The notes below the pieces were generated by a model. That model was not told the DNA's origin. It searched no databases and worked only from the letters and a program-made list of their open reading frames with translations. From assembly GCA_027080775.1 (NCBI GenBank), contig JALWPV010000069.1:1-46595 (forward strand): a DNA stretch of 46,595 nucleotides, in the 5' to 3' direction. Shown in pieces: positions 1-46,595 of this stretch (positions are counted from its first letter, which is position 1; each line of letters begins with the position of its first letter). Source of the stretch: Acidilobaceae archaeon. GTDB lineage: Archaea > Thermoproteota > Thermoprotei_A > Sulfolobales > Acidilobaceae. The position numbers were made by a program, and so were the translations under genes.

Positions 1-130
1 CTCAGAGCCTCCCCAGCCCCCCGGGAGGGTATAGGGGGTTCTAGGCCCCCCGAGGCCCTCCAGGGCTTGGTGTATAGTGCGCGGTACTACCCCTAATACC
101 GCCCCCCGGCCCCCGGCCCGCGGGTGGGGT

Positions 131-841
131 GTGGGGGTGGAGGTTTACGTTGGCACCTCGGGGTGGCTCTACGACTGGAACCCCGAGGGGAGCCTGGACT
201 GGTACGTCAGGCATAGCGGCTTGAACGCCGTTGAGTTGAACGCCTCCTTCTACAGGACCCCATACCCCAACCAGGTTAGGGGCTGGGCTAGGAGGGGGGC
301 CGGGCTCCGGTGGGCGGTGAAGGTTAACAGGAGGGTTAGCCACGTTCACAGGCTCAACGAGAAGGCCCTCGCAGCCTGGAGCAGGTTCCGGGCGGTTATG
401 GAGCCCCTGGACCCCCTCATAGACTTCTACCTCCTCCAGCTCCCGCCCTCATTCAAGGCCACGCCAACCAGTATCTCGAGGCTGGAGGGCTTCGCCGCCG
501 AGGCAGGGCTGGGGCGGAGGCTCGCCGTGGAGTTCCGCCACGAGTCGTGGTTCGAGTCGCGGAGGGGCGCCAGGCTCTGCGAGTCCATCGGGGCCACATT
601 CGTCTCGATAGACTCCCCCATGGGGGTCTACATAGACTCCAGCAACGGCCTTGTCTACCTCAGGATGCACGGCAGGACCGCCTGGTACGCCCACTACTAC
701 AGCGACGAGGAGCTCGAGGAGGACGCTAGGGCTATAGCCTCCCTGGGCCCCGAGAGGGCCTACGTCTTCTTCAACAACGACCACGACATGCTCGAGAACG
801 CTAGGAGGATGCTCGCGATACTCAGGCGCCTCCCCAGCTAA
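131..841 (+). CDS. DUF72 (YecE-like) family protein
   Basis: About 236 aa. The N-terminus has the family hallmark YVGTSGWLYDW followed by W-Y-x-x-H and N-x-x-FYRTP, and the C-terminus has AYVFFNNDH, all typical of DUF72 TIM-barrel proteins. Biochemical role unknown; a nucleic-acid link has been suggested for the family. I chose the GTG at 131 (GTG 137 is also possible) because the family begins only a few residues before the YVGTSGW strand, so an extension to 77 would add an unconserved Pro/Arg-rich leader. A TATA-like stretch (tgtatagt, 71-78) lies upstream. The DUF763 gene follows 38 bp later on the same strand, probably co-transcribed. Confidence 0.87.
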   Translation: MGVEVYVGTSGWLYDWNPEGSLDWYVRHSGLNAVELNASFYRTPYPNQVRGWARRGAGLRWAVKVNRRVSHVHRLNEKALAAWSRFRAVMEPLDPLIDFYLLQLPPSFKATPTSISRLEGFAAEAGLGRRLAVEFRHESWFESRRGARLCESIGATFVSIDSPMGVYIDSSNGLVYLRMHGRTAWYAHYYSDEELEEDARAIASLGPERAYVFFNNDHDMLENARRMLAILRRLPS

Positions 842-879
842 AACCGCCCGCCGACCCCTAGAGGGTGGGCCAGGGGGCC

Positions 880-2025
880 GTGCCGGGCTACGCCGAGCTA
901 CCGCTCCACGGGGGCCACGTGCCCCGCTGGATGCTGGCCAGGATGGAGAGGCTAGCCGCGGCCATACTAGAGGCCCTAGTAGAGCTAAAGGGGCCCGGGG
1001 CGGTGGTGGCGGGCCTGGCCGACCCCCTATGGTTCCAGGCCTTCAATAACGTCATAGGCATGGACTGGGACAGCAGCGGCAGTACCACCGTCGTGACGGG
1101 CATACTCAAATCCGTAACGTGGAGGAGGCCGGAGCTGGGGGTCCTAGTCCTCGGCGGTAAGGGGGAGAGGATGAGGCTTGTCCCAGAGGAGGCCTGGAGG
1201 GCCTCGGAGCTACTGGGCGTCGACCCCCAGCGCCTCGAGGCCCTCAGCAGGGCTGCCGCGAGGCTTGACTCCGCCCTCCTACAGGACGGCTACACCCTCT
1301 ACCACCACACGGTCATAGTGGCCGAGGGCGGGGAGGCGGTTGTGGTGCAGCAGGGCATGAACCCCGAGGCCCGCATGGCGAGGAGGTATCACCTAGACAG
1401 GGCCGCCATCGAGGAGCCCCACACAGGCATAGCGGGGAGGAGGGGCCTAGCCCTCAACCTAACAGCCAGGGAGAGCAGGGAGGCGCGCCGCGTCATAGCG
1501 GACCTCACAGCCGAGGACCCCAGGAGGCTCGAGAGGCTCGTGGCCGAGGCCTACAGGCTAGCCCGCGGGGCCCCGAGCATAGAGGACTACCTCACCGGAG
1601 CCCCCAGGCCCCAAGGCGGCCCCCGGGCCCCAGTGTGGGCCCGCTACTACAAGCCAGTCAAGCCCGGCCCCAGGCTCAGGAGGGCCCTCGAGGCCCTAGC
1701 CTCGAGCCCCCACGCCGGCAGCGAGGAGGCCCTCCTCGCGGCGCCCGGCGTCGGGCCGGCTGTAGTGAGGGCCCTGGCACTCGTGGCGGACCTCCTCTAC
1801 AAGGCGCCCCCCTCCACCCGGGACCCGGTAACCCACCCCATAGAGCCCTACGCATACGCCTACGCGGTAGGCGGAAAGGACGGCGTCCCATACCCCTTCG
1901 ACGCCCGCACGGCGGAGAGGGTAGCCGAGATACTCGAGGAGGCCCTCGAGGCCGCGAGGATCGGTGAGAAGGAAAAGCTCAGAGCACTCATGAGGCTCCG
2001 CAAGATTCTACCCCGGAACAGCTAG
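880..2025 (+). CDS. DUF763 family protein
   Basis: About 381 aa, recognised as DUF763 by the N-terminal AELPLHGGHVPRWM motif and the central regions FNNVIGMDWDSSG and GYTLYHHTVIV. Near residues 285-300 is a helix-hairpin-helix-like motif (LLAAPGVGPAVVRALAL), so nucleic-acid binding is plausible. No catalytic function is established for the family. GTG 865 is also in frame, but GTG 880 places the start just before the conserved motif, as in other members, with a purine-rich stretch upstream. It lies directly downstream of the DUF72 gene; both may serve DNA or RNA maintenance, but that is inference. Confidence 0.87.
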   Translation: MPGYAELPLHGGHVPRWMLARMERLAAAILEALVELKGPGAVVAGLADPLWFQAFNNVIGMDWDSSGSTTVVTGILKSVTWRRPELGVLVLGGKGERMRLVPEEAWRASELLGVDPQRLEALSRAAARLDSALLQDGYTLYHHTVIVAEGGEAVVVQQGMNPEARMARRYHLDRAAIEEPHTGIAGRRGLALNLTARESREARRVIADLTAEDPRRLERLVAEAYRLARGAPSIEDYLTGAPRPQGGPRAPVWARYYKPVKPGPRLRRALEALASSPHAGSEEALLAAPGVGPAVVRALALVADLLYKAPPSTRDPVTHPIEPYAYAYAVGGKDGVPYPFDARTAERVAEILEEALEAARIGEKEKLRALMRLRKILPRNS

Positions 2026-2147
2026 CCCGCGTCGAACGCCACACGGGCATCCATTGCGTGCATAGAGGAGTGCTGGGGGAGCATCCCTTGAACCCCCCGG
2101 TTTAACCATGCCAGCCCCCGGGATCCTCAAAGGAGCTGGCCGTGCTC

Positions 2148-2157
2148 GCCTATAACT
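2148..2157 (+). promoter_or_regulatory. TATA-like element upstream of the racemase gene
   Basis: The stretch cctataact lies 35-45 bases before the GTG at 2192 in an otherwise GC-rich gap. Position and composition fit an archaeal TATA box. The rest of the gap 2026-2191 shows no gene. Confidence 0.4.
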
Positions 2158-2191
2158 CGGGGCGTCGGCGTCCCCCGCCTGGGGGCTGGCC

Positions 2192-2902
2192 GTGGCCGGG
2201 ATCCTTGGGATAGTGGGTGGCCTGGGGCCCGAGGCGACCGTGTATTACTACAGGCTCGCTGTGCGCCTCTACAGGGAGAGGTGGGGCGTGGCCCCGAGGC
2301 TCGTGGTGTATAGCCTGCCCCTCGAGGAGATGTGTAGGGCCGCCAAGTCGGGCGACGTTGAGGGGGTGGCCCGCCTCCTCCTGGAGGCCCTCAGGGGCCT
2401 CGCGGGGGCCGGGGCGGGCGTCGCTCTGGTCTCGGCTAACACACCCCACATGGCCTGGGATAGGGTTGTAGGCGCCGCCGAGGAGCTGGGTGTGAGGCTC
2501 GTTAGCATATTCGACCCCGTCGCGGAGGAGGCCGCTAGGAGGGGCTACAGGCGGGTGGGCCTCCTGGCGACGGGCGCCACGCTCCGGGCGGGCTTCTACC
2601 AGAGGGCCCTCAGGGCCAGGGGCGTCGAGGCCCTCGAGCCCCCCGGGGACGTGCAGGAGCGGGTTGACGAGGCTATAGAGGAGCTCGCCATGAGGGGCCC
2701 CGAGGCCAGGGGCGGGGCCCTGCCGGTCCTAGCGGGGGCCGTGGAGGCTCTAGCGGCGGGTGGGGCTGAGGCCGTGGTGGTGGCGTGCACCGACATCTCA
2801 CCCTACCTCCCGGATCTCCAGGCGGGCTCCCCGGTGCCCCTGCTCGACTCGAGCGTGGAGCACGTGAGGGCCGCCCTAGAGCTACTCGGGGGGCCTCAGT
2901 AG
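2192..2902 (+). CDS. Aspartate/glutamate racemase family protein
   Basis: 236 aa. The N-terminus ILGIVGGLGPEATVYYY is the signature of the Asp/Glu racemase (RacX/YgeA) family, which interconverts amino-acid enantiomers without pyridoxal phosphate using two active-site residues. The second motif VVACTDISPYL keeps its cysteine (about residue 199). The first motif reads VSANTPHM, so the cysteine seen in two-Cys aspartate racemases is absent; YgeA-type racemases also depart from Cys there, using Thr. It may therefore be a one-sided racemase, an epimerase or another activity. The start is the GTG giving MAGILGIVGG. No clear partner genes nearby. Confidence 0.85.
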   Translation: MAGILGIVGGLGPEATVYYYRLAVRLYRERWGVAPRLVVYSLPLEEMCRAAKSGDVEGVARLLLEALRGLAGAGAGVALVSANTPHMAWDRVVGAAEELGVRLVSIFDPVAEEAARRGYRRVGLLATGATLRAGFYQRALRARGVEALEPPGDVQERVDEAIEELAMRGPEARGGALPVLAGAVEALAAGGAEAVVVACTDISPYLPDLQAGSPVPLLDSSVEHVRAALELLGGPQ

Positions 2903-2993
2903 CGGTCCACGCCCACACGCCCCTACGAGGGGGTTCGGGCGCGGGTTCGCTCACCATCAGCCCCCTAGCCCCCGGCTCTGGTGGTGGGCTGTT

Positions 2994-3386
2994 TTGAGTG
3001 GCTCCCGGGAGGAGTTGTGTGTGAGGGCGAGGGCTGCGAGGCTCGTGTTGGAGGGCCGAGCCGAGGAGGCCCTCCGCCTCCTGGCAAGCTACTACGGGGT
3101 CCCGGTCCCAGCCTTGAGGGTGGGGCTCCCCCGGCGGTGTAGGAGGGCTCTGGGCTGCTACGTCGCCTCGAGGAGGACGATCTACGTTAGGAGCAGCGCG
3201 GAGTACCGCGACCCCCTCGTTGTGCTGCACGAGTTCTACCACCACCTGAGGAGCAGGCTCGGCAGGCACCGGGGCACCGAGAGGCACGCCGACGAGTACG
3301 CCCTCGAGGCCCTCAGGGCCCTCGGGGAGGGCGTCTGCCTAGGAGAGGAGGAGGGCGGCGGCGACGGCGAAGGGGGGCGCGGCTAG
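2994..3386 (+). CDS. Small HExxH putative zinc metallopeptidase-like protein
   Basis: 130 aa from a TTG start. A zinc motif LHEFYHHL appears at about residues 80-87, followed by ERHADEYALEAL, whose acidic residue could be the third ligand, as in minimal gluzincin-like (ImmA/IrrE or SprT-like) domains. The C-terminal tail is Glu/Gly-rich and of low complexity. It has no signal peptide or membrane segment, so it is probably cytoplasmic. The 3' end overlaps the convergent membrane-protein gene by 48 bp. Family assignment beyond the HExxH motif is inference. Confidence 0.7.
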   Translation: MSGSREELCVRARAARLVLEGRAEEALRLLASYYGVPVPALRVGLPRRCRRALGCYVASRRTIYVRSSAEYRDPLVVLHEFYHHLRSRLGRHRGTERHADEYALEALRALGEGVCLGEEEGGGDGEGGRG

Positions 3387-4655
3387 GAGGGCGCTCCACA
3401 TTATTATGTAGAGGTACTCGCTCCTCTTGAGGGCCGCTGCGTTGGCGTATATCGGCTTGTTGAGGGCCGCGGCCCCTATGGCTGCGAGGCTCGCCGCTAT
3501 GACAGACGCCACGCCGAGGCTCGAGCCGGCGCTTGCCAGGCCTAGTATGGCGGCTCCAGCGTTCGCTAGGCCCCCTAGGACTGCCACCGCTATCGCTGCC
3601 CCCCTGCTGACGAGGGAGAAGGCCTTGACTGCGACTGCTAGGACCAGGTATGCTATGGCGCTCTTCACGGCTACCCCCCAGTTGAGGGGGGACTGGGCCT
3701 CGAAGCCGCCGCCCTCGGCTGTTAGGGCCGTGGCCCTGGCCCTCCCATAGGCTATGAGGGCCGCTATGAAGGCGGGGGCGACGGCTATGCTTGAGTAGAC
3801 AGCGGCCTCGAGCGCCGCCTTGGGGCTGAGGAATAGGTAGGCGGCCGCCACGAGTAGTATCGAGGCCCTCATCTCCATGGCCGCGAGTATGAGTACGACG
3901 CTCGAGTGGAGGATCCCCCTCCTCTCCCAGGGGTCCCCTATATCCTTTAGCATGGAGGTTAGGCTCCCGATTGTTGCCTCGCTGTTCACGAGGCCCCCGA
4001 GTATCGCGGCGTAGACTAGGCCCTTGACACCGTAGATCCTGGCTATCACGTAGGAGGTGAAGCTAAGCGCTAGTACTATAACGAAGAAGAGGTAGACCTT
4101 GTAGAGGTCTATCCCAGCCACCACGGGGGCATAGGCCTTTATGACGGGGCCCAGGACTATGGCTAGGGTGGAGATCTCGAGGAGGGCGAGTATCTCCTCG
4201 TAGGATATCCTGGCAACGGCCCTCTCCACGGGGGTCTTTATGGCTAGTACGAGGGTCACCGCTATCGAGGTGCTGACCCCCTCGATTATGCCGCCCAACC
4301 CCACAATGACGCCGCTAACGTAGGCCACGAGCATCACTATGAGCGTAGTCACACCCGTATAGCCCGTCCGCACGTACCTAGCGTAGGCGTAGGGCATGTA
4401 CATGCCCAGGAAGCCCGCGCCAGCGATCCCGGCTAGGAGGAGCCTCTCACCATAGGGTACACCCTCGAGGCCAAGGAGCACCCCGGTAAGGCCGCCGTAG
4501 ACCCCCAGGAGGCCGAAGCTCCTGAGCCCCGGCAGATCCCCGCGGGGGCTCCTCGGGGCGAGCCTGGCCCTCTCCCTCTCGAGGCCTATGAGGGCCCCGG
4601 CTAGGAGGGCCACGAGTATCCTGAGCACGTGCTGCCCCGTTACGGCGGCCTCCAC
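3339..4655 (-). CDS. MgtC/SapB-DUF4010 family membrane protein
   Basis: 438 aa from a GTG start. The N-terminal domain carries GALIGLERERARL and LRSFGLLGVYG, the hallmark of MgtC/SapB proteins, followed by a long polytopic C-terminal half (about 10-12 hydrophobic helices) of the DUF4010 type. It is a cytoplasmic-membrane protein, perhaps an ion transporter or envelope regulator; archaeal members are uncharacterised. The 3' end converges on the HExxH gene. A TATA-like element (4703-4713, minus strand) sits about 50 bases upstream, so the gene seems to be transcribed alone. Confidence 0.85.
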   Translation of the reverse strand: MEAAVTGQHVLRILVALLAGALIGLERERARLAPRSPRGDLPGLRSFGLLGVYGGLTGVLLGLEGVPYGERLLLAGIAGAGFLGMYMPYAYARYVRTGYTGVTTLIVMLVAYVSGVIVGLGGIIEGVSTSIAVTLVLAIKTPVERAVARISYEEILALLEISTLAIVLGPVIKAYAPVVAGIDLYKVYLFFVIVLALSFTSYVIARIYGVKGLVYAAILGGLVNSEATIGSLTSMLKDIGDPWERRGILHSSVVLILAAMEMRASILLVAAAYLFLSPKAALEAAVYSSIAVAPAFIAALIAYGRARATALTAEGGGFEAQSPLNWGVAVKSAIAYLVLAVAVKAFSLVSRGAAIAVAVLGGLANAGAAILGLASAGSSLGVASVIAASLAAIGAAALNKPIYANAAALKRSEYLYIIMWSALLAAPPFAVAAALLLS

Positions 4656-4702
4656 TCCCGGGGCACCCCACGGGCTACGAAGCCTGTGTAATGCCTGGCC
4701 GC

Positions 4703-4713
4703 GATATTAAGGT
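4703..4713 (-). promoter_or_regulatory. Promoter (TATA box) for the MgtC/DUF4010 gene
   Basis: On the minus strand this reads ACCTTAATATC, an A+T island in GC-rich surroundings, about 50 bases before the GTG at 4655, consistent with an archaeal TATA box and a short leader. Confidence 0.5.
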
Positions 4714-4769
4714 TTGGAGCCCCCTGAAGAGGTGTGGAGGAGGTGGGCGCGGGGCCCGCGGTAATCCCT

Positions 4770-5597
4770 CTAGGGGGCCCTGCCGCAGGCCCTGCGTAGC
4801 TCCTCCTCGACCCTACCCGCTATGAGCCTGAGCTCGGCGCTCTCCTCGGCTGGCCTGGGGTAGGCGTTCATGTCCACCTTTAGGGGGGTTATGGAGACGC
4901 ATCCCTCCGCCATGACTGCGTAAACGTCGGAGCCCGGCTCGGGGGGTAGGGGGATGGGCTGGAGCCAGTAGTATGGCCTCCCGCGGGTGTCGAGGCGCCT
5001 CTCGAAGTCGGGTCTCCACCTCCTCCTGGCGGCCCGGGCGAGCCTCACGCAGCCCCTGATGTTCTCGGGTGCGGGGAAGTTTACGGTGAGGAGGTCCACC
5101 CCCCGGGGGAGCCCCCTCTCGAGGACCTGGCGCGAGAGCTCCCCGGCCACGGCCCTGACGACCCTGGCTAGCTTCTCGTCCTCGAACTCCTCCCAGAGGT
5201 GGACGTCCGCCGAGAAGGCTATGGCCGGTATGCCCATGAGGGCCGCCTCGACCGCAACCGCTATCGTGCCGCTGTAGAGTATGTGCTGCATGCTGAGGTT
5301 CTCGCCGACGTTGACCCCCGAAACCACCAGGTCGGGGTGGTAGCTGTGGGCCGCTATGGCTAGGTGGAGGGCGTCCACGGGGCTGCCGTCGACGACGTAG
5401 ACATCGTAGCCCCCGTGCTTCACGAGGGTCATCCTGAGCGGCTTGTTGAAGGAGACCGTGTGGCCAACCGCGCTCCTAGGCCAGAGGGTCGAGTATATCC
5501 TAGCCTCGCCCAGGTGCTTGACGGACTCGTAGAGGAGGTAGAGGCCCTTCGAGAGGTAGCTATCATCATTCCCCACTAGGATCCTGTAGGCTGCCAA
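4770..5597 (-). CDS. surE: SurE family 5'/3'-nucleotidase
   Basis: 275 aa. SurE is a metal-dependent survival-protein phosphatase acting on nucleoside monophosphates and polyphosphates. Motifs visible: the N-terminal acidic pair in ILVGNDDS (Asp11-Asp12), Ser/Asn ligands in VVSGVNVGENLS, and YSGTIAVAVEAALMGIPAIAFS. Family members usually read NDDG and GINxGxNLG, so this is a mildly divergent archaeal member. Length is normal (250-275 aa). It starts with TTG at 5597; an earlier start would enter the short divergent promoter region shared with the permease gene. Confidence 0.9.
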   Translation of the reverse strand: MAAYRILVGNDDSYLSKGLYLLYESVKHLGEARIYSTLWPRSAVGHTVSFNKPLRMTLVKHGGYDVYVVDGSPVDALHLAIAAHSYHPDLVVSGVNVGENLSMQHILYSGTIAVAVEAALMGIPAIAFSADVHLWEEFEDEKLARVVRAVAGELSRQVLERGLPRGVDLLTVNFPAPENIRGCVRLARAARRRWRPDFERRLDTRGRPYYWLQPIPLPPEPGSDVYAVMAEGCVSITPLKVDMNAYPRPAEESAELRLIAGRVEEELRRACGRAP

Positions 5598-5650
5598 CTA
5601 CTCCCCCACGCCCCCAGGCACGCTCCACCCCATAACCCCGGGGGCCCCGA

Positions 5651-5660
5651 GCTAAATACC
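5651..5660 (+). promoter_or_regulatory. Promoter (TATA box) for the permease-nucleotidyltransferase gene
   Basis: The sequence gctaaatacc is an A+T island about 35 bases before the GTG at 5692, in the 94-bp gap that also separates divergent surE. Confidence 0.5.
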
Positions 5661-5691
5661 TGCAACCACACCGGGCCCCGCAAAGCTCTGT

Positions 5692-7365
5692 GTGCTGGGG
5701 CGCCCGGCTTTGGCGGCGAGGCCGCGCGGCGAGGGCATAGGGTTCAGGGAGGCCTTCAGCATAGGCGTCGGGGGCATGATTGGGGGCGGCATATTCGCCG
5801 TCCTAGGCCTCAGCCTCGAGCTCGCGGGTAGCGCCGCGCCCGTGGCCTTCGCTCTGGCAGGCCTCGTGGCGGGGCTCACGGCCTACTCCTACTCCAAGCT
5901 GACGCTGCGCTACCCAAGCAGGGGCGGCACGGTCGAGTTCCTGGTGAGGGCCTACGGCCCTGGCCTCCTCTCGGGGGGCCTGAATGTCCTCCTAGTCCTG
6001 AGCTACACGGTGATGATAGCGCTGTACGCCTACGCCTTCGGGAGCTATGGCGCGAGCAGCTTCGGCGGGGGCCACCTGGCTGCTAGGATCCTAGGCGTCG
6101 CCGTCATACTGGCCTTCACCGGCGTCAACGCCCTCGGGGCCCTGGTCTCGGGGAGGGTGGAGGATGGCCTAGTATTCTTCAAGCTCAGCATCCTAGTCCT
6201 CGTGGTGGCCGTCTCGCTCCCCCTGATAGAGTGGCAGAGGCTCTCCCCCGCAGCGTGGCCCCCGCCATCGAGGATAGTGGCTGGGGGCATGATCATATTC
6301 CTCGCCTACGAGGGCTTCGAGCTCATAGCAAACAGCGCCGCCGACGCCGTGAGGGTGGAGGACGTGGCCAGGGCGTTCCTCGCCTCCGTCGCCGTGGTGG
6401 TGGCCGTCTACATCTCGGTAGCCCTGGTGGCGGCTGGCGCACTCACCCCGGCCGAGGTCATCAAGGCCAGGGACTACGCCCTCGCAGCCCTCGCCGGCAG
6501 GAGCCTGGGGAGGCCCGGGTTCCTCCTGGTGGTGGCGGCCGCCCTGGCCTCGACGGCCTCTGCTATAAACGCCACGCTCTACGGCACGGCCGGCATAAGC
6601 TACGTGGTCGCCCGCTACGGCCAGCTCCCACGGGAGATAGGCAGGACCATATGGGGCAAGGCCCCCGAGGGCCTCCTACTCATAGCCCTAATCTCCTCCG
6701 CCCTCACCCTAGGCGCGGGCCTAGAGGAGATCTCGCTCGCGGGGAGCGCCGGGTTCCTGCTGATATTCACCGCCGTGAACCTCGCAGCCTACAAGCTCCG
6801 CAGGCAGGCCAAGGCCAGCGGGCCCCTCGCACTCGCCGGGGCGCTGGCGGCCCTCGCTAGCCTAGCCGTGCTGCTGTACCACTCCTACGAGTCCACGCCG
6901 GGCCAGGTGGCACTCTTCGCCGCCCTGGCCGCGTCAGCATTCGCCGGGGAGGCCCTCTACAGGCTCGCTACCGGCCGCAGGATCGCCGAGTACGTCGACC
7001 CCCTCCTCGAGGAGAGGGAGAGACTGAAGAGGGCCTGGGAGTCCTGGGTGCCAAGCGTGCTAGGGGCGCTGAGGCGCCTCCTAGGCGAGTTCGAGGCCTA
7101 CCTCGTAGGCGGGGTGGCCCGGGGGGAGCACGAGTCATCCCACGATGTCGACCTTCTAGTGGTAACCCCCAAGGCCCCTGCGGGGCGCCTGGAGAGGGAG
7201 GCCAGGGCCCTCGAGGAGGAGGTGAGGAGGCTCGCAGGCCTACCTAGGCATCATCCGCTGCACCTACACCTAGCCACGCCCAGCCAGAGGGATGAGTGGC
7301 TACGCAGGAGCCGGGCCCACAAGCCCCTACACGCCAAGGCCGAGGAGGGGAGCCGAAACGGTTAA
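5692..7365 (+). CDS. APC-family amino-acid permease fused to a C-terminal MNT-type nucleotidyltransferase domain
   Basis: 557 aa in one uninterrupted frame. Residues about 15-430 form a 12-helix APC-superfamily transporter, starting with the typical FSIGVGGMIGGGIFAVLG motif of TM1 and with YEGFELIANSAAD in TM6. After a charged linker (VDPLLEERERLKRAW), residues about 465-557 carry YLVGGVARGEHESSHDVDLL, the G-G-x8-12-DxD core of minimal (MNT) nucleotidyltransferases. The permease should sit in the cytoplasmic membrane with the transferase domain in the cytosol; substrate and target are unknown. The domain could modify or gate the transporter or act on a separate partner. Start is GTG 5692 or TTG 5710. 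I know of no characterised protein with this architecture. Confidence 0.85.
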   Translation: MLGRPALAARPRGEGIGFREAFSIGVGGMIGGGIFAVLGLSLELAGSAAPVAFALAGLVAGLTAYSYSKLTLRYPSRGGTVEFLVRAYGPGLLSGGLNVLLVLSYTVMIALYAYAFGSYGASSFGGGHLAARILGVAVILAFTGVNALGALVSGRVEDGLVFFKLSILVLVVAVSLPLIEWQRLSPAAWPPPSRIVAGGMIIFLAYEGFELIANSAADAVRVEDVARAFLASVAVVVAVYISVALVAAGALTPAEVIKARDYALAALAGRSLGRPGFLLVVAAALASTASAINATLYGTAGISYVVARYGQLPREIGRTIWGKAPEGLLLIALISSALTLGAGLEEISLAGSAGFLLIFTAVNLAAYKLRRQAKASGPLALAGALAALASLAVLLYHSYESTPGQVALFAALAASAFAGEALYRLATGRRIAEYVDPLLEERERLKRAWESWVPSVLGALRRLLGEFEAYLVGGVARGEHESSHDVDLLVVTPKAPAGRLEREARALEEEVRRLAGLPRHHPLHLHLATPSQRDEWLRRSRAHKPLHAKAEEGSRNG

Positions 7366-7384
7366 ACCCGCCCCAACCCTGCTC

Positions 7385-7412
7385 CCCCCGAGGCCTCGGG
7401 GGCCCGCGCGGG
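7385..7412. repeat. Two adjacent GC palindromes
   Basis: CCCCCGAGGCCTCGGGGG (7385-7402) is an 18-bp perfect palindrome, followed at once by CCCGCGCGGG (7403-7412). They lie between the permease fusion and the small gene at 7513. They could form strong hairpins in RNA, acting as a processing or termination element, or bind a dimeric regulator. There is no T tract after them. Confidence 0.6.
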
Positions 7413-7512
7413 AGGCGCCTCATTGCAATTCCCTCCTATACTCGCGGAGAGTGGGAACATGCGCGTGGATGATCGTCTCGCTAGAGCCCGCGCGGGCCCC
7501 GAGGAGGAGACC

Positions 7513-7689
7513 ATGGAGGCCGAGATATACATAACAACCACCATGACCAAGCTCATGAAGATACTGCTCCTACTCATGCGGGAGGAGGGGGTCGAGATAG
7601 ACTCCGTCACCTTCAGGTCACGCGACTCAACCAACCGCCACAGCGACGCCGAGGACGACTACGAGTGGCTGAGGATGCATGACCCCTAG
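7513..7689 (+). CDS. Small acidic hypothetical protein
   Basis: 58 aa from an ATG with an excellent Shine-Dalgarno stretch (gaggaggaga, 7501-7510). A longer in-frame reading from 7423 exists, but its codons are proline/alanine-rich and the ribosome site points to 7513. The sequence begins MEAEIYITTTMTKLMKILLL, has one amphipathic hydrophobic helix and ends with an acidic, polar tail (DDYEWLRM). No family recognised. It follows the permease fusion on the same strand, preceded by two palindromes, and a terminator-like hairpin follows it. Confidence 0.55.
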   Translation: MEAEIYITTTMTKLMKILLLLMREEGVEIDSVTFRSRDSTNRHSDAEDDYEWLRMHDP

Positions 7690-7709
7690 AGAGCCCCTGC
7701 GAGGCCCCG

Positions 7710-7734
7710 CGCGGGTCTCCCTGCCCGCGTTTTT
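7710..7734 (+). terminator. Terminator-like hairpin with T tract
   Basis: CGCGGG (7710-7715) pairs with CCCGCG (7724-7729) across an 8-base loop and is followed directly by five T residues (7730-7734). It lies 21 bases after the small gene at 7513-7689. Archaea terminate mainly at T tracts, so this is a reasonable transcript end. Confidence 0.5.
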
Positions 7735-7851
7735 CCTCCCCGCTATAACCTAGAGCCCCGGGGGGCCCTGTGGTGAGGTTCGCTAGGCCCGAAGCCCCCT
7801 GGGGCCATGTGGGGTATGGCGGAGCCCGAGGGCCCCCTCTAGTGGTTGGTC

Positions 7852-8169
7852 TTACTCTTGTGTGGCGCCGCCTTCGCTGCTGGCTCCGGCGGTCTCGGTT
7901 GACTCGGACTCCTTGAGTTCCTCCTCGAGCTTCTTGAGCTCCTCCTCTATCTCCTTCTCTATCTCCTCTATGGGCTTGGGGGGCGGTGTCGTGGCTAGGG
8001 TGTAGCCTATCCAGCCTAGTATGGCGAAGACCACTAGGACCGCTAGGAACGCTGTCACCTCGAGTGTTATCATGGCGTACTTGCTTAGGAAGACTAGGTA
8101 GCCGTAGACTACTATGACGATAACCGATACCGCGAGAAGGGAGGCTCCCACCGCCTGGTCTCTATTCAT
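7852..8169 (-). CDS. Small membrane protein with two TM helices and a Glu/Lys coiled coil
   Basis: 105 aa from ATG. Two hydrophobic helices (about residues 8-27 and 35-58) are followed by PPPKPIEEIEKEIEEELKK, a strongly charged coiled-coil-like helix, and a Ser/Glu/Thr-rich tail. The likely topology is a hairpin in the membrane with the charged tail in the cytosol. I do not recognise a named family. A good TATA box (8203-8213, minus) lies just upstream, suggesting a monocistronic, well expressed gene. Confidence 0.75.
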   Translation of the reverse strand: MNRDQAVGASLLAVSVIVIVVYGYLVFLSKYAMITLEVTAFLAVLVVFAILGWIGYTLATTPPPKPIEEIEKEIEEELKKLEEELKESESTETAGASSEGGATQE

Positions 8170-8202
8170 TCCCCCTGCCCCGTGATGTGGGCCCGGTGCC
8201 CC

Positions 8203-8213
8203 TGGTTTATAAG
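8203..8213 (-). promoter_or_regulatory. Promoter (TATA box) for the two-TM protein gene
   Basis: On the minus strand this reads CCTTATAAACC, a near-consensus archaeal TATA box about 35 bases before the ATG at 8169. Confidence 0.6.
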
Positions 8214-8245
8214 GGTGGAGTCCCTCGAGGCCATTGCAAACCTTA

Positions 8246-9622
8246 TCATGCCCCCCTCCTCGAGGCGCCCCGCAGGTGCACGGGCTCGCCGAGGGCGGCC
8301 ATCGCGGCCTCCCAGAGGGCCTCCGAGACTGTTGGGTGGGGGTGTACCGTGGAGGCTAGATCCTCGAGGGTGGCGCCCCTGCCTATGAGGCTCGCCGCGT
8401 AGCCCGCCAGCTCGCCTGCCTCGGGTAGGAAGGCGTGGACGCCGAGGATCCTGTGGGTGCCTGCCTCGTAGACTATCTTCACGAACCCCCTCTCCCCACC
8501 CTCGATGCCCACCCTGGCGAGGGCGCCAACTGAGGCTCTAGCCTCGACGGCCTCGACACCCCGGCGGCGGGCCTCCTCGAGGGTCAGGCCCACGCTGGCA
8601 GCCTCCGGGTGCGTGTAGACCACGAGTGGCACGGGCCCCGGGGGCCTGCGGGGCCTGCCTAGTATTGAGTGGGCGGCCGCCAGGCTCTCGTGGAAGGCCT
8701 TGTGTGCGAGCAGGGGGGGCCCGGCGGCGTCGCCCGCGGCGTAGGCCCATGGGGCTGGGGTCCTCATGGAGGGCCTCTCAACCACTATGTAGCCCTTCTC
8801 GTCGACGGGGACCCCGGCCTCCCTGAGGCCTAGTCCCCGGGTTGAGGGCCTCCTGCCAGTGGCCACCACGACTAGGTCCACCTCGACCGAGCCGTGGCCC
8901 GAGATCCAGACCCTAGCGCCGCGTGGGATCCTCTCGAGGCGCTCCACCGTGCTCCTCTTGTAAACCCTCACGCCCATCCTCCTGAGGCTTGACTCCACCG
9001 CCTGGCCCAGGCTCCTATCCACGCCCGGGAGCAGCCTGGGCATGACCTCCACTAGTATGGCCTCGAGCCCTGCGAGCGCCGCTATAGTGGCGTACTCCAC
9101 ACCCACGGGGCCCCCGCCAACTATGAGGATCCTCGAGGGCTGGCGGCGGATCGCCTCCAGGAAGCCCCTATTGTCGACGACCACCTCCCCATCGGGCTCC
9201 AGGCCCCTGGGGTAGCCCGGCTCGCTCCCGGGGGCTAGTAGGACCGCCCTCTCAGCCCTCAGCTCGGGGCCCCCCTCGACCACGACGAGCCTCTCCCCGG
9301 CGAGGCGGGCCCTCCCCCTTACCACCCAGACCCCCGCCGTGGACAAGATCTCCTCGACTCCCACGCGGCTCCTGGCGACGGGGCCGCTCCAGGCCCACTC
9401 CGCGAGGCCCCCTAGGCCCGGAGGTGGGGCTCCGGCTAGGCGCGAGTGGAGGAGCCTGCTGTAGAGGGCCTTTGTTGGTATGCACCCGTAGTTCGTGCAC
9501 TCACCGCCGAGGAGGTGCTCCTCCACGAGGGCAACCCGCATGCCGCTCCTGGCCAGGATGGCGGCGGCCGGGTAGCCTGCGGGTCCGCCACCTATTACCA
9601 CGACGTCCACGGTCTCGGGCAT
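8246..9622 (-). CDS. Dihydrolipoamide dehydrogenase-like flavoprotein
   Basis: 458 aa from ATG. Class I pyridine nucleotide-disulfide oxidoreductase: N-terminal FAD motif VVVIGGGPAGYPAA, redox disulfide GGECTNYGCIPTK (Cys42/Cys47), NAD-binding ILIVGGGPVGVEYA, and a C-terminal HPHPTVSE providing the His-Glu pair of the partner subunit. It would reoxidise dihydrolipoyl groups or a related dithiol with NAD+. No 2-oxoacid dehydrogenase or glycine-cleavage gene is nearby, so the partner is unknown. It is divergent from the ATPase genes and shares a 79-bp promoter region with them. Confidence 0.88.
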   Translation of the reverse strand: MPETVDVVVIGGGPAGYPAAAILARSGMRVALVEEHLLGGECTNYGCIPTKALYSRLLHSRLAGAPPPGLGGLAEWAWSGPVARSRVGVEEILSTAGVWVVRGRARLAGERLVVVEGGPELRAERAVLLAPGSEPGYPRGLEPDGEVVVDNRGFLEAIRRQPSRILIVGGGPVGVEYATIAALAGLEAILVEVMPRLLPGVDRSLGQAVESSLRRMGVRVYKRSTVERLERIPRGARVWISGHGSVEVDLVVVATGRRPSTRGLGLREAGVPVDEKGYIVVERPSMRTPAPWAYAAGDAAGPPLLAHKAFHESLAAAHSILGRPRRPPGPVPLVVYTHPEAASVGLTLEEARRRGVEAVEARASVGALARVGIEGGERGFVKIVYEAGTHRILGVHAFLPEAGELAGYAASLIGRGATLEDLASTVHPHPTVSEALWEAAMAALGEPVHLRGASRRGA

Positions 9623-9658
9623 CCCGCGGGCCCGGGGCTACATGCCGGGTCTGCGGCG

Positions 9659-9670
9659 AGATTTAAATTG
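9659..9670. promoter_or_regulatory. Shared divergent promoter region with a TTTAAA core
   Basis: The palindromic island atttaaat (9661-9668) lies 34 bases before the ATG at 9702 and about 40 bases from the divergent ATG at 9622. Because it is symmetric it could serve as a TATA element in either direction. Confidence 0.45.
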
Positions 9671-9701
9671 ACCGTGCAGCATTGGCCCCCCGGGTGGAGG
9701 T

Positions 9702-10040
9702 ATGCCGGCGAGCCCCATCGAGAAGCTGGCAGCGGCCGTCAACTGGCTCGAGGAGGAGCTGGCGAGCCTGAGGGAGCTTGCAAGCGATAAGGCCGGGGAT
9801 ATAATGAGGGCCGCCGACCTGCTCATGAGGGAGCTCGAGAATGACGCCGAGGTCCTAGTGGAGTCGATAATCAGGGAGCTCAACGAGCTTGCGGAGAGGG
9901 AGGTCGTCTCGATAGACGCCTGGGCCGACAGTGAGAAGGCCAGGCTGACGGAGGAGATCAGGGCCTCGGCCGAGGCTAACATGGAGAGGGCGGTGGATGA
10001 GGTGTTCAAGGTCATAGTTGAGAGGCTGGGGGGAGGCTAG
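9702..10040 (+). CDS. A-type ATP synthase peripheral-stalk subunit (H/E-like)
   Basis: 112 aa, starting at ATG after a perfect GGTGGAGGT ribosome site. The protein is an almost continuous charged helix (heptad-like pattern over residues 8-100) ending in AVDEVFKVIVERLGGG, like archaeal ATPase peripheral-stalk subunits. Its length is close to subunit H; it is short for a full subunit E. The stop codon abuts the GTG of the next gene, a subunit C homologue, which supports the assignment. It would be part of the stator that links the catalytic head to the membrane ring. Exact subunit identity is uncertain. Confidence 0.65.
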   Translation: MPASPIEKLAAAVNWLEEELASLRELASDKAGDIMRAADLLMRELENDAEVLVESIIRELNELAEREVVSIDAWADSEKARLTEEIRASAEANMERAVDEVFKVIVERLGGG

Positions 10041-11084
10041 GTGCCGGGTAGCACCGCCTACGCCCAGCTGGCGCCCGCCGCCAGGGTGGCCGTGACCAGG
10101 GTTCCATCCATAGAGAGGATAAGGGACGCCATGACAGCCCCCGACTTCAAGGAGGCCCTCGCAGCCCTGAGGGACGCCGTGCCCGGCCTCTCCGAGGCCA
10201 GGAGCCCCGAGGACGTTGGGAGGGCCCTATACTCCTGGCTCGGGGGGCTGGCTTGGCACCTCGCCAGGCTAGCCCCCAGGGGGGCGTCCATGGCGCTCCT
10301 CGCATTTGCGCTCGACGACATAGCGCTCGACATGCTCGCCGCCATGGAGGCTGCGGAGAGGGGCTCGAGGCCGGGTAGCATGCCTACTAGCGTGATAGAG
10401 TGGGGGCCCACCGCCGCCCTCGCCAGGGACCCGGAGATGATGTCGAGCCCCGAGAGGATCCTGGAGGCCTCATCCAAGTACAAGCCCCTCAGGAGGGCGC
10501 TCGAGTGGGCGCTCAACGCCGCCAGGCAGACGAGGGAGCCCAGGGTCTACACGCTAGCCCACCCGGCCGTCTCCTATGCTATATACACCTCGAGCCTCGA
10601 GGCCGTGGACGACTACAGCAGGGACTGGATCCTCCGCATAGTATGCCCCATGCTTCGCCACCGCGCCGCCAGGGCAGCCTCCCAGGCCGTGCTGCAGGGC
10701 TTCGAGCCCAGGGTGGCGGCGGCCGCCATCCCGGCCTGGTGGGACAGGCACTGCCACATACCCTGGAGGGCCCTGAGGGAGCTGGCCGAGAGGGAGGTAG
10801 AGGAGGAGCAGGTGCTCGCCGGGCTCAGGCAGCTCCTACCCGACATAGGGCTCGAGGGCCGCAGCCTCGCGGAGGCCCTGGAGGCGTCCCACAGGGCCAC
10901 GAGGGCTAGGGTGAGGCTCGCCGCCGTGCAGGCCCTCGAGTCCTACCCGCTACACCTAGGCCTCGCCGCGGCGGCCCTCGCGCTCGCGAGGCTCGCGGCC
11001 GAGAGCGTTAGGGGCGTGCTCCAGGCCGCGGCCCTCAGGCTCAGGCCCGACGAGTACGGGGAGCCCCTGGGGGTCGAGGCCTAG
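10041..11084 (+). CDS. atpC: A-type ATP synthase subunit C (central-stalk socket)
   Basis: 347 aa, all-helical and starting with GTG directly at the preceding stop codon. The end (HLGLAAAALALARLAAESVRG) resembles the terminal helix of subunit C/d proteins, where YLxxKExEVRNLR-like sequences are usual. Subunit C caps the membrane rotor and docks the central stalk. The protein is much more Ala/Arg-rich than bacterial or methanogen homologues, so the assignment rests on length, helicity, the C-terminal pattern and linkage to the stalk gene. The other ATPase genes are not in this window. Confidence 0.6.
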   Translation: MPGSTAYAQLAPAARVAVTRVPSIERIRDAMTAPDFKEALAALRDAVPGLSEARSPEDVGRALYSWLGGLAWHLARLAPRGASMALLAFALDDIALDMLAAMEAAERGSRPGSMPTSVIEWGPTAALARDPEMMSSPERILEASSKYKPLRRALEWALNAARQTREPRVYTLAHPAVSYAIYTSSLEAVDDYSRDWILRIVCPMLRHRAARAASQAVLQGFEPRVAAAAIPAWWDRHCHIPWRALRELAEREVEEEQVLAGLRQLLPDIGLEGRSLAEALEASHRATRARVRLAAVQALESYPLHLGLAAAALALARLAAESVRGVLQAAALRLRPDEYGEPLGVEA

Positions 11085-11107
11085 CCCCAGGGCCAGGGGG
11101 TTAGTGC

Positions 11108-11117
11108 TAGTATATGC
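11108..11117 (+). promoter_or_regulatory. Promoter (TATA box) for the ahb genes
   Basis: The sequence tagtatatgc is an A+T island about 75 bases before the GTG of ahbD, in the only gap of any size before the ahbD-ahbAB-ahbC-sirC run. It probably drives all four overlapping genes. Confidence 0.45.
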
Positions 11118-11187
11118 GGGGGCCGCCCGGGTACTGGCGTGAACCAGCTAGGACCCTAAGCCCCGCTCCCACTAGAAGCCTCTTCGG

Positions 11188-12426
11188 GTGCCGTTAGTGC
11201 CTGGCGGTGGGTGGCCCCTGGACGAGAAGCCGATACTGGTGTTCTGGGAGACCACTAAGGCCTGCCTCCTGAAGTGCAAGCACTGCAGGGCCCAGGCCAT
11301 AACGGAGCCCCTGCCGGGCGAGCTCTCCACCCGGGAGGCCATGGCCCTCGTCGACCAGGTCCTAGAGTTCGGGAGGCCCTACCCGATACTAGTCCTAACG
11401 GGCGGGGACCCCCTCATGAGGGGGGACTTCTGGGAGATAGTCGAGTACGCCTCCAGCCAGGGCCTCAGGGTGGCGGTGGCCCCCTCGGTGACGCCTCTCC
11501 TGACGAGGGAGGCCGTTGCTAGGATGGCTAGGAGCGGGGTGAGGGCGGCCAGCCTAAGCCTCGACAGCCCCTACCCCGAGGTGCACGACTCCATAAGGGG
11601 GGTCGAGGGCACGTGGAAGAGGACCGTCGAGGCCATCCGCTGGTTCCGGGAGGAGGGCATAAGCGTGCAGGTCAACACTGTCGTGATGCGCGACACGGTC
11701 GAGGGCCTGGCTGACATGGTGAAGCTCCTCCTCGACCTCGGCGTGGGGACTTGGGAGGTCTTCTACCTAGTCCCAACGGGGAGGGCCACCATGCAGCTAG
11801 ACCTGACGCCCCAGGAGTGGGAGGACGTCAGCCACTTCCTCTACGAGGCCAGCAAGTACGGCCTCCTGGTCAGGACGACCGAGGGGCCCATGTTCAGGAG
11901 GGCCGCCCTCGTGAGGATGGCCCTCGAGGCCCGCGGCGCCAGGGAGGCACTCGAGAGGCTCGACTCCAGCCTGGGGCCCCTCTACAGGAGGCTCAAGGCC
12001 CGCCTCAGGGAGCTACTCGGCGAGCCCCCAAGCAGCAGGAGGCCCGGGGCCCACACCTTCGCGACGAGGGATGGCAGGGGTATAGTTTTCATCGACTACA
12101 AGGGCAACGTCTACCCGAGCGGCTTCCTACCCGTGCCGGCAGGCAACGTGAGGCTCAAGAGCCTCAGGGAGATCTACAGGGAGAGCACCCTCTTCAAGCT
12201 CCTCAGGCGCGGGGACAGCCTCAAGGGCCGCTGCGGCAGGTGCGAGTTCCGCTGGATATGCGGTGGCAGCAGGGCGAGGGCCTACGCCTACCACGGCGAC
12301 CCCCTGGCGGAGGATCCCGCTTGCCCCTACGAGCCGGGCTCCTACAGGGGGCTCCTCGAGGAGGCCGGCGTGGAGGACCCCAGCCTCTGGGGCCTCGCGA
12401 GGCTGGCGGGGGTGAGGATCCTGTGA
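11188..12426 (+). CDS. ahbD: Radical SAM haem synthase AhbD (Fe-coproporphyrin decarboxylase)
   Basis: 412 aa from GTG. The radical SAM motif CLLKCKHC (Cys26/30/33) follows ILVFWETTKA. GGDP and SLSLDSP are the usual SAM-binding strands. The C-terminus has a SPASM-like cluster region with CGRCEFRWICGG and a final DPACPYEPG. The combination of HCRA after the cluster motif and the CPYE end is typical of AhbD, which decarboxylates the two propionates of Fe-coproporphyrin III to give haem b, the last step of the archaeal pathway. It overlaps the next gene by four bases (GTGA). NirJ-like relatives are the main alternative, but the full Ahb context makes AhbD likeliest. Confidence 0.88.
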   Translation: MPLVPGGGWPLDEKPILVFWETTKACLLKCKHCRAQAITEPLPGELSTREAMALVDQVLEFGRPYPILVLTGGDPLMRGDFWEIVEYASSQGLRVAVAPSVTPLLTREAVARMARSGVRAASLSLDSPYPEVHDSIRGVEGTWKRTVEAIRWFREEGISVQVNTVVMRDTVEGLADMVKLLLDLGVGTWEVFYLVPTGRATMQLDLTPQEWEDVSHFLYEASKYGLLVRTTEGPMFRRAALVRMALEARGAREALERLDSSLGPLYRRLKARLRELLGEPPSSRRPGAHTFATRDGRGIVFIDYKGNVYPSGFLPVPAGNVRLKSLREIYRESTLFKLLRRGDSLKGRCGRCEFRWICGGSRARAYAYHGDPLAEDPACPYEPGSYRGLLEEAGVEDPSLWGLARLAGVRIL

Positions 12427-13412
12427 GCGCCTCCCTCGGCCTCGACGGGCTAGACGTTGAGGCCCTCATGGAGCTCCAGTACAGGTTCCCCCTAACCCCC
12501 ACGCCATACTGCGATGTAGCCGAGAGGCTCGGAGTCCCCGTGGGGGAGCTGCTGGGCAGGCTCAGGCGCCTCAGGAGCCTCGGGGCCCTGAAGCGGGTGG
12601 GCTTCTACTTCAACCACAGGAGCGCCGGGAGGAGGGCCGCTCTGGTGGCGTACTCCACGGGGGGCGATGGGGGCCTGGTGGAGGAGCTCGCCAGGCTCTA
12701 CCGGGGCGACCCCGAGGCTACCCACGTCTACCTCAGGGACCACCCCGTCTACGATGTCTGGGTCGTCGTGAAGAGGGGCAGCCGGGGGGAGCTGGAGGAG
12801 CACGTGGCGAGCGTGGCCTCCAGGCTCGGCCTCCGCTACGCCATACTCTACAGCACGAGGACCTACAAGCTGAGCGTCAAGTACGACCTCCACAGGGGCG
12901 TCAGCAGGGCCGGCCTCCATAGCAGGGTTAACCCCGACCCCCCGAGGCCCGAGGACCTGGGCTACCCATCCAGCCTCGCCCGCTCCCTGAGGAGCCTCCC
13001 ACTCGAGGAGAGGCCCTACAGGGGCATAGCCCGCACCCACGGCCTAGGCGAGGAGGAGGCCGTGGAGGCCGCCAGGGAGATGCTCAGGGCCGGGGTCCTA
13101 GGGGACCCAGGCGCCGCCCTCGACGGGTGGAGGATAGGCTTCAGGTACAACGCCATGACGGCCGCCTCCCCCGCCCGCGGGGGCCCCGGGGAGCTATGCG
13201 AGTGCCTCTCCAAGGTGCCGGAGGTGACGCACGTCGTCCTCAGGGAGCCCTGGCCCCCGGGCAGCTGGGGGCTCCCCTGCTTCTTCGTCGTCCACGCTAG
13301 GAGCGAGGGCCTCCTCAGGGAGGCGCTGCGGGGGGCCCTCGATGCCTGCGGCGTGGGCGAGCACGTTGCGATCAGGAGCCTGAGGGACCTGAAGCCCGGC
13401 GCGGTGAGGTGA
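12423..13412 (+). CDS. ahbAB: Fused sirohaem decarboxylase AhbA-AhbB
   Basis: 329 aa. Two Lrp/AsnC-like units in one chain: the first has a winged-helix (LGVPVGELLGRLRRLRSLGAL) and ATHVYLRDHPVYDVWVV; the second has a weaker helix-turn-helix (GIARTHGLGEEEAV), then YNAMTAASP and VTHVVLREPWPPGSW. These match the AhbA and AhbB subunits, which remove two acetate carboxyls of sirohaem to give 12,18-didecarboxysirohaem. I placed the start at GTG 12423, overlapping the ahbD stop; the open frame extends upstream only because stops are rare at this G+C. Most described enzymes are heterodimers, so a single fused chain is notable though not unique. Confidence 0.85.
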   Translation: MSASLGLDGLDVEALMELQYRFPLTPTPYCDVAERLGVPVGELLGRLRRLRSLGALKRVGFYFNHRSAGRRAALVAYSTGGDGGLVEELARLYRGDPEATHVYLRDHPVYDVWVVVKRGSRGELEEHVASVASRLGLRYAILYSTRTYKLSVKYDLHRGVSRAGLHSRVNPDPPRPEDLGYPSSLARSLRSLPLEERPYRGIARTHGLGEEEAVEAAREMLRAGVLGDPGAALDGWRIGFRYNAMTAASPARGGPGELCECLSKVPEVTHVVLREPWPPGSWGLPCFFVVHARSEGLLREALRGALDACGVGEHVAIRSLRDLKPGAVR

Positions 13413-14605
13413 TGGCCGTGGTTCCCCTGAGCGTCATGGTCACGGGTAGGGGGACTGTCTCCACGCGGATCAAGGGCCGCTACGGCCCCGGCAGGCCGAG
13501 CAGGTTCTCCAGCGAGTACAGGCCCGTGGTGTTCTGGAACATAACCTACAAGTGCAACCTGAGGTGCGAGCACTGCTACATACGCGCCGGCCCCGACGTC
13601 AGGCTCCCGGAGCTGAGCGTGGAGGAGGTACTCGGGGTCGCCAGGCAGATAGTGGAGCACGGCATACCGCTCGTGGTATTCACCGGGGGCGAGCCGCTGG
13701 TCTCGGAGAAGTTCTGGAGGGCCGCGGAGTACCTCGCGGGCCGGGAGAGGCCTAAGCTCTCGCTCAGCACCAACGGGACCCTCATAGACGGCGAGGCCGC
13801 CGGGAGGCTCAAGCGCCTCGGCTTCAAGTACGTTGGCGTTAGCCTCGACAGCCTCAAGCCCGAGCTCCACGACAAGTTCAGGGGCGTGAGGGGGGCCTGG
13901 GAGGCCGCCGTGAGGGGCATGAGGGCGAGCGTGGAGGCCGGCATACCCACGGGGCTCAGGGTGACGGCCACCAGGCGGAACATAGCCGAGGTCCCCGAGA
14001 TGATAGACTTCGCGGCGAAGCTGGGCCTCAGCAGGGTTAGCGTCTACCTCCTAGACACTATCGGGAGGGGCGAGGAGGTCAAGGGCGACGTGCCCAGCGT
14101 CGAGCAGGTCAAGTGGATGGTTGACAGGCTCATAGAGAAGGCCAGGGAGTACGAGGGGGTCCTCGAGATACTACTGGTCAGGATGAACTACGCCGGCATC
14201 TACGTGGCGGATAGGGTCGCGGGGAGCAGGGAGGAGTTCCTGAGGCTCCTCGAGCTACTCCAGGCCCAGGGGGACTGCGGCAGGAAGACCGTCAGCATAT
14301 ACCCCGACGGCACCGTGAAGCCCTGCCAGTTCATAGACTACTACACGATAGGCGACCTGCGCCGCGAGAGGCTCAGCGACATACTGAGCCCGAGAAACCC
14401 GAGGCTCAGGCCCTTCCTGGAGATGCACAGGCACCTCAGGGGCCCAAGGTGCTCCAGGTGCCCCTTCAGGAGAATATGCGGTGGGGGCAGCAGGAACAGG
14501 GCCCTAGTGCTAGAGGGCGACTTCTGGGGCGACGACCCGACCTGCATAGTGGACCCCGAGGGGGTGGCTGCGAGGTGGGGCCTAGACCCGGGGACCCCCC
14601 TCTGA
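13409..14605 (+). CDS. ahbC: Radical SAM enzyme AhbC (12,18-didecarboxysirohaem deacetylase)
   Basis: 398 aa from GTG 13409 (ATG 13412 directly follows). Radical SAM motif CNLRCEHC (Cys49/53/56) after VVFWNITYK, GGEP strand, LSTNGT, then a SPASM domain with CGRKTVSIYPDG, CQFIDYYTIGDLR and CSRCPFRRICGG. AhbC removes two acetate side chains from didecarboxysirohaem to give Fe-coproporphyrin III, the substrate of AhbD. The HCYI ending of the cluster motif and the SPASM arrangement fit AhbC rather than AhbD. Its end overlaps the start of sirC. Confidence 0.88.
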   Translation: MMAVVPLSVMVTGRGTVSTRIKGRYGPGRPSRFSSEYRPVVFWNITYKCNLRCEHCYIRAGPDVRLPELSVEEVLGVARQIVEHGIPLVVFTGGEPLVSEKFWRAAEYLAGRERPKLSLSTNGTLIDGEAAGRLKRLGFKYVGVSLDSLKPELHDKFRGVRGAWEAAVRGMRASVEAGIPTGLRVTATRRNIAEVPEMIDFAAKLGLSRVSVYLLDTIGRGEEVKGDVPSVEQVKWMVDRLIEKAREYEGVLEILLVRMNYAGIYVADRVAGSREEFLRLLELLQAQGDCGRKTVSIYPDGTVKPCQFIDYYTIGDLRRERLSDILSPRNPRLRPFLEMHRHLRGPRCSRCPFRRICGGGSRNRALVLEGDFWGDDPTCIVDPEGVAARWGLDPGTPL

Positions 14606-15321
14606 GGGGCTGGCTCCCAGTCCTGCTCAGGGTCGAGGGCCTCAGGGCCCTGGTGCTGGGCGGGGGCCGCCAGGGGACCCATAGGGCCCTCCAGCTGGCC
14701 CGGGCCGGCGCCCGGGTTAGGGTTGCGGCGAGGGAGTTCAGCAGCGAGCTAGTCGAGGCGGCCCGGAGGGGCCTCGTGGAGCTTGTTGAGGCCGACCTCC
14801 GCGCTGTGGAAGCCCTCGAGGGCCTCATAGGCTGGGCGGACCTCGTGGTGGTCGCCACCAGCGACGCCGAGGTTAACAGGGAGGCGAGGGAGGCGGCACT
14901 CCGCATGGGCAAGCTCGTGAATGATGTGACGAGCGCCGCCTCGGGTAACGTGGTCGTGCCATTCCATGGCGAGGCCCCCGGGGGCCTCGTGGTCGCCGTG
15001 TCGAGCCTCGGTAGGGCTGGCGTTGCGGCGAGGGCTGCGCTGGAGAAGTGCCTCGAGGCGATAGCATCCGACCCCGAGGTGGAGGTCATAGCTGAGACAT
15101 TCGCCGAGCTGAAGAGGCGCCTCAAGGAGGCCGAGCCGGACCCGGAGGCGAGGATGAGGGCATACAGGGCCGTCGCAGGGGACCCCCTCTATAGGAGCCT
15201 AGCCAGGAGCGGCCGCGCCCGGGAGGCCCTCGAGAGGGCGCTAGCCGTGGCCCTCGAGGCCATCAGAGGCCAGGGATCCCACCCACGAGGCGACCTCGCG
15301 GGCGGCCTCGGGGTCGGATAG
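14575..15321 (+). CDS. sirC: Precorrin-2 dehydrogenase (SirC/Met8 N-terminal type)
   Basis: About 248 aa. The N-terminal Rossmann motif ALVLGGGRQGTHRALQLA and the later WADLVVVATSDAEVN and VNDVTSAASGNVVVPF are diagnostic of NAD-dependent precorrin-2 dehydrogenases, which form sirohydrochlorin. The only usable start before the Rossmann fold is GTG 14575, which overlaps the end of ahbC by 31 bp; the open frame further upstream is noise. The enzyme would feed the chelatase step of sirohaem synthesis. Its 3' end overlaps the convergent CbiX-like gene by 81 bp. Confidence 0.86.
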   Translation: MGPRPGDPPLRGWLPVLLRVEGLRALVLGGGRQGTHRALQLARAGARVRVAAREFSSELVEAARRGLVELVEADLRAVEALEGLIGWADLVVVATSDAEVNREAREAALRMGKLVNDVTSAASGNVVVPFHGEAPGGLVVAVSSLGRAGVAARAALEKCLEAIASDPEVEVIAETFAELKRRLKEAEPDPEARMRAYRAVAGDPLYRSLARSGRAREALERALAVALEAIRGQGSHPRGDLAGGLGVG

Positions 15322-15849
15322 TAGGCTCTCACCAACGACCCTCCAGCCGAGGCGCCTCAGGGCCCCGGGCAGCCTCCCCGGCAGCAGGGATGCGACCACA
15401 GCACACGCCCCGGGCGCGGGGGGCCTGGGAGGCCTCTTGGGCTCGTATGGTGCAAGCCCGACCCCCCGCCCTAGGATCCTGCAGGCGACCCTGGCGGCCT
15501 CTAGCATGTCCTCCTCCTGCTCCTCCACGAGCCTCTTAGCCCTCCAGTACGCTATCCACCCACCCCCGCAGGAGGCCCTGGAGAGCATGCGGGCGGCGTA
15601 GTGCCCCAGGATCCCCGGGGGCAGGGGGCCAGCTACCCTACAGCCCCGGGCCCCGGCCTCTCTCCTCAGGGACTCTAGGTGGCCGCCCCTAGCCGGGAGG
15701 AGCGCCACCACGAGGCCCCCGGGGCTGCAGCGGCTCGCGGCCTCCTCGAGCGGGGCAGCGGCGGCTCCGAGGGCCGATGCTAGCTCCTCGACTAGCCTGG
15801 AGCCGCCGGGGAGGCCGGGCTCGTGGTAGGCAAGCACCAGGCCAGCCAC
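15241..15849 (-). CDS. Divergent CbiX/SirB-like protein, candidate sirohydrochlorin ferrochelatase
   Basis: 202 aa from GTG. Overall similarity to known chelatases is weak, but two features fit: LVLAYHEPG at the N-terminus (His9) and VVALLPARGGHLESL (His57), matching the positions and setting of the two metal-binding histidines of archaeal CbiX. The C-terminus VVGESLLSDPEAAREVASWV recalls the GEPLLSHPxVA region of the family. It lies between sirC and hemA, in a locus otherwise complete except for the iron-insertion step. It is on the opposite strand and overlaps the sirC end by 81 bp. Function is inferred from context and motifs. Confidence 0.6.
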   Translation of the reverse strand: MAGLVLAYHEPGLPGGSRLVEELASALGAAAAPLEEAASRCSPGGLVVALLPARGGHLESLRREAGARGCRVAGPLPPGILGHYAARMLSRASCGGGWIAYWRAKRLVEEQEEDMLEAARVACRILGRGVGLAPYEPKRPPRPPAPGACAVVASLLPGRLPGALRRLGWRVVGESLLSDPEAAREVASWVGSLASDGLEGHG

Positions 15850-16069
15850 GCCCTGGCACCCGCCTGGGCCTGGCGTGGGCTGGGGGCTATCGGCTGTGGT
15901 CCTTCGCGGCGCTGGCGCGGGGGCTCGGCGTACTTACTGGTACATACGTTCTAACTCGAAGTAATTGCCCCCCATGGTCTCCGCCGATTTCCCCCGGGCA
16001 CGGCTTCGGGGGTAGGGTTGCAGTCTCTTGGCGGGGGGCTGGCTCCGGCAGGCTGGTAGTGGCGAGTGC

Positions 16070-17290
16070 GTGCTGCTCTCGAGGCTCCACGCCTGGTACG
16101 CCAGTCATGCCGACGCTGGCCTGGGGGTGGTGTCGAGGCTCCAGGGCCTCGAGGATAGGGTGTACGAGGCCGTCTACCCGAGGGTGGAGGGCGTCGTCGT
16201 TGTCTCGACGTGCAACAGGTTCGAGGTCTATGTTGACTCGGAGAGGCCTGGGGAGGCGTGGGAGGCCCTCCAGCGGGTGCTTGGGGGCTTCTCCGCCCAC
16301 CTCAGGGGGGCCTCGGGGCTCGAGGCGGCTAGGAGGATAGCTAGGATAGCGTCGGGCCTCGAGTCCGTCATACTGGGCGAGCCAGAGGTCCTAGGCCAGG
16401 TCAGGGAGGCCTGGCTGAAGGCGAAGGAGAGGGGGTTCACGAGCCCCCTCCTGGATAGGGTGTTCCACGCCGCCCTCAACGCTGGGAGGAGGGCTAGGAG
16501 GGAGACCAGGATAGGGGAGGGGAGCCTCGGCTACCCCTCCGCAGCCGTCAGGCTCGCGGCGGAGAGGCTCGGGGGCCTGGGGGGCAGGAGGATCCTCGTG
16601 GTCGGCACGGGTGAGGCCGCGGCTGCCATGGCTAGGATAGCCTGCAGCGGGGACTACGGGGTCCCCGAGGCCCTCGTAGTGGCTGGGAGGAGCGCCGAGA
16701 AGGCCTCCAGGATAGCCGGGGAGTGCCCGAGGGGCTACGCCTCAACGATAGAGGCGGCGCTGACCGGGAGGTACGACGCCGCCCTCGTCGCGGTCTCGGG
16801 CTCCCCCAGCCTCGAGGCGCTGCCCCGGCGGGCCGGGCTAGTGGTTGACATCTCGGTGCCCCCGGCGGTGCCTCGGGCCCCCAATGTCGTTGGGGTCGAG
16901 GAGGTGGGATCCTACGCTAGGAGGGCTGCCGAGGCCAGGGCGGCCGAGGCCCCCCTGGTGGAGTCCATTATAGAGGAGGAGCTGGAGAGGCTCGTGGCTA
17001 AGCTTAGGGAGGACAGGGTCAACCCCGTGGTTGAGGCCGTGGCGCGCTACGCCGCCGCTGCCGCCGCGGAGGAGGCGAGGCGCACCGCCAGGAGGCTCGG
17101 CCTCGGGGCCGAGGGGGAGGAGTACCTCGCCGTAGCGTTCAGGAGCCTGGCGAAGAGGCTCACCCACCCGCTCCTCGAGGCCCTCAGGGCCGCCGCTAGG
17201 AGTGGGGAGCCAGCCCTCCTGCCGAGGCTGATACTAGAGTCCTACAAGTCCCGCCTCGAGGGTGTGAGTGATGGGGTACCCGAGGGCTAG
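16070..17290 (+). CDS. hemA: Glutamyl-tRNA reductase HemA
   Basis: About 406 aa. Catalytic-cysteine motif VVVVSTCNRFEVYV, GESVILGE-type region SGLESVILGEPEVLGQV, NADPH-binding ILVVGTGEAAAAMA, and a C-terminal dimerisation helix. HemA reduces Glu-tRNA(Glu) to glutamate-1-semialdehyde, the first committed step of tetrapyrrole synthesis. GTG 16070 is chosen because it puts the catalytic cysteine at residue 48, the same as in archaeal GluTR of known structure; TTG 16028 would add an unconserved Gly-rich leader. The gene begins the hemA-hemB-hemL-hemC-cobA-hemD run and overlaps hemB by about 20 bp. Confidence 0.92.
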   Translation: MLLSRLHAWYASHADAGLGVVSRLQGLEDRVYEAVYPRVEGVVVVSTCNRFEVYVDSERPGEAWEALQRVLGGFSAHLRGASGLEAARRIARIASGLESVILGEPEVLGQVREAWLKAKERGFTSPLLDRVFHAALNAGRRARRETRIGEGSLGYPSAAVRLAAERLGGLGGRRILVVGTGEAAAAMARIACSGDYGVPEALVVAGRSAEKASRIAGECPRGYASTIEAALTGRYDAALVAVSGSPSLEALPRRAGLVVDISVPPAVPRAPNVVGVEEVGSYARRAAEARAAEAPLVESIIEEELERLVAKLREDRVNPVVEAVARYAAAAAAEEARRTARRLGLGAEGEEYLAVAFRSLAKRLTHPLLEALRAAARSGEPALLPRLILESYKSRLEGVSDGVPEG

Positions 17291-18284
17291 GCCTAGGAGG
17301 CTCAGGCTCACCCGGGGCCTCAGGGACCTCGTGGCGGAGGCGAGGCTCCACCCCTCCCAGCTAATGCTGCCGGTCTTCGTCTCGGAGGCCGTGGGTGAGC
17401 CGAGGCCCCTCAGGGGGCTCCCATGGCTCAGGGAGTACCCGCCGGTGAGCGGAGAGCTGGTCGAGTACCTCCAGTCGGCGATGGACCTGGGTGTTAGGTC
17501 CTTCCTGCTCTTCGGCATAACCCCCACGAGGGACCCCGAGGCCAGCAGGGCCTGGGCCAGGGACGGGCCCGTGCAGGTCGCACTCAGGACCATCAGGAGG
17601 GAGCTGGGCTGGGAGCCCGTGCTGGCGGCTGACCTATGCATCTGCGGCTACCACTCCGAGGGCCACTGCGGCCTGCCGAGGGAGGGTAGGAGGGGGAGGA
17701 TCGTGGATAACGACTCGACGCTCGAGGTCTACAGGAGGATAGCGGTGAGCCAGGCCGAGGCGGGCGCTGACATAGTGGCGCCGAGCGGCATGATGGACGG
17801 CCAGGTGGCGGCCATTAGGGACGCCTTGGAGTCCGAGGGGTACTGGGACGTCGCCATAATGGCGTACTCAGCCAAGTACGCAAGCGTCTTCTACGGCCCC
17901 TTCAGGGAGGCCATGGACAGCGCCCCGAGGTGGGGCGATAGGAGGAGCTACCAGATGGACCCTAGGAACGCCCTGGAGGCCCTGAGGGAGGTGGAGCTTG
18001 ACCTGGAGGAGGGGGCCGATATAGTGATGGTCAAGCCCGCCCTGGCGTACCTCGACGTTATCAGGCTCGTGAAGGAGCGCCACCCAGAGGTGCCCCTCGC
18101 CGCATACAACGTCAGCGGCGAGGCCGCCCTCGTGGAGCTAGCCTCCAGGGAGGGCCTGGCCCCGAGGGAGGCGCTACTCATGGAGGTCCTAACGGCGATC
18201 AGGAGGGCCGGGGCAGACATAATAATAACGTACCACGCCGCCGAGGCTGCCAAGCTAATCAGGGAAGGCTTCAACCCCTTCTAG
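17271..18284 (+). CDS. hemB: Delta-aminolevulinic acid dehydratase (porphobilinogen synthase) HemB
   Basis: About 337 aa from ATG 17271 (GTG 17268 is directly before it), overlapping hemA. Condenses two 5-aminolevulinates to porphobilinogen. Zinc-type cysteines are present in DLCICGYHSEGHCG (Cys123, 125, 133). The two active-site lysines lie in AYSAKYAS and MVKPALAYLD. Length and motifs are canonical, so it should be a zinc-dependent cytosolic octamer. Confidence 0.95.
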   Translation: MGYPRARPRRLRLTRGLRDLVAEARLHPSQLMLPVFVSEAVGEPRPLRGLPWLREYPPVSGELVEYLQSAMDLGVRSFLLFGITPTRDPEASRAWARDGPVQVALRTIRRELGWEPVLAADLCICGYHSEGHCGLPREGRRGRIVDNDSTLEVYRRIAVSQAEAGADIVAPSGMMDGQVAAIRDALESEGYWDVAIMAYSAKYASVFYGPFREAMDSAPRWGDRRSYQMDPRNALEALREVELDLEEGADIVMVKPALAYLDVIRLVKERHPEVPLAAYNVSGEAALVELASREGLAPREALLMEVLTAIRRAGADIIITYHAAEAAKLIREGFNPF

Positions 18285-18298
18285 AGGGGTGCGATGCC

Positions 18299-19573
18299 GT
18301 GGCTGGCTACGGGGAGATAGTTGAGAGGGCTAGGAGGGCCCTGGTGGGCGGCGTCGACAGCCCCGTTAGAGCGCTCACCGAGCCCCTCCTAGTCGCCTCG
18401 AGGGGCCGGGGGCCCTACCTCTACACCGCCGACGGCAGGAGGCTCGTTGACTACGTCCTAGGCTATGGGCCCCTGATACTCGGCCACGCCCACCCCGAGG
18501 TGGCGGAGGCCGTTAGGGAGCAGCTGGAGAGGGGGTGGCTCTACGGCGCCACGACCGAGGTTGAGGTTGAGCTTGCCGAGGAGATACTGAGGCACGTAAT
18601 GCCCGGGGGGAGGGTGAGGTTCGTCAACAGCGGCACCGAGGCGACGATGACCGCCATCAGGCTCGCGAGGGGCTACACGGGTAGGGACCTCATAGTGAAG
18701 TTCGAGGGCTGCTACCACGGCGCCCACGACGCCGTGCTCGTGGCTGCGGGCAGCGCGGCTGCGAGCCTGGGGATCCCGAGGAGCCCCGGGGTGCCCGAGG
18801 CCGTTGCGAGGCTCACGCTCGTGGCGCCCTACAACGACCTGGCGACTGTGGAGGAGCTATTCGAGAGGCACGGGGGCGAGATAGCGGCCGTCATAGTAGA
18901 GCCTGTGGCGGGCAACAACGGGGTCATACCCCCAGCGCCCGGCTTCCTCGAGGGCCTCAGGCGCCTCACCAGGCGCTACGGCGCCCTGCTTATCTTCGAC
19001 GAGGTGATAACCGGCTTCAGGCTCTCCCTGGGAGGCGCCCAGGACTACTACGGCGTCAAGGCCGACCTCGTCACCCTAGGCAAGATAATAGGAGGGGGCT
19101 TCCCCATCGGAGCCGTGGTGGGCCCGGCCGAGGTGATGGAGCACCTCACGCCCACAGGCAGGGTCTTCAACGCCGGCACCTTCAACGGCCACCCAGTGGC
19201 GATGGCTGCTGGCCTGGCAACGCTTAGGGTGCTCGAGAGGGAGGGCCTTGGGAGGGCCTCCGAGGCCGCCGGGATCCTCGAGGAGGCCATCAGGGAGGCC
19301 CTCGACCCCCTCGGGGTAGAGTACGCACTCAACAGGGTTGAGAGCATGCAACAGTTCTTCCCGGGGGTAGCAGAGGTCCGCGGCCCCCAGGACGCCGCGA
19401 GGGCCGACGCCAAGGCGTACCACAGGCTCCACAAGGCCCTGGCCTCCCGCGGGGTCCTCGTGCCGCCGAGCGTCCACGAGACCATATTCACGAGCATAGT
19501 CCACGACGAGGAGGCGCTCGACCATACTAGGAGGGCCCTCAGGGAGGCAGCGAGGGAGGCCATCAAGCCCTAG
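18299..19573 (+). CDS. hemL: Glutamate-1-semialdehyde 2,1-aminomutase HemL
   Basis: 424 aa from GTG. PLP-dependent class III aminotransferase fold: VDSPVRAL near the N-terminus, NSGTEATMTAIRLAR, FEGCYHGAHD, IFDEVITGFR and TLGKIIGGGFPIGA with the PLP lysine at about Lys262. It converts glutamate-1-semialdehyde to 5-aminolevulinate, working directly after HemA; the unstable intermediate explains the tight linkage. It starts 14 bp after hemB, and hemC follows 7 bp after its stop. Confidence 0.95.
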   Translation: MAGYGEIVERARRALVGGVDSPVRALTEPLLVASRGRGPYLYTADGRRLVDYVLGYGPLILGHAHPEVAEAVREQLERGWLYGATTEVEVELAEEILRHVMPGGRVRFVNSGTEATMTAIRLARGYTGRDLIVKFEGCYHGAHDAVLVAAGSAAASLGIPRSPGVPEAVARLTLVAPYNDLATVEELFERHGGEIAAVIVEPVAGNNGVIPPAPGFLEGLRRLTRRYGALLIFDEVITGFRLSLGGAQDYYGVKADLVTLGKIIGGGFPIGAVVGPAEVMEHLTPTGRVFNAGTFNGHPVAMAAGLATLRVLEREGLGRASEAAGILEEAIREALDPLGVEYALNRVESMQQFFPGVAEVRGPQDAARADAKAYHRLHKALASRGVLVPPSVHETIFTSIVHDEEALDHTRRALREAAREAIKP

Positions 19574-19580
19574 CCGGAGG

Positions 19581-20498
19581 GTGCCCGGAGCCTTGCCCCA
19601 CCTCGTGGTGGCGGCGCGGGGTAGCAGGCTGAGCCTCGAGCAGGTCAGGATAGCCATGGAGTGGCTCTCCCGGAGGATACCCGGGCTATCCTACAGCGTG
19701 CTCGAGGTTACAACAAGCGGCGACGTGCAGAGGGACAAGCCGATCTACCTCACCGGGCTGAGGGGCGCCTTCGAGAGGGAGGTGGACAAGGCCGTGCTCG
19801 ACGGCAGGGCTGACGTGGCGGTCCACAGCATGAAGGACCTGCCCTCCAAGCTCCCCAGCGGCCTCGAGATCGTAGCCGTGCCGCCGAGGGGCTCCAGGAG
19901 GGAGGCCCTAGTCCCCAGGAGGGGCCTCGAGCCCCTTAGCCCCGAGCGCCTCCCCAGGGGCTCGAGGGTGGCGGCTGGCAGCGCGAGGAGGAGGGCTATG
20001 ATACTCCACGCCAACCCGGGCGTCGAGGCCACGTGGATCAGGGGCAACCTGGACACGAGGCTCAGGAGGCTCGACGAGGGGAGGGCCGACTACCTGGTGG
20101 CCGCGGAGGCGGGCCTCGAGAGGCTCGGCGTCTCGAGGCCATGGGCGAGCCTGCCAGTCATACCCTACACCCCGCCCCCAGGCCAGGGCCTCATAGCGGT
20201 CGTCGCGCCCTCGGAGTCCAGCGTCGCCAGGCTGCTGCGGGGGGCCTCGGAGCCCAGCGCCTGGAGGGAGGCGGTGGCCGAGAGGGTCTACCTAGAGAGG
20301 CTGGGGGGCGCCTGCGGGAGGCCCCTGGGCGGGGTGGCCCTCGACTCCGGGGGCGAGCTGGTCTTCACCGTGGCCGCCTACCACCCCGAGGGGAGGAGGG
20401 CCCTCTGGGCCAGGGTGAGGGCCAGGGACCCCGGCGAGGCGGGCGAGGAGGCGGCCGGCATCGCCATGGAGCTGGAGAGGGAGGCACCAAGGGGCTGA
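19581..20498 (+). CDS. hemC: Porphobilinogen deaminase (hydroxymethylbilane synthase) HemC
   Basis: 305 aa from GTG with a ggagg ribosome site immediately upstream. Family motifs: AARGSRLSLEQ, VTTSGDVQ, the catalytic-aspartate motif DVAVHSMKDLP, RGNLDTRLRRLDEG, and GGACGRPLGG with the dipyrromethane-attachment cysteine at about residue 245. It polymerises four porphobilinogens to hydroxymethylbilane, which HemD then closes. Confidence 0.94.
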   Translation: MPGALPHLVVAARGSRLSLEQVRIAMEWLSRRIPGLSYSVLEVTTSGDVQRDKPIYLTGLRGAFEREVDKAVLDGRADVAVHSMKDLPSKLPSGLEIVAVPPRGSRREALVPRRGLEPLSPERLPRGSRVAAGSARRRAMILHANPGVEATWIRGNLDTRLRRLDEGRADYLVAAEAGLERLGVSRPWASLPVIPYTPPPGQGLIAVVAPSESSVARLLRGASEPSAWREAVAERVYLERLGGACGRPLGGVALDSGGELVFTVAAYHPEGRRALWARVRARDPGEAGEEAAGIAMELEREAPRG

Positions 20499-20503
20499 CC
20501 GGC

Positions 20504-21250
20504 ATGGGCGGGCCTGGAGTGGTCCACATTGTCGGCGCCGGCCCCGGGGATCCCGGGCTGGTCACGCTCAGGGCCCTAGAGTTGGTTAGGAGGGCTGACG
20601 CCATAGTCTATGATAGGCTAGCCCCCAGGAGCCTCCTAGCCGAGGCCAGGCCGGGGGCGAGGCTGATCTACGCCGGGAAGGCCCCGGGGAGGCACGCGCT
20701 CACGCAGGAGGAGATCAACGGGCTCCTAGCCAGCCTCGCCCTCGAGGGGCTGGAGGTCGTGAGGCTCCACGGCGGCGACCCCCTGACCTACGGTCGGGGG
20801 GAGGAGGAGTGCCTCCACCTAGCCTCCCGGGGGATCCCCTGCGACGTAACCCCAGGCGTGCCAAGCTTCACAGCGGCAGCGGCGGCCGCCATGGCGCCCC
20901 TGGCGGCTAGGGGCTACTCGAGCAGCTTCGCCGTCACCACGGCGATCAGGGCCGGGGGCGCGCCCGTCGAGGAGGCTAGGCTCGAGGCCCTCGCGAGGGC
21001 CGCCGACAGCCTGGCCGTGCTCATGGGGGCGAGGAGCCTCCCCAGGATAGCCGGGGTCCTCTCGAGGCTAGACCCCGGGACCCCCCTCGTCGTCGTGGAG
21101 AGGCTCGGCCTCGAGGGTGAGAGGATAATCGACTCCACCGCCGGGGAGGCCCGGGGAATCGAGGCCGAGCCCCCAGCGGTGATCATAGCCGGGGGCGCGG
21201 CCTCCTTCAGGAGGAGGTGGCTATGCCTAACTGCAGGGCTCTACTGCTAG
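20504..21250 (+). CDS. cobA: Uroporphyrinogen-III C-methyltransferase (SUMT)
   Basis: About 248 aa from ATG 20504, five bases after the hemC stop. Motifs: VHIVGAGPGDPGLVTLRAL, ADAIVYDRL, LHGGDPLTYGRGEEE, GVPSFTAAAA and LMGARSLPRI. It methylates uroporphyrinogen III at C2 and C7 to give precorrin-2, committing the pathway to sirohaem rather than protoporphyrin. This agrees with the Ahb genes upstream. No fused dehydrogenase or chelatase domain is present, since those are separate genes here. The end overlaps hemD. Confidence 0.93.
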   Translation: MGGPGVVHIVGAGPGDPGLVTLRALELVRRADAIVYDRLAPRSLLAEARPGARLIYAGKAPGRHALTQEEINGLLASLALEGLEVVRLHGGDPLTYGRGEEECLHLASRGIPCDVTPGVPSFTAAAAAAMAPLAARGYSSSFAVTTAIRAGGAPVEEARLEALARAADSLAVLMGARSLPRIAGVLSRLDPGTPLVVVERLGLEGERIIDSTAGEARGIEAEPPAVIIAGGAASFRRRWLCLTAGLYC

Positions 21251-21960
21251 GCCCCGACCCCCCACCCCCCAGGCTTGGGCCCTGCGAGACCCTCTGGGTG
21301 CCACTCCACGCGGCCATACCGGTATCGGCCAGCCACGCCAGGGCCGTGGCGGCGGCTGGGGCCTCGGATTACGTTGCCCTCACGAGCCCGAGGGCGGCGA
21401 GGGCCCTAGCGGGGGACGCCGCCAGCCACGGCTCACTGGGGCTCCTCCGCGAGGCCCTCGCCTCCGCTAGGGTCGCGGCGGTGGGCCCGGTTACCGCTGC
21501 CGAGGCGGAGAGGCTCCTCGGGGCCAGGGTTCAGGCCGTGGCGGAGCCCCATACGGGCGAGGCTCTGGGGAGGCTCCTCCTCCGCCTGGGGGCTGGGAGG
21601 GTAGCGTGGCTCCGCGGCGACCCCGCCGGGAGCGGGCTCAGGAGGATCCTCCTGGGGGCCGGGGTGGAGTTGGTGGAGGTGCTGGTCTACAGGCTCGTGC
21701 CCACGGGGAGGCTGGGGGAGGCCCTCGAGGCCCTGGGTAGTGTGGACTACGTGGCCCTCACGAGCCCCAGCATAGCTGAGGCCCTCGCCCCCGGCCTCAG
21801 GGGCCCCGGGGGCCCCAGGGTGGTGGCGATAGGGCCCACCACCGCTTCTAGGGCGCGGGGCCTCGGGGTCCGCGTTGACTGCGTGGCCAGCCCCCACACG
21901 CTGGAGGGTGTGGGGGCCTGCATTAACCTCCTGGAAACGGCGGGGGCTATTGGGGCGTAA
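21223..21960 (+). CDS. hemD: Uroporphyrinogen-III synthase HemD
   Basis: About 245 aa. Two-lobed HemD pattern: DYVALTSPRAARAL, VAAVGPVTAAEAERL, VAWLRGDPAGSGLRRIL, LVEVLVYRLVP, DYVALTSPSIAEAL, VAIGPTTASRARGLG. It cyclises hydroxymethylbilane with D-ring inversion. ATG 21223 is preferred to GTG 21217 because the gaggaggt ribosome site (21211-21218) ends five bases before it. It overlaps cobA by 28 bp, suggesting translational coupling. Confidence 0.9.
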   Translation: MPNCRALLLGPDPPPPRLGPCETLWVPLHAAIPVSASHARAVAAAGASDYVALTSPRAARALAGDAASHGSLGLLREALASARVAAVGPVTAAEAERLLGARVQAVAEPHTGEALGRLLLRLGAGRVAWLRGDPAGSGLRRILLGAGVELVEVLVYRLVPTGRLGEALEALGSVDYVALTSPSIAEALAPGLRGPGGPRVVAIGPTTASRARGLGVRVDCVASPHTLEGVGACINLLETAGAIGA

Positions 21961-22055
21961 AGCGATGCGCCCGAGCTAGTGGGGGCCTACGTTACTAGTG
22001 ATAGTGTTGAGGTGCTCAGGTACTGGGGATGTGGTGGGTGCTACATGCCGGCCCC

Positions 22056-22068
22056 CCTTATATGCTTT
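22056..22068 (+). promoter_or_regulatory. Promoter (TATA box) for the RHH protein gene
   Basis: The sequence ccttatatgcttt is a clear A+T island, with its TATA core 35-45 bases before the GTG at 22102. It marks a transcript separate from the haem genes. Confidence 0.6.
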
Positions 22069-22101
22069 TCCCCCGGCATGGGGTGCATGGGGTGAAGCGG
22101 C

Positions 22102-22323
22102 GTGAGGCTAGTGACCGTGAAGATGCCCGAGATCTACGTTGAGGGCATCGAGGAGCTGGTCAGGGCCGGCCGCTACAGCAGCAGGAGCGAGGTCATCAGG
22201 ATAGCGGTGAGGGAGCTACTCAAGAGGGAGCTGTGGAGCGCGGGCCTGCCGGCCGAGGCCAGCTGGCTGCCAGCGCCTGCATACGCCGCGGGCACGGGTG
22301 AGCCCGTTAGGGTGGAGGCCTAG
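22102..22323 (+). CDS. Ribbon-helix-helix (CopG/Arc-type) DNA-binding protein
   Basis: 73 aa from GTG. The N-terminal beta strand (VTVKMPEIYVEGIEELV) is followed by GRYSSRSEVIRIAVRELLK, the two-helix RHH pattern with the usual S-R-S-E turn. Such proteins bind operator DNA as dimers; many are antitoxins or metal regulators. It has its own TATA box. The stop codon directly abuts the stop of the convergent ASCH gene. The C-terminal tail (Pro/Ala-rich) has no recognisable domain. Target unknown. Confidence 0.82.
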   Translation: MRLVTVKMPEIYVEGIEELVRAGRYSSRSEVIRIAVRELLKRELWSAGLPAEASWLPAPAYAAGTGEPVRVEA

Positions 22324-22839
22324 CTAGAACAGCTCCATCCTACCCCTCCTCCTAGCGCCGGGGGGCCTCTGGGCGGCCCCGGAGGCCCATATGGGCCTGA
22401 GGACCAGCTCCAGGAAGGGGTCTCCCTCCTCGAGTCTCTTGTAGCTGAATGGGGGGTTCCAGCCGGGTATGATCCTCCTTATCTCCTCGAGGCTGACGGG
22501 CCTCTGGTAGAGGCGGGGCTCCAGGACCTCTATGGCTATGGCCCTCTTCGCCCCCCTGATGTACTCCCAGGCGTCCTCCCCTATACCGGTGCCGGGCCTC
22601 CTCACCCTCGCCCACAGGGCCTCGGGGGCCCCCTCGAGGATCCTCCCCGCGCTGAACTCACCCACAACCGCCTTCACGTTCCCGCTCACGTACACCACTA
22701 TGAGGGAGCCCTCCCCAACCCTCGGGAGCCCCGAGATCCTCCTGAGCTCGTACTTCTTGACGCCGGCGAATATCATCCTAGCGTACTTGGGCTTCAGACT
22801 CATCAGGTAGACCTCGGGAGCCTCGACCTCCAACGCCAA
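22324..22839 (-). CDS. ASCH-domain (PUA-like) protein, copy 1
   Basis: 171 aa from TTG. Begins with VYLMSLKPKYARMIFAGVKKYELR, the beta-strand plus (K/R)xxYE pattern of ASCH folds, followed by VVYVSGNVKAVVGEF and IIPGWNPPFSYKRL. ASCH proteins resemble PUA RNA-binding domains; some are nucleases or RNA-modification adaptors, and archaeal members are mostly uncharacterised. It is the downstream gene of a two-gene minus-strand unit with a paralogue 20 bp upstream. The C-terminal 20 residues are basic. Confidence 0.75.
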   Translation of the reverse strand: MALEVEAPEVYLMSLKPKYARMIFAGVKKYELRRISGLPRVGEGSLIVVYVSGNVKAVVGEFSAGRILEGAPEALWARVRRPGTGIGEDAWEYIRGAKRAIAIEVLEPRLYQRPVSLEEIRRIIPGWNPPFSYKRLEEGDPFLELVLRPIWASGAAQRPPGARRRGRMELF

Positions 22840-22859
22840 CCCCGGCCATCCCCGGGGGC

Positions 22860-23348
22860 CTAGGGGGCCCTGCGGCTATAACCACAGCACCTCCACGCGG
22901 CCAGGAGGGGCTCCAGGAGATCCCTCAGGAGGGGCTCGGAGGGCCCCAGCCTCCTGTAGCCCGGGGGAGGCTGCCAGCCCGGGGCGACGGCCCGTATCTC
23001 CCGGAGGCCTATCCTCCTCGGGTACCTGCAGGGCGAGGAGACCTCCACCACCATGACCTCACTATAGCCCCCCAGAGCCCCGAGGAGCCTGCTGTCGAGG
23101 GGGCCGAGGACCTCCCGGGGAGGCCCGACGAGGACCCTCGACGCCACGAACTCGCCCACGAGCCCCCTAACCCTCGGGGGGCCCGTGGCATACATCACGA
23201 CGCGGGAGCCCTCCTCTATAGGTGGCCTCCTCCACGTGCCCCCACCCCTCCTAGGCCCCGCGAGGGGCCTGGCCTCGAAGCGCCTCACACCCCGCAGGAT
23301 AGCCTCCGCCACCCTCCAGTCCAGGGATAGAACATAGACCCCACCCAA
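22860..23348 (-). CDS. ASCH-domain (PUA-like) protein, copy 2
   Basis: About 162 aa, choosing TTG 23348, which gives MGGVYVLSLDWRVAEAILRG and aligns with the start of copy 1. The frame stays open upstream to 23486, but that part is Pro/Trp-rich and unlike the family. It matches copy 1 along its length: FEARPL for YELRR, VRGLVGEFVASRVL for VKAVVGEFSAGRIL, VAPGWQPPPGYRRL for IIPGWNPPFSYKRL. The two genes are therefore a diverged tandem duplication, probably one operon. Confidence 0.7.
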   Translation of the reverse strand: MGGVYVLSLDWRVAEAILRGVRRFEARPLAGPRRGGGTWRRPPIEEGSRVVMYATGPPRVRGLVGEFVASRVLVGPPREVLGPLDSRLLGALGGYSEVMVVEVSSPCRYPRRIGLREIRAVAPGWQPPPGYRRLGPSEPLLRDLLEPLLAAWRCCGYSRRAP

Positions 23349-23619
23349 AGAGCGACGCCCCCAGGGAGCCACTCGGAGGTGGGAGGGGCTAAGGGGCCTC
23401 CAGCCCCTCGGCAAGGCCAATCCAGCCCATCGCCCCCCGCCCGGGGGGCTGGGCGTGGGGCAGACTCCACACCGGGGCGCTTTCACCGGTGGGTGGCGGG
23501 CTGGTTTATCGCTTGGCTGGAGGGGGGTTATTGGGGTCCCCCTGTAATGGGGTTGTGTGGCTCCTAGGGTTGGCTTGTATTAGGCCCTGCCTTGGGGTCC
23601 ACTGGTGTGGGGTGGGTTT

Positions 23620-25074
23620 GTGGGCCTCAGGAGGGTTGAGGAGTACCTGGAGAGCCTACGTGATGGGAGGGAGGTCTATTATAGGGGGGAGAGGGTAGAC
23701 GATGTAACGAGCCACGAGGTCCTGGGGGCGGCTGTTAGGCACGCCTCCGACATCTATAGGCTCCAGTGGGATCCCAGGTATAGGGACCTACTCGTCTACG
23801 AGGACCCCGAGTACGGGCTTATCAGCAGGTTCTACAAGATCCCCCGGGGCAGCGGGGACCTTCTTGAGAGGTTCGAGCTCATATATGAGACTACGAGGTT
23901 CGGGAGGGGCATGTTTAACATTATAAAGGCCATAGGCTCCGACGCCCTCTTCGCCCTCATGGTTATAGCGAGGCGTATGGATAAGGCTCTCGGCACGAGC
24001 TACTATGAGAGGGTGATGAACTACTATAGGTACGTCGTCGAGAATGACCTCGCCCTCGCAGTAGCCCAGACCGACGTCAAGGGGGACCGCAGCAAGAGGC
24101 CCCACGAGCAGGCCGACCCGGACCTCTACGTCCACATCGTGGAGAGGACTAAGGATGGAATCTACGTCCAGGGGGCTAAGGCCCACACCACGCAGTCGAT
24201 AGCCGCCAACGAGATCATAGTGCTGCCGACGAGGGCCATGACCGAGAGGGACAGGGACTACGCCGTCGCATTCGCCGTCCCAGCCAACGCTAGGGGCCTC
24301 AAGCTCGTCTCGAGGCCCATGAAGGCCGTGGAGTCAGCCCTCAGGGACCCAAGCTTCGTCATGGGGAGGATGAACGTTGAGAACGAGACCCTCACGATAT
24401 TCGATAACGTCTTCGTGCCCTGGGAGAGGGTCTTCATGGCGGGGGAGTGGCAGTTCGCGGGCCCCCTCGCCGTGACCTTCCCCAGGTACCACAGGTTCAC
24501 AGCCATATCCTATAGGGCGGCGATGGCCGACCTCCTCGTGGGCCTGGCCAAGCTGCTCGCGGAGTACAACGGGGTCGACGGCAAATCCCACATAAGGAGG
24601 GACGTGGCCTACATCATCAGGTACAAGGAGATGCTCAGGGCCACGGCGGTGGCGGCCTCCCACTACTGCGAGGTGGACCCCGAGACGGGGGTGGCGATGC
24701 CAAACATAGTAATGACCAACGTGGGGAAGCTCCTGGCCAACGAGGAGTACACCAACGTCGTGAAGCACCTCATAGACGTAGCCGGGGGCCTCGCGGCCAC
24801 CGCCCCCAGCATGCAGGACTTCGAGAACCCCCAACTAAGGCCCTACCTCGAGAAGTACCTCGCCGGGGCCCGGGGCACCGCGCTCGAGAGGGCCAGGCTA
24901 TTCATGCTGGCCCGCGAGTGGATCTCATCCTTCGGCGCCCTCTTCACGACGGCGATGATACACGCGGAGGGCTCGATAGAGGCGAGCATAATAGAGCTAT
25001 ACAGGTCCTACGACTACGAGGAGAGTAAGAAACTAGCACTCTACGCCGCAGGCCTGAGGGACACCCTAGACTAG
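23620..25074 (+). CDS. 4-Hydroxybutyryl-CoA dehydratase-like flavoprotein lacking the Fe-S cysteines
   Basis: About 484 aa. Clear member of the 4-hydroxybutyryl-CoA dehydratase/HpaB family: EYLESLRDGREVYYRGERV, AVAQTDVKGDRSKRP, GAKAHTTQSIAANEIIVLPT, DNVFVPWERVFMAGEW. Clostridial dehydratase binds a [4Fe-4S] cluster through Cys99, Cys103, His292 and Cys299. Here the histidine is kept (FPRYHRF, His291) but the third cysteine position is Tyr298, residues 98-102 contain no cysteine, and the only cysteine is near residue 350. It probably binds FAD and an acyl-CoA but cannot make the normal cluster. GTG 23620 is chosen because family members begin shortly before EYLESLRDG. A crotonase gene follows. 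Confidence 0.82.
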   Translation: MGLRRVEEYLESLRDGREVYYRGERVDDVTSHEVLGAAVRHASDIYRLQWDPRYRDLLVYEDPEYGLISRFYKIPRGSGDLLERFELIYETTRFGRGMFNIIKAIGSDALFALMVIARRMDKALGTSYYERVMNYYRYVVENDLALAVAQTDVKGDRSKRPHEQADPDLYVHIVERTKDGIYVQGAKAHTTQSIAANEIIVLPTRAMTERDRDYAVAFAVPANARGLKLVSRPMKAVESALRDPSFVMGRMNVENETLTIFDNVFVPWERVFMAGEWQFAGPLAVTFPRYHRFTAISYRAAMADLLVGLAKLLAEYNGVDGKSHIRRDVAYIIRYKEMLRATAVAASHYCEVDPETGVAMPNIVMTNVGKLLANEEYTNVVKHLIDVAGGLAATAPSMQDFENPQLRPYLEKYLAGARGTALERARLFMLAREWISSFGALFTTAMIHAEGSIEASIIELYRSYDYEESKKLALYAAGLRDTLD

Positions 25075-25162
25075 GAGACCGGGCCGGGAGGCGGGGGCGC
25101 CACTTATTTACGGGTGCGGGGGCGGCTACTTGCGTGAGCACTCATAGGCTGGAGTGGTTCTG

Positions 25163-25996
25163 ATGAGTGGCGATACCGTTCTATATGAGAAGCGGGGCCA
25201 TGTAGTCACGATCACCATCAATAGGCCCCATGTGGATAACTGCATAGACCCCGAGACGAACTCGAGGCTAGCGGAGGCGTGGAGGAAGTTCAGGGACGAC
25301 GATGACGCATACGTAGCCATAATAACGGGGGCGGGTGATAGGGCCTTCTCCACGGGAGCCGACCTGAAGAAGTGGGACTCCTTCATAAAGACGAGGAGGG
25401 TAGACTGGTTCAGGAGAAACGCCTACTACGGCCCCGGCTTCGGGGGTCTAACCCGGGGAATGGACATCTTCAAGCCTATCATAGCCGCCGTCAACGGCAT
25501 GTGCTACGCGGGCGGACTCGAGATAGCGCTAGCGGCCGACATCAGGATAGCCGCCGAGCACGCTAGGTTCGGGGTCCTCAATAGGAGGTGGAACATAGGC
25601 CTGGGCGACGGGGGCACCCAGAGGCTCTGGAGAGTAGTAGGCCTAGGGAGGGCCATGGAGTTGATACTGACTGGCAGGGAGATAGACGCCTGGGAGGCCC
25701 ACAGGATCGGGCTCGTCAACGAGGTCGTGCCCAAGGAGAGGCTCATGGAGAGGGCCCGCGAGCTGGCCGAGAGGATAGCCTCGTACCCCCAGGGGTCTAT
25801 TAGGACAGACAAGGAGGCTGTCCTAAGGGGGGTCGGGAGGCCTCTCGAGGACGGCCTCAGACTCGAGAACCTACTCTTCTGGAGCCTCATCCTAGACAGG
25901 GACTTCTTCGAGGGCATGAGGGCCTTCAAGGAGAAGAGGCCGCCCAGATACACGAACGAGCAGGAGAAGCTAGGGGACGTACTAAAGGATCCCTGA
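25163..25996 (+). CDS. Enoyl-CoA hydratase/isomerase (crotonase) family protein
   Basis: About 277 aa from ATG 25163 (GTG 25154 is also in frame). Crotonase motifs: VTITINRP, FSTGADLKKW and YAGGLEIALAADIRIA (oxyanion hole), GGTQRLWRVVG, LTGREIDAWEAHRIGLVNEVV. Glu120 matches the first catalytic Glu of rat hydratase (Glu144), but the second (Glu164) is replaced by Asn140. It may be a hydratase using one acid/base, an isomerase, or another crotonase activity. It follows the dehydratase-like gene; both handle CoA thioesters, so a common pathway is likely. A TATA-like cttattta (25102-25110) precedes it. Confidence 0.85.
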   Translation: MSGDTVLYEKRGHVVTITINRPHVDNCIDPETNSRLAEAWRKFRDDDDAYVAIITGAGDRAFSTGADLKKWDSFIKTRRVDWFRRNAYYGPGFGGLTRGMDIFKPIIAAVNGMCYAGGLEIALAADIRIAAEHARFGVLNRRWNIGLGDGGTQRLWRVVGLGRAMELILTGREIDAWEAHRIGLVNEVVPKERLMERARELAERIASYPQGSIRTDKEAVLRGVGRPLEDGLRLENLLFWSLILDRDFFEGMRAFKEKRPPRYTNEQEKLGDVLKDP

Positions 25997-26052
25997 GCCC
26001 GCGCCAGCCGGACAACACCAGCGACCCCCAGGCCTCCTGGGGGTGCGGCGGC

Positions 26053-26955
26053 GTGGCCAGGCGGAGGAGGGGGACCAGGACTAGCAGCTTCGGCTCCCCG
26101 GGTAGGGTGGCCCACGACTCGGGGCCCTTCTACTCGAGGAGGCTCTACAGCTCGCTGCCCCTCCCCAGGCCCTCCCCGGGGGACTTGGTGGAGAACCCTC
26201 TCCCGCCGGGGTACCTGGATAGCGTCGTCGTGGGGGATGCCCGCGAGGTCCTCAGGAGGCTCCCGGGTAATAGCGTGCACCTAATGGTGACGTCCCCCCC
26301 GTATAACGTTGGTAAGGAGTACGATGAGGACCTCACGCTGGGGGAGTACCTGGACTTCATAGGGGACGTCATGAGGGAGGTCTACCGGGTCCTCGTCTGG
26401 GGCGGGCGCGCCTGCTTCAACGTCGCGAACCTCGGGAGGAGGCCCTACATACCGCTGCACGCCTACCTGATAGGGCTCTTCGAGTCCATAGGGTTCCTGC
26501 TCCGCGGCGAGGTTATCTGGGACAAGGGGGAGGCGGTATCGGGCTCGAGCACCGCCTGGGGCACGTGGATGAGCGCCGTGAACCCCACGCTCAGGGACCA
26601 GCACGAGTACATAATCATCCTCAGCAAGGGCGGCTTCAAGAGGAGGCGCCCCCCAGGCGGGAGGGACACCATAACCAGGGAGGAGTTCCTCGAGTACACC
26701 CGCAGCGTGTGGAGGTTCCCCCCCGAGAGCGCCAGGAGGGTGGGCCACCCGGCCCCATTCCCCCTCGAGCTGCCCCGGAGGTGCATACAGCTCTACACCT
26801 TCACCGGCGACGTTGTACTAGACCCCTTCGCAGGCTCCGGCACCACATGCGTCGCAGCCAAGATGCTCGGCCGCCACTACCTATGCATAGACAACAACCC
26901 GGACTACGCCAGGATAGCGTTGGAGAGGCTCCGATCCACCGGGGCCAGCGTTTAA
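26053..26955 (+). CDS. DNA methyltransferase, N4-cytosine/N6-adenine type
   Basis: 300 aa from GTG. Catalytic motif IV reads TSPPYNVGKEYD near residue 80, and the SAM-binding motif DPFAGSGTTCVAAKMLGRHYLCIDNN is near the C-terminus. This motif order is that of the beta class, and TSPPY favours N4-cytosine methylation. The first 50 residues are basic and probably flexible. No restriction endonuclease gene is recognisable on either side, so it looks like an orphan methyltransferase used for host regulation or protection. Confidence 0.86.
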   Translation: MARRRRGTRTSSFGSPGRVAHDSGPFYSRRLYSSLPLPRPSPGDLVENPLPPGYLDSVVVGDAREVLRRLPGNSVHLMVTSPPYNVGKEYDEDLTLGEYLDFIGDVMREVYRVLVWGGRACFNVANLGRRPYIPLHAYLIGLFESIGFLLRGEVIWDKGEAVSGSSTAWGTWMSAVNPTLRDQHEYIIILSKGGFKRRRPPGGRDTITREEFLEYTRSVWRFPPESARRVGHPAPFPLELPRRCIQLYTFTGDVVLDPFAGSGTTCVAAKMLGRHYLCIDNNPDYARIALERLRSTGASV

Positions 26956-26987
26956 CCCGGGCCCCAGGCCCGCGTTGGCGGTGGTGC

Positions 26988-27329
26988 ATGCCGATGGGGA
27001 CCCCCACCCTCCCCCCGGGCGTCACCATGAGGTTCGTGCACTGCAGCGGGGAGGCAGCCGTCGCTGAGACCCGGCTCGAGAGGGGGGCCGTGGTGCCGAG
27101 GCACAGGCACGACTCCCTGCAAGTCAGCGTTGTACTCAGGGGCCGCCTGCTCCTGGGCGTCGAGGGCGGGGGCGAGGAGGCCCTAGGCCCCGGGGACTAC
27201 AGGGTGATACCCCCCGGCGCCTGGCACTGGGCGAGGGCCCTGGAGGACACAGTAGTGCTTGACATAAACACACCCCTCACCAGTGATAGGAAGAGGCTCG
27301 CCGAGGCCCTCGGCCACGAGTGCGGGTAG
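26988..27329 (+). CDS. Small cupin-domain protein
   Basis: 113 aa from ATG 26988 (ATG 26994 also in frame). One cupin barrel: ERGAVVPRHRHDSLQVSVVL (metal motif 1 with HxH) and DYRVIPPGAWHWARAL (motif 2 with a single His). Such proteins bind a metal and often a small ligand; no specific reaction can be assigned. It follows the methyltransferase by 32 bp and may be co-transcribed with it. Confidence 0.78.
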   Translation: MPMGTPTLPPGVTMRFVHCSGEAAVAETRLERGAVVPRHRHDSLQVSVVLRGRLLLGVEGGGEEALGPGDYRVIPPGAWHWARALEDTVVLDINTPLTSDRKRLAEALGHECG

Positions 27330-27334
27330 CATCA

Positions 27335-27344
27335 AGTTAAATGC
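27335..27344 (+). promoter_or_regulatory. TATA-like element upstream of the kinase-like gene
   Basis: The stretch agttaaatgc lies about 50 bases before the GTG at 27390, in a short GC-rich gap. Confidence 0.4.
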
Positions 27345-27389
27345 CCCGAGGGCCCCACTGCAAACCCCCAGCATGGCGGGCGGGGGGCC

Positions 27390-28067
27390 GTGGCTGCGTC
27401 CATCCACCCCATAGACTGGGATGCAGTGCCGCGGGACCTCGCGGCCTCCATACCCCTCGCGGGCCTCGTGGTCCTCGTGCTCTACGCTACCCGCCCCCTA
27501 TACCACTACATGAGGGCTAGGGGGCTCTCCCACAGGGCGGCGGTCTACTATAACAGGAAGGTGATCCACGCCGCCGCGGGCGGCGTCGTGACCCTCCTAG
27601 TCCCCTACGTCTACAGGGAGCCCCTAGCCCCCGCGGCGATGGCCTTCCTACTAGGCGGGATCCTAGCCCTCCAGAGGAGAAGGGGGAGGCTGATGTACTG
27701 GTTCCAAGTCCCCGAGAACAGCTACGAGGTAAACTTCACCCTAGCCTGGGGAGCCAGCCTCCTAGTACTATGGCCCCTCCTAGGCCCCCGCCTCGCCGTG
27801 CTACCAGCGATATTCATAGCCTTCGGCGACGCCGTGACCGGGATAGTGAGGAACACCCTATTCTCCAGGAGAGTCAAGCACTGGGCCGGCAACCTAGCGA
27901 TGCTAGCAGTCACAGCCCCCCTGGGCTACGCCTACGGCGGCCTCCCAGGAGTACTGGCAGCACTCACCGCCAGCGTGGTAGAGCGCTACGAGTTCCCGCC
28001 GATAGACGATAACATCCTAATAGCACTAGCCAGCCTCCTGGTACTACTAGCAGCCCCCCTCATCTAG
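27390..28067 (+). CDS. Dolichol/phytol kinase-like (CTP-dependent lipid kinase) membrane protein
   Basis: 225 aa from GTG. Six to seven hydrophobic helices. The motif NRKVIHAAAGGVVTLLVP and the later IAFGDAVTGIVRN-FSRRVKHWAGNLAML resemble the K-x-x-H and FGDA...GK-x-x-G-S signatures of SEC59/DGK1/VTE5 kinases, which phosphorylate polyprenols or phytol using CTP. In archaea such enzymes may serve glycosyl-carrier or ether-lipid synthesis. The final motif is looser than usual (HWAGN rather than KSxxGS), so the substrate and even the activity are uncertain. Confidence 0.65.
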   Translation: MAASIHPIDWDAVPRDLAASIPLAGLVVLVLYATRPLYHYMRARGLSHRAAVYYNRKVIHAAAGGVVTLLVPYVYREPLAPAAMAFLLGGILALQRRRGRLMYWFQVPENSYEVNFTLAWGASLLVLWPLLGPRLAVLPAIFIAFGDAVTGIVRNTLFSRRVKHWAGNLAMLAVTAPLGYAYGGLPGVLAALTASVVERYEFPPIDDNILIALASLLVLLAAPLI

Positions 28068-28110
28068 CCACGGAAACCGACCATAGGAACCGAAAACACC
28101 TCCCACAGCC

Positions 28111-28162
28111 GCCAGCCTCCGGAGCCGGAGGTCCCGGGCTAGAAATCCCGGCGGGCCCACCA
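28111..28162 (+). repeat. tRNA-Arg(CCG) 3'-half-like repeat, copy A
   Basis: Reads like the 3' half of an archaeal tRNA-Arg: anticodon-stem-like CCAGC, 7-base loop CTCCGGA with U33 and anticodon CCG, GCCGG, variable AGGTC, a T-stem CCGGG/CCCGG with a damaged loop (CTAGAAAT in place of TTCRAAT), acceptor strand CGGGCCC, then ACCA. No 5' half is present upstream, so it is a remnant, not a gene. It lies between the kinase-like gene and the first toxin-antitoxin module and is in the same orientation as copies B, C and D. Confidence 0.65.
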
Positions 28163-28211
28163 CATTATATCCTCCGAGGAATACTAGAGGCTATCTTGTT
28201 ACTGCTCTGCC

Positions 28212-28661
28212 TTAGGGGATGACTGTTAGCCAGGGAACTCGTTTGAAGTCCTCGTCAAACGTTAGGATTCCCTGTATGCCATAGTGCCTGCAGGTCAAGG
28301 CTATTAGAGCGTCTGCTGGTAGTAAGTGATACTTTCTGGCTGTATTAATGATCTCTTGGGTTGTCGCTTTATCCTCTAGTACAGTCACTTTCGCGTCTTT
28401 TAGTAGCGTGGTTAGCTCGTTTAGTTCCACCTCGAAAATGCCATAGCCGTGGGTCTTGACGTGTTCCCTAAGCTTCTCTATACGCCGTATCCCTAGCTCT
28501 AACCATGCCTTAGTCCTCACGATTGTGAATATTGCCTCGTCTATTACTCGAATACTAGTGTACAGCTAGTCCTCACTCGAGATTATGTCCTCTACTACTT
28601 GAGAGTAGGGTTTAACGTCGTGGAGATAATAGATCATTGCATTAGTATCTAGGAATAGCAT
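28212..28661 (-). pseudogene. VapC-type PIN toxin interrupted by an in-frame amber codon
   Basis: Reading from ATG 28661, the frame encodes MLFLDTNAMIYYLHD, the first PIN strand with its catalytic aspartate, then 31 codons in meets TAG (28566-28568). The same frame continues without another stop as LYTSIRVIDEAIFTIVR and ends with LLPADALIALTCRHYG and FDEDFKRVP, the PIN C-terminal half. Only one base seems to separate this from an intact gene of about 149 codons. The isolated downstream ORF from 28520 lacks the first catalytic Asp. It is paired with the DUF104 antitoxin gene, whose TAA overlaps this ATG by one base. Confidence 0.85.
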
Positions 28662-28864
28662 TACTGCTCCTCAGCCTCCAACATGAACCTATCGAGGAGC
28701 TCCTTAGGAGCGGGGCCCAGAGCCCCCCGGTGCCTCCTGAGGAGCCTCCTCCTCTCCCCGACCGCTATAATCTTTACGAGTACCTCCTCCCCCTCCCTGA
28801 ATTCTAGAGGCTCCAGGGGCTTAAGCACTCCCTTCTCGTATCTGACCCTGATGACCTTGGACAG
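28661..28864 (-). CDS. DUF104-family antitoxin (VapB-like), copy 1
   Basis: 67 aa. The frame encodes SKVIRVRYEKGVLKPLEPL, the beta-strand-rich DUF104 signature, then REGEEVLVKI and a basic helix. It is nearly identical at the N-terminus to the antitoxin at 30020-30232. That gene starts with TTG, and the aligned codon here is CTG (28862-28864), so this gene uses CTG or has lost its start. A strong purine-rich ribosome site (gaggagggggagggg on the minus strand) lies just before it. The conserved 11-mer AAGGCTTAGAG (28899-28909) lies upstream, as in copy 2. Confidence 0.72.
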   Translation of the reverse strand: MSKVIRVRYEKGVLKPLEPLEFREGEEVLVKIIAVGERRRLLRRHRGALGPAPKELLDRFMLEAEEQ

Positions 28865-28941
28865 GACCCCTCCCCCTCCTCGATACGGCTAGCGGAGGCT
28901 CTAAGCCTTTACTAGTGAACCTCCCACGCGCTTATCCTACT

Positions 28942-29047
28942 GGAGTGCATGCCGCACTCCCTCATGAACCCGTGCAACTTTAGTATTTATAGCGCGGGTC
29001 TCCGGAGCCGCGGGATCCCGGGTCCACTAATCCCAGCAGGCCCACCA
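28942..29047 (+). repeat. Extended repeat with tRNA-Arg-like 3' half, copy B
   Basis: The 3' part (28992-29047) has CGGGT, loop CTCCGGA (anticodon CCG), GCCGC, T-stem remnant CCGGG...CCCAG and acceptor-like AGGCCCACCA. The T-loop is replaced by TCCACTAAT. The 5' part (28942-28991) contains GGAGTGCATG, TCATGAAC, CAAC and a TATA-like tatttata, all shared with copy C (30337-30435), so the repeat unit is about 100 bp. It separates the first antitoxin promoter from the DUF5615 module. No gene is seen between 28865 and 29159. Confidence 0.7.
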
Positions 29048-29061
29048 CACATAAACCCTCT

Positions 29062-29102
29062 TTCAATATGTTTTCTCATTATTTTAAATGAGTTATATTG
29101 AA
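29062..29102. repeat. A+T-rich inverted repeat (possible terminator)
   Basis: TTCAATAT (29062-29069) pairs with ATATTGAA (29095-29102), and an inner CTCAT (29075-29079) pairs with ATGAG (29088-29092) around a TATTTTAA loop. It lies just beyond the 3' end of the minus-strand DUF5615 pseudogene. It could terminate that transcript or be part of the mobile unit's end. Confidence 0.5.
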
Positions 29103-29159
29103 TTATCTGAATACGGACTCTAAAACTTAGGCATTGTTATAAACTAGTGATGTAAAATG

Positions 29160-29514
29160 CTAGTCATAGATCTCTACGTATTTATACTTTATGATTACAA
29201 GCAGCCCAGGCTTGGGCTCTAGCTGGTTGGCTATTGAAGCTATTCTCTCGGCTAGTTTTTGTATTTCGTTCTTGGAGGGCTGGTAGGAAATGTAGATTAC
29301 TCCATGCCTTGTAAGAGATAAGAGACTTGGTACTGTAAAGTCAGCGTCTCTTGTCAATATTATTCGCTCAAGTTCGTTTGCTATATTGACTAACTCTGTC
29401 GCTAATACCCCGGATACCTAGGTCTTGTAAACGAGTAACATCTACGCCATACTGCCTCAAGAGAGTTACCAGCTTTTTAGGTATATTTTCATCAGCTAGA
29501 AGCCTCAGCAACAA
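29160..29514 (-). pseudogene. DUF5615 PIN-like toxin with a frameshift
   Basis: From TTG 29514 the frame reads LRLLADENIPKKLVTLLRQY and continues to LQDLGIRGIS, typical of DUF5615 (Mut7-C-like PIN) toxins with the conserved ADENIP. It then goes out of frame at 29394-29400. The continuation lies in another frame: ELVNIANELERIILTRDADF, with the second catalytic motif TRDADF, ending at 29160. Restoring two bases at the sequence GACAGAG (minus strand) would give SDTELVNIAN, so a two-base loss is the simplest explanation. The upstream DUF433 gene overlaps it by 23 bp. Confidence 0.82.
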
Positions 29515-29731
29515 CTCTAACCCTCTTTAGCGTCTCAGATGCAAACCTCAATGCTTCATATACAGCTTCCAACGGTATATCAAATTCCTCAGCAACCTCT
29601 TCAGGTTTCCAGCCAGCCGCAAGCATGTCTAGAATATCATCAACTGTTATGCGAGTTCCTCTAACGGTTGGTCTGCCACCACGCTTTCCAGGCACCACTT
29701 CGAGCCACTTGTATCCTGGTAGTAGCACCAT
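29492..29731 (-). CDS. DUF433 antitoxin
   Basis: 79 aa from ATG with the ribosome site ggaggt. Pattern: GGRPTVRGTRITVDDILDML, AAGWKPEEVAEEFDI, LEAVYEALRFA. DUF433 proteins have a winged-helix-like fold and are the usual antitoxin partner of DUF5615 toxins (VapB45-type). The frame is intact although the toxin downstream is broken. A TATA box (29811-29820, minus) lies 80 bases upstream. Confidence 0.88.
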   Translation of the reverse strand: MVLLPGYKWLEVVPGKRGGRPTVRGTRITVDDILDMLAAGWKPEEVAEEFDIPLEAVYEALRFASETLKRVRVVAEASS

Positions 29732-29810
29732 CCCCTTGATACCTCCACGCCCCCATCTTACCTAGAGGGTATTACAGTGCTATATCACTACCCCCTACAA
29801 GGATCCCACA

Positions 29811-29820
29811 CTATATAAGA
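29811..29820 (-). promoter_or_regulatory. Promoter (TATA box) for the DUF433-DUF5615 pair
   Basis: The minus strand reads TCTTATATAG, a near-consensus archaeal TATA box, leaving a leader of about 55 bases before the ATG at 29731. Confidence 0.55.
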
Positions 29821-29891
29821 ACTCAAATAAATACGTTATAGTGTTCTCTATCAACTACTTATAATTATCTAAAAATTCAGTTTAAGACGTT

Positions 29892-30035
29892 TTATTCTAG
29901 GAATAAGCGGAAAGCATAGACTCTATACCCTGCCTCGCTACGCATCCTAACCTTCACGGCTGACGCTATGCGAAGCTCTTCTCTGCCAGCGAAGAGGTCT
30001 ACGGCGATGGAGGCGTCGATTACCAGCTTCTCCAC
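29892..30035 (-). pseudogene. Truncated PIN toxin (N-terminal fragment only)
   Basis: From GTG 30035 the frame gives MEKLVIDASIAVDLFAG, the first PIN strand with its catalytic Asp, then EAGYRVYAFRLFLE and TAA after 47 codons. Complete homologues continue past this strand for about 90 more residues with two further acidic motifs. No such sequence is seen downstream before the DUF433 promoter, so the rest has been deleted. It overlaps the DUF104 antitoxin gene by 16 bp, the normal arrangement for such pairs. Confidence 0.75.
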
Positions 30036-30232
30036 TCCAGCCTACCCCTCTCCCGAGAAAGGACCTCGCTAGGCTCTCCTCCCTGGCCTGCTAGGCTACG
30101 GCGAACACGGCGGGCATACCCCACCAAATCCTCCTTTAAGACCACGACTATCTCCTCGCCTTCCTCGAGGTCCAGGGGCTCGAGAGGCTTGAGTACCCCC
30201 TTCTCATACCTGACCCTGATGACCCTGGACAA
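30020..30232 (-). CDS. DUF104-family antitoxin (VapB-like), copy 2
   Basis: 70 aa from TTG. SRVIRVRYEKGVLKPLEPLD and EEGEEIVVVLKED match DUF104 and copy 1 at 28661-28864; the C-terminal part, which would contact the toxin, differs (GEPSEVLSRERGRLEW). It should form a dimeric DNA-binding antitoxin. The partner toxin gene downstream is truncated. Upstream, AGTATAAGGCTTAG (minus strand) forms a TATA box plus the 11-mer shared with copy 1. Confidence 0.85.
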   Translation of the reverse strand: MSRVIRVRYEKGVLKPLEPLDLEEGEEIVVVLKEDLVGYARRVRRSLAGQGGEPSEVLSRERGRLEWRSW

Positions 30233-30269
30233 CCCCCGAGTTCCCCATTACGTGTAGAGGGCTTGGAGC

Positions 30270-30285
30270 CTCTAAGCCTTATACT
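30270..30285 (-). promoter_or_regulatory. Promoter with an 11-mer conserved between the two DUF104 modules
   Basis: AAGGCTTAGAG occurs here (30270-30280) and at 28899-28909 upstream of the other DUF104 antitoxin, next to an A+T box (AGTATAAGG here). It is a candidate TATA/BRE plus operator for autoregulation. Confidence 0.5.
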
Positions 30286-30336
30286 CCTGAGAGTCGCAAT
30301 ATTATCGATAATGAGTAATCAATAGGATTATCACGC

Positions 30337-30435
30337 GGAGTGCATGTTACATCTCTTCATGAACTAATACAACATTGGTTTATTTAGCGCGGGCGAGCCG
30401 GGGGTTCCGGGTCACTAATCCCGGCGGGCCCGCCA
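30337..30435 (+). repeat. Extended repeat with tRNA-like 3' half, copy C
   Basis: Shares about 100 bp with copy B: GGAGTGCATG, TCATGAAC, CAAC, tttattta, AGCGCGGG, then CCGGGTCACTAATCCCGG and CGGGCCCGCCA. The T-stem CCGGG/CCCGG and acceptor CGGGCCC are intact, but the loop is TCACTAAT and the CTCCGGA anticodon loop is lost. It lies in the 303-bp gap 30233-30535, which otherwise holds the DUF104 promoter and an A+T-rich leader of the VapBC pair; no gene is seen there. Confidence 0.68.
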
Positions 30436-30535
30436 TTATGATTTATTGGTTGATTTTATTCCAGAATAGAAAGGCATTGGATTCGATGGAGAAGTTAAGA
30501 GGTCGGGCAGATGTAATGTAATTTGGTGAGGGATT

Positions 30536-30697
30536 TTGTCTGGTGTTGTGAGGTTCCGCCTTTCCAGGAACGCTGTGAAGAAATTGTTCGGTTCTGGGAA
30601 GGCGAGCGTATCTAAGGGCCTGGAGGAGGTGCTTGACCGGTATTCCGAGAGGGTCGAGGTGGATGTTCTAGAGGAGTTCCTAAGAGAGAGGAGGTAG
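30536..30697 (+). CDS. Small VapB-like antitoxin
   Basis: 53 aa from TTG 30536 with ribosome site ggtgaggga just upstream (GTG 30548 is an in-frame alternative). It reads MSGVVRFRLSRNAVKKLFG, a beta strand plus helix typical of crenarchaeal VapB antitoxins, then a charged helix (LEEVLDRYSERVEV) ending in ERR. It is on the strand opposite to the other modules and precedes the intact PIN gene by eight bases. A specific DNA-binding family cannot be named with certainty. Confidence 0.68.
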   Translation: MSGVVRFRLSRNAVKKLFGSGKASVSKGLEEVLDRYSERVEVDVLEEFLRERR

Positions 30698-30705
30698 CCT
30701 GAATT

Positions 30706-31158
30706 ATGAACATAGTCGTCGACGTATCAGTGTTCATCGACAGGCTCTTCATATACAGTGAGGAAAGAAGTAGGAGAGCAAGAAACCTATTCGGGTATAT
30801 CGATAAAGAGGAGCTTACTGTCTTCGAGCCCCAAGTATTCGGCGTGGAGCTAGCCTCCCAGCTAGTTCGTAGGAAGCCAAGAGAGGCTGCCAGGAGACTG
30901 TATGAGGAGATAATCGATAGAGTTATAATTATCGACGACATTGACTATGAGCTACTCCTCAACATTGCCCTTCAAACGGCTTGTAGGGCTATAGACGCGT
31001 ACTATATTGCCGCGGCTGACCTTGTCTCCGGCATACTCGTGAGTGCGGACAAGATAATGGTTGATAACGCGAAGAAGTACGGGGTCGAGGCATACTATAT
31101 CCTAGACACAAACGACTACAACAAACTAGTATCAAAAATTAGTCAAACAACACACTGA
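30706..31158 (+). CDS. VapC-type PIN-domain toxin (intact)
   Basis: 150 aa from ATG. The PIN acidic residues are in place: Asp6 in NIVVDVSVFID, Glu near residue 48 in FGVELASQLV, Asp in AIDAYYIAAADL and Asp in LVSADKIMVDNA. PIN toxins are Mg-dependent ribonucleases, often cutting tRNA or rRNA. With the small gene upstream it forms the only complete toxin-antitoxin pair of this island. Codon use is more A+T-rich than the surrounding chromosome, suggesting acquisition. Confidence 0.88.
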   Translation: MNIVVDVSVFIDRLFIYSEERSRRARNLFGYIDKEELTVFEPQVFGVELASQLVRRKPREAARRLYEEIIDRVIIIDDIDYELLLNIALQTACRAIDAYYIAAADLVSGILVSADKIMVDNAKKYGVEAYYILDTNDYNKLVSKISQTTH

Positions 31159-31253
31159 ATCGCATCTAAATAATCCCTTGCCCCATGCATCACCGTACAA
31201 GGTATAAATAGGATTAGAAATCTTAAAGAAAATTATGAGACAATCGCATCTAA
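31158..31253 (+). repeat. 12-bp direct repeat flanking an A+T-rich spacer
   Basis: AATCGCATCTAA occurs at 31158-31169, overlapping the VapC stop codon, and again at 31242-31253, immediately before repeat D. The 72 bases between are A+T-rich and contain no gene. It may be an insertion-site duplication or a duplicated end of a cassette. Confidence 0.6.
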
Positions 31254-31255
31254 GT

Positions 31256-31304
31256 GCTGGCCTCCGGAGGCTCGCGGGCCCCTAATCCCGACAGGCCCGC
31301 TGCA
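31256..31304 (+). repeat. tRNA-Arg(CCG) 3'-half-like repeat, copy D
   Basis: CTGGC, loop CTCCGGA (anticodon CCG) and GGCTC as in copy A, then GCGGGCC, CCTAATCCCG and GGCCCGC. It shares the CTAATCCC core with B and C and can fold GCGGGCC/GGCCCGC into a hairpin. It is the last copy, closing the island downstream of the intact VapBC pair. Confidence 0.58.
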
Positions 31305-31342
31305 AAGTGCCTAGGCCCTTGAGGGTACTTCGTCGAGACACC

Positions 31343-31657
31343 CTATGTAGGCCTCTTATGCTTCATAGAGGATCTCTTCTTAATGGCATGAACTGCCAGG
31401 GCAAGGCTCACGGTGATAATTGCAATGGATAGGGTAGCCTCGGCCCTCTGCGAGAGTGCTCCTACTAGCTCATAGTGGCCCTCGACGGCGAAGAGCACTC
31501 CTAGGGCTAGCGTTAGGGTTACCTGTAGCACGTCGGCGGCTTCTTCGCTCCCATTCCCCCCGCGGTTATTTATATAGTTTACTATAAGTATTGAAGCTGA
31601 GGTAATGGCCATGAGTAGACCCCCGATCATTAAGAGAAGCCACGCTAGGCCTTGCAA
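31343..31657 (-). CDS. Hypothetical membrane protein, three TM helices
   Basis: About 104 aa from TTG 31657. The frame is open to GTG 31723, but that start lies only about 10 bases from the TATA box at 31733-31742, so it would be upstream of the expected transcript start. Hydrophobic stretches: LAWLLLMIGGLLMAITSASI, a second from VLQVTLTLALGVLFAVEG and a third from ATLSIAIITVSLALAVHA, ending in a basic tail (IKKRSSMKHKR). No family recognised. Confidence 0.65.
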   Translation of the reverse strand: MQGLAWLLLMIGGLLMAITSASILIVNYINNRGGNGSEEAADVLQVTLTLALGVLFAVEGHYELVGALSQRAEATLSIAIITVSLALAVHAIKKRSSMKHKRPT

Positions 31658-31732
31658 CCTCCATCCTCCCAGAAAGAATTCACTCTTCAAAGGGAATATG
31701 CCGCTTAAAACGCAATGCGGCACGCTAGATCC

Positions 31733-31742
31733 GCTATATATG
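31733..31742 (-). promoter_or_regulatory. Promoter (TATA box) for the three-TM protein
   Basis: The minus strand reads CATATATAGC, a strong TATA box upstream of the gene ending at 31343. Its position argues for a start downstream of GTG 31723. Confidence 0.6.
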
Positions 31743-31792
31743 GCTTCCTTGTCATCGTAGGGAGAGACTAGTGGGAGGCTGGTGGCGTGTAA

Positions 31793-32824
31793 TTAGGTCC
31801 TGAGTAGGAGTGAGGATAGGGTGTAGCCTATTCCGCCTCCTATGTAGTTGAAGCTTAGGATTACCGTGGAGACCTCGGGGGCGCGGTCGGTGAGTGAGAC
31901 GAGGGTGTTGATTAGGGGTTCGAGGGGGCTGGATGAGACTGCTAGGGCGAGTAGTATGGCGGTGAATACTGCTGGGCTTACCCTCGTGCATAGGAGTGAG
32001 GTGAATAACGCCACGACCAGGGCGTAGGCTGCCATTAGCGTTGAGGCGGTCTTCACACTCGTCAGCTTCTTGAGGCCCCTCCTACTTATCACGAATTGTA
32101 TAGCCATGTAGGTGGCCGTCTCGAGTTCGACCGCAGCGAAAACCGTGAGGCCCGGTATGCCCTGCCTGGCGCCTAGCTCGAAGACCATCCCCATCCAGAG
32201 GTACTGGAGGAGCCAGTTTAGCGCCGCCAGCGCTGCGAGTGGGGCCGCCCTCCTGAGTAGCGCGGGCTCCCCGGTGTAGAACCTGGGCTTCAGCTCGGCG
32301 CCGCCGAAGCGGGCGAAGTATAGGAGGAAGGCGAGGCCGAGGGCCGTCGAGGCGGATAGGACCGCCAGGAAGACCGCCTTATTCGGCGTCACATAAGTGA
32401 GCAGAGGCGCTATGAAGAACGCTGCCGCCTCGGCACCCGAGACAAGGGAGAAGAACCTCGAGGGATCCCTCAGGCGCTTAGCCCAGCTCACCTCCAGGTT
32501 GTATATGTAGCCCCCAGTATAGATGCCGAGCAGTGCGGAGACCGATATCCCGGCCAGGTATATCTTAATGTCGTCGAGGAGCAGTGCCAGCGTGACCGAT
32601 AGGAAAAGGAAGAGCAGGTGGGCGAAGGGCAGCGCCTTGAAGAGCCGCTCGCTGTGGAGCACCAGGGGCGCGAAGCCGCGCGTGACCACGACGATGCCGT
32701 AGATGGTGCCGAATATGGGGACAGCGTTGGTGTAAGCTATGAAGTTCGTCGAGTAGATGGCGAAGGCGCCTATAATCGTTACTATGAAGTCCAGGTAGAC
32801 GAGGTAGGGGGTCTGATCCCTCAC
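31793..32824 (-). CDS. MFS-like polytopic membrane transporter
   Basis: About 343 aa taking GTG 32824; the upstream part of the frame (to 32908) is Gly/Trp-rich and lacks membrane character. About ten to eleven hydrophobic helices. A short basic loop (WAKRLRDPSRFFSLVSG) between helices four and five resembles the central region of major facilitator proteins. Substrate unknown. It lies about 100 bp downstream of the anchored-protein gene on the same strand and may share its transcript. Confidence 0.65.
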   Translation of the reverse strand: MRDQTPYLVYLDFIVTIIGAFAIYSTNFIAYTNAVPIFGTIYGIVVVTRGFAPLVLHSERLFKALPFAHLLFLFLSVTLALLLDDIKIYLAGISVSALLGIYTGGYIYNLEVSWAKRLRDPSRFFSLVSGAEAAAFFIAPLLTYVTPNKAVFLAVLSASTALGLAFLLYFARFGGAELKPRFYTGEPALLRRAAPLAALAALNWLLQYLWMGMVFELGARQGIPGLTVFAAVELETATYMAIQFVISRRGLKKLTSVKTASTLMAAYALVVALFTSLLCTRVSPAVFTAILLALAVSSSPLEPLINTLVSLTDRAPEVSTVILSFNYIGGGIGYTLSSLLLRT

Positions 32825-32925
32825 CCACCACCCCCCACGGGCGCGGCCCCAGGAGTGCAAGAGTGCTACAGCCACTACGCTATAGCCACTATAGGGGACG
32901 GGGGGCACACCCCGGGGCCGGGGGC

Positions 32926-33765
32926 CTAGCGTGCTTCGGGGCCCCTCCGCTCCCCCTCGCCGCGGTGGGAGAGCTTCCCGTATACCCCGAGTATCGCTAC
33001 CGCGTTGCCGAGTGCTATGAGGGCCGTGCCGGCTCTCAGTGTTGCCGTGTTGATTGAGATCTTTGAGGGCGTGGTTATCTGCTGTACCTCGTAGCCCGCT
33101 GGCACTAGGAAGGGGCTGCCCACGCGGTGGTAGCCCTCGCAGGCATAGCCTGTTGTAAGCTCGACCTGGAGCTTGCCTGGTAGGCTGCTGTTGAACTCGA
33201 CAGTCACTATCCTAGTGGTTGGGGGCACCTCCCCCCTCATCAGGGGTATGACTATCTCCGCCTCCCTGGCGCCGGGCCTACTCGCTATGTAGCCTATAGT
33301 CTCCGAGCCATTCGCTACTAGAGGCACTATCACAGTGCCCGTTGGGGCCGCCTGCCTGGGTGGGGGAGTGATGTTAACCCTGTACTCCACCACTCTGGCG
33401 GTCTCGTTGTCTGCTAGCGTCGCGGTCACACGGACGACGAGGTACCCCGGCTTGCCAGCCGCTATGCTGCCCCTCGCCTTCAACTCGAAGACCTTGGCCC
33501 CCTCGCAGTTCGAGGGGAAGGACGAGGGGAGGAACAGGGAGGCCGTGCCACCCCTGAGGCTCGCCCACCCGATATAGGTTGAGACATCGTTGGTGGTATT
33601 CATCCAATAAGTCCCCGGGCGCTCGACCTCGTAGCGTGGAATGTATATGTAGCTCGCCCGGCTCGCCACGTCAACCTTGGCCTCGCCAACCGCCACAATC
33701 ACGCCCCCAACCACCATGAGCGCAACGCCCACGGCCACAATGTAATCATACCTCACGCTCCACAC
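32926..33765 (-). CDS. Membrane-anchored extracytoplasmic protein of unknown function
   Basis: 279 aa from GTG. An N-terminal hydrophobic helix (YIVAVGVALMVVGGVIVAVG) and a second near the C-terminus (ALIALGNAVAILGVYG) bracket about 200 residues rich in beta-type Val/Thr/Tyr sequence with several N-x-S/T sites (NTTND, NGSET, NSSLP). The likely topology is a surface domain anchored at both ends with a short basic cytoplasmic tail. Two cysteines (in NCEGAK and YACEGY) could form a disulfide. No known domain recognised. The MFS-like gene follows. Confidence 0.7.
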   Translation of the reverse strand: MWSVRYDYIVAVGVALMVVGGVIVAVGEAKVDVASRASYIYIPRYEVERPGTYWMNTTNDVSTYIGWASLRGGTASLFLPSSFPSNCEGAKVFELKARGSIAAGKPGYLVVRVTATLADNETARVVEYRVNITPPPRQAAPTGTVIVPLVANGSETIGYIASRPGAREAEIVIPLMRGEVPPTTRIVTVEFNSSLPGKLQVELTTGYACEGYHRVGSPFLVPAGYEVQQITTPSKISINTATLRAGTALIALGNAVAILGVYGKLSHRGEGERRGPEAR

Positions 33766-33800
33766 CCTAGCGATAACGACTACAACCGGGATGGCATTGC

Positions 33801-33810
33801 AATAAATACG
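33801..33810 (-). promoter_or_regulatory. Promoter (TATA box) for the anchored-protein gene
   Basis: The minus strand reads CGTATTTATT, about 36 bases before the GTG at 33765. Confidence 0.55.
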
Positions 33811-33872
33811 CTACCATAACTACCGATCCAACCAGCCCCGGAGAGCTGCATAGCTAGCCTTGAGACTCGGTA

Positions 33873-33881
33873 ATCTTAAAT
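33873..33881 (+). promoter_or_regulatory. Promoter (TATA box) for the methyltransferase gene
   Basis: The stretch atcttaaat lies 25-33 bases before the TTG at 33906, suggesting a nearly leaderless transcript. Confidence 0.55.
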
Positions 33882-33905
33882 CCAGAGCTGCCATGGGGTC
33901 TCCTA

Positions 33906-34748
33906 TTGAGTGCGTGGCGGCGGGTGTCGCCAGGCTTGGACGATTGGATTAGGGATGTATTCATCGTTAGGGCCCACCTCTTCCAGCTCGCTCTCGAGCG
34001 CATGAGAGAGCGGGGCGAGAGGGAGGCCGAGGGCCTGGCGAGGCTCCTCGAGAGGCACGGGGTCCCCAAGGGTGGGGAGGTGCTCGAGCTCGGGTGTGGC
34101 ACGGGTAGGGTGGCAGTGCCCCTGGCCGCTAGGGGGTATCGTGTGGCCTGCCTCGACATCTCGAGGGTGTTCCTCGAGGAGGCCTCCCGAAGGGCGGCGG
34201 AGGCGGGGCTCAAGGACCGCGTGGAGGTAGTTGAGGGCGACGCCTGGAGGGTTGACGAGCTGTTCCCCGCGGATAGATTCGACGCTGTATACATGATATG
34301 GACCACACTAATAGGCTACCACCTCGACAAGGCGAGGGACCTCGAGCTCCTCGAAAGGACTAAGAGGGTGACGAGGCCCGGGGGCGTACTCGCGATACTC
34401 AAAACTGCTAGCAGGGACCAGGTAGTGGCCCGCCGCTCATGCCAGGGGGGAGATGTGCCCATCGTATCCGAGTGGGAGGACCTAGTCGTAGTCGAGCACC
34501 CCGAGTTCGACGGCATAAGGTCTCTTCTGAGGAACAGGTGGGAGTACTATAGGCGCAGCGGCAGGAACCTCGAGTTCCTCGGCGAGCACGAGTTCACACT
34601 CAGGATCTACACGATAACCGAGCTAGTAGAGCTAGCCGAGGAGGCGGGATGGACCCTCGAGGCGGCCTACCACAGGCTCGACACGTTAGAGCCATACAAG
34701 CCGGGGAGGAGCGGGATAAACATAGTCCTCAGGAAGCCACCCCAATAG
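33906..34748 (+). CDS. Class I SAM-dependent methyltransferase
   Basis: 280 aa from TTG. Motif I reads VLELGCGTGRVAVPLAARG, followed by VACLDIS (motif II), VEVVEGDAWR and DRFDAVYMIWT (motifs III-IV), then RPGGVLAILKT. The C-terminal 90 residues (WEDLVVVEHPEFDG, LRIYTITELVELAEEAGW) probably set substrate choice. Such Methyltransf_25-type proteins act on small molecules or proteins; the substrate cannot be told. Transcribed alone from its own TATA box. Confidence 0.82.
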   Translation: MSAWRRVSPGLDDWIRDVFIVRAHLFQLALERMRERGEREAEGLARLLERHGVPKGGEVLELGCGTGRVAVPLAARGYRVACLDISRVFLEEASRRAAEAGLKDRVEVVEGDAWRVDELFPADRFDAVYMIWTTLIGYHLDKARDLELLERTKRVTRPGGVLAILKTASRDQVVARRSCQGGDVPIVSEWEDLVVVEHPEFDGIRSLLRNRWEYYRRSGRNLEFLGEHEFTLRIYTITELVELAEEAGWTLEAAYHRLDTLEPYKPGRSGINIVLRKPPQ

Positions 34749-34811
34749 AAGAGTAGCCCTAAACACCCAGGATCCCCGGAGGCCCTCACTGGCCGGCCCC
34801 ATGGCGGGGCC

Positions 34812-34821
34812 CATTTATAGG
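34812..34821 (+). promoter_or_regulatory. TATA-like element before the HEPN-MNT pair
   Basis: The sequence catttatagg is an A+T island about 65 bases before the GTG at 34883. Confidence 0.4.
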
Positions 34822-34882
34822 GGCTAGGCCGCGGTGGGCCTATCAAGTAGCGATCAAGCAATGTCACCCGGGGGACTGTGGG

Positions 34883-35316
34883 GTGTCCAGTGGCGAGTTC
34901 GCCGCTAAGCTGTGGAGGAGGGCGCTAGCGATGCTAGAGGGCGCGCGGTGGCGGCTGGGCAGGGGGAGTACGACCTTGCATGCTTTGAGGCCGAGCAGGC
35001 GGCGGCGCAGCTCGCCTTGAAGCCGCTCCTCTACGAGCTACTCGGCTCGGCCCCTCGGATACACGACTTAGGCGAGTTCCTCGGGCTCCTCCACCGTGCG
35101 CTGGAGGAGGGCGGGCTAGAAGGGCCCGCTGGGCTCCTAGTGGACCTGGTCCGGGGTCGCCGCAGGGACACCTGGCTCCTAAGCGACTCCTACTATAGGG
35201 GCCGGTATGGCTGCGTAGACTACACCGCCGACGAGGCTGATAGGTGCATAGGAGCAGCCAGGGAGGTACTGAGGCTCGTGGAGGAGGTGCGGAGAGCCCT
35301 TGAGGAGGAGGCCTAG
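34883..35316 (+). pseudogene. HEPN-domain protein with an apparent frameshift in a G run
   Basis: From GTG 34883 the frame gives FAAKLWRRALAMLEGARWRL, a typical HEPN first helix. At the five-G run 34962-34966 the family sequence jumps to another frame: GEYDLACFEAEQAAAQLALK, PRIHDLGEFLGLL and SDSYYRGRYG, continuing to 35316. One extra G would join the two halves. Read as annotated-style from GTG 34912, the protein would lack helix 1 and begin with an unconserved leader. HEPN proteins of this kind pair with MNT nucleotidyltransferases as toxin-antitoxin modules, and an MNT gene overlaps the 3' end. It could be a pseudogene, a phase-variable gene or a sequencing error. Confidence 0.72.
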
Positions 35317-35728
35317 CCTCGAGGGGCTGCTCGTAGAGGCCTATAGGAGGCTCCTGCACTGGAGGCGCTACGTCGGCGCCGTCGCTAGAGCGGCTGCAGA
35401 CCTCCTGGGCCCCGACACGAGGGTCTACGTGATCGGCGGGGCCGCTGAGGGGAGGCTGACCGTGCTTAGCGACATAGACATCGTGATAGTCTCCAGAAGC
35501 GTGCCGAGGGACGAGGCGGGGAAGCAGCGCCTAAGGCTCGAGGTGAGGGATAGAGCCGTGGCCCGCTACGGCCTCCCCTGGGACTACCCCGTAGACATAC
35601 ACCTCTACAACGAGGAAGAATTCAGGGTGGCAAGGGGGCGCTACCGTAGGATGATAAAGATCCAGATTGAGTGGGACCGAGAGCCCGGCGGCGCGGGGGC
35701 CCAAGGATTACTCCATGGCGGGGGGTGA
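35300..35728 (+). CDS. MNT-type nucleotidyltransferase (HEPN partner), copy 1
   Basis: 142 aa from TTG, overlapping the HEPN gene by 17 bp. Core motif VYVIGGAAEGRLTVLSDIDI supplies the glycine loop and the DxD metal pair; VDIHLYNEEEF holds the third acidic residue region. Such proteins neutralise HEPN ribonucleases, in studied systems by adenylylating them. The glycine loop reads GG rather than the more common GS. The C-terminus has a Gly-rich tail. Confidence 0.82.
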   Translation: MRRRPSLEGLLVEAYRRLLHWRRYVGAVARAAADLLGPDTRVYVIGGAAEGRLTVLSDIDIVIVSRSVPRDEAGKQRLRLEVRDRAVARYGLPWDYPVDIHLYNEEEFRVARGRYRRMIKIQIEWDREPGGAGAQGLLHGGG

Positions 35729-35775
35729 TAGGCCCGGGGCTAACCCGCCGCATCCCATAGCGTGCAATAGCTCCT

Positions 35776-35792
35776 CTTATAGTCTATATAGG
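35776..35792 (+). promoter_or_regulatory. Promoter (TATA box) for the MBL-fold gene
   Basis: The stretch cttatagtctatatagg contains two TATA-like cores 36-52 bases before the GTG at 35828. Confidence 0.5.
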
Positions 35793-35827
35793 CAGGGCCT
35801 TTGTGGAGGCGCGCCGGTGCTTGGCGG

Positions 35828-36565
35828 GTGCTTATATCGATTGTAGGGGGCGGCGGCTCGTACCCGCCGCCCGGCTATGGTGGCCCCTCGGCGCTTATCG
35901 ATACTGGCGGGGAGGTCTTAGTGCTCGACTGTGGGGAGGACTGCCTGACCGGGTTAGCGGTTAGCGGCTACCACCCATGTGATGTCGAGGCGGTTTATGT
36001 ATCGCATGTCCACATAGACCACTGGGCGGGCCTCCCATCGCTGGTGACTGCGAAGGCCGCTGAGTCGTGCCCGAGGCTTAGGGTGGTCGCGGAGGAGGAC
36101 GTGCTGGTCGACCTCAAACCCCTCCTGCTGAGGGTTACAGCGGCGTCCCTGGAGCCCTCCATAGTGCCCGTGGTTGACTACAGCCTGGACGGCTTCCGGC
36201 TGAGGACCTTCAGGACAGAGCACCCCGTGCCCACATACGGCCTCACCATCGCCGAGGGCGGGGTCAAGCTGGTGACGTATACGAGCGACTCGGGGTTCAC
36301 CGGCGCCCTCAAATCGGAGGCCAGGGGTGCCCGCGTGCTGATAGCCGAGGCTACCCTGCCCTCGAGCCTAGAGGGCATAGCGGCCGGGTCGGGCCACATG
36401 ACCGTCTCGGACTTCCTTAGCCTAGCGGAGGAGTCGGGGGCGGAGCACGCTATAGCCGTGCACCTCTCGCCGGGGAGCCTATCCGAGCTCAGGGAGAGGC
36501 TGGCCCGCGGCGACGCACCGCACGGCGTGCTGGTTGGCTCGAGGGGCCTCCAGCTCCGCCTATAG
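35828..36565 (+). CDS. Metallo-beta-lactamase-fold hydrolase (RNase Z-like)
   Basis: About 245 aa from GTG 35828, giving MLISIVGGGGSYPPPGYGG, a start typical of RNase Z/ElaC-like proteins; the open frame further upstream overlaps the promoter. The metal motif is VSHVHIDHWAGLPSL (HxHxDH), then EHPVPTYGLTI, YTSDSG (bridging Asp) and HMTVSDFL, and the final histidine in AIAVHLSPG. All seven metal-site positions appear to be present. It could process tRNA 3' ends, but many archaeal relatives have other phosphodiesterase or hydrolase roles. No exosite helix pair is evident. Confidence 0.82.
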   Translation: MLISIVGGGGSYPPPGYGGPSALIDTGGEVLVLDCGEDCLTGLAVSGYHPCDVEAVYVSHVHIDHWAGLPSLVTAKAAESCPRLRVVAEEDVLVDLKPLLLRVTAASLEPSIVPVVDYSLDGFRLRTFRTEHPVPTYGLTIAEGGVKLVTYTSDSGFTGALKSEARGARVLIAEATLPSSLEGIAAGSGHMTVSDFLSLAEESGAEHAIAVHLSPGSLSELRERLARGDAPHGVLVGSRGLQLRL

Positions 36566-36700
36566 GGCCCAGCCGCCTCCCTGGAGGCTGCATGGTGGCG
36601 TGGGCCGCTAGTTATCGTAGCCAAGCAATGATTACCCCCTGCCCCGAGGGCTGGCATAGCTCCTGGGGCGGGGTTCGACCTAGTATTTCATTGTGAATCG

Positions 36701-36712
36701 CAATAAATATAT
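36701..36712 (+). promoter_or_regulatory. Promoter (TATA box) for the SLAC1/TehA-type gene
   Basis: The stretch caataaatatat is a strong A+T element centred about 25 bases before the GTG at 36730, fitting a leaderless transcript. Confidence 0.55.
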
Positions 36713-36729
36713 GCTTTGATGTATTAGCT

Positions 36730-37968
36730 GTGGCTCGCGCCCCGCCCCCTCCTAGGCTCGTGGTGGGGTGGCGCCTTCCCGTGCTGCCGCGGAGGGTTGT
36801 GGAGCGCGTCAAGAAGATGAGTGTGGCTTGGTTCTCCTTTAACCTCGCAACGAGCGCTATCGTGCTCTCAACGTTCGCCCTCGGCAACCTTGAGGGCTAC
36901 GGGTGGATGCTCGGGCTGGCTAGGCTGCTGGCCTACATCAACACTGCCACCTTCGCCTTGGCGGCTGTCCTCTACGCGGCGAGGGTGGTCCTGGGGTTCG
37001 AGTCGTTCAAGGCGGTTGCGCGGAGCCCCGTGGAGGGCCCCTTCCTCTCCACTATAGGGATAGCGACGATGACGCTCAGCCTCGACTGGAGCCTCGTTCT
37101 CGGGAGGGTTGGCGTGGCGGCAGCCCTCTTCTACGTGGGCCTCGCCATCCACACCGTGATATTCGTGGTCGTCATGTACCACCTCGAGAGGCACCCGGGC
37201 ATCGAGGTGCACTACATGAACCCGAGCTGGTACATGCCGGCGGTGGGCAACGTGCTGGCCCCCTACGTGGGCATGATACTGGCCGGCAAGGGCGTGCCAG
37301 TCTCGGAGAGCCTTCTCGGCATCTACCTCGGGACGGGCACCATTATGTGGATAGCCCTCTTCGCCATATGGCTCTACAGGGCTATCTTCTACTCGCCCCC
37401 GCCGGCGAGGCTCATGGCTACCACCTGGATAAACCTGGCGCCCCCGGCCGTGATACCCCTATCCTACGAGGCGCTCCTCGGCTTCACGCCGGGCGTCTAC
37501 GCGAGCCTGTACCGGGAGGCCGCCCAAGGCCCCGCCAGCCCTGTGGTGGCGAGCCTCCTGGCGGCGGTGTTCGACTTCTTCTACTACACCTTCTGGGGCG
37601 CCGCCGGCCTCCTATTCGCCCTTGTCATAGCAATCACCGCCGACCACGCGAGGAAGGGCGACATAGAGTTCGCGGAGAGCTGGTGGGCCTTCGTCTTCCC
37701 GCTGGCCGCCTACTCGATCTCGACCATACACCTCTACCTCCACCACCCCCAGGACCGATGGCTCGTGCCCTACGCCTGGCTGCTCTACACGCTAGCCTGG
37801 GCGGCCTACCTGGCGACCACGGGCCTCACGCTGTACTACGAGTACGCCGAGGTTGTCAGGGGCAAGCCTGAGGAGGAGCTGCCGAGGATAGCGAGGCCCC
37901 TAGAGGAGGAGCTAGCCAGCCCCGAGGCGGCGCCAGCGGGCCAGCCGAGGCCCCGCCTCCAGGGCTGA
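36730..37968 (+). CDS. SLAC1/TehA (TDT) family anion channel or dicarboxylate transporter
   Basis: 412 aa from GTG; GTG 36760 is a possible later start. About ten membrane helices. Family features: MSVAWFSFNLATSAIVLST in helix 1, and NPSWYMPAVGNVLAPYVG, the conserved PxWF/MPxVGxxxAP region of helix 5. The family contains TehA, Mae1 (malate uptake), Ssu1 (sulfite export) and plant SLAC1 anion channels, so it should move an anion such as sulfite or a C4 acid. The C-terminal cytoplasmic tail is acidic and Pro-rich. Confidence 0.8.
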   Translation: MARAPPPPRLVVGWRLPVLPRRVVERVKKMSVAWFSFNLATSAIVLSTFALGNLEGYGWMLGLARLLAYINTATFALAAVLYAARVVLGFESFKAVARSPVEGPFLSTIGIATMTLSLDWSLVLGRVGVAAALFYVGLAIHTVIFVVVMYHLERHPGIEVHYMNPSWYMPAVGNVLAPYVGMILAGKGVPVSESLLGIYLGTGTIMWIALFAIWLYRAIFYSPPPARLMATTWINLAPPAVIPLSYEALLGFTPGVYASLYREAAQGPASPVVASLLAAVFDFFYYTFWGAAGLLFALVIAITADHARKGDIEFAESWWAFVFPLAAYSISTIHLYLHHPQDRWLVPYAWLLYTLAWAAYLATTGLTLYYEYAEVVRGKPEEELPRIARPLEEELASPEAAPAGQPRPRLQG

Positions 37969-37974
37969 GCCCGG

Positions 37975-38697
37975 GTGGGGGAGATGGGGCCCGTCGTCGC
38001 CCGCTTCGATGCTGTTGAGTGCAGGATCCTGGGGCGGGAGTCGAGGTTCACCGTGAGGGCCGAGCTGGTGGGTGAGGGGAGAGTGGAGCTGCTCCACAAC
38101 AGCAACACGGGCAGGCTCCTCGACGTGCTGGTCCCGGGTAGGAGGTGCCTCGCCTACCCCATCAGGGGCCCCAGGCTCCACTACAGGCTCGCGGCGGTCG
38201 AGTACGCCGGCGGCATGGCGGTCGTTGACACGGTCCTCCAGGCTAGGGCCTTCGAGGCCTCCGTCGAGGCCGGCCTCCTCCCCTGGCTGCGTGGCTGCGG
38301 GGTCGCCTCTAGGAACCCCCGGGTGCCCGTGGGCAGGCTGGACTACAGGCTCGAGTGCCCCTGGGGCGAGGTGCTGGTGGAGATGAAGAGCGCCGTCCTC
38401 GCGGGGCCGCGCGGCGAGGCGCTGTACCCCGACACTGTGAGCATCAGGGGTAGGAGGCACGTGGAGTGGCTCATAGAGGCCCGGCGCCGCGGCGTGGGGG
38501 TCATGCTGGTGTTCATAGCGGCGTTCCCGGCAGCCAGGTGCTACGCCCCCAACCCCGAGGGGGACCCCGTGCTAGCTGGGCTCATAGCGAGGGCCCGCCG
38601 CGAGGGCGTGCCCATGCACGCCCTGAGCCTAGAGGCCAGGCCCGGGGGCCTCGTGGCCCTGGTCGATCCGAGCCTGCCACCCTGCCCCGGGTGGTAG
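37975..38697 (+). CDS. sfsA: SfsA family protein
   Basis: 240 aa from GTG (ATG 37984 is a near alternative), six bases after the channel gene. Family pattern: RFTVRAELVGEGRVELLHNSNTGRL, then VEMKSAVLA, YPDTVSIRGRRHVEWLIE and HALSLEA. The conserved E-K and PD residues recall PD-(D/E)xK nuclease folds, and SfsA is reported to bind DNA in E. coli. The older name, sugar fermentation stimulation protein, says little about its biochemistry. It lacks any metabolic neighbour. Confidence 0.88.
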   Translation: MGEMGPVVARFDAVECRILGRESRFTVRAELVGEGRVELLHNSNTGRLLDVLVPGRRCLAYPIRGPRLHYRLAAVEYAGGMAVVDTVLQARAFEASVEAGLLPWLRGCGVASRNPRVPVGRLDYRLECPWGEVLVEMKSAVLAGPRGEALYPDTVSIRGRRHVEWLIEARRRGVGVMLVFIAAFPAARCYAPNPEGDPVLAGLIARARREGVPMHALSLEARPGGLVALVDPSLPPCPGW

Positions 38698-38745
38698 CCA
38701 TAGCCAATAGGCCCCGGGGGATCCCTGGGGGCGTGGGGGTTAGGC

Positions 38746-39447
38746 TTGAGGGTCTGCCCTAGGTGTGGGCGCGAGACTCCCGTGGTGATCAGGGGCCTCT
38801 GCCCCAGGTGCTTCGCCGAGGTCTACGGCGTGGCTAGGGTGCCCGGCGAGGTTAGGGTTGAGGTCTGCAGGTACTGCGGCTCCGTGAGGCTTGGGGGTAG
38901 GTGGGTGGAGACCGATGCCACATTCGAGGGGGTCCTCGACGCCGTGGTCGGCTGGCTCTCCACGCGCCTCCAGCCCGTGGAGCCCCTCGTTGGCGTGGAG
39001 GTGCTGGGTTGGGACGCCCTCACCAGGCCTAACTGGAGCACCAGGATCCTCCTGAGGCTCAGGGGCCGCACGGGGGAGGGCGTCGAGGTCGAGGCCGAGG
39101 CCCCGGTGACGGTCAGGCTTAAGCCGAGCATATGCCCGCGCTGCAAGACCCGTGTGAGCGGGGAGTACGCCGTCCTAGTCCAGGTCAGGGGGAGCCGCCC
39201 CGGGCTTAGGAGGCTAGTCGAGGAGGCCGCGGAGAGGGCCGGCATAATAGGGGATGTAGTCGAGGTCAGCGAGACACGCGACGGGGTTAACGCCTACCTG
39301 ACCCACAGGGGCGCGGCTAGCAGGCTGATATCGGCGCTCAAGAGGCTGGCCCCCCTGAGGGTATCGGGGCCCTACAGGGAGTACGTGGGGGTGACCAGCA
39401 GGGGTAGGAGGCGCACCCGCGACACCTACGTCGCAAGACTCGAGTAG
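38746..39447 (+). CDS. nmd3: Archaeal NMD3 homologue (60S/50S export-adaptor-like ribosome factor)
   Basis: 233 aa from TTG. Zinc-binding cysteine pairs occur at VCPRCGRET/LCPRCFAEVY, at VCRYCGSVRLGG and at ICPRCKTRVSGEY. This is the archaeal minimal NMD3 layout, with a C-terminal eIF5A/OB-like part (RRRTRDTYVARL). In eukaryotes Nmd3 binds the 60S subunit; the archaeal form probably acts in large-subunit maturation or recycling. It is a useful marker of archaeal origin. The 3' end converges on the MNT gene with a 4-bp gap. Confidence 0.88.
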   Translation: MRVCPRCGRETPVVIRGLCPRCFAEVYGVARVPGEVRVEVCRYCGSVRLGGRWVETDATFEGVLDAVVGWLSTRLQPVEPLVGVEVLGWDALTRPNWSTRILLRLRGRTGEGVEVEAEAPVTVRLKPSICPRCKTRVSGEYAVLVQVRGSRPGLRRLVEEAAERAGIIGDVVEVSETRDGVNAYLTHRGAASRLISALKRLAPLRVSGPYREYVGVTSRGRRRTRDTYVARLE

Positions 39448-39451
39448 CCCC

Positions 39452-39871
39452 CTAGCCCAGCGCTACCCCCCCATAGGGGGTCCTCCTGGGTCTGCGGGCG
39501 TTGTAGAGCCTCCTCGCCCGCTCCCAGAAGCCGTCGTCCACTATAACCACGCCGTACTCGAGCGCATCTAACACGTCGAGGCGGGGTCTCCCCTCGAGGG
39601 CGTCGAGCACCTCTTTGGGCGTGTAGCACCAGGGCTCTACGGGTAGGCCTCCCCTATACCTCTCGAGTACCAGGTACTCCCTCTCATAGAAGGGCCTGCC
39701 CTCGAACCCCTCTGCGACTACTAGCACGTCGATGTCGCTATCCCTTAGACAGTCGCCGCGGGCCCTGCTACCGAAGACCACCAGCGAGTGGAGCCCCAGG
39801 TCCGAGATGCTGCGGGCCAGGCGCTCCAGCCCGCCTCTCAGGCCCTCGAGGCAATCGCCTCCCTCACCCAC
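39452..39871 (-). CDS. MNT-type nucleotidyltransferase (HEPN partner), copy 2
   Basis: 139 aa. Canonical core HSLVVFGSRARGDCLRDSDIDV with GS and DxD, followed by LPVEPWCYTPKEV, which holds the third acidic position. It overlaps the upstream HEPN gene by 34 bp, the usual coupled arrangement. The GSRARG loop is more typical than in the copy at 35300. Likely antitoxin that modifies the HEPN protein. Confidence 0.88.
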   Translation of the reverse strand: MGEGGDCLEGLRGGLERLARSISDLGLHSLVVFGSRARGDCLRDSDIDVLVVAEGFEGRPFYEREYLVLERYRGGLPVEPWCYTPKEVLDALEGRPRLDVLDALEYGVVIVDDGFWERARRLYNARRPRRTPYGGVALG

Positions 39872-40230
39872 GATACCACCCTTTCCGCGAGCAAGACCAG
39901 CTCCGAGGCTATTGCCTCGCTGTAGACCTCCATGGGCACACCGTTAGCGGCGTCCGGGTACCTAGCCACTCTATAGTGGGGGTTGAGCCTCCTAAGCGCC
40001 TCCAGGATCTCCTCGTCCCTTATACCTAGGATATCCGCTAGCCTAACCAGGTTATGGATGCGGGGAGGCAGCTCTCTTCGCAGTTCAACTATAGCCGCCT
40101 TGAGGGCCTTCTCGGCCGCTTGATGCGCGTGGAAAGCCGCGCCAGCATACCTACCAGCCCTCAATAGTATCCTGGCATCCTCTAAGTCATCTTCAGCGGC
40201 GCGCAGCCACTCCTCGGCCTCAGGCCTCAC
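39838..40230 (-). CDS. HEPN-domain protein (toxin partner of MNT), copy 2
   Basis: 130 aa from GTG 40230. The open frame runs much further upstream (to 40773), but that part is Pro/Arg-rich and antisense to another gene. Core: EEWLRAAEDDLEDARILLRA, FHAHQAAEKALKAAIVEL, PRIHNLVRLADILG and HYRVARYPDAANGVPM, a textbook HEPN helical bundle of the type paired with MNT proteins. HEPN toxins are usually ribonucleases, although this subgroup lacks a clear R-x4-6-H motif. Intact, unlike the HEPN at 34883. Confidence 0.88.
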   Translation of the reverse strand: MRPEAEEWLRAAEDDLEDARILLRAGRYAGAAFHAHQAAEKALKAAIVELRRELPPRIHNLVRLADILGIRDEEILEALRRLNPHYRVARYPDAANGVPMEVYSEAIASELVLLAERVVSWVREAIASRA

Positions 40231-40310
40231 TAGACACAGCCCCCACCATAACCCCGGGTGATAGGGGACCATAAACCCCTCAAGGCCCCCCTCCCGGGGG
40301 GATCCAGCCG

Positions 40311-40754
40311 CTAGCGGCTCGACACCACTACTATGACCCCGCCGCGCGCCCTGCGCGCCCGGGCCTCGAGCCTCCTCAGGAGGAGGTAGCCCGCCACCAC
40401 TACGGGCGAAGACGCTAGCAGGGAGGCCAGGTAGCCCGCTAGGCCCCGCCAGGGGGCCAGGTAGGAGTACACGAGCCCCGCGGCTGCGAGCCATGCTAGG
40501 TAGACTAGGAGCTGGGCCGTGTTGTAGAGCGCGAGGGGCCTGGGATGGGACTCGAACTGGTGCACCACATAGCTGGCAGCGACCAGGGCCAGGGCGGCGG
40601 CGCCCACCAGGTCCCCGGCTAGGCTGACCCCCTCGGCGCCTAGGAGTCCCGCAACCCATGGGTAGAGGGGGCTCCTCGGCGCGAGCGCCAGGAAGAGGGC
40701 TGCTAGGACCACGCCGAGCACGAGCATTACGGCGCCGAGGCGGCGGGCTTCCAC
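40311..40754 (-). CDS. Hypothetical membrane protein, four TM helices
   Basis: 147 aa. Four hydrophobic segments (about residues 7-26, 45-60, 80-100 and 105-125), the second part containing ASYVVHQFESHPRPLALYN. The C-terminus is basic (RRLEARARRARGG), likely cytoplasmic. No family recognised. It follows the MFS gene on the same strand by 57 bp, so may belong to the same transcript. Confidence 0.62.
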   Translation of the reverse strand: MEARRLGAVMLVLGVVLAALFLALAPRSPLYPWVAGLLGAEGVSLAGDLVGAAALALVAASYVVHQFESHPRPLALYNTAQLLVYLAWLAAAGLVYSYLAPWRGLAGYLASLLASSPVVVAGYLLLRRLEARARRARGGVIVVVSSR

Positions 40755-40811
40755 GGAGGCGCTGCACCCCCAAGGCCCGGGGGGCTGGGGTCGGCTATAA
40801 GCTGGGGCCCC

Positions 40812-42008
40812 TCAGCGCCTACGGGGGCCACCCCAGAGGATCCTGCAGGTCTCATAGTACTCCCCCGGCTCCTCGCTCGGCGCCGGGGCTAGGGGTGTGA
40901 GGGCCCCTAGGATCCCTAGTGCCAGGGCCAGCGCGGCCCCGGCCCTCGCCGGCAGCGCCGCCATGGCTAGGTTGCCTAGGGCCCAGCCGGCCCCCATGGA
41001 GGCGTAGAGGGCTGCATAGGCCCTGCCCCTAAGCCCTGGGGGTGCCCCGGCTATCGCTGCTCTGTAGGATGTCTCGTAGACCCCCATCGCTAGCCCCCAC
41101 GCCACCGCTGCGGCGAGGGGCTCGCCGGGCGCTAGGAGCACGAGCACCGTGGCTAGGGCCGAGAGGGCTGGGCCCAGGGAGAGGGAGGCCCTCGGGGCCC
41201 TATCGTAGAGGGCCCCTGCGAGGGGCGCCATGGCGGCGTCGGAGAGCATCGCAGCCGAGTAGAGGGCCGCCACCGCCGCTGGCGAGAGGCCTGCGAGGCC
41301 GAGCCTGTAGGAGGCCTGGGCCCAGTGCATGAACGCCGCCATCCCCAGGCCGGCGGCGAGGCTGGCCCTCACCACCTCTGGTGGGAGCCTGCCCCTGCGG
41401 GCCCCGCGGGCCAGCCTAGCCTCCTCTAGCCTGGGGTAGGCCGCCGCGGCCACTGCCAGCGAGGCGAGCGCCAGCACTGCTGGCACGCCTAGGAGGGCGT
41501 AGGCCCAGTGGTACCCGTGGCCCCTCAGGGCCCCTGCGACCAGGAGGGCCCCCGCGACGGCCCCGGCCTGGTCTGCGACCTCGTGGAGGCTGAAGGCTAG
41601 GCCCCTGGAGACCCCCGTTGTCACCTCGGCGAGTATGGCGTCCCTCGGGGCGGTCCTGAGGCCCTTGCCGGTCCTCTCAACTATCACTAGGGCGAAGGCC
41701 TCCCACCACCTCCCAGCGAGGGCTAGGAGCGGCACGGCCACGAGGTTCACAGTGTACCCCAGGAAGGCTAGGCCCCAGTAGGCCCTGGGTGAGGCCAGCC
41801 TCTGGGCGAGCTCCCCCCCGACGAAGCGGAAGAGGTAGCTCACCAGGTCCCCGACGCTGACCGCCCCAGCCACCAGGAGCCCCGCCCCCAGGTAGCCGAG
41901 GTAGGGGCCGATGGCGCTCCGAGCACCCTCATAGGCCATGTCGGCGAATAGCGAGGTCAAGGCTAAGGCCGTGAAGGCCAGGATGGCCCTGCGCCCCCTC
42001 CAAGGCAT
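40812..42008 (-). CDS. Major facilitator superfamily transporter
   Basis: 398 aa from ATG. Twelve predicted helices in two halves. Between helices 4 and 5, ERTGKGLRTAPRDAILAEV matches a group of MFS proteins with the conserved R-x-GKG-x-R-xx-RDA motif, many of which are annotated as drug or metabolite exporters. In the second half, ALYDRAPRASLSLGPALSAL is the loop equivalent to motif A. Substrate unknown. Confidence 0.84.
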   Translation of the reverse strand: MPWRGRRAILAFTALALTSLFADMAYEGARSAIGPYLGYLGAGLLVAGAVSVGDLVSYLFRFVGGELAQRLASPRAYWGLAFLGYTVNLVAVPLLALAGRWWEAFALVIVERTGKGLRTAPRDAILAEVTTGVSRGLAFSLHEVADQAGAVAGALLVAGALRGHGYHWAYALLGVPAVLALASLAVAAAAYPRLEEARLARGARRGRLPPEVVRASLAAGLGMAAFMHWAQASYRLGLAGLSPAAVAALYSAAMLSDAAMAPLAGALYDRAPRASLSLGPALSALATVLVLLAPGEPLAAAVAWGLAMGVYETSYRAAIAGAPPGLRGRAYAALYASMGAGWALGNLAMAALPARAGAALALALGILGALTPLAPAPSEEPGEYYETCRILWGGPRRR

Positions 42009-42074
42009 GCTCAGGCACCGCCGCCCCCATGGCCCCCAGGGGCTCGCCTGGGGGTGGGGTGGGGCTTGGTATTT

Positions 42075-42107
42075 AGGGTGGGGCCCCTAAGGGATTAATC
42101 CCACCCT
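42075..42107. promoter_or_regulatory. Nested inverted repeats in the promoter of the DUF169 operon
   Basis: AGGGTGGG (42075-42082) and CCCACCCT (42100-42107) form an outer inverted repeat. Overlapping its right arm is the perfect 12-bp palindrome GGGATTAATCCC (42091-42102). A TATA-like atttag lies at 42071-42076. The site is 30-60 bases before the ATG at 42137, where a regulator could control the four-gene unit. Confidence 0.6.
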
Positions 42108-42136
42108 GGTGTCACCCCATCTTCGAGGTCCGAGGC

Positions 42137-42964
42137 ATGCCTGGCTCCTCCCTTGGACCCGGCGAGGTCTCCGGGCTAGCCCGGAGGCTACACGAGGTCC
42201 TGAGGCTCAGGACGAGGCCCGTCGGGGTTAAGCTGCTCGAGGTCGACCCCGACGAGTCGGGCCTACCCCTCTTCAGGCCCCTGAGGGACTTCAGGAGGAG
42301 GATGACACTCTGCCAGGCGGTAGCGCTGGCTAGGTACTACGGGTGGCCCGTGGGCCTGGGGCTCGATGATATGTCGTGTCCGGGCAGCATCGTCATATTC
42401 GGCCTCGCCGAGATGCCGGAGTACTTCAGGGACGGCAGCATAAGCGCTGGCCTCTACACTGAGGACAAGGAGCTGGGGGAGAAGCTCGACTCCCACCTCC
42501 CCAGGCTGCCCGTGGGGCGCTTCCGGGGGGTAGCGGTCTACAGCCTCCTAGACGCCATCGAGACCCCGGACGTGGTCGTATTCTACGGGACCCCGGGGCA
42601 GATGACGAAGTTCGCCGCAGCCGTGGCGTATAAGACCGGCGAGCCCGTGAGGCTCGAGGCCATGGGTAAGGCGGGCTCTTGCAGCGCCATAGCCAGGGCC
42701 TACCTCGACGGGAAGCCCTACCTCTCACTCCCCGGCCTCGGCGACAGGACCCTCGCGTGGACCATGGACGACGAGATGGCCGCCGCCCTCCCCATAGGAT
42801 GGCTCAGGGACCTAGTGGAGGCCATGGAGGCCCAGGACAAGACCGAGGTCCTAACCTACCCGCCCAAGCCCTTCCTCTTCTACGAGTTCAAGTTCAAGAA
42901 CCTCCCAGTCATCGGCGTCTACTACGACAGGTTCCTCAAGGAGCTGAGGGGCGGGAAGCCTTGA
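42137..42964 (+). CDS. DUF169 family protein
   Basis: 275 aa from ATG. DUF169 pattern: RPVGVKLLEVD, MTLCQAVALARYYG, DDMSCPGSIVIFGL, FYGTPGQMTKFAAAVAY, KAGSCSAIARAYLDGKPYLSLPG. Conserved cysteines in CQAVALAR, SCPGS and GSCSA are typical and suggest redox chemistry or metal/cofactor binding, but no function is established. Its stop overlaps the TTG start of the next gene (TTGA), so translation is coupled. Confidence 0.86.
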   Translation: MPGSSLGPGEVSGLARRLHEVLRLRTRPVGVKLLEVDPDESGLPLFRPLRDFRRRMTLCQAVALARYYGWPVGLGLDDMSCPGSIVIFGLAEMPEYFRDGSISAGLYTEDKELGEKLDSHLPRLPVGRFRGVAVYSLLDAIETPDVVVFYGTPGQMTKFAAAVAYKTGEPVRLEAMGKAGSCSAIARAYLDGKPYLSLPGLGDRTLAWTMDDEMAAALPIGWLRDLVEAMEAQDKTEVLTYPPKPFLFYEFKFKNLPVIGVYYDRFLKELRGGKP

Positions 42965-43485
42965 CCAGCGAGGCAGATAGGGCCTTCGAGGAGGCCCTGA
43001 GGAGGGCCAAGGACAGGGCTGCCCAGCTCCTAGCGGAGACCTGGAACTGCGGCTACAGCCCATTCATGGCGCTAGCCGAGGCCCTCGGCCTCGAGGCAAG
43101 CGAGGAGATGATAGGGGCCTCGATAGCCTTCGCCGGGGGCATAAGTGGGAACCGCCACATCTGCGGGGCCCTCTGGGCCGCCGTAGCAGCGGTGGGGGCC
43201 TACGCCAGGAAGAGGATGGCATCCGAGGGCAGGGTACCCCGCGGCGGGGGCCCCGAGTTCATACAGGCGAACAGCGAGATACACGACCTCGCATCCAGGG
43301 TCTACAAGGAGTTCGTCTCCATGTTCGGCTCCCCCAACTGCGGCGACCTCAACCCACGCTTCGACCTGGTCTCACCGGAGCAGCAGAGGCTGTGTAGGGC
43401 CCTCGTCAGGAAGGGCGTCGAGATAGCGCTCAGGGTCCTCAGGGACAAGTACGGCCCCGAGGTAGTCGGGGGTGGGACCAGGTGA
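42961..43485 (+). CDS. C_GCAxxG_C_C family redox-type protein
   Basis: 174 aa from TTG 42961, chosen because it overlaps the DUF169 stop and gives a family-like length. Helical protein with cysteines in TWNCGYSPFMALAEAL, GGISGNRHICGALWAAVAAV, FGSPNCGDLN and QRLCRALV, matching the spaced single cysteines of the C_GCAxxG_C_C family, except that the first motif has one cysteine rather than two. Members are often near oxidoreductases and are thought to bind a metal or undergo thiol redox changes. The end overlaps the next gene (GTGA). Confidence 0.78.
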   Translation: MTSEADRAFEEALRRAKDRAAQLLAETWNCGYSPFMALAEALGLEASEEMIGASIAFAGGISGNRHICGALWAAVAAVGAYARKRMASEGRVPRGGGPEFIQANSEIHDLASRVYKEFVSMFGSPNCGDLNPRFDLVSPEQQRLCRALVRKGVEIALRVLRDKYGPEVVGGGTR

Positions 43486-44885
43486 TAGAGCCCGGGGAGG
43501 CCGCTGGCAGGAGGTACGACCTCATAGCCATAGGCTCGGGCATGGGCGGCGCCGCGGCCGCCCTTAGGGCCTCGACCCTAGGCCTCAAGGCCGCCATAGT
43601 AGAGAAGGGGGCCCTGGGGGGCACGTGCGTCAACGTGGGCTGCGTGCCCACCAAGTACCTCCTACGGGTAGCCGAGGAGGTGAGCGACGTCAGGGGGATG
43701 CTCGAGAGGGGCCTGCTCGAGGGGAGCGTTAGGCCCCGCCTCGCCGGCATCATGGCTCGGAAGAGGGAGCTCATAGACCAGGTCATAGCCTGGTACCTTG
43801 ACTACGTGTTCCCCAGCTACGAGGTCGACGTGATCAGGGGCGAGGCCCGCCTCAGGGACCCACACACCGTCGTGGTCGACGGCGTGGCCATAGAGGCCCG
43901 GAGCATAGTTGTAGCGACAGGCTCAGAGCCCGTGGTGCCGCCGATCAAGGGCCTCGACGAGGCCCTGCGGAAGGGCTACGCCCTGACTAGTGATGGGGCG
44001 CTCTCCCTCGAGGAGGCCCCCGAGCACCTCATAGTAATCGGAGGGGGCCCGGTGGGCGTCGAGCTGGCGACGGTCTGGAGGGGCTTCGGCTCGAGGGTCA
44101 CCATAGTGGAGATGATGCCCAGGATCCTCCCCGGCATGGACCCCGACGTCAGCAAGAGCCTCACCGAGGTACTAGGGTTCATGGGCGTCGAAGTCATCAC
44201 GGGCTCGAGGGTCACGGCAGTCGACGCCGAGAGGGGCGAGGTTAGGCTCGAGGACGGCAGGAGGATCCGGGGGGACAGGGTCCTAGTAGCGACGGGTAGG
44301 AGGCCCTCAACGAGGGGCCTAGGCCTCGAGGAGGTAGGCGTCGAGCTGGGGCCCCACGGGGAGGTCCTCGTGGACGACCACGCGAGGACGAGCGTGCCCA
44401 GCATCTACGCCGTGGGCGACGTCACCGGAGAGCCCTACGTGGCCAGCAAGGCGAAGATCCAGGGGATAGCAGCGGGGGAGAACGCTGCGGGCCTCGACTC
44501 GCGCTACGACGCCAGCCTCATACCGATGGCCGTCTACAGCGACCCAGAGGCCGCCGGGGTTGGGGTGTCGGCTCGGAAGGGCGACCCGGGCTACATTGTG
44601 AAGAGGTTCCCGGCCGCGGTGAACTATAGGGCCATAGCGAGTGAGAGGCCCTACGGGATAGCGAAGATAGTAGCGAGGGAGTCTGATAGGAGGATAGTCG
44701 GCTTCCACATGGTGGGCCTCAACGCCTCCGAGGTCGTCAACGTCGCCGCAGTAGCCATAAAGCTCGGGCTAACCGTTGATGAGGCGAGGGACCTAGTATT
44801 CAGCCACCCAGTGATGAGCGAGGTGTTCCTAGACAACATAAACCTCCTCCTAGGCATAAACGTCTACCTACCCAGGAGGGGGTGA
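43482..44885 (+). CDS. Flavin-dependent pyridine nucleotide-disulfide oxidoreductase
   Basis: 467 aa from GTG overlapping the preceding stop. FAD motif LIAIGSGMGGAAAALRA, redox pair GGTCVNVGCVPTK (Cys49/Cys54), NAD(P) motif LIVIGGGPVGVELATV, second FAD motif SIYAVGDVTGEP, and a C-terminal FSHPVMSEVF with His/Glu, as in lipoamide dehydrogenase and mercuric reductase. No N-terminal metal-binding domain and no extra cysteine pair at the C-terminus, so mercuric reductase is unlikely. In this operon it may reduce a disulfide on the C_GCAxxG or DUF169 protein. It is about 38 kb from the other homologue (8246-9622). Confidence 0.87.
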   Translation: MIEPGEAAGRRYDLIAIGSGMGGAAAALRASTLGLKAAIVEKGALGGTCVNVGCVPTKYLLRVAEEVSDVRGMLERGLLEGSVRPRLAGIMARKRELIDQVIAWYLDYVFPSYEVDVIRGEARLRDPHTVVVDGVAIEARSIVVATGSEPVVPPIKGLDEALRKGYALTSDGALSLEEAPEHLIVIGGGPVGVELATVWRGFGSRVTIVEMMPRILPGMDPDVSKSLTEVLGFMGVEVITGSRVTAVDAERGEVRLEDGRRIRGDRVLVATGRRPSTRGLGLEEVGVELGPHGEVLVDDHARTSVPSIYAVGDVTGEPYVASKAKIQGIAAGENAAGLDSRYDASLIPMAVYSDPEAAGVGVSARKGDPGYIVKRFPAAVNYRAIASERPYGIAKIVARESDRRIVGFHMVGLNASEVVNVAAVAIKLGLTVDEARDLVFSHPVMSEVFLDNINLLLGINVYLPRRG

Positions 44886-44891
44886 GGCCCC

Positions 44892-46595
44892 CTGAGCGAG
44901 GCCCCATACGACTTCGAGAACCCGCCCTGGATAGCCAGCTACGACAGCCACGTGCCCCCAAGGGTCGAGGTACCAGACATCATGCTACACGAGATGGTGG
45001 CCGACGTAGCCTCCAGGCACCCGGGGGCCACGGCGATAACCTTCATGGGCGAGGGGGTAAGCTACGCTAGGCTCTACGATGAGATCCTGAGGGCTGCGGA
45101 GGGCCTCAGGAGGCTTGGCGTGGGCGAGGGGGGCTGCGTCGCCCTGCTCATGCCTAATGTGCCGAACTACGTGGTTGTATCCTACGCGGCCATGGCGCTC
45201 GGGGCGAGGGCCTGCCTCCTAAACCCGCTCTGGAGCCCCCTCCAGGTCGAGGAGAACGTTGAGAAGCTCGGGGCCGACGTTGTAGTCTTCCAGGACGTCC
45301 TGGCTGACAGGGTCTCCGAGCTCGCGGGCAACTACAAGCTGGTAGCGGCTAGGCTCGACGACTACGGCTCGATCTCCTTCAAGGCCAAGGTGAGGCTCGG
45401 CAGGCTCCTCGGCAGGATCCCCAGGCCCCCCCGCGGGGCCATCGAGTACAGGGAGCTGCTAGCCCACGGGAGGCTCGAGAGGCCCTACAAGGGCGACCCC
45501 GGCGAGGCCGTGGCGGCGATGCTCTACACCGGGGGCACGACGGGCACCCCAAAGGCGGTGATGCTGACGCACAAGAACATAATGGCCAACATCATATACC
45601 AGAGGGTCTGGTTCAACAGGAGGGAGGCGAGCGACAGGGTCCTGGGGCTCCTACCCCTATTCCACGCCTACGGCTTCGGGAGCATACTCGGCCTCAGCCT
45701 GAACATAGCGGCGAACCTCATACTGGTCCCGAGGTTCGAGCCCCACAAGCTGGTCGACGTGATAGTTAGGCACAGGATAAACCTCATCCCCGGCGCCCCC
45801 ACCGTCTACATAGTCCTACTCAAGGAGGTCCCCAGGGAGAAGCTTGCGAGGCTGCGCGGCGTGGCGGAGATATGCTTCAGCGGCGCCGCCCCCCTCCCAG
45901 TGGAGATAATCAAGAGGTGGGAGTCCATAACGGGCTGCCGGATAGTTGAGGGCTACGGCCTCACCGAGACCAGCCCCGTGGTGGCGGCGAACCCCATCTA
46001 CGGCAAGAGGAAGCACGGTAGCATAGGGCTGCCCATGCCCAACACGCTCCTCGCAACCGCCGACCTAGTGGAGCCGAGGCTAGTCAAGGGGACGGGGGAG
46101 CTAGTGGTCAGCGGGCTCCAGGTCATGAAGGGCTACTACAACATGCCGGAGGAGAACGAGAAGGCCTTCTTCGAGTGCTGCGGCCGCCGCTGGCTGAGGA
46201 CCGGGGACATAGGCTACATGGATGAGGAGGGCTACTTCTACATAGTGGACAGGAAGAAGGATATAATAAAGTATAAGGGCCACAGCGTCTACCCACGCTA
46301 CATAGAGGAGGTACTCTACCAGCACGAGTGCGTGGCCGAGGCCGCCGTCATAGGCGTCCCCGACCCCGTCGCGGGGGAGAACATCAAGGCCTTCATAGTC
46401 CTGAGGCCCGAGTGCAGGGGCAAGGTCACGGAGAGGGATATCATAGAGTGGAGCAAGGAGAGGCTTGGGGCCCACGAGTACCCGAGGCTCGTCGAGTTCA
46501 GGGACAGCCTCCCCAAGAACCCCGCCGGGAAGATACTGAGGAGGATCCTCAGGGAGGAGGAGCTGCGCAGGCTGGCCTCCAGGGGCGGGGAGGGC
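44892..46595 (+). CDS. AMP-forming acyl-CoA synthetase/ligase (3' end outside the window)
   Basis: 568 codons to the window edge, open at the 3' side. ANL-superfamily motifs: MLYTGGTTGTPKAVMLTH (P-loop), GYGLTETSPV, TGDIGYMDEEGYFYI, VDRKKDIIKYKGHSVYP and KNPAGKILRR with the catalytic lysine, so little more than a short tail is missing. It activates a carboxylic acid to its CoA ester via acyl-AMP. The frame starts just after the TGA of the preceding gene. The only in-frame start upstream of the conserved NPPWIASYD region is CTG 44892 (giving MSEAPYDF), with a purine-rich ribosome site; GTG 44952 and ATG 44982 would cut that region away. Substrate unknown; a fatty, aromatic or hydroxy acid are all possible. 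Confidence 0.85.
   Translation, partial: MSEAPYDFENPPWIASYDSHVPPRVEVPDIMLHEMVADVASRHPGATAITFMGEGVSYARLYDEILRAAEGLRRLGVGEGGCVALLMPNVPNYVVVSYAAMALGARACLLNPLWSPLQVEENVEKLGADVVVFQDVLADRVSELAGNYKLVAARLDDYGSISFKAKVRLGRLLGRIPRPPRGAIEYRELLAHGRLERPYKGDPGEAVAAMLYTGGTTGTPKAVMLTHKNIMANIIYQRVWFNRREASDRVLGLLPLFHAYGFGSILGLSLNIAANLILVPRFEPHKLVDVIVRHRINLIPGAPTVYIVLLKEVPREKLARLRGVAEICFSGAAPLPVEIIKRWESITGCRIVEGYGLTETSPVVAANPIYGKRKHGSIGLPMPNTLLATADLVEPRLVKGTGELVVSGLQVMKGYYNMPEENEKAFFECCGRRWLRTGDIGYMDEEGYFYIVDRKKDIIKYKGHSVYPRYIEEVLYQHECVAEAAVIGVPDPVAGENIKAFIVLRPECRGKVTERDIIEWSKERLGAHEYPRLVEFRDSLPKNPAGKILRRILREEELRRLASRGGEG

What the first reader, a model, noticed from the sequence alone, without database searches (positions are those of the whole stretch)
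5692..7365. Amino-acid permease fused to a minimal nucleotidyltransferase domain
One continuous frame joins a 12-helix APC transporter to an MNT-like domain with an intact glycine loop and DxD pair (residues about 465-490). MNT proteins normally act as small soluble antitoxins paired with HEPN toxins. Here the domain is tethered to the membrane. It could nucleotidylylate the transporter or a partner in response to substrate flux, giving a self-regulated or signalling transporter. Two other MNT genes (35300, 39452) show the fold is common in this genome.
Basis: partly seen in the sequence, partly recalled or inferred. Interest (0 to 1): 0.75.

Follow-up and report, generated by a model that had tools for sequence, protein, structure and literature searches.

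The report
Amino-acid transporter with nucleotidyltransferase-fold tail
Heat-loving archaea carry an amino-acid transporter whose cytoplasmic tail is a domain borrowed from nucleotide-transferring enzymes; the domain kept its nucleotide-binding residues in archaea, decayed in related hot-vent bacteria and was then lost in some, which suggests it is a built-in nucleotide-sensing regulator of transport rather than a toxin antidote.

Summary
The fusion is real. One 557-aa frame (5692-7365) joins an ApcT-type proton-coupled amino-acid transporter (closest solved structure MJ0609/ApcT, TM-score 0.92; proton lysine K158 = K164 here) to a C-terminal nucleotidyltransferase-fold (NTP_transf_2) domain. 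It is not an assembly artefact: 47 of 229 genomes of the class hold the same joined frame, and it also occurs in Archaeoglobi and thermophilic bacteria. On a tree of the permease all fused forms form one clade. In all 53 archaeal rows G and DxD of the active site are invariant. The third metal ligand (D71 in MntA) is only D (24) or H (29), switching at least 8 times; the window has H524. In 19 bacterial rows the motif is destroyed while the domain stays; 11 Campylobacterota have lost the domain but keep the linker. There is no HEPN partner and no conserved neighbour. So the fusion is confirmed, but an active, self-nucleotidylylating enzyme is only partly supported: the window copy lacks the third carboxylate. 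Most likely the domain is a cytosolic NTP/Mg-binding regulatory (perhaps dimerising) module, working like the KimA tail, with catalysis optional and eroded in bacteria. I found no description in the papers searched. New variant of a known kind.

The parts
5692..7365 (+). fused gene: ApcT-like amino-acid permease + C-terminal nucleotidyltransferase-fold domain, 557 aa (true start may lie up to about 12 codons downstream)
5737..6972 (+). 12-helix LeuT-fold transporter part (residues about 16-427)
   Evidence: Pfam AA_permease_2/AA_permease; profile match to ApcT 304 bits; model matches 3GIA at TM 0.92
6181..6183 (+). K164 (TM5), aligns with the proton-coupling K158 of ApcT; invariant in A1
   Evidence: PMC12764776
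6973..7035 (+). conserved linker helix after TM12 (residues 428-448, YxDxxLxxRE; D436, L439, R442 nearly invariant), kept as a relic in domain-less Campylobacterota
7036..7332 (+). nucleotidyltransferase-fold domain (residues 449-547)
7108..7152 (+). GGx10DxD motif (G473, G474, D485, D487)
7261..7263 (+). H524, at the position of the third metal ligand (D71 of MntA); D or H in archaeal fusions, E or D in most standalone MNTs

Best explanation
A proton-coupled, ApcT-type amino-acid transporter carries a C-terminal cytosolic regulatory domain made from a minimal-nucleotidyltransferase fold. The domain was gained once in the clade of known fused forms. In archaea it most likely binds an NTP or related nucleotide with Mg2+ through GGx10DxD plus D/H524, and through the TM12-linker helix it adjusts transport, and perhaps dimerisation, to the cell's nucleotide or energy state. 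Catalysis (nucleotidylylation) is possible in forms with the third Asp but is not needed for the conserved role. In thermophilic bacteria the domain is a pseudoenzyme that can act only by shape or protein contact, and in Campylobacterota it was deleted. Shown: the fusion, its conservation and single clade, residue states, purifying selection, fold. Inferred: nucleotide binding, the regulatory effect, the cytosolic side (by homology to ApcT), the substrate.
For: Joined frame in 47 of 229 class genomes and in Archaeoglobi and thermophilic bacteria. One fused clade, SH-aLRT 99; fused vs unfused needs 3 changes, one of them from a mis-included distant row. G473, D485 and D487 are in 100% of 53 archaeal rows, R477 in 96% and H526 in 98%, where the mean column frequency is 51%. 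Third ligand is only D or H in the 53, against E/D in 21 of 24 standalone MNTs; in MntA D71 binds the second Mg2+ (PMC7641770). All 19 bacterial rows lost the motif but keep the domain, one change on the tree. dN/dS of the tail 0.01-0.18 in archaeal pairs. Unfused Campylobacterota retain the linker YxDxxLxxxE, absent from outgroup unfused forms. Transporter part = ApcT fold, TM 0.92, with the proton lysine. Tail model best matches archaeal putative nucleotidyltransferases 2RFF and 1YLQ, then NF90-NF45 pseudoenzymes and MNT antitoxins. Precedent: KimA, an APC-superfamily transporter with an adenylyltransferase-like nucleotide-binding tail that pairs the dimer (PMC6994465; 8B70 with c-di-AMP).
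Against: No direct evidence of nucleotide binding or of any effect on transport. The strict invariance of DxD in archaea is also what an active enzyme would show, and nearly half of the archaeal forms keep a complete D, D, D set. Foldseek scores of the tail are moderate (TM about 0.5-0.56, normalised by the query). The model gives no usable geometry between the domains.
Confidence: 0.55

Rival explanations
1. Active nucleotidyltransferase: the tail AMPylates or otherwise nucleotidylylates the permease's own loops or a partner in response to substrate.
For: Invariant G and DxD, with correct spacing, in 53 archaeal rows; third ligand D in 24 of them; MntA precedent of AMP transfer to a Tyr of HepT (PMC7641770).
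Against: Third ligand is His in 29 of 53 including the window, whereas in MntA that position is a Mg2+ ligand; motif wholly lost in the bacterial forms, which keep the domain; no conserved partner gene.
Confidence: 0.2
2. Purely structural or oligomerisation tail: the domain keeps the fold as a cytosolic dimerisation or folding module and never needs nucleotide.
For: Bacterial forms keep the domain with no active site; NF90-NF45 DZF domains are a known NTase-fold pseudoenzyme dimeriser (PMC11952958); linker more conserved than the active site in bacteria.
Against: Does not explain 100% conservation of G473, D485 and D487 in archaea against a 51% mean column, nor the D/H-only third position.
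Confidence: 0.17
3. Membrane-anchored MNT antitoxin that neutralises a HEPN toxin encoded elsewhere in the genome.
For: The domain belongs to the same Pfam family as MNT antitoxins; the genome has several MNT genes, two of them beside HEPN genes in this window.
Against: No neighbour family recurs around the fused loci, and none is HEPN in the window; the tail is not named by the NCBIfam MntA model; the domain persists without an active site in bacteria.
Confidence: 0.04
4. Artefact: chance frame or mis-assembly joining two genes.
For: The window's genome is a fragmented assembly (85 contigs).
Against: The same joint in dozens of independent genomes, including ones in one contig, with purifying selection on both parts.
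Confidence: 0.01

Closest known systems
ApcT (MJ0609), Methanocaldococcus jannaschii; PDB 3GIA/3GI9/3GI8
   Same: Transporter fold over the whole permease (32% identity, TM 0.92), TM5 lysine K158 = K164, glycine-rich TM1 region
   Different: ApcT ends after TM12; here a nucleotidyltransferase-fold domain of about 100 residues follows
AF0614 (1YLQ) and S. solfataricus 2RFF, standalone putative nucleotidyltransferases
   Same: Same fold by model and profile match; nearest solved relatives of the tail
   Different: Free-standing; standalone archaeal relatives have mostly E at the third ligand, the tail has D or H
MntA of HepT/MntA (type VII toxin-antitoxin)
   Same: Pfam NTP_transf_2, GSx10DxD spacing, Mg/ATP site by homology
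   Different: Tethered to a transporter, no HEPN partner, third Mg ligand replaced by His in the window
KimA (APC superfamily/KUP, B. subtilis)
   Same: LeuT-fold transporter whose TM12 leads into a cytosolic, adenylyltransferase-like nucleotide-binding tail that pairs the dimer
   Different: The tail is of the phosphopantetheine-adenylyltransferase type, a different fold; function here untested
NF90/NF45 DZF domains
   Same: Nucleotidyltransferase-fold pseudoenzymes that serve as interaction modules, as the bacterial tails seem to
   Different: Eukaryotic nuclear RNA-binding proteins; no transporter

Membership tests
APC superfamily, ApcT-like amino-acid transporters | LeuT-type transporter fold over the whole permease | tested here: met
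   AlphaFold2 model, mean pLDDT 88, TM 0.92 to 3GIA
APC superfamily, ApcT-like amino-acid transporters | Lysine in TM5 at the Na2 position (proton coupling) | tested here: met
   K164 aligns with ApcT K158, invariant in 28 sequences; role from PMC12764776 and PMC5803215
APC superfamily, ApcT-like amino-acid transporters | Transport of amino acids | not testable with these tools
   needs proteoliposomes
Pfam NTP_transf_2 / nucleotidyltransferase fold | Profile match above curated cut-off | tested here: met
   33-36 bits vs cut-off 21
Active MNT nucleotidyltransferase | G[S/G]x10DxD | tested here: met
   GGx10DxD in the window; G and both D in 53/53 archaeal rows; lost in 19/19 bacterial rows
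Active MNT nucleotidyltransferase | Third carboxylate (MntA D71) binding the second metal | tested here: not met
   H524 in the window; D in 24 and H in 29 of the archaeal rows
Active MNT nucleotidyltransferase | NMP transfer activity | not testable with these tools
   needs assay
HepT/MntA toxin-antitoxin | HEPN gene adjacent | tested here: not met
   no recurrent neighbour family in the genome-contig loci examined with flanks; HEPN genes lie only beside the other MNTs of the window
HepT/MntA toxin-antitoxin | NCBIfam MntA model match | tested here: not met
   no NF047752 match for the fused protein or its tail at E 0.1
KimA/KUP | Sequence membership | tested here: not met
   no KUP family among Pfam matches; weaker fold match than to ApcT

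The most novel reading that the evidence does not exclude
A transporter with a working, membrane-tethered nucleotidyltransferase that is switched by the transport cycle and modifies itself, a partner or a small molecule, using a D/H-toggling metal site; a direct link from amino-acid flux to nucleotidylyl signalling in hyperthermophilic archaea.
Probability: 0.17. Interest if true: 0.85.

Novelty: new variant of a known kind. Interest (0 to 1): 0.57.

Why it matters
It would be an APC transporter controlled by a domain taken from nucleotide-transfer enzymes, of a type different from the KimA or cation-chloride cotransporter tails. Its relatives form a natural series (active-site residues kept, third ligand D or H, pseudoenzyme, domain deleted with its linker left behind) that makes the question 'does the domain need nucleotide, catalysis or only its fold?' testable with existing sequences. 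It also shows that MNT domains are used outside toxin-antitoxin systems.

Tried and rejected
Chance or artefactual fusion: rejected. HEPN partner or conserved operon: none found (the most recurrent families were shadow frames of the gene itself and common families such as ABC ATPases). A first alignment mishandled minus-strand loci and was redone. Two Pfam/NCBIfam calls (4, 6) and one alignment (29) failed on frame coordinates and were repeated. The model's coordinates are not exposed, so whether the active site faces the permease loops could not be measured. Paper searches for a transporter-nucleotidyltransferase fusion found nothing; the Kuchta 2009 survey of the fold is not held. The idea that the unfused Campylobacterota permeases are the pre-fusion ancestor was rejected: they nest inside the fused clade and keep the linker.

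Full report
The observation. The frame 5692-7365 (+) encodes 557 residues without a stop. Pfam finds AA_permease_2 at residues 16-394 and NTP_transf_2 at 456-518, both above the curated cut-offs. The tail reads YLVGGVARGEHESSHDVDLLVV, that is GGx10DxD with G473, G474, D485 and D487, and then HHPLHLHL, where H524 stands at the place of the third metal ligand.

It is not an artefact. A search of 229 genomes of the class found the full joined frame in 47, from six families, plus a contig-end copy in a seventh. Two other genomes of the same genus have it at 74-75% identity. A scan of the GTDB genome contigs found it also in contigs named Acidilobaceae, Pyrodictiaceae, other Desulfurococcales, Archaeoglobaceae, Geoglobus and Hydrothermarchaeota, and in thermophilic bacteria: Thermodesulfobacteria, Aquificota, Desulfurobacteriaceae, WOR-3 and some vent Campylobacterota. 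Most of these are metagenome bins, so single names may be wrong.

The transporter part. A profile of 28 fused proteins (A1) finds MJ0609/ApcT as by far the closest solved protein (304 bits, residues 2-424 of the profile), and the AlphaFold2 model (mean pLDDT 88, pTM 0.89) matches 3GIA with TM 0.92 normalised by the target. K164 aligns with ApcT K158, the residue implicated in proton coupling (PMC12764776; PMC5803215). [quoted passage not shown] the substrate is unknown. The cytosolic side of the C-terminus is inferred from ApcT and KimA topology, not tested.

The tail. Modelled alone it has a nucleotidyltransferase-like arrangement and its best solved matches are putative archaeal nucleotidyltransferases 2RFF and 1YLQ, then NF90-NF45, HI0073 and MNT antitoxins, with moderate scores.

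Evolution. On an IQ-TREE tree of the permease part alone (quick search, SH-aLRT) all genuine fused forms lie in one clade of 83 rows (support 99). Inside it, 11 unfused Campylobacterota nest beside WOR-3 forms. Most of these 11 keep a short tail like LKRYLDKDLEEKE, the linker helix seen in fused forms (YVDPLLEERE in the window), whereas unfused outgroup members end at TGRxI... without it. That points to one gain and a later deletion. Two distant permeases that slipped into the set (L102_4811, L119_7194) are long branches and do not bear on this; L102_4811 was wrongly counted as fused, so the tally of 3 changes is an upper count.

Residue states. In the 53 archaeal rows G473, D485 and D487 are 100% conserved, R477 96% and H526 98%, against a mean top-residue frequency of 51%. 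In all 19 bacterial rows the motif is destroyed (for example LLDELARGERDLAHTLHLAVV), with one change on the tree, although the domain still aligns over its length and most score clearly with the archaeal tail profile. The third ligand is D in 24 and H in 29 of the archaeal rows and nothing else, with at least 8 changes on the tree. In 24 standalone archaeal MNTs the same column is E 17, D 4, others 3. In MntA the equivalent D71 binds the second Mg2+ together with D39 and D41 (PMC7641770). Repeated switching between two possible metal ligands, with no other residue tolerated, suggests that the site is under selection as a metal or phosphate site; loss of the carboxylate in more than half, including the window, makes ordinary two-metal catalysis doubtful there. 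Asp and His codons are one step apart, so mutational ease contributes. For close archaeal pairs dN/dS of the tail is 0.01-0.18 and of the permease 0.02-0.12; the one bacterial pair gives 0.22 for the pseudo-tail and 0.03 for the permease.

Context. No neighbouring gene family recurs around the fused gene in the flanked loci. In the window it is flanked by SurE (4770-5597) and an MgtC-like gene. The other two MNT genes of the window lie beside HEPN genes (35300 with 34912-35316; 39452 with 39838-40773) and look like ordinary HEPN-MNT loci; the fused gene does not.

Mechanism. Three readings fit parts of this: a nucleotide-binding regulatory tail, an active enzyme, and a purely structural tail. 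The archaeal invariance argues against purely structural; the D/H position, the bacterial pseudoenzymes and the absence of a partner argue against obligatory catalysis. I commit to an NTP/Mg-binding regulatory module that acts on transport through the TM12 linker, probably in a dimer, at 0.55. The closest working analogue is KimA, whose TM12 leads into an adenylyltransferase-like tail that pairs the dimer (PMC6994465) and for which a c-di-AMP-bound structure exists (8B70); that is a resemblance in working, not membership.

Novelty. In the library searched I found no paper on a nucleotidyltransferase domain fused to an amino-acid transporter; the HEPN/MNT survey PMC3710099 has no occurrence of 'permease' or 'transporter' in its main text. 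Absence from this library is not proof that it is undescribed. I rate it a new variant of a known kind: an APC transporter with a nucleotide-type regulatory tail of a new sort.

Noticed in passing
34912-35316 and 35300-35728 (+): Overlapping HEPN (PF05168, 64 bits) and MNT genes, HEPN first; a HEPN-MNT pair although the usual gene order is MNT first (PMC3710099).
   Followed up: partly
39452-39871 and 39838-40773 (-): MNT gene directly downstream of a 311-aa protein whose C-terminal third is a HEPN domain (103 bits); the N-terminal 185 residues match no Pfam family.
   Followed up: partly
whole genome G000: 14 NTP_transf_2 matches in a 1.78-Mb genome, some in open frames of 200-469 aa (e.g. 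C25:2531, 469 aa; C11:251055, 301 aa) that might be further fusions.
   Followed up: no
L019 (G022:C9:4042-5582): A copy of the fused gene broken into several frames with stops; pseudogene or poor assembly.
   Followed up: no
10041-11084 (+): 347-aa protein with no Pfam match, directly after a 112-aa frame (9702-10040) that reads like a V/A-ATPase-type coiled coil.
   Followed up: no
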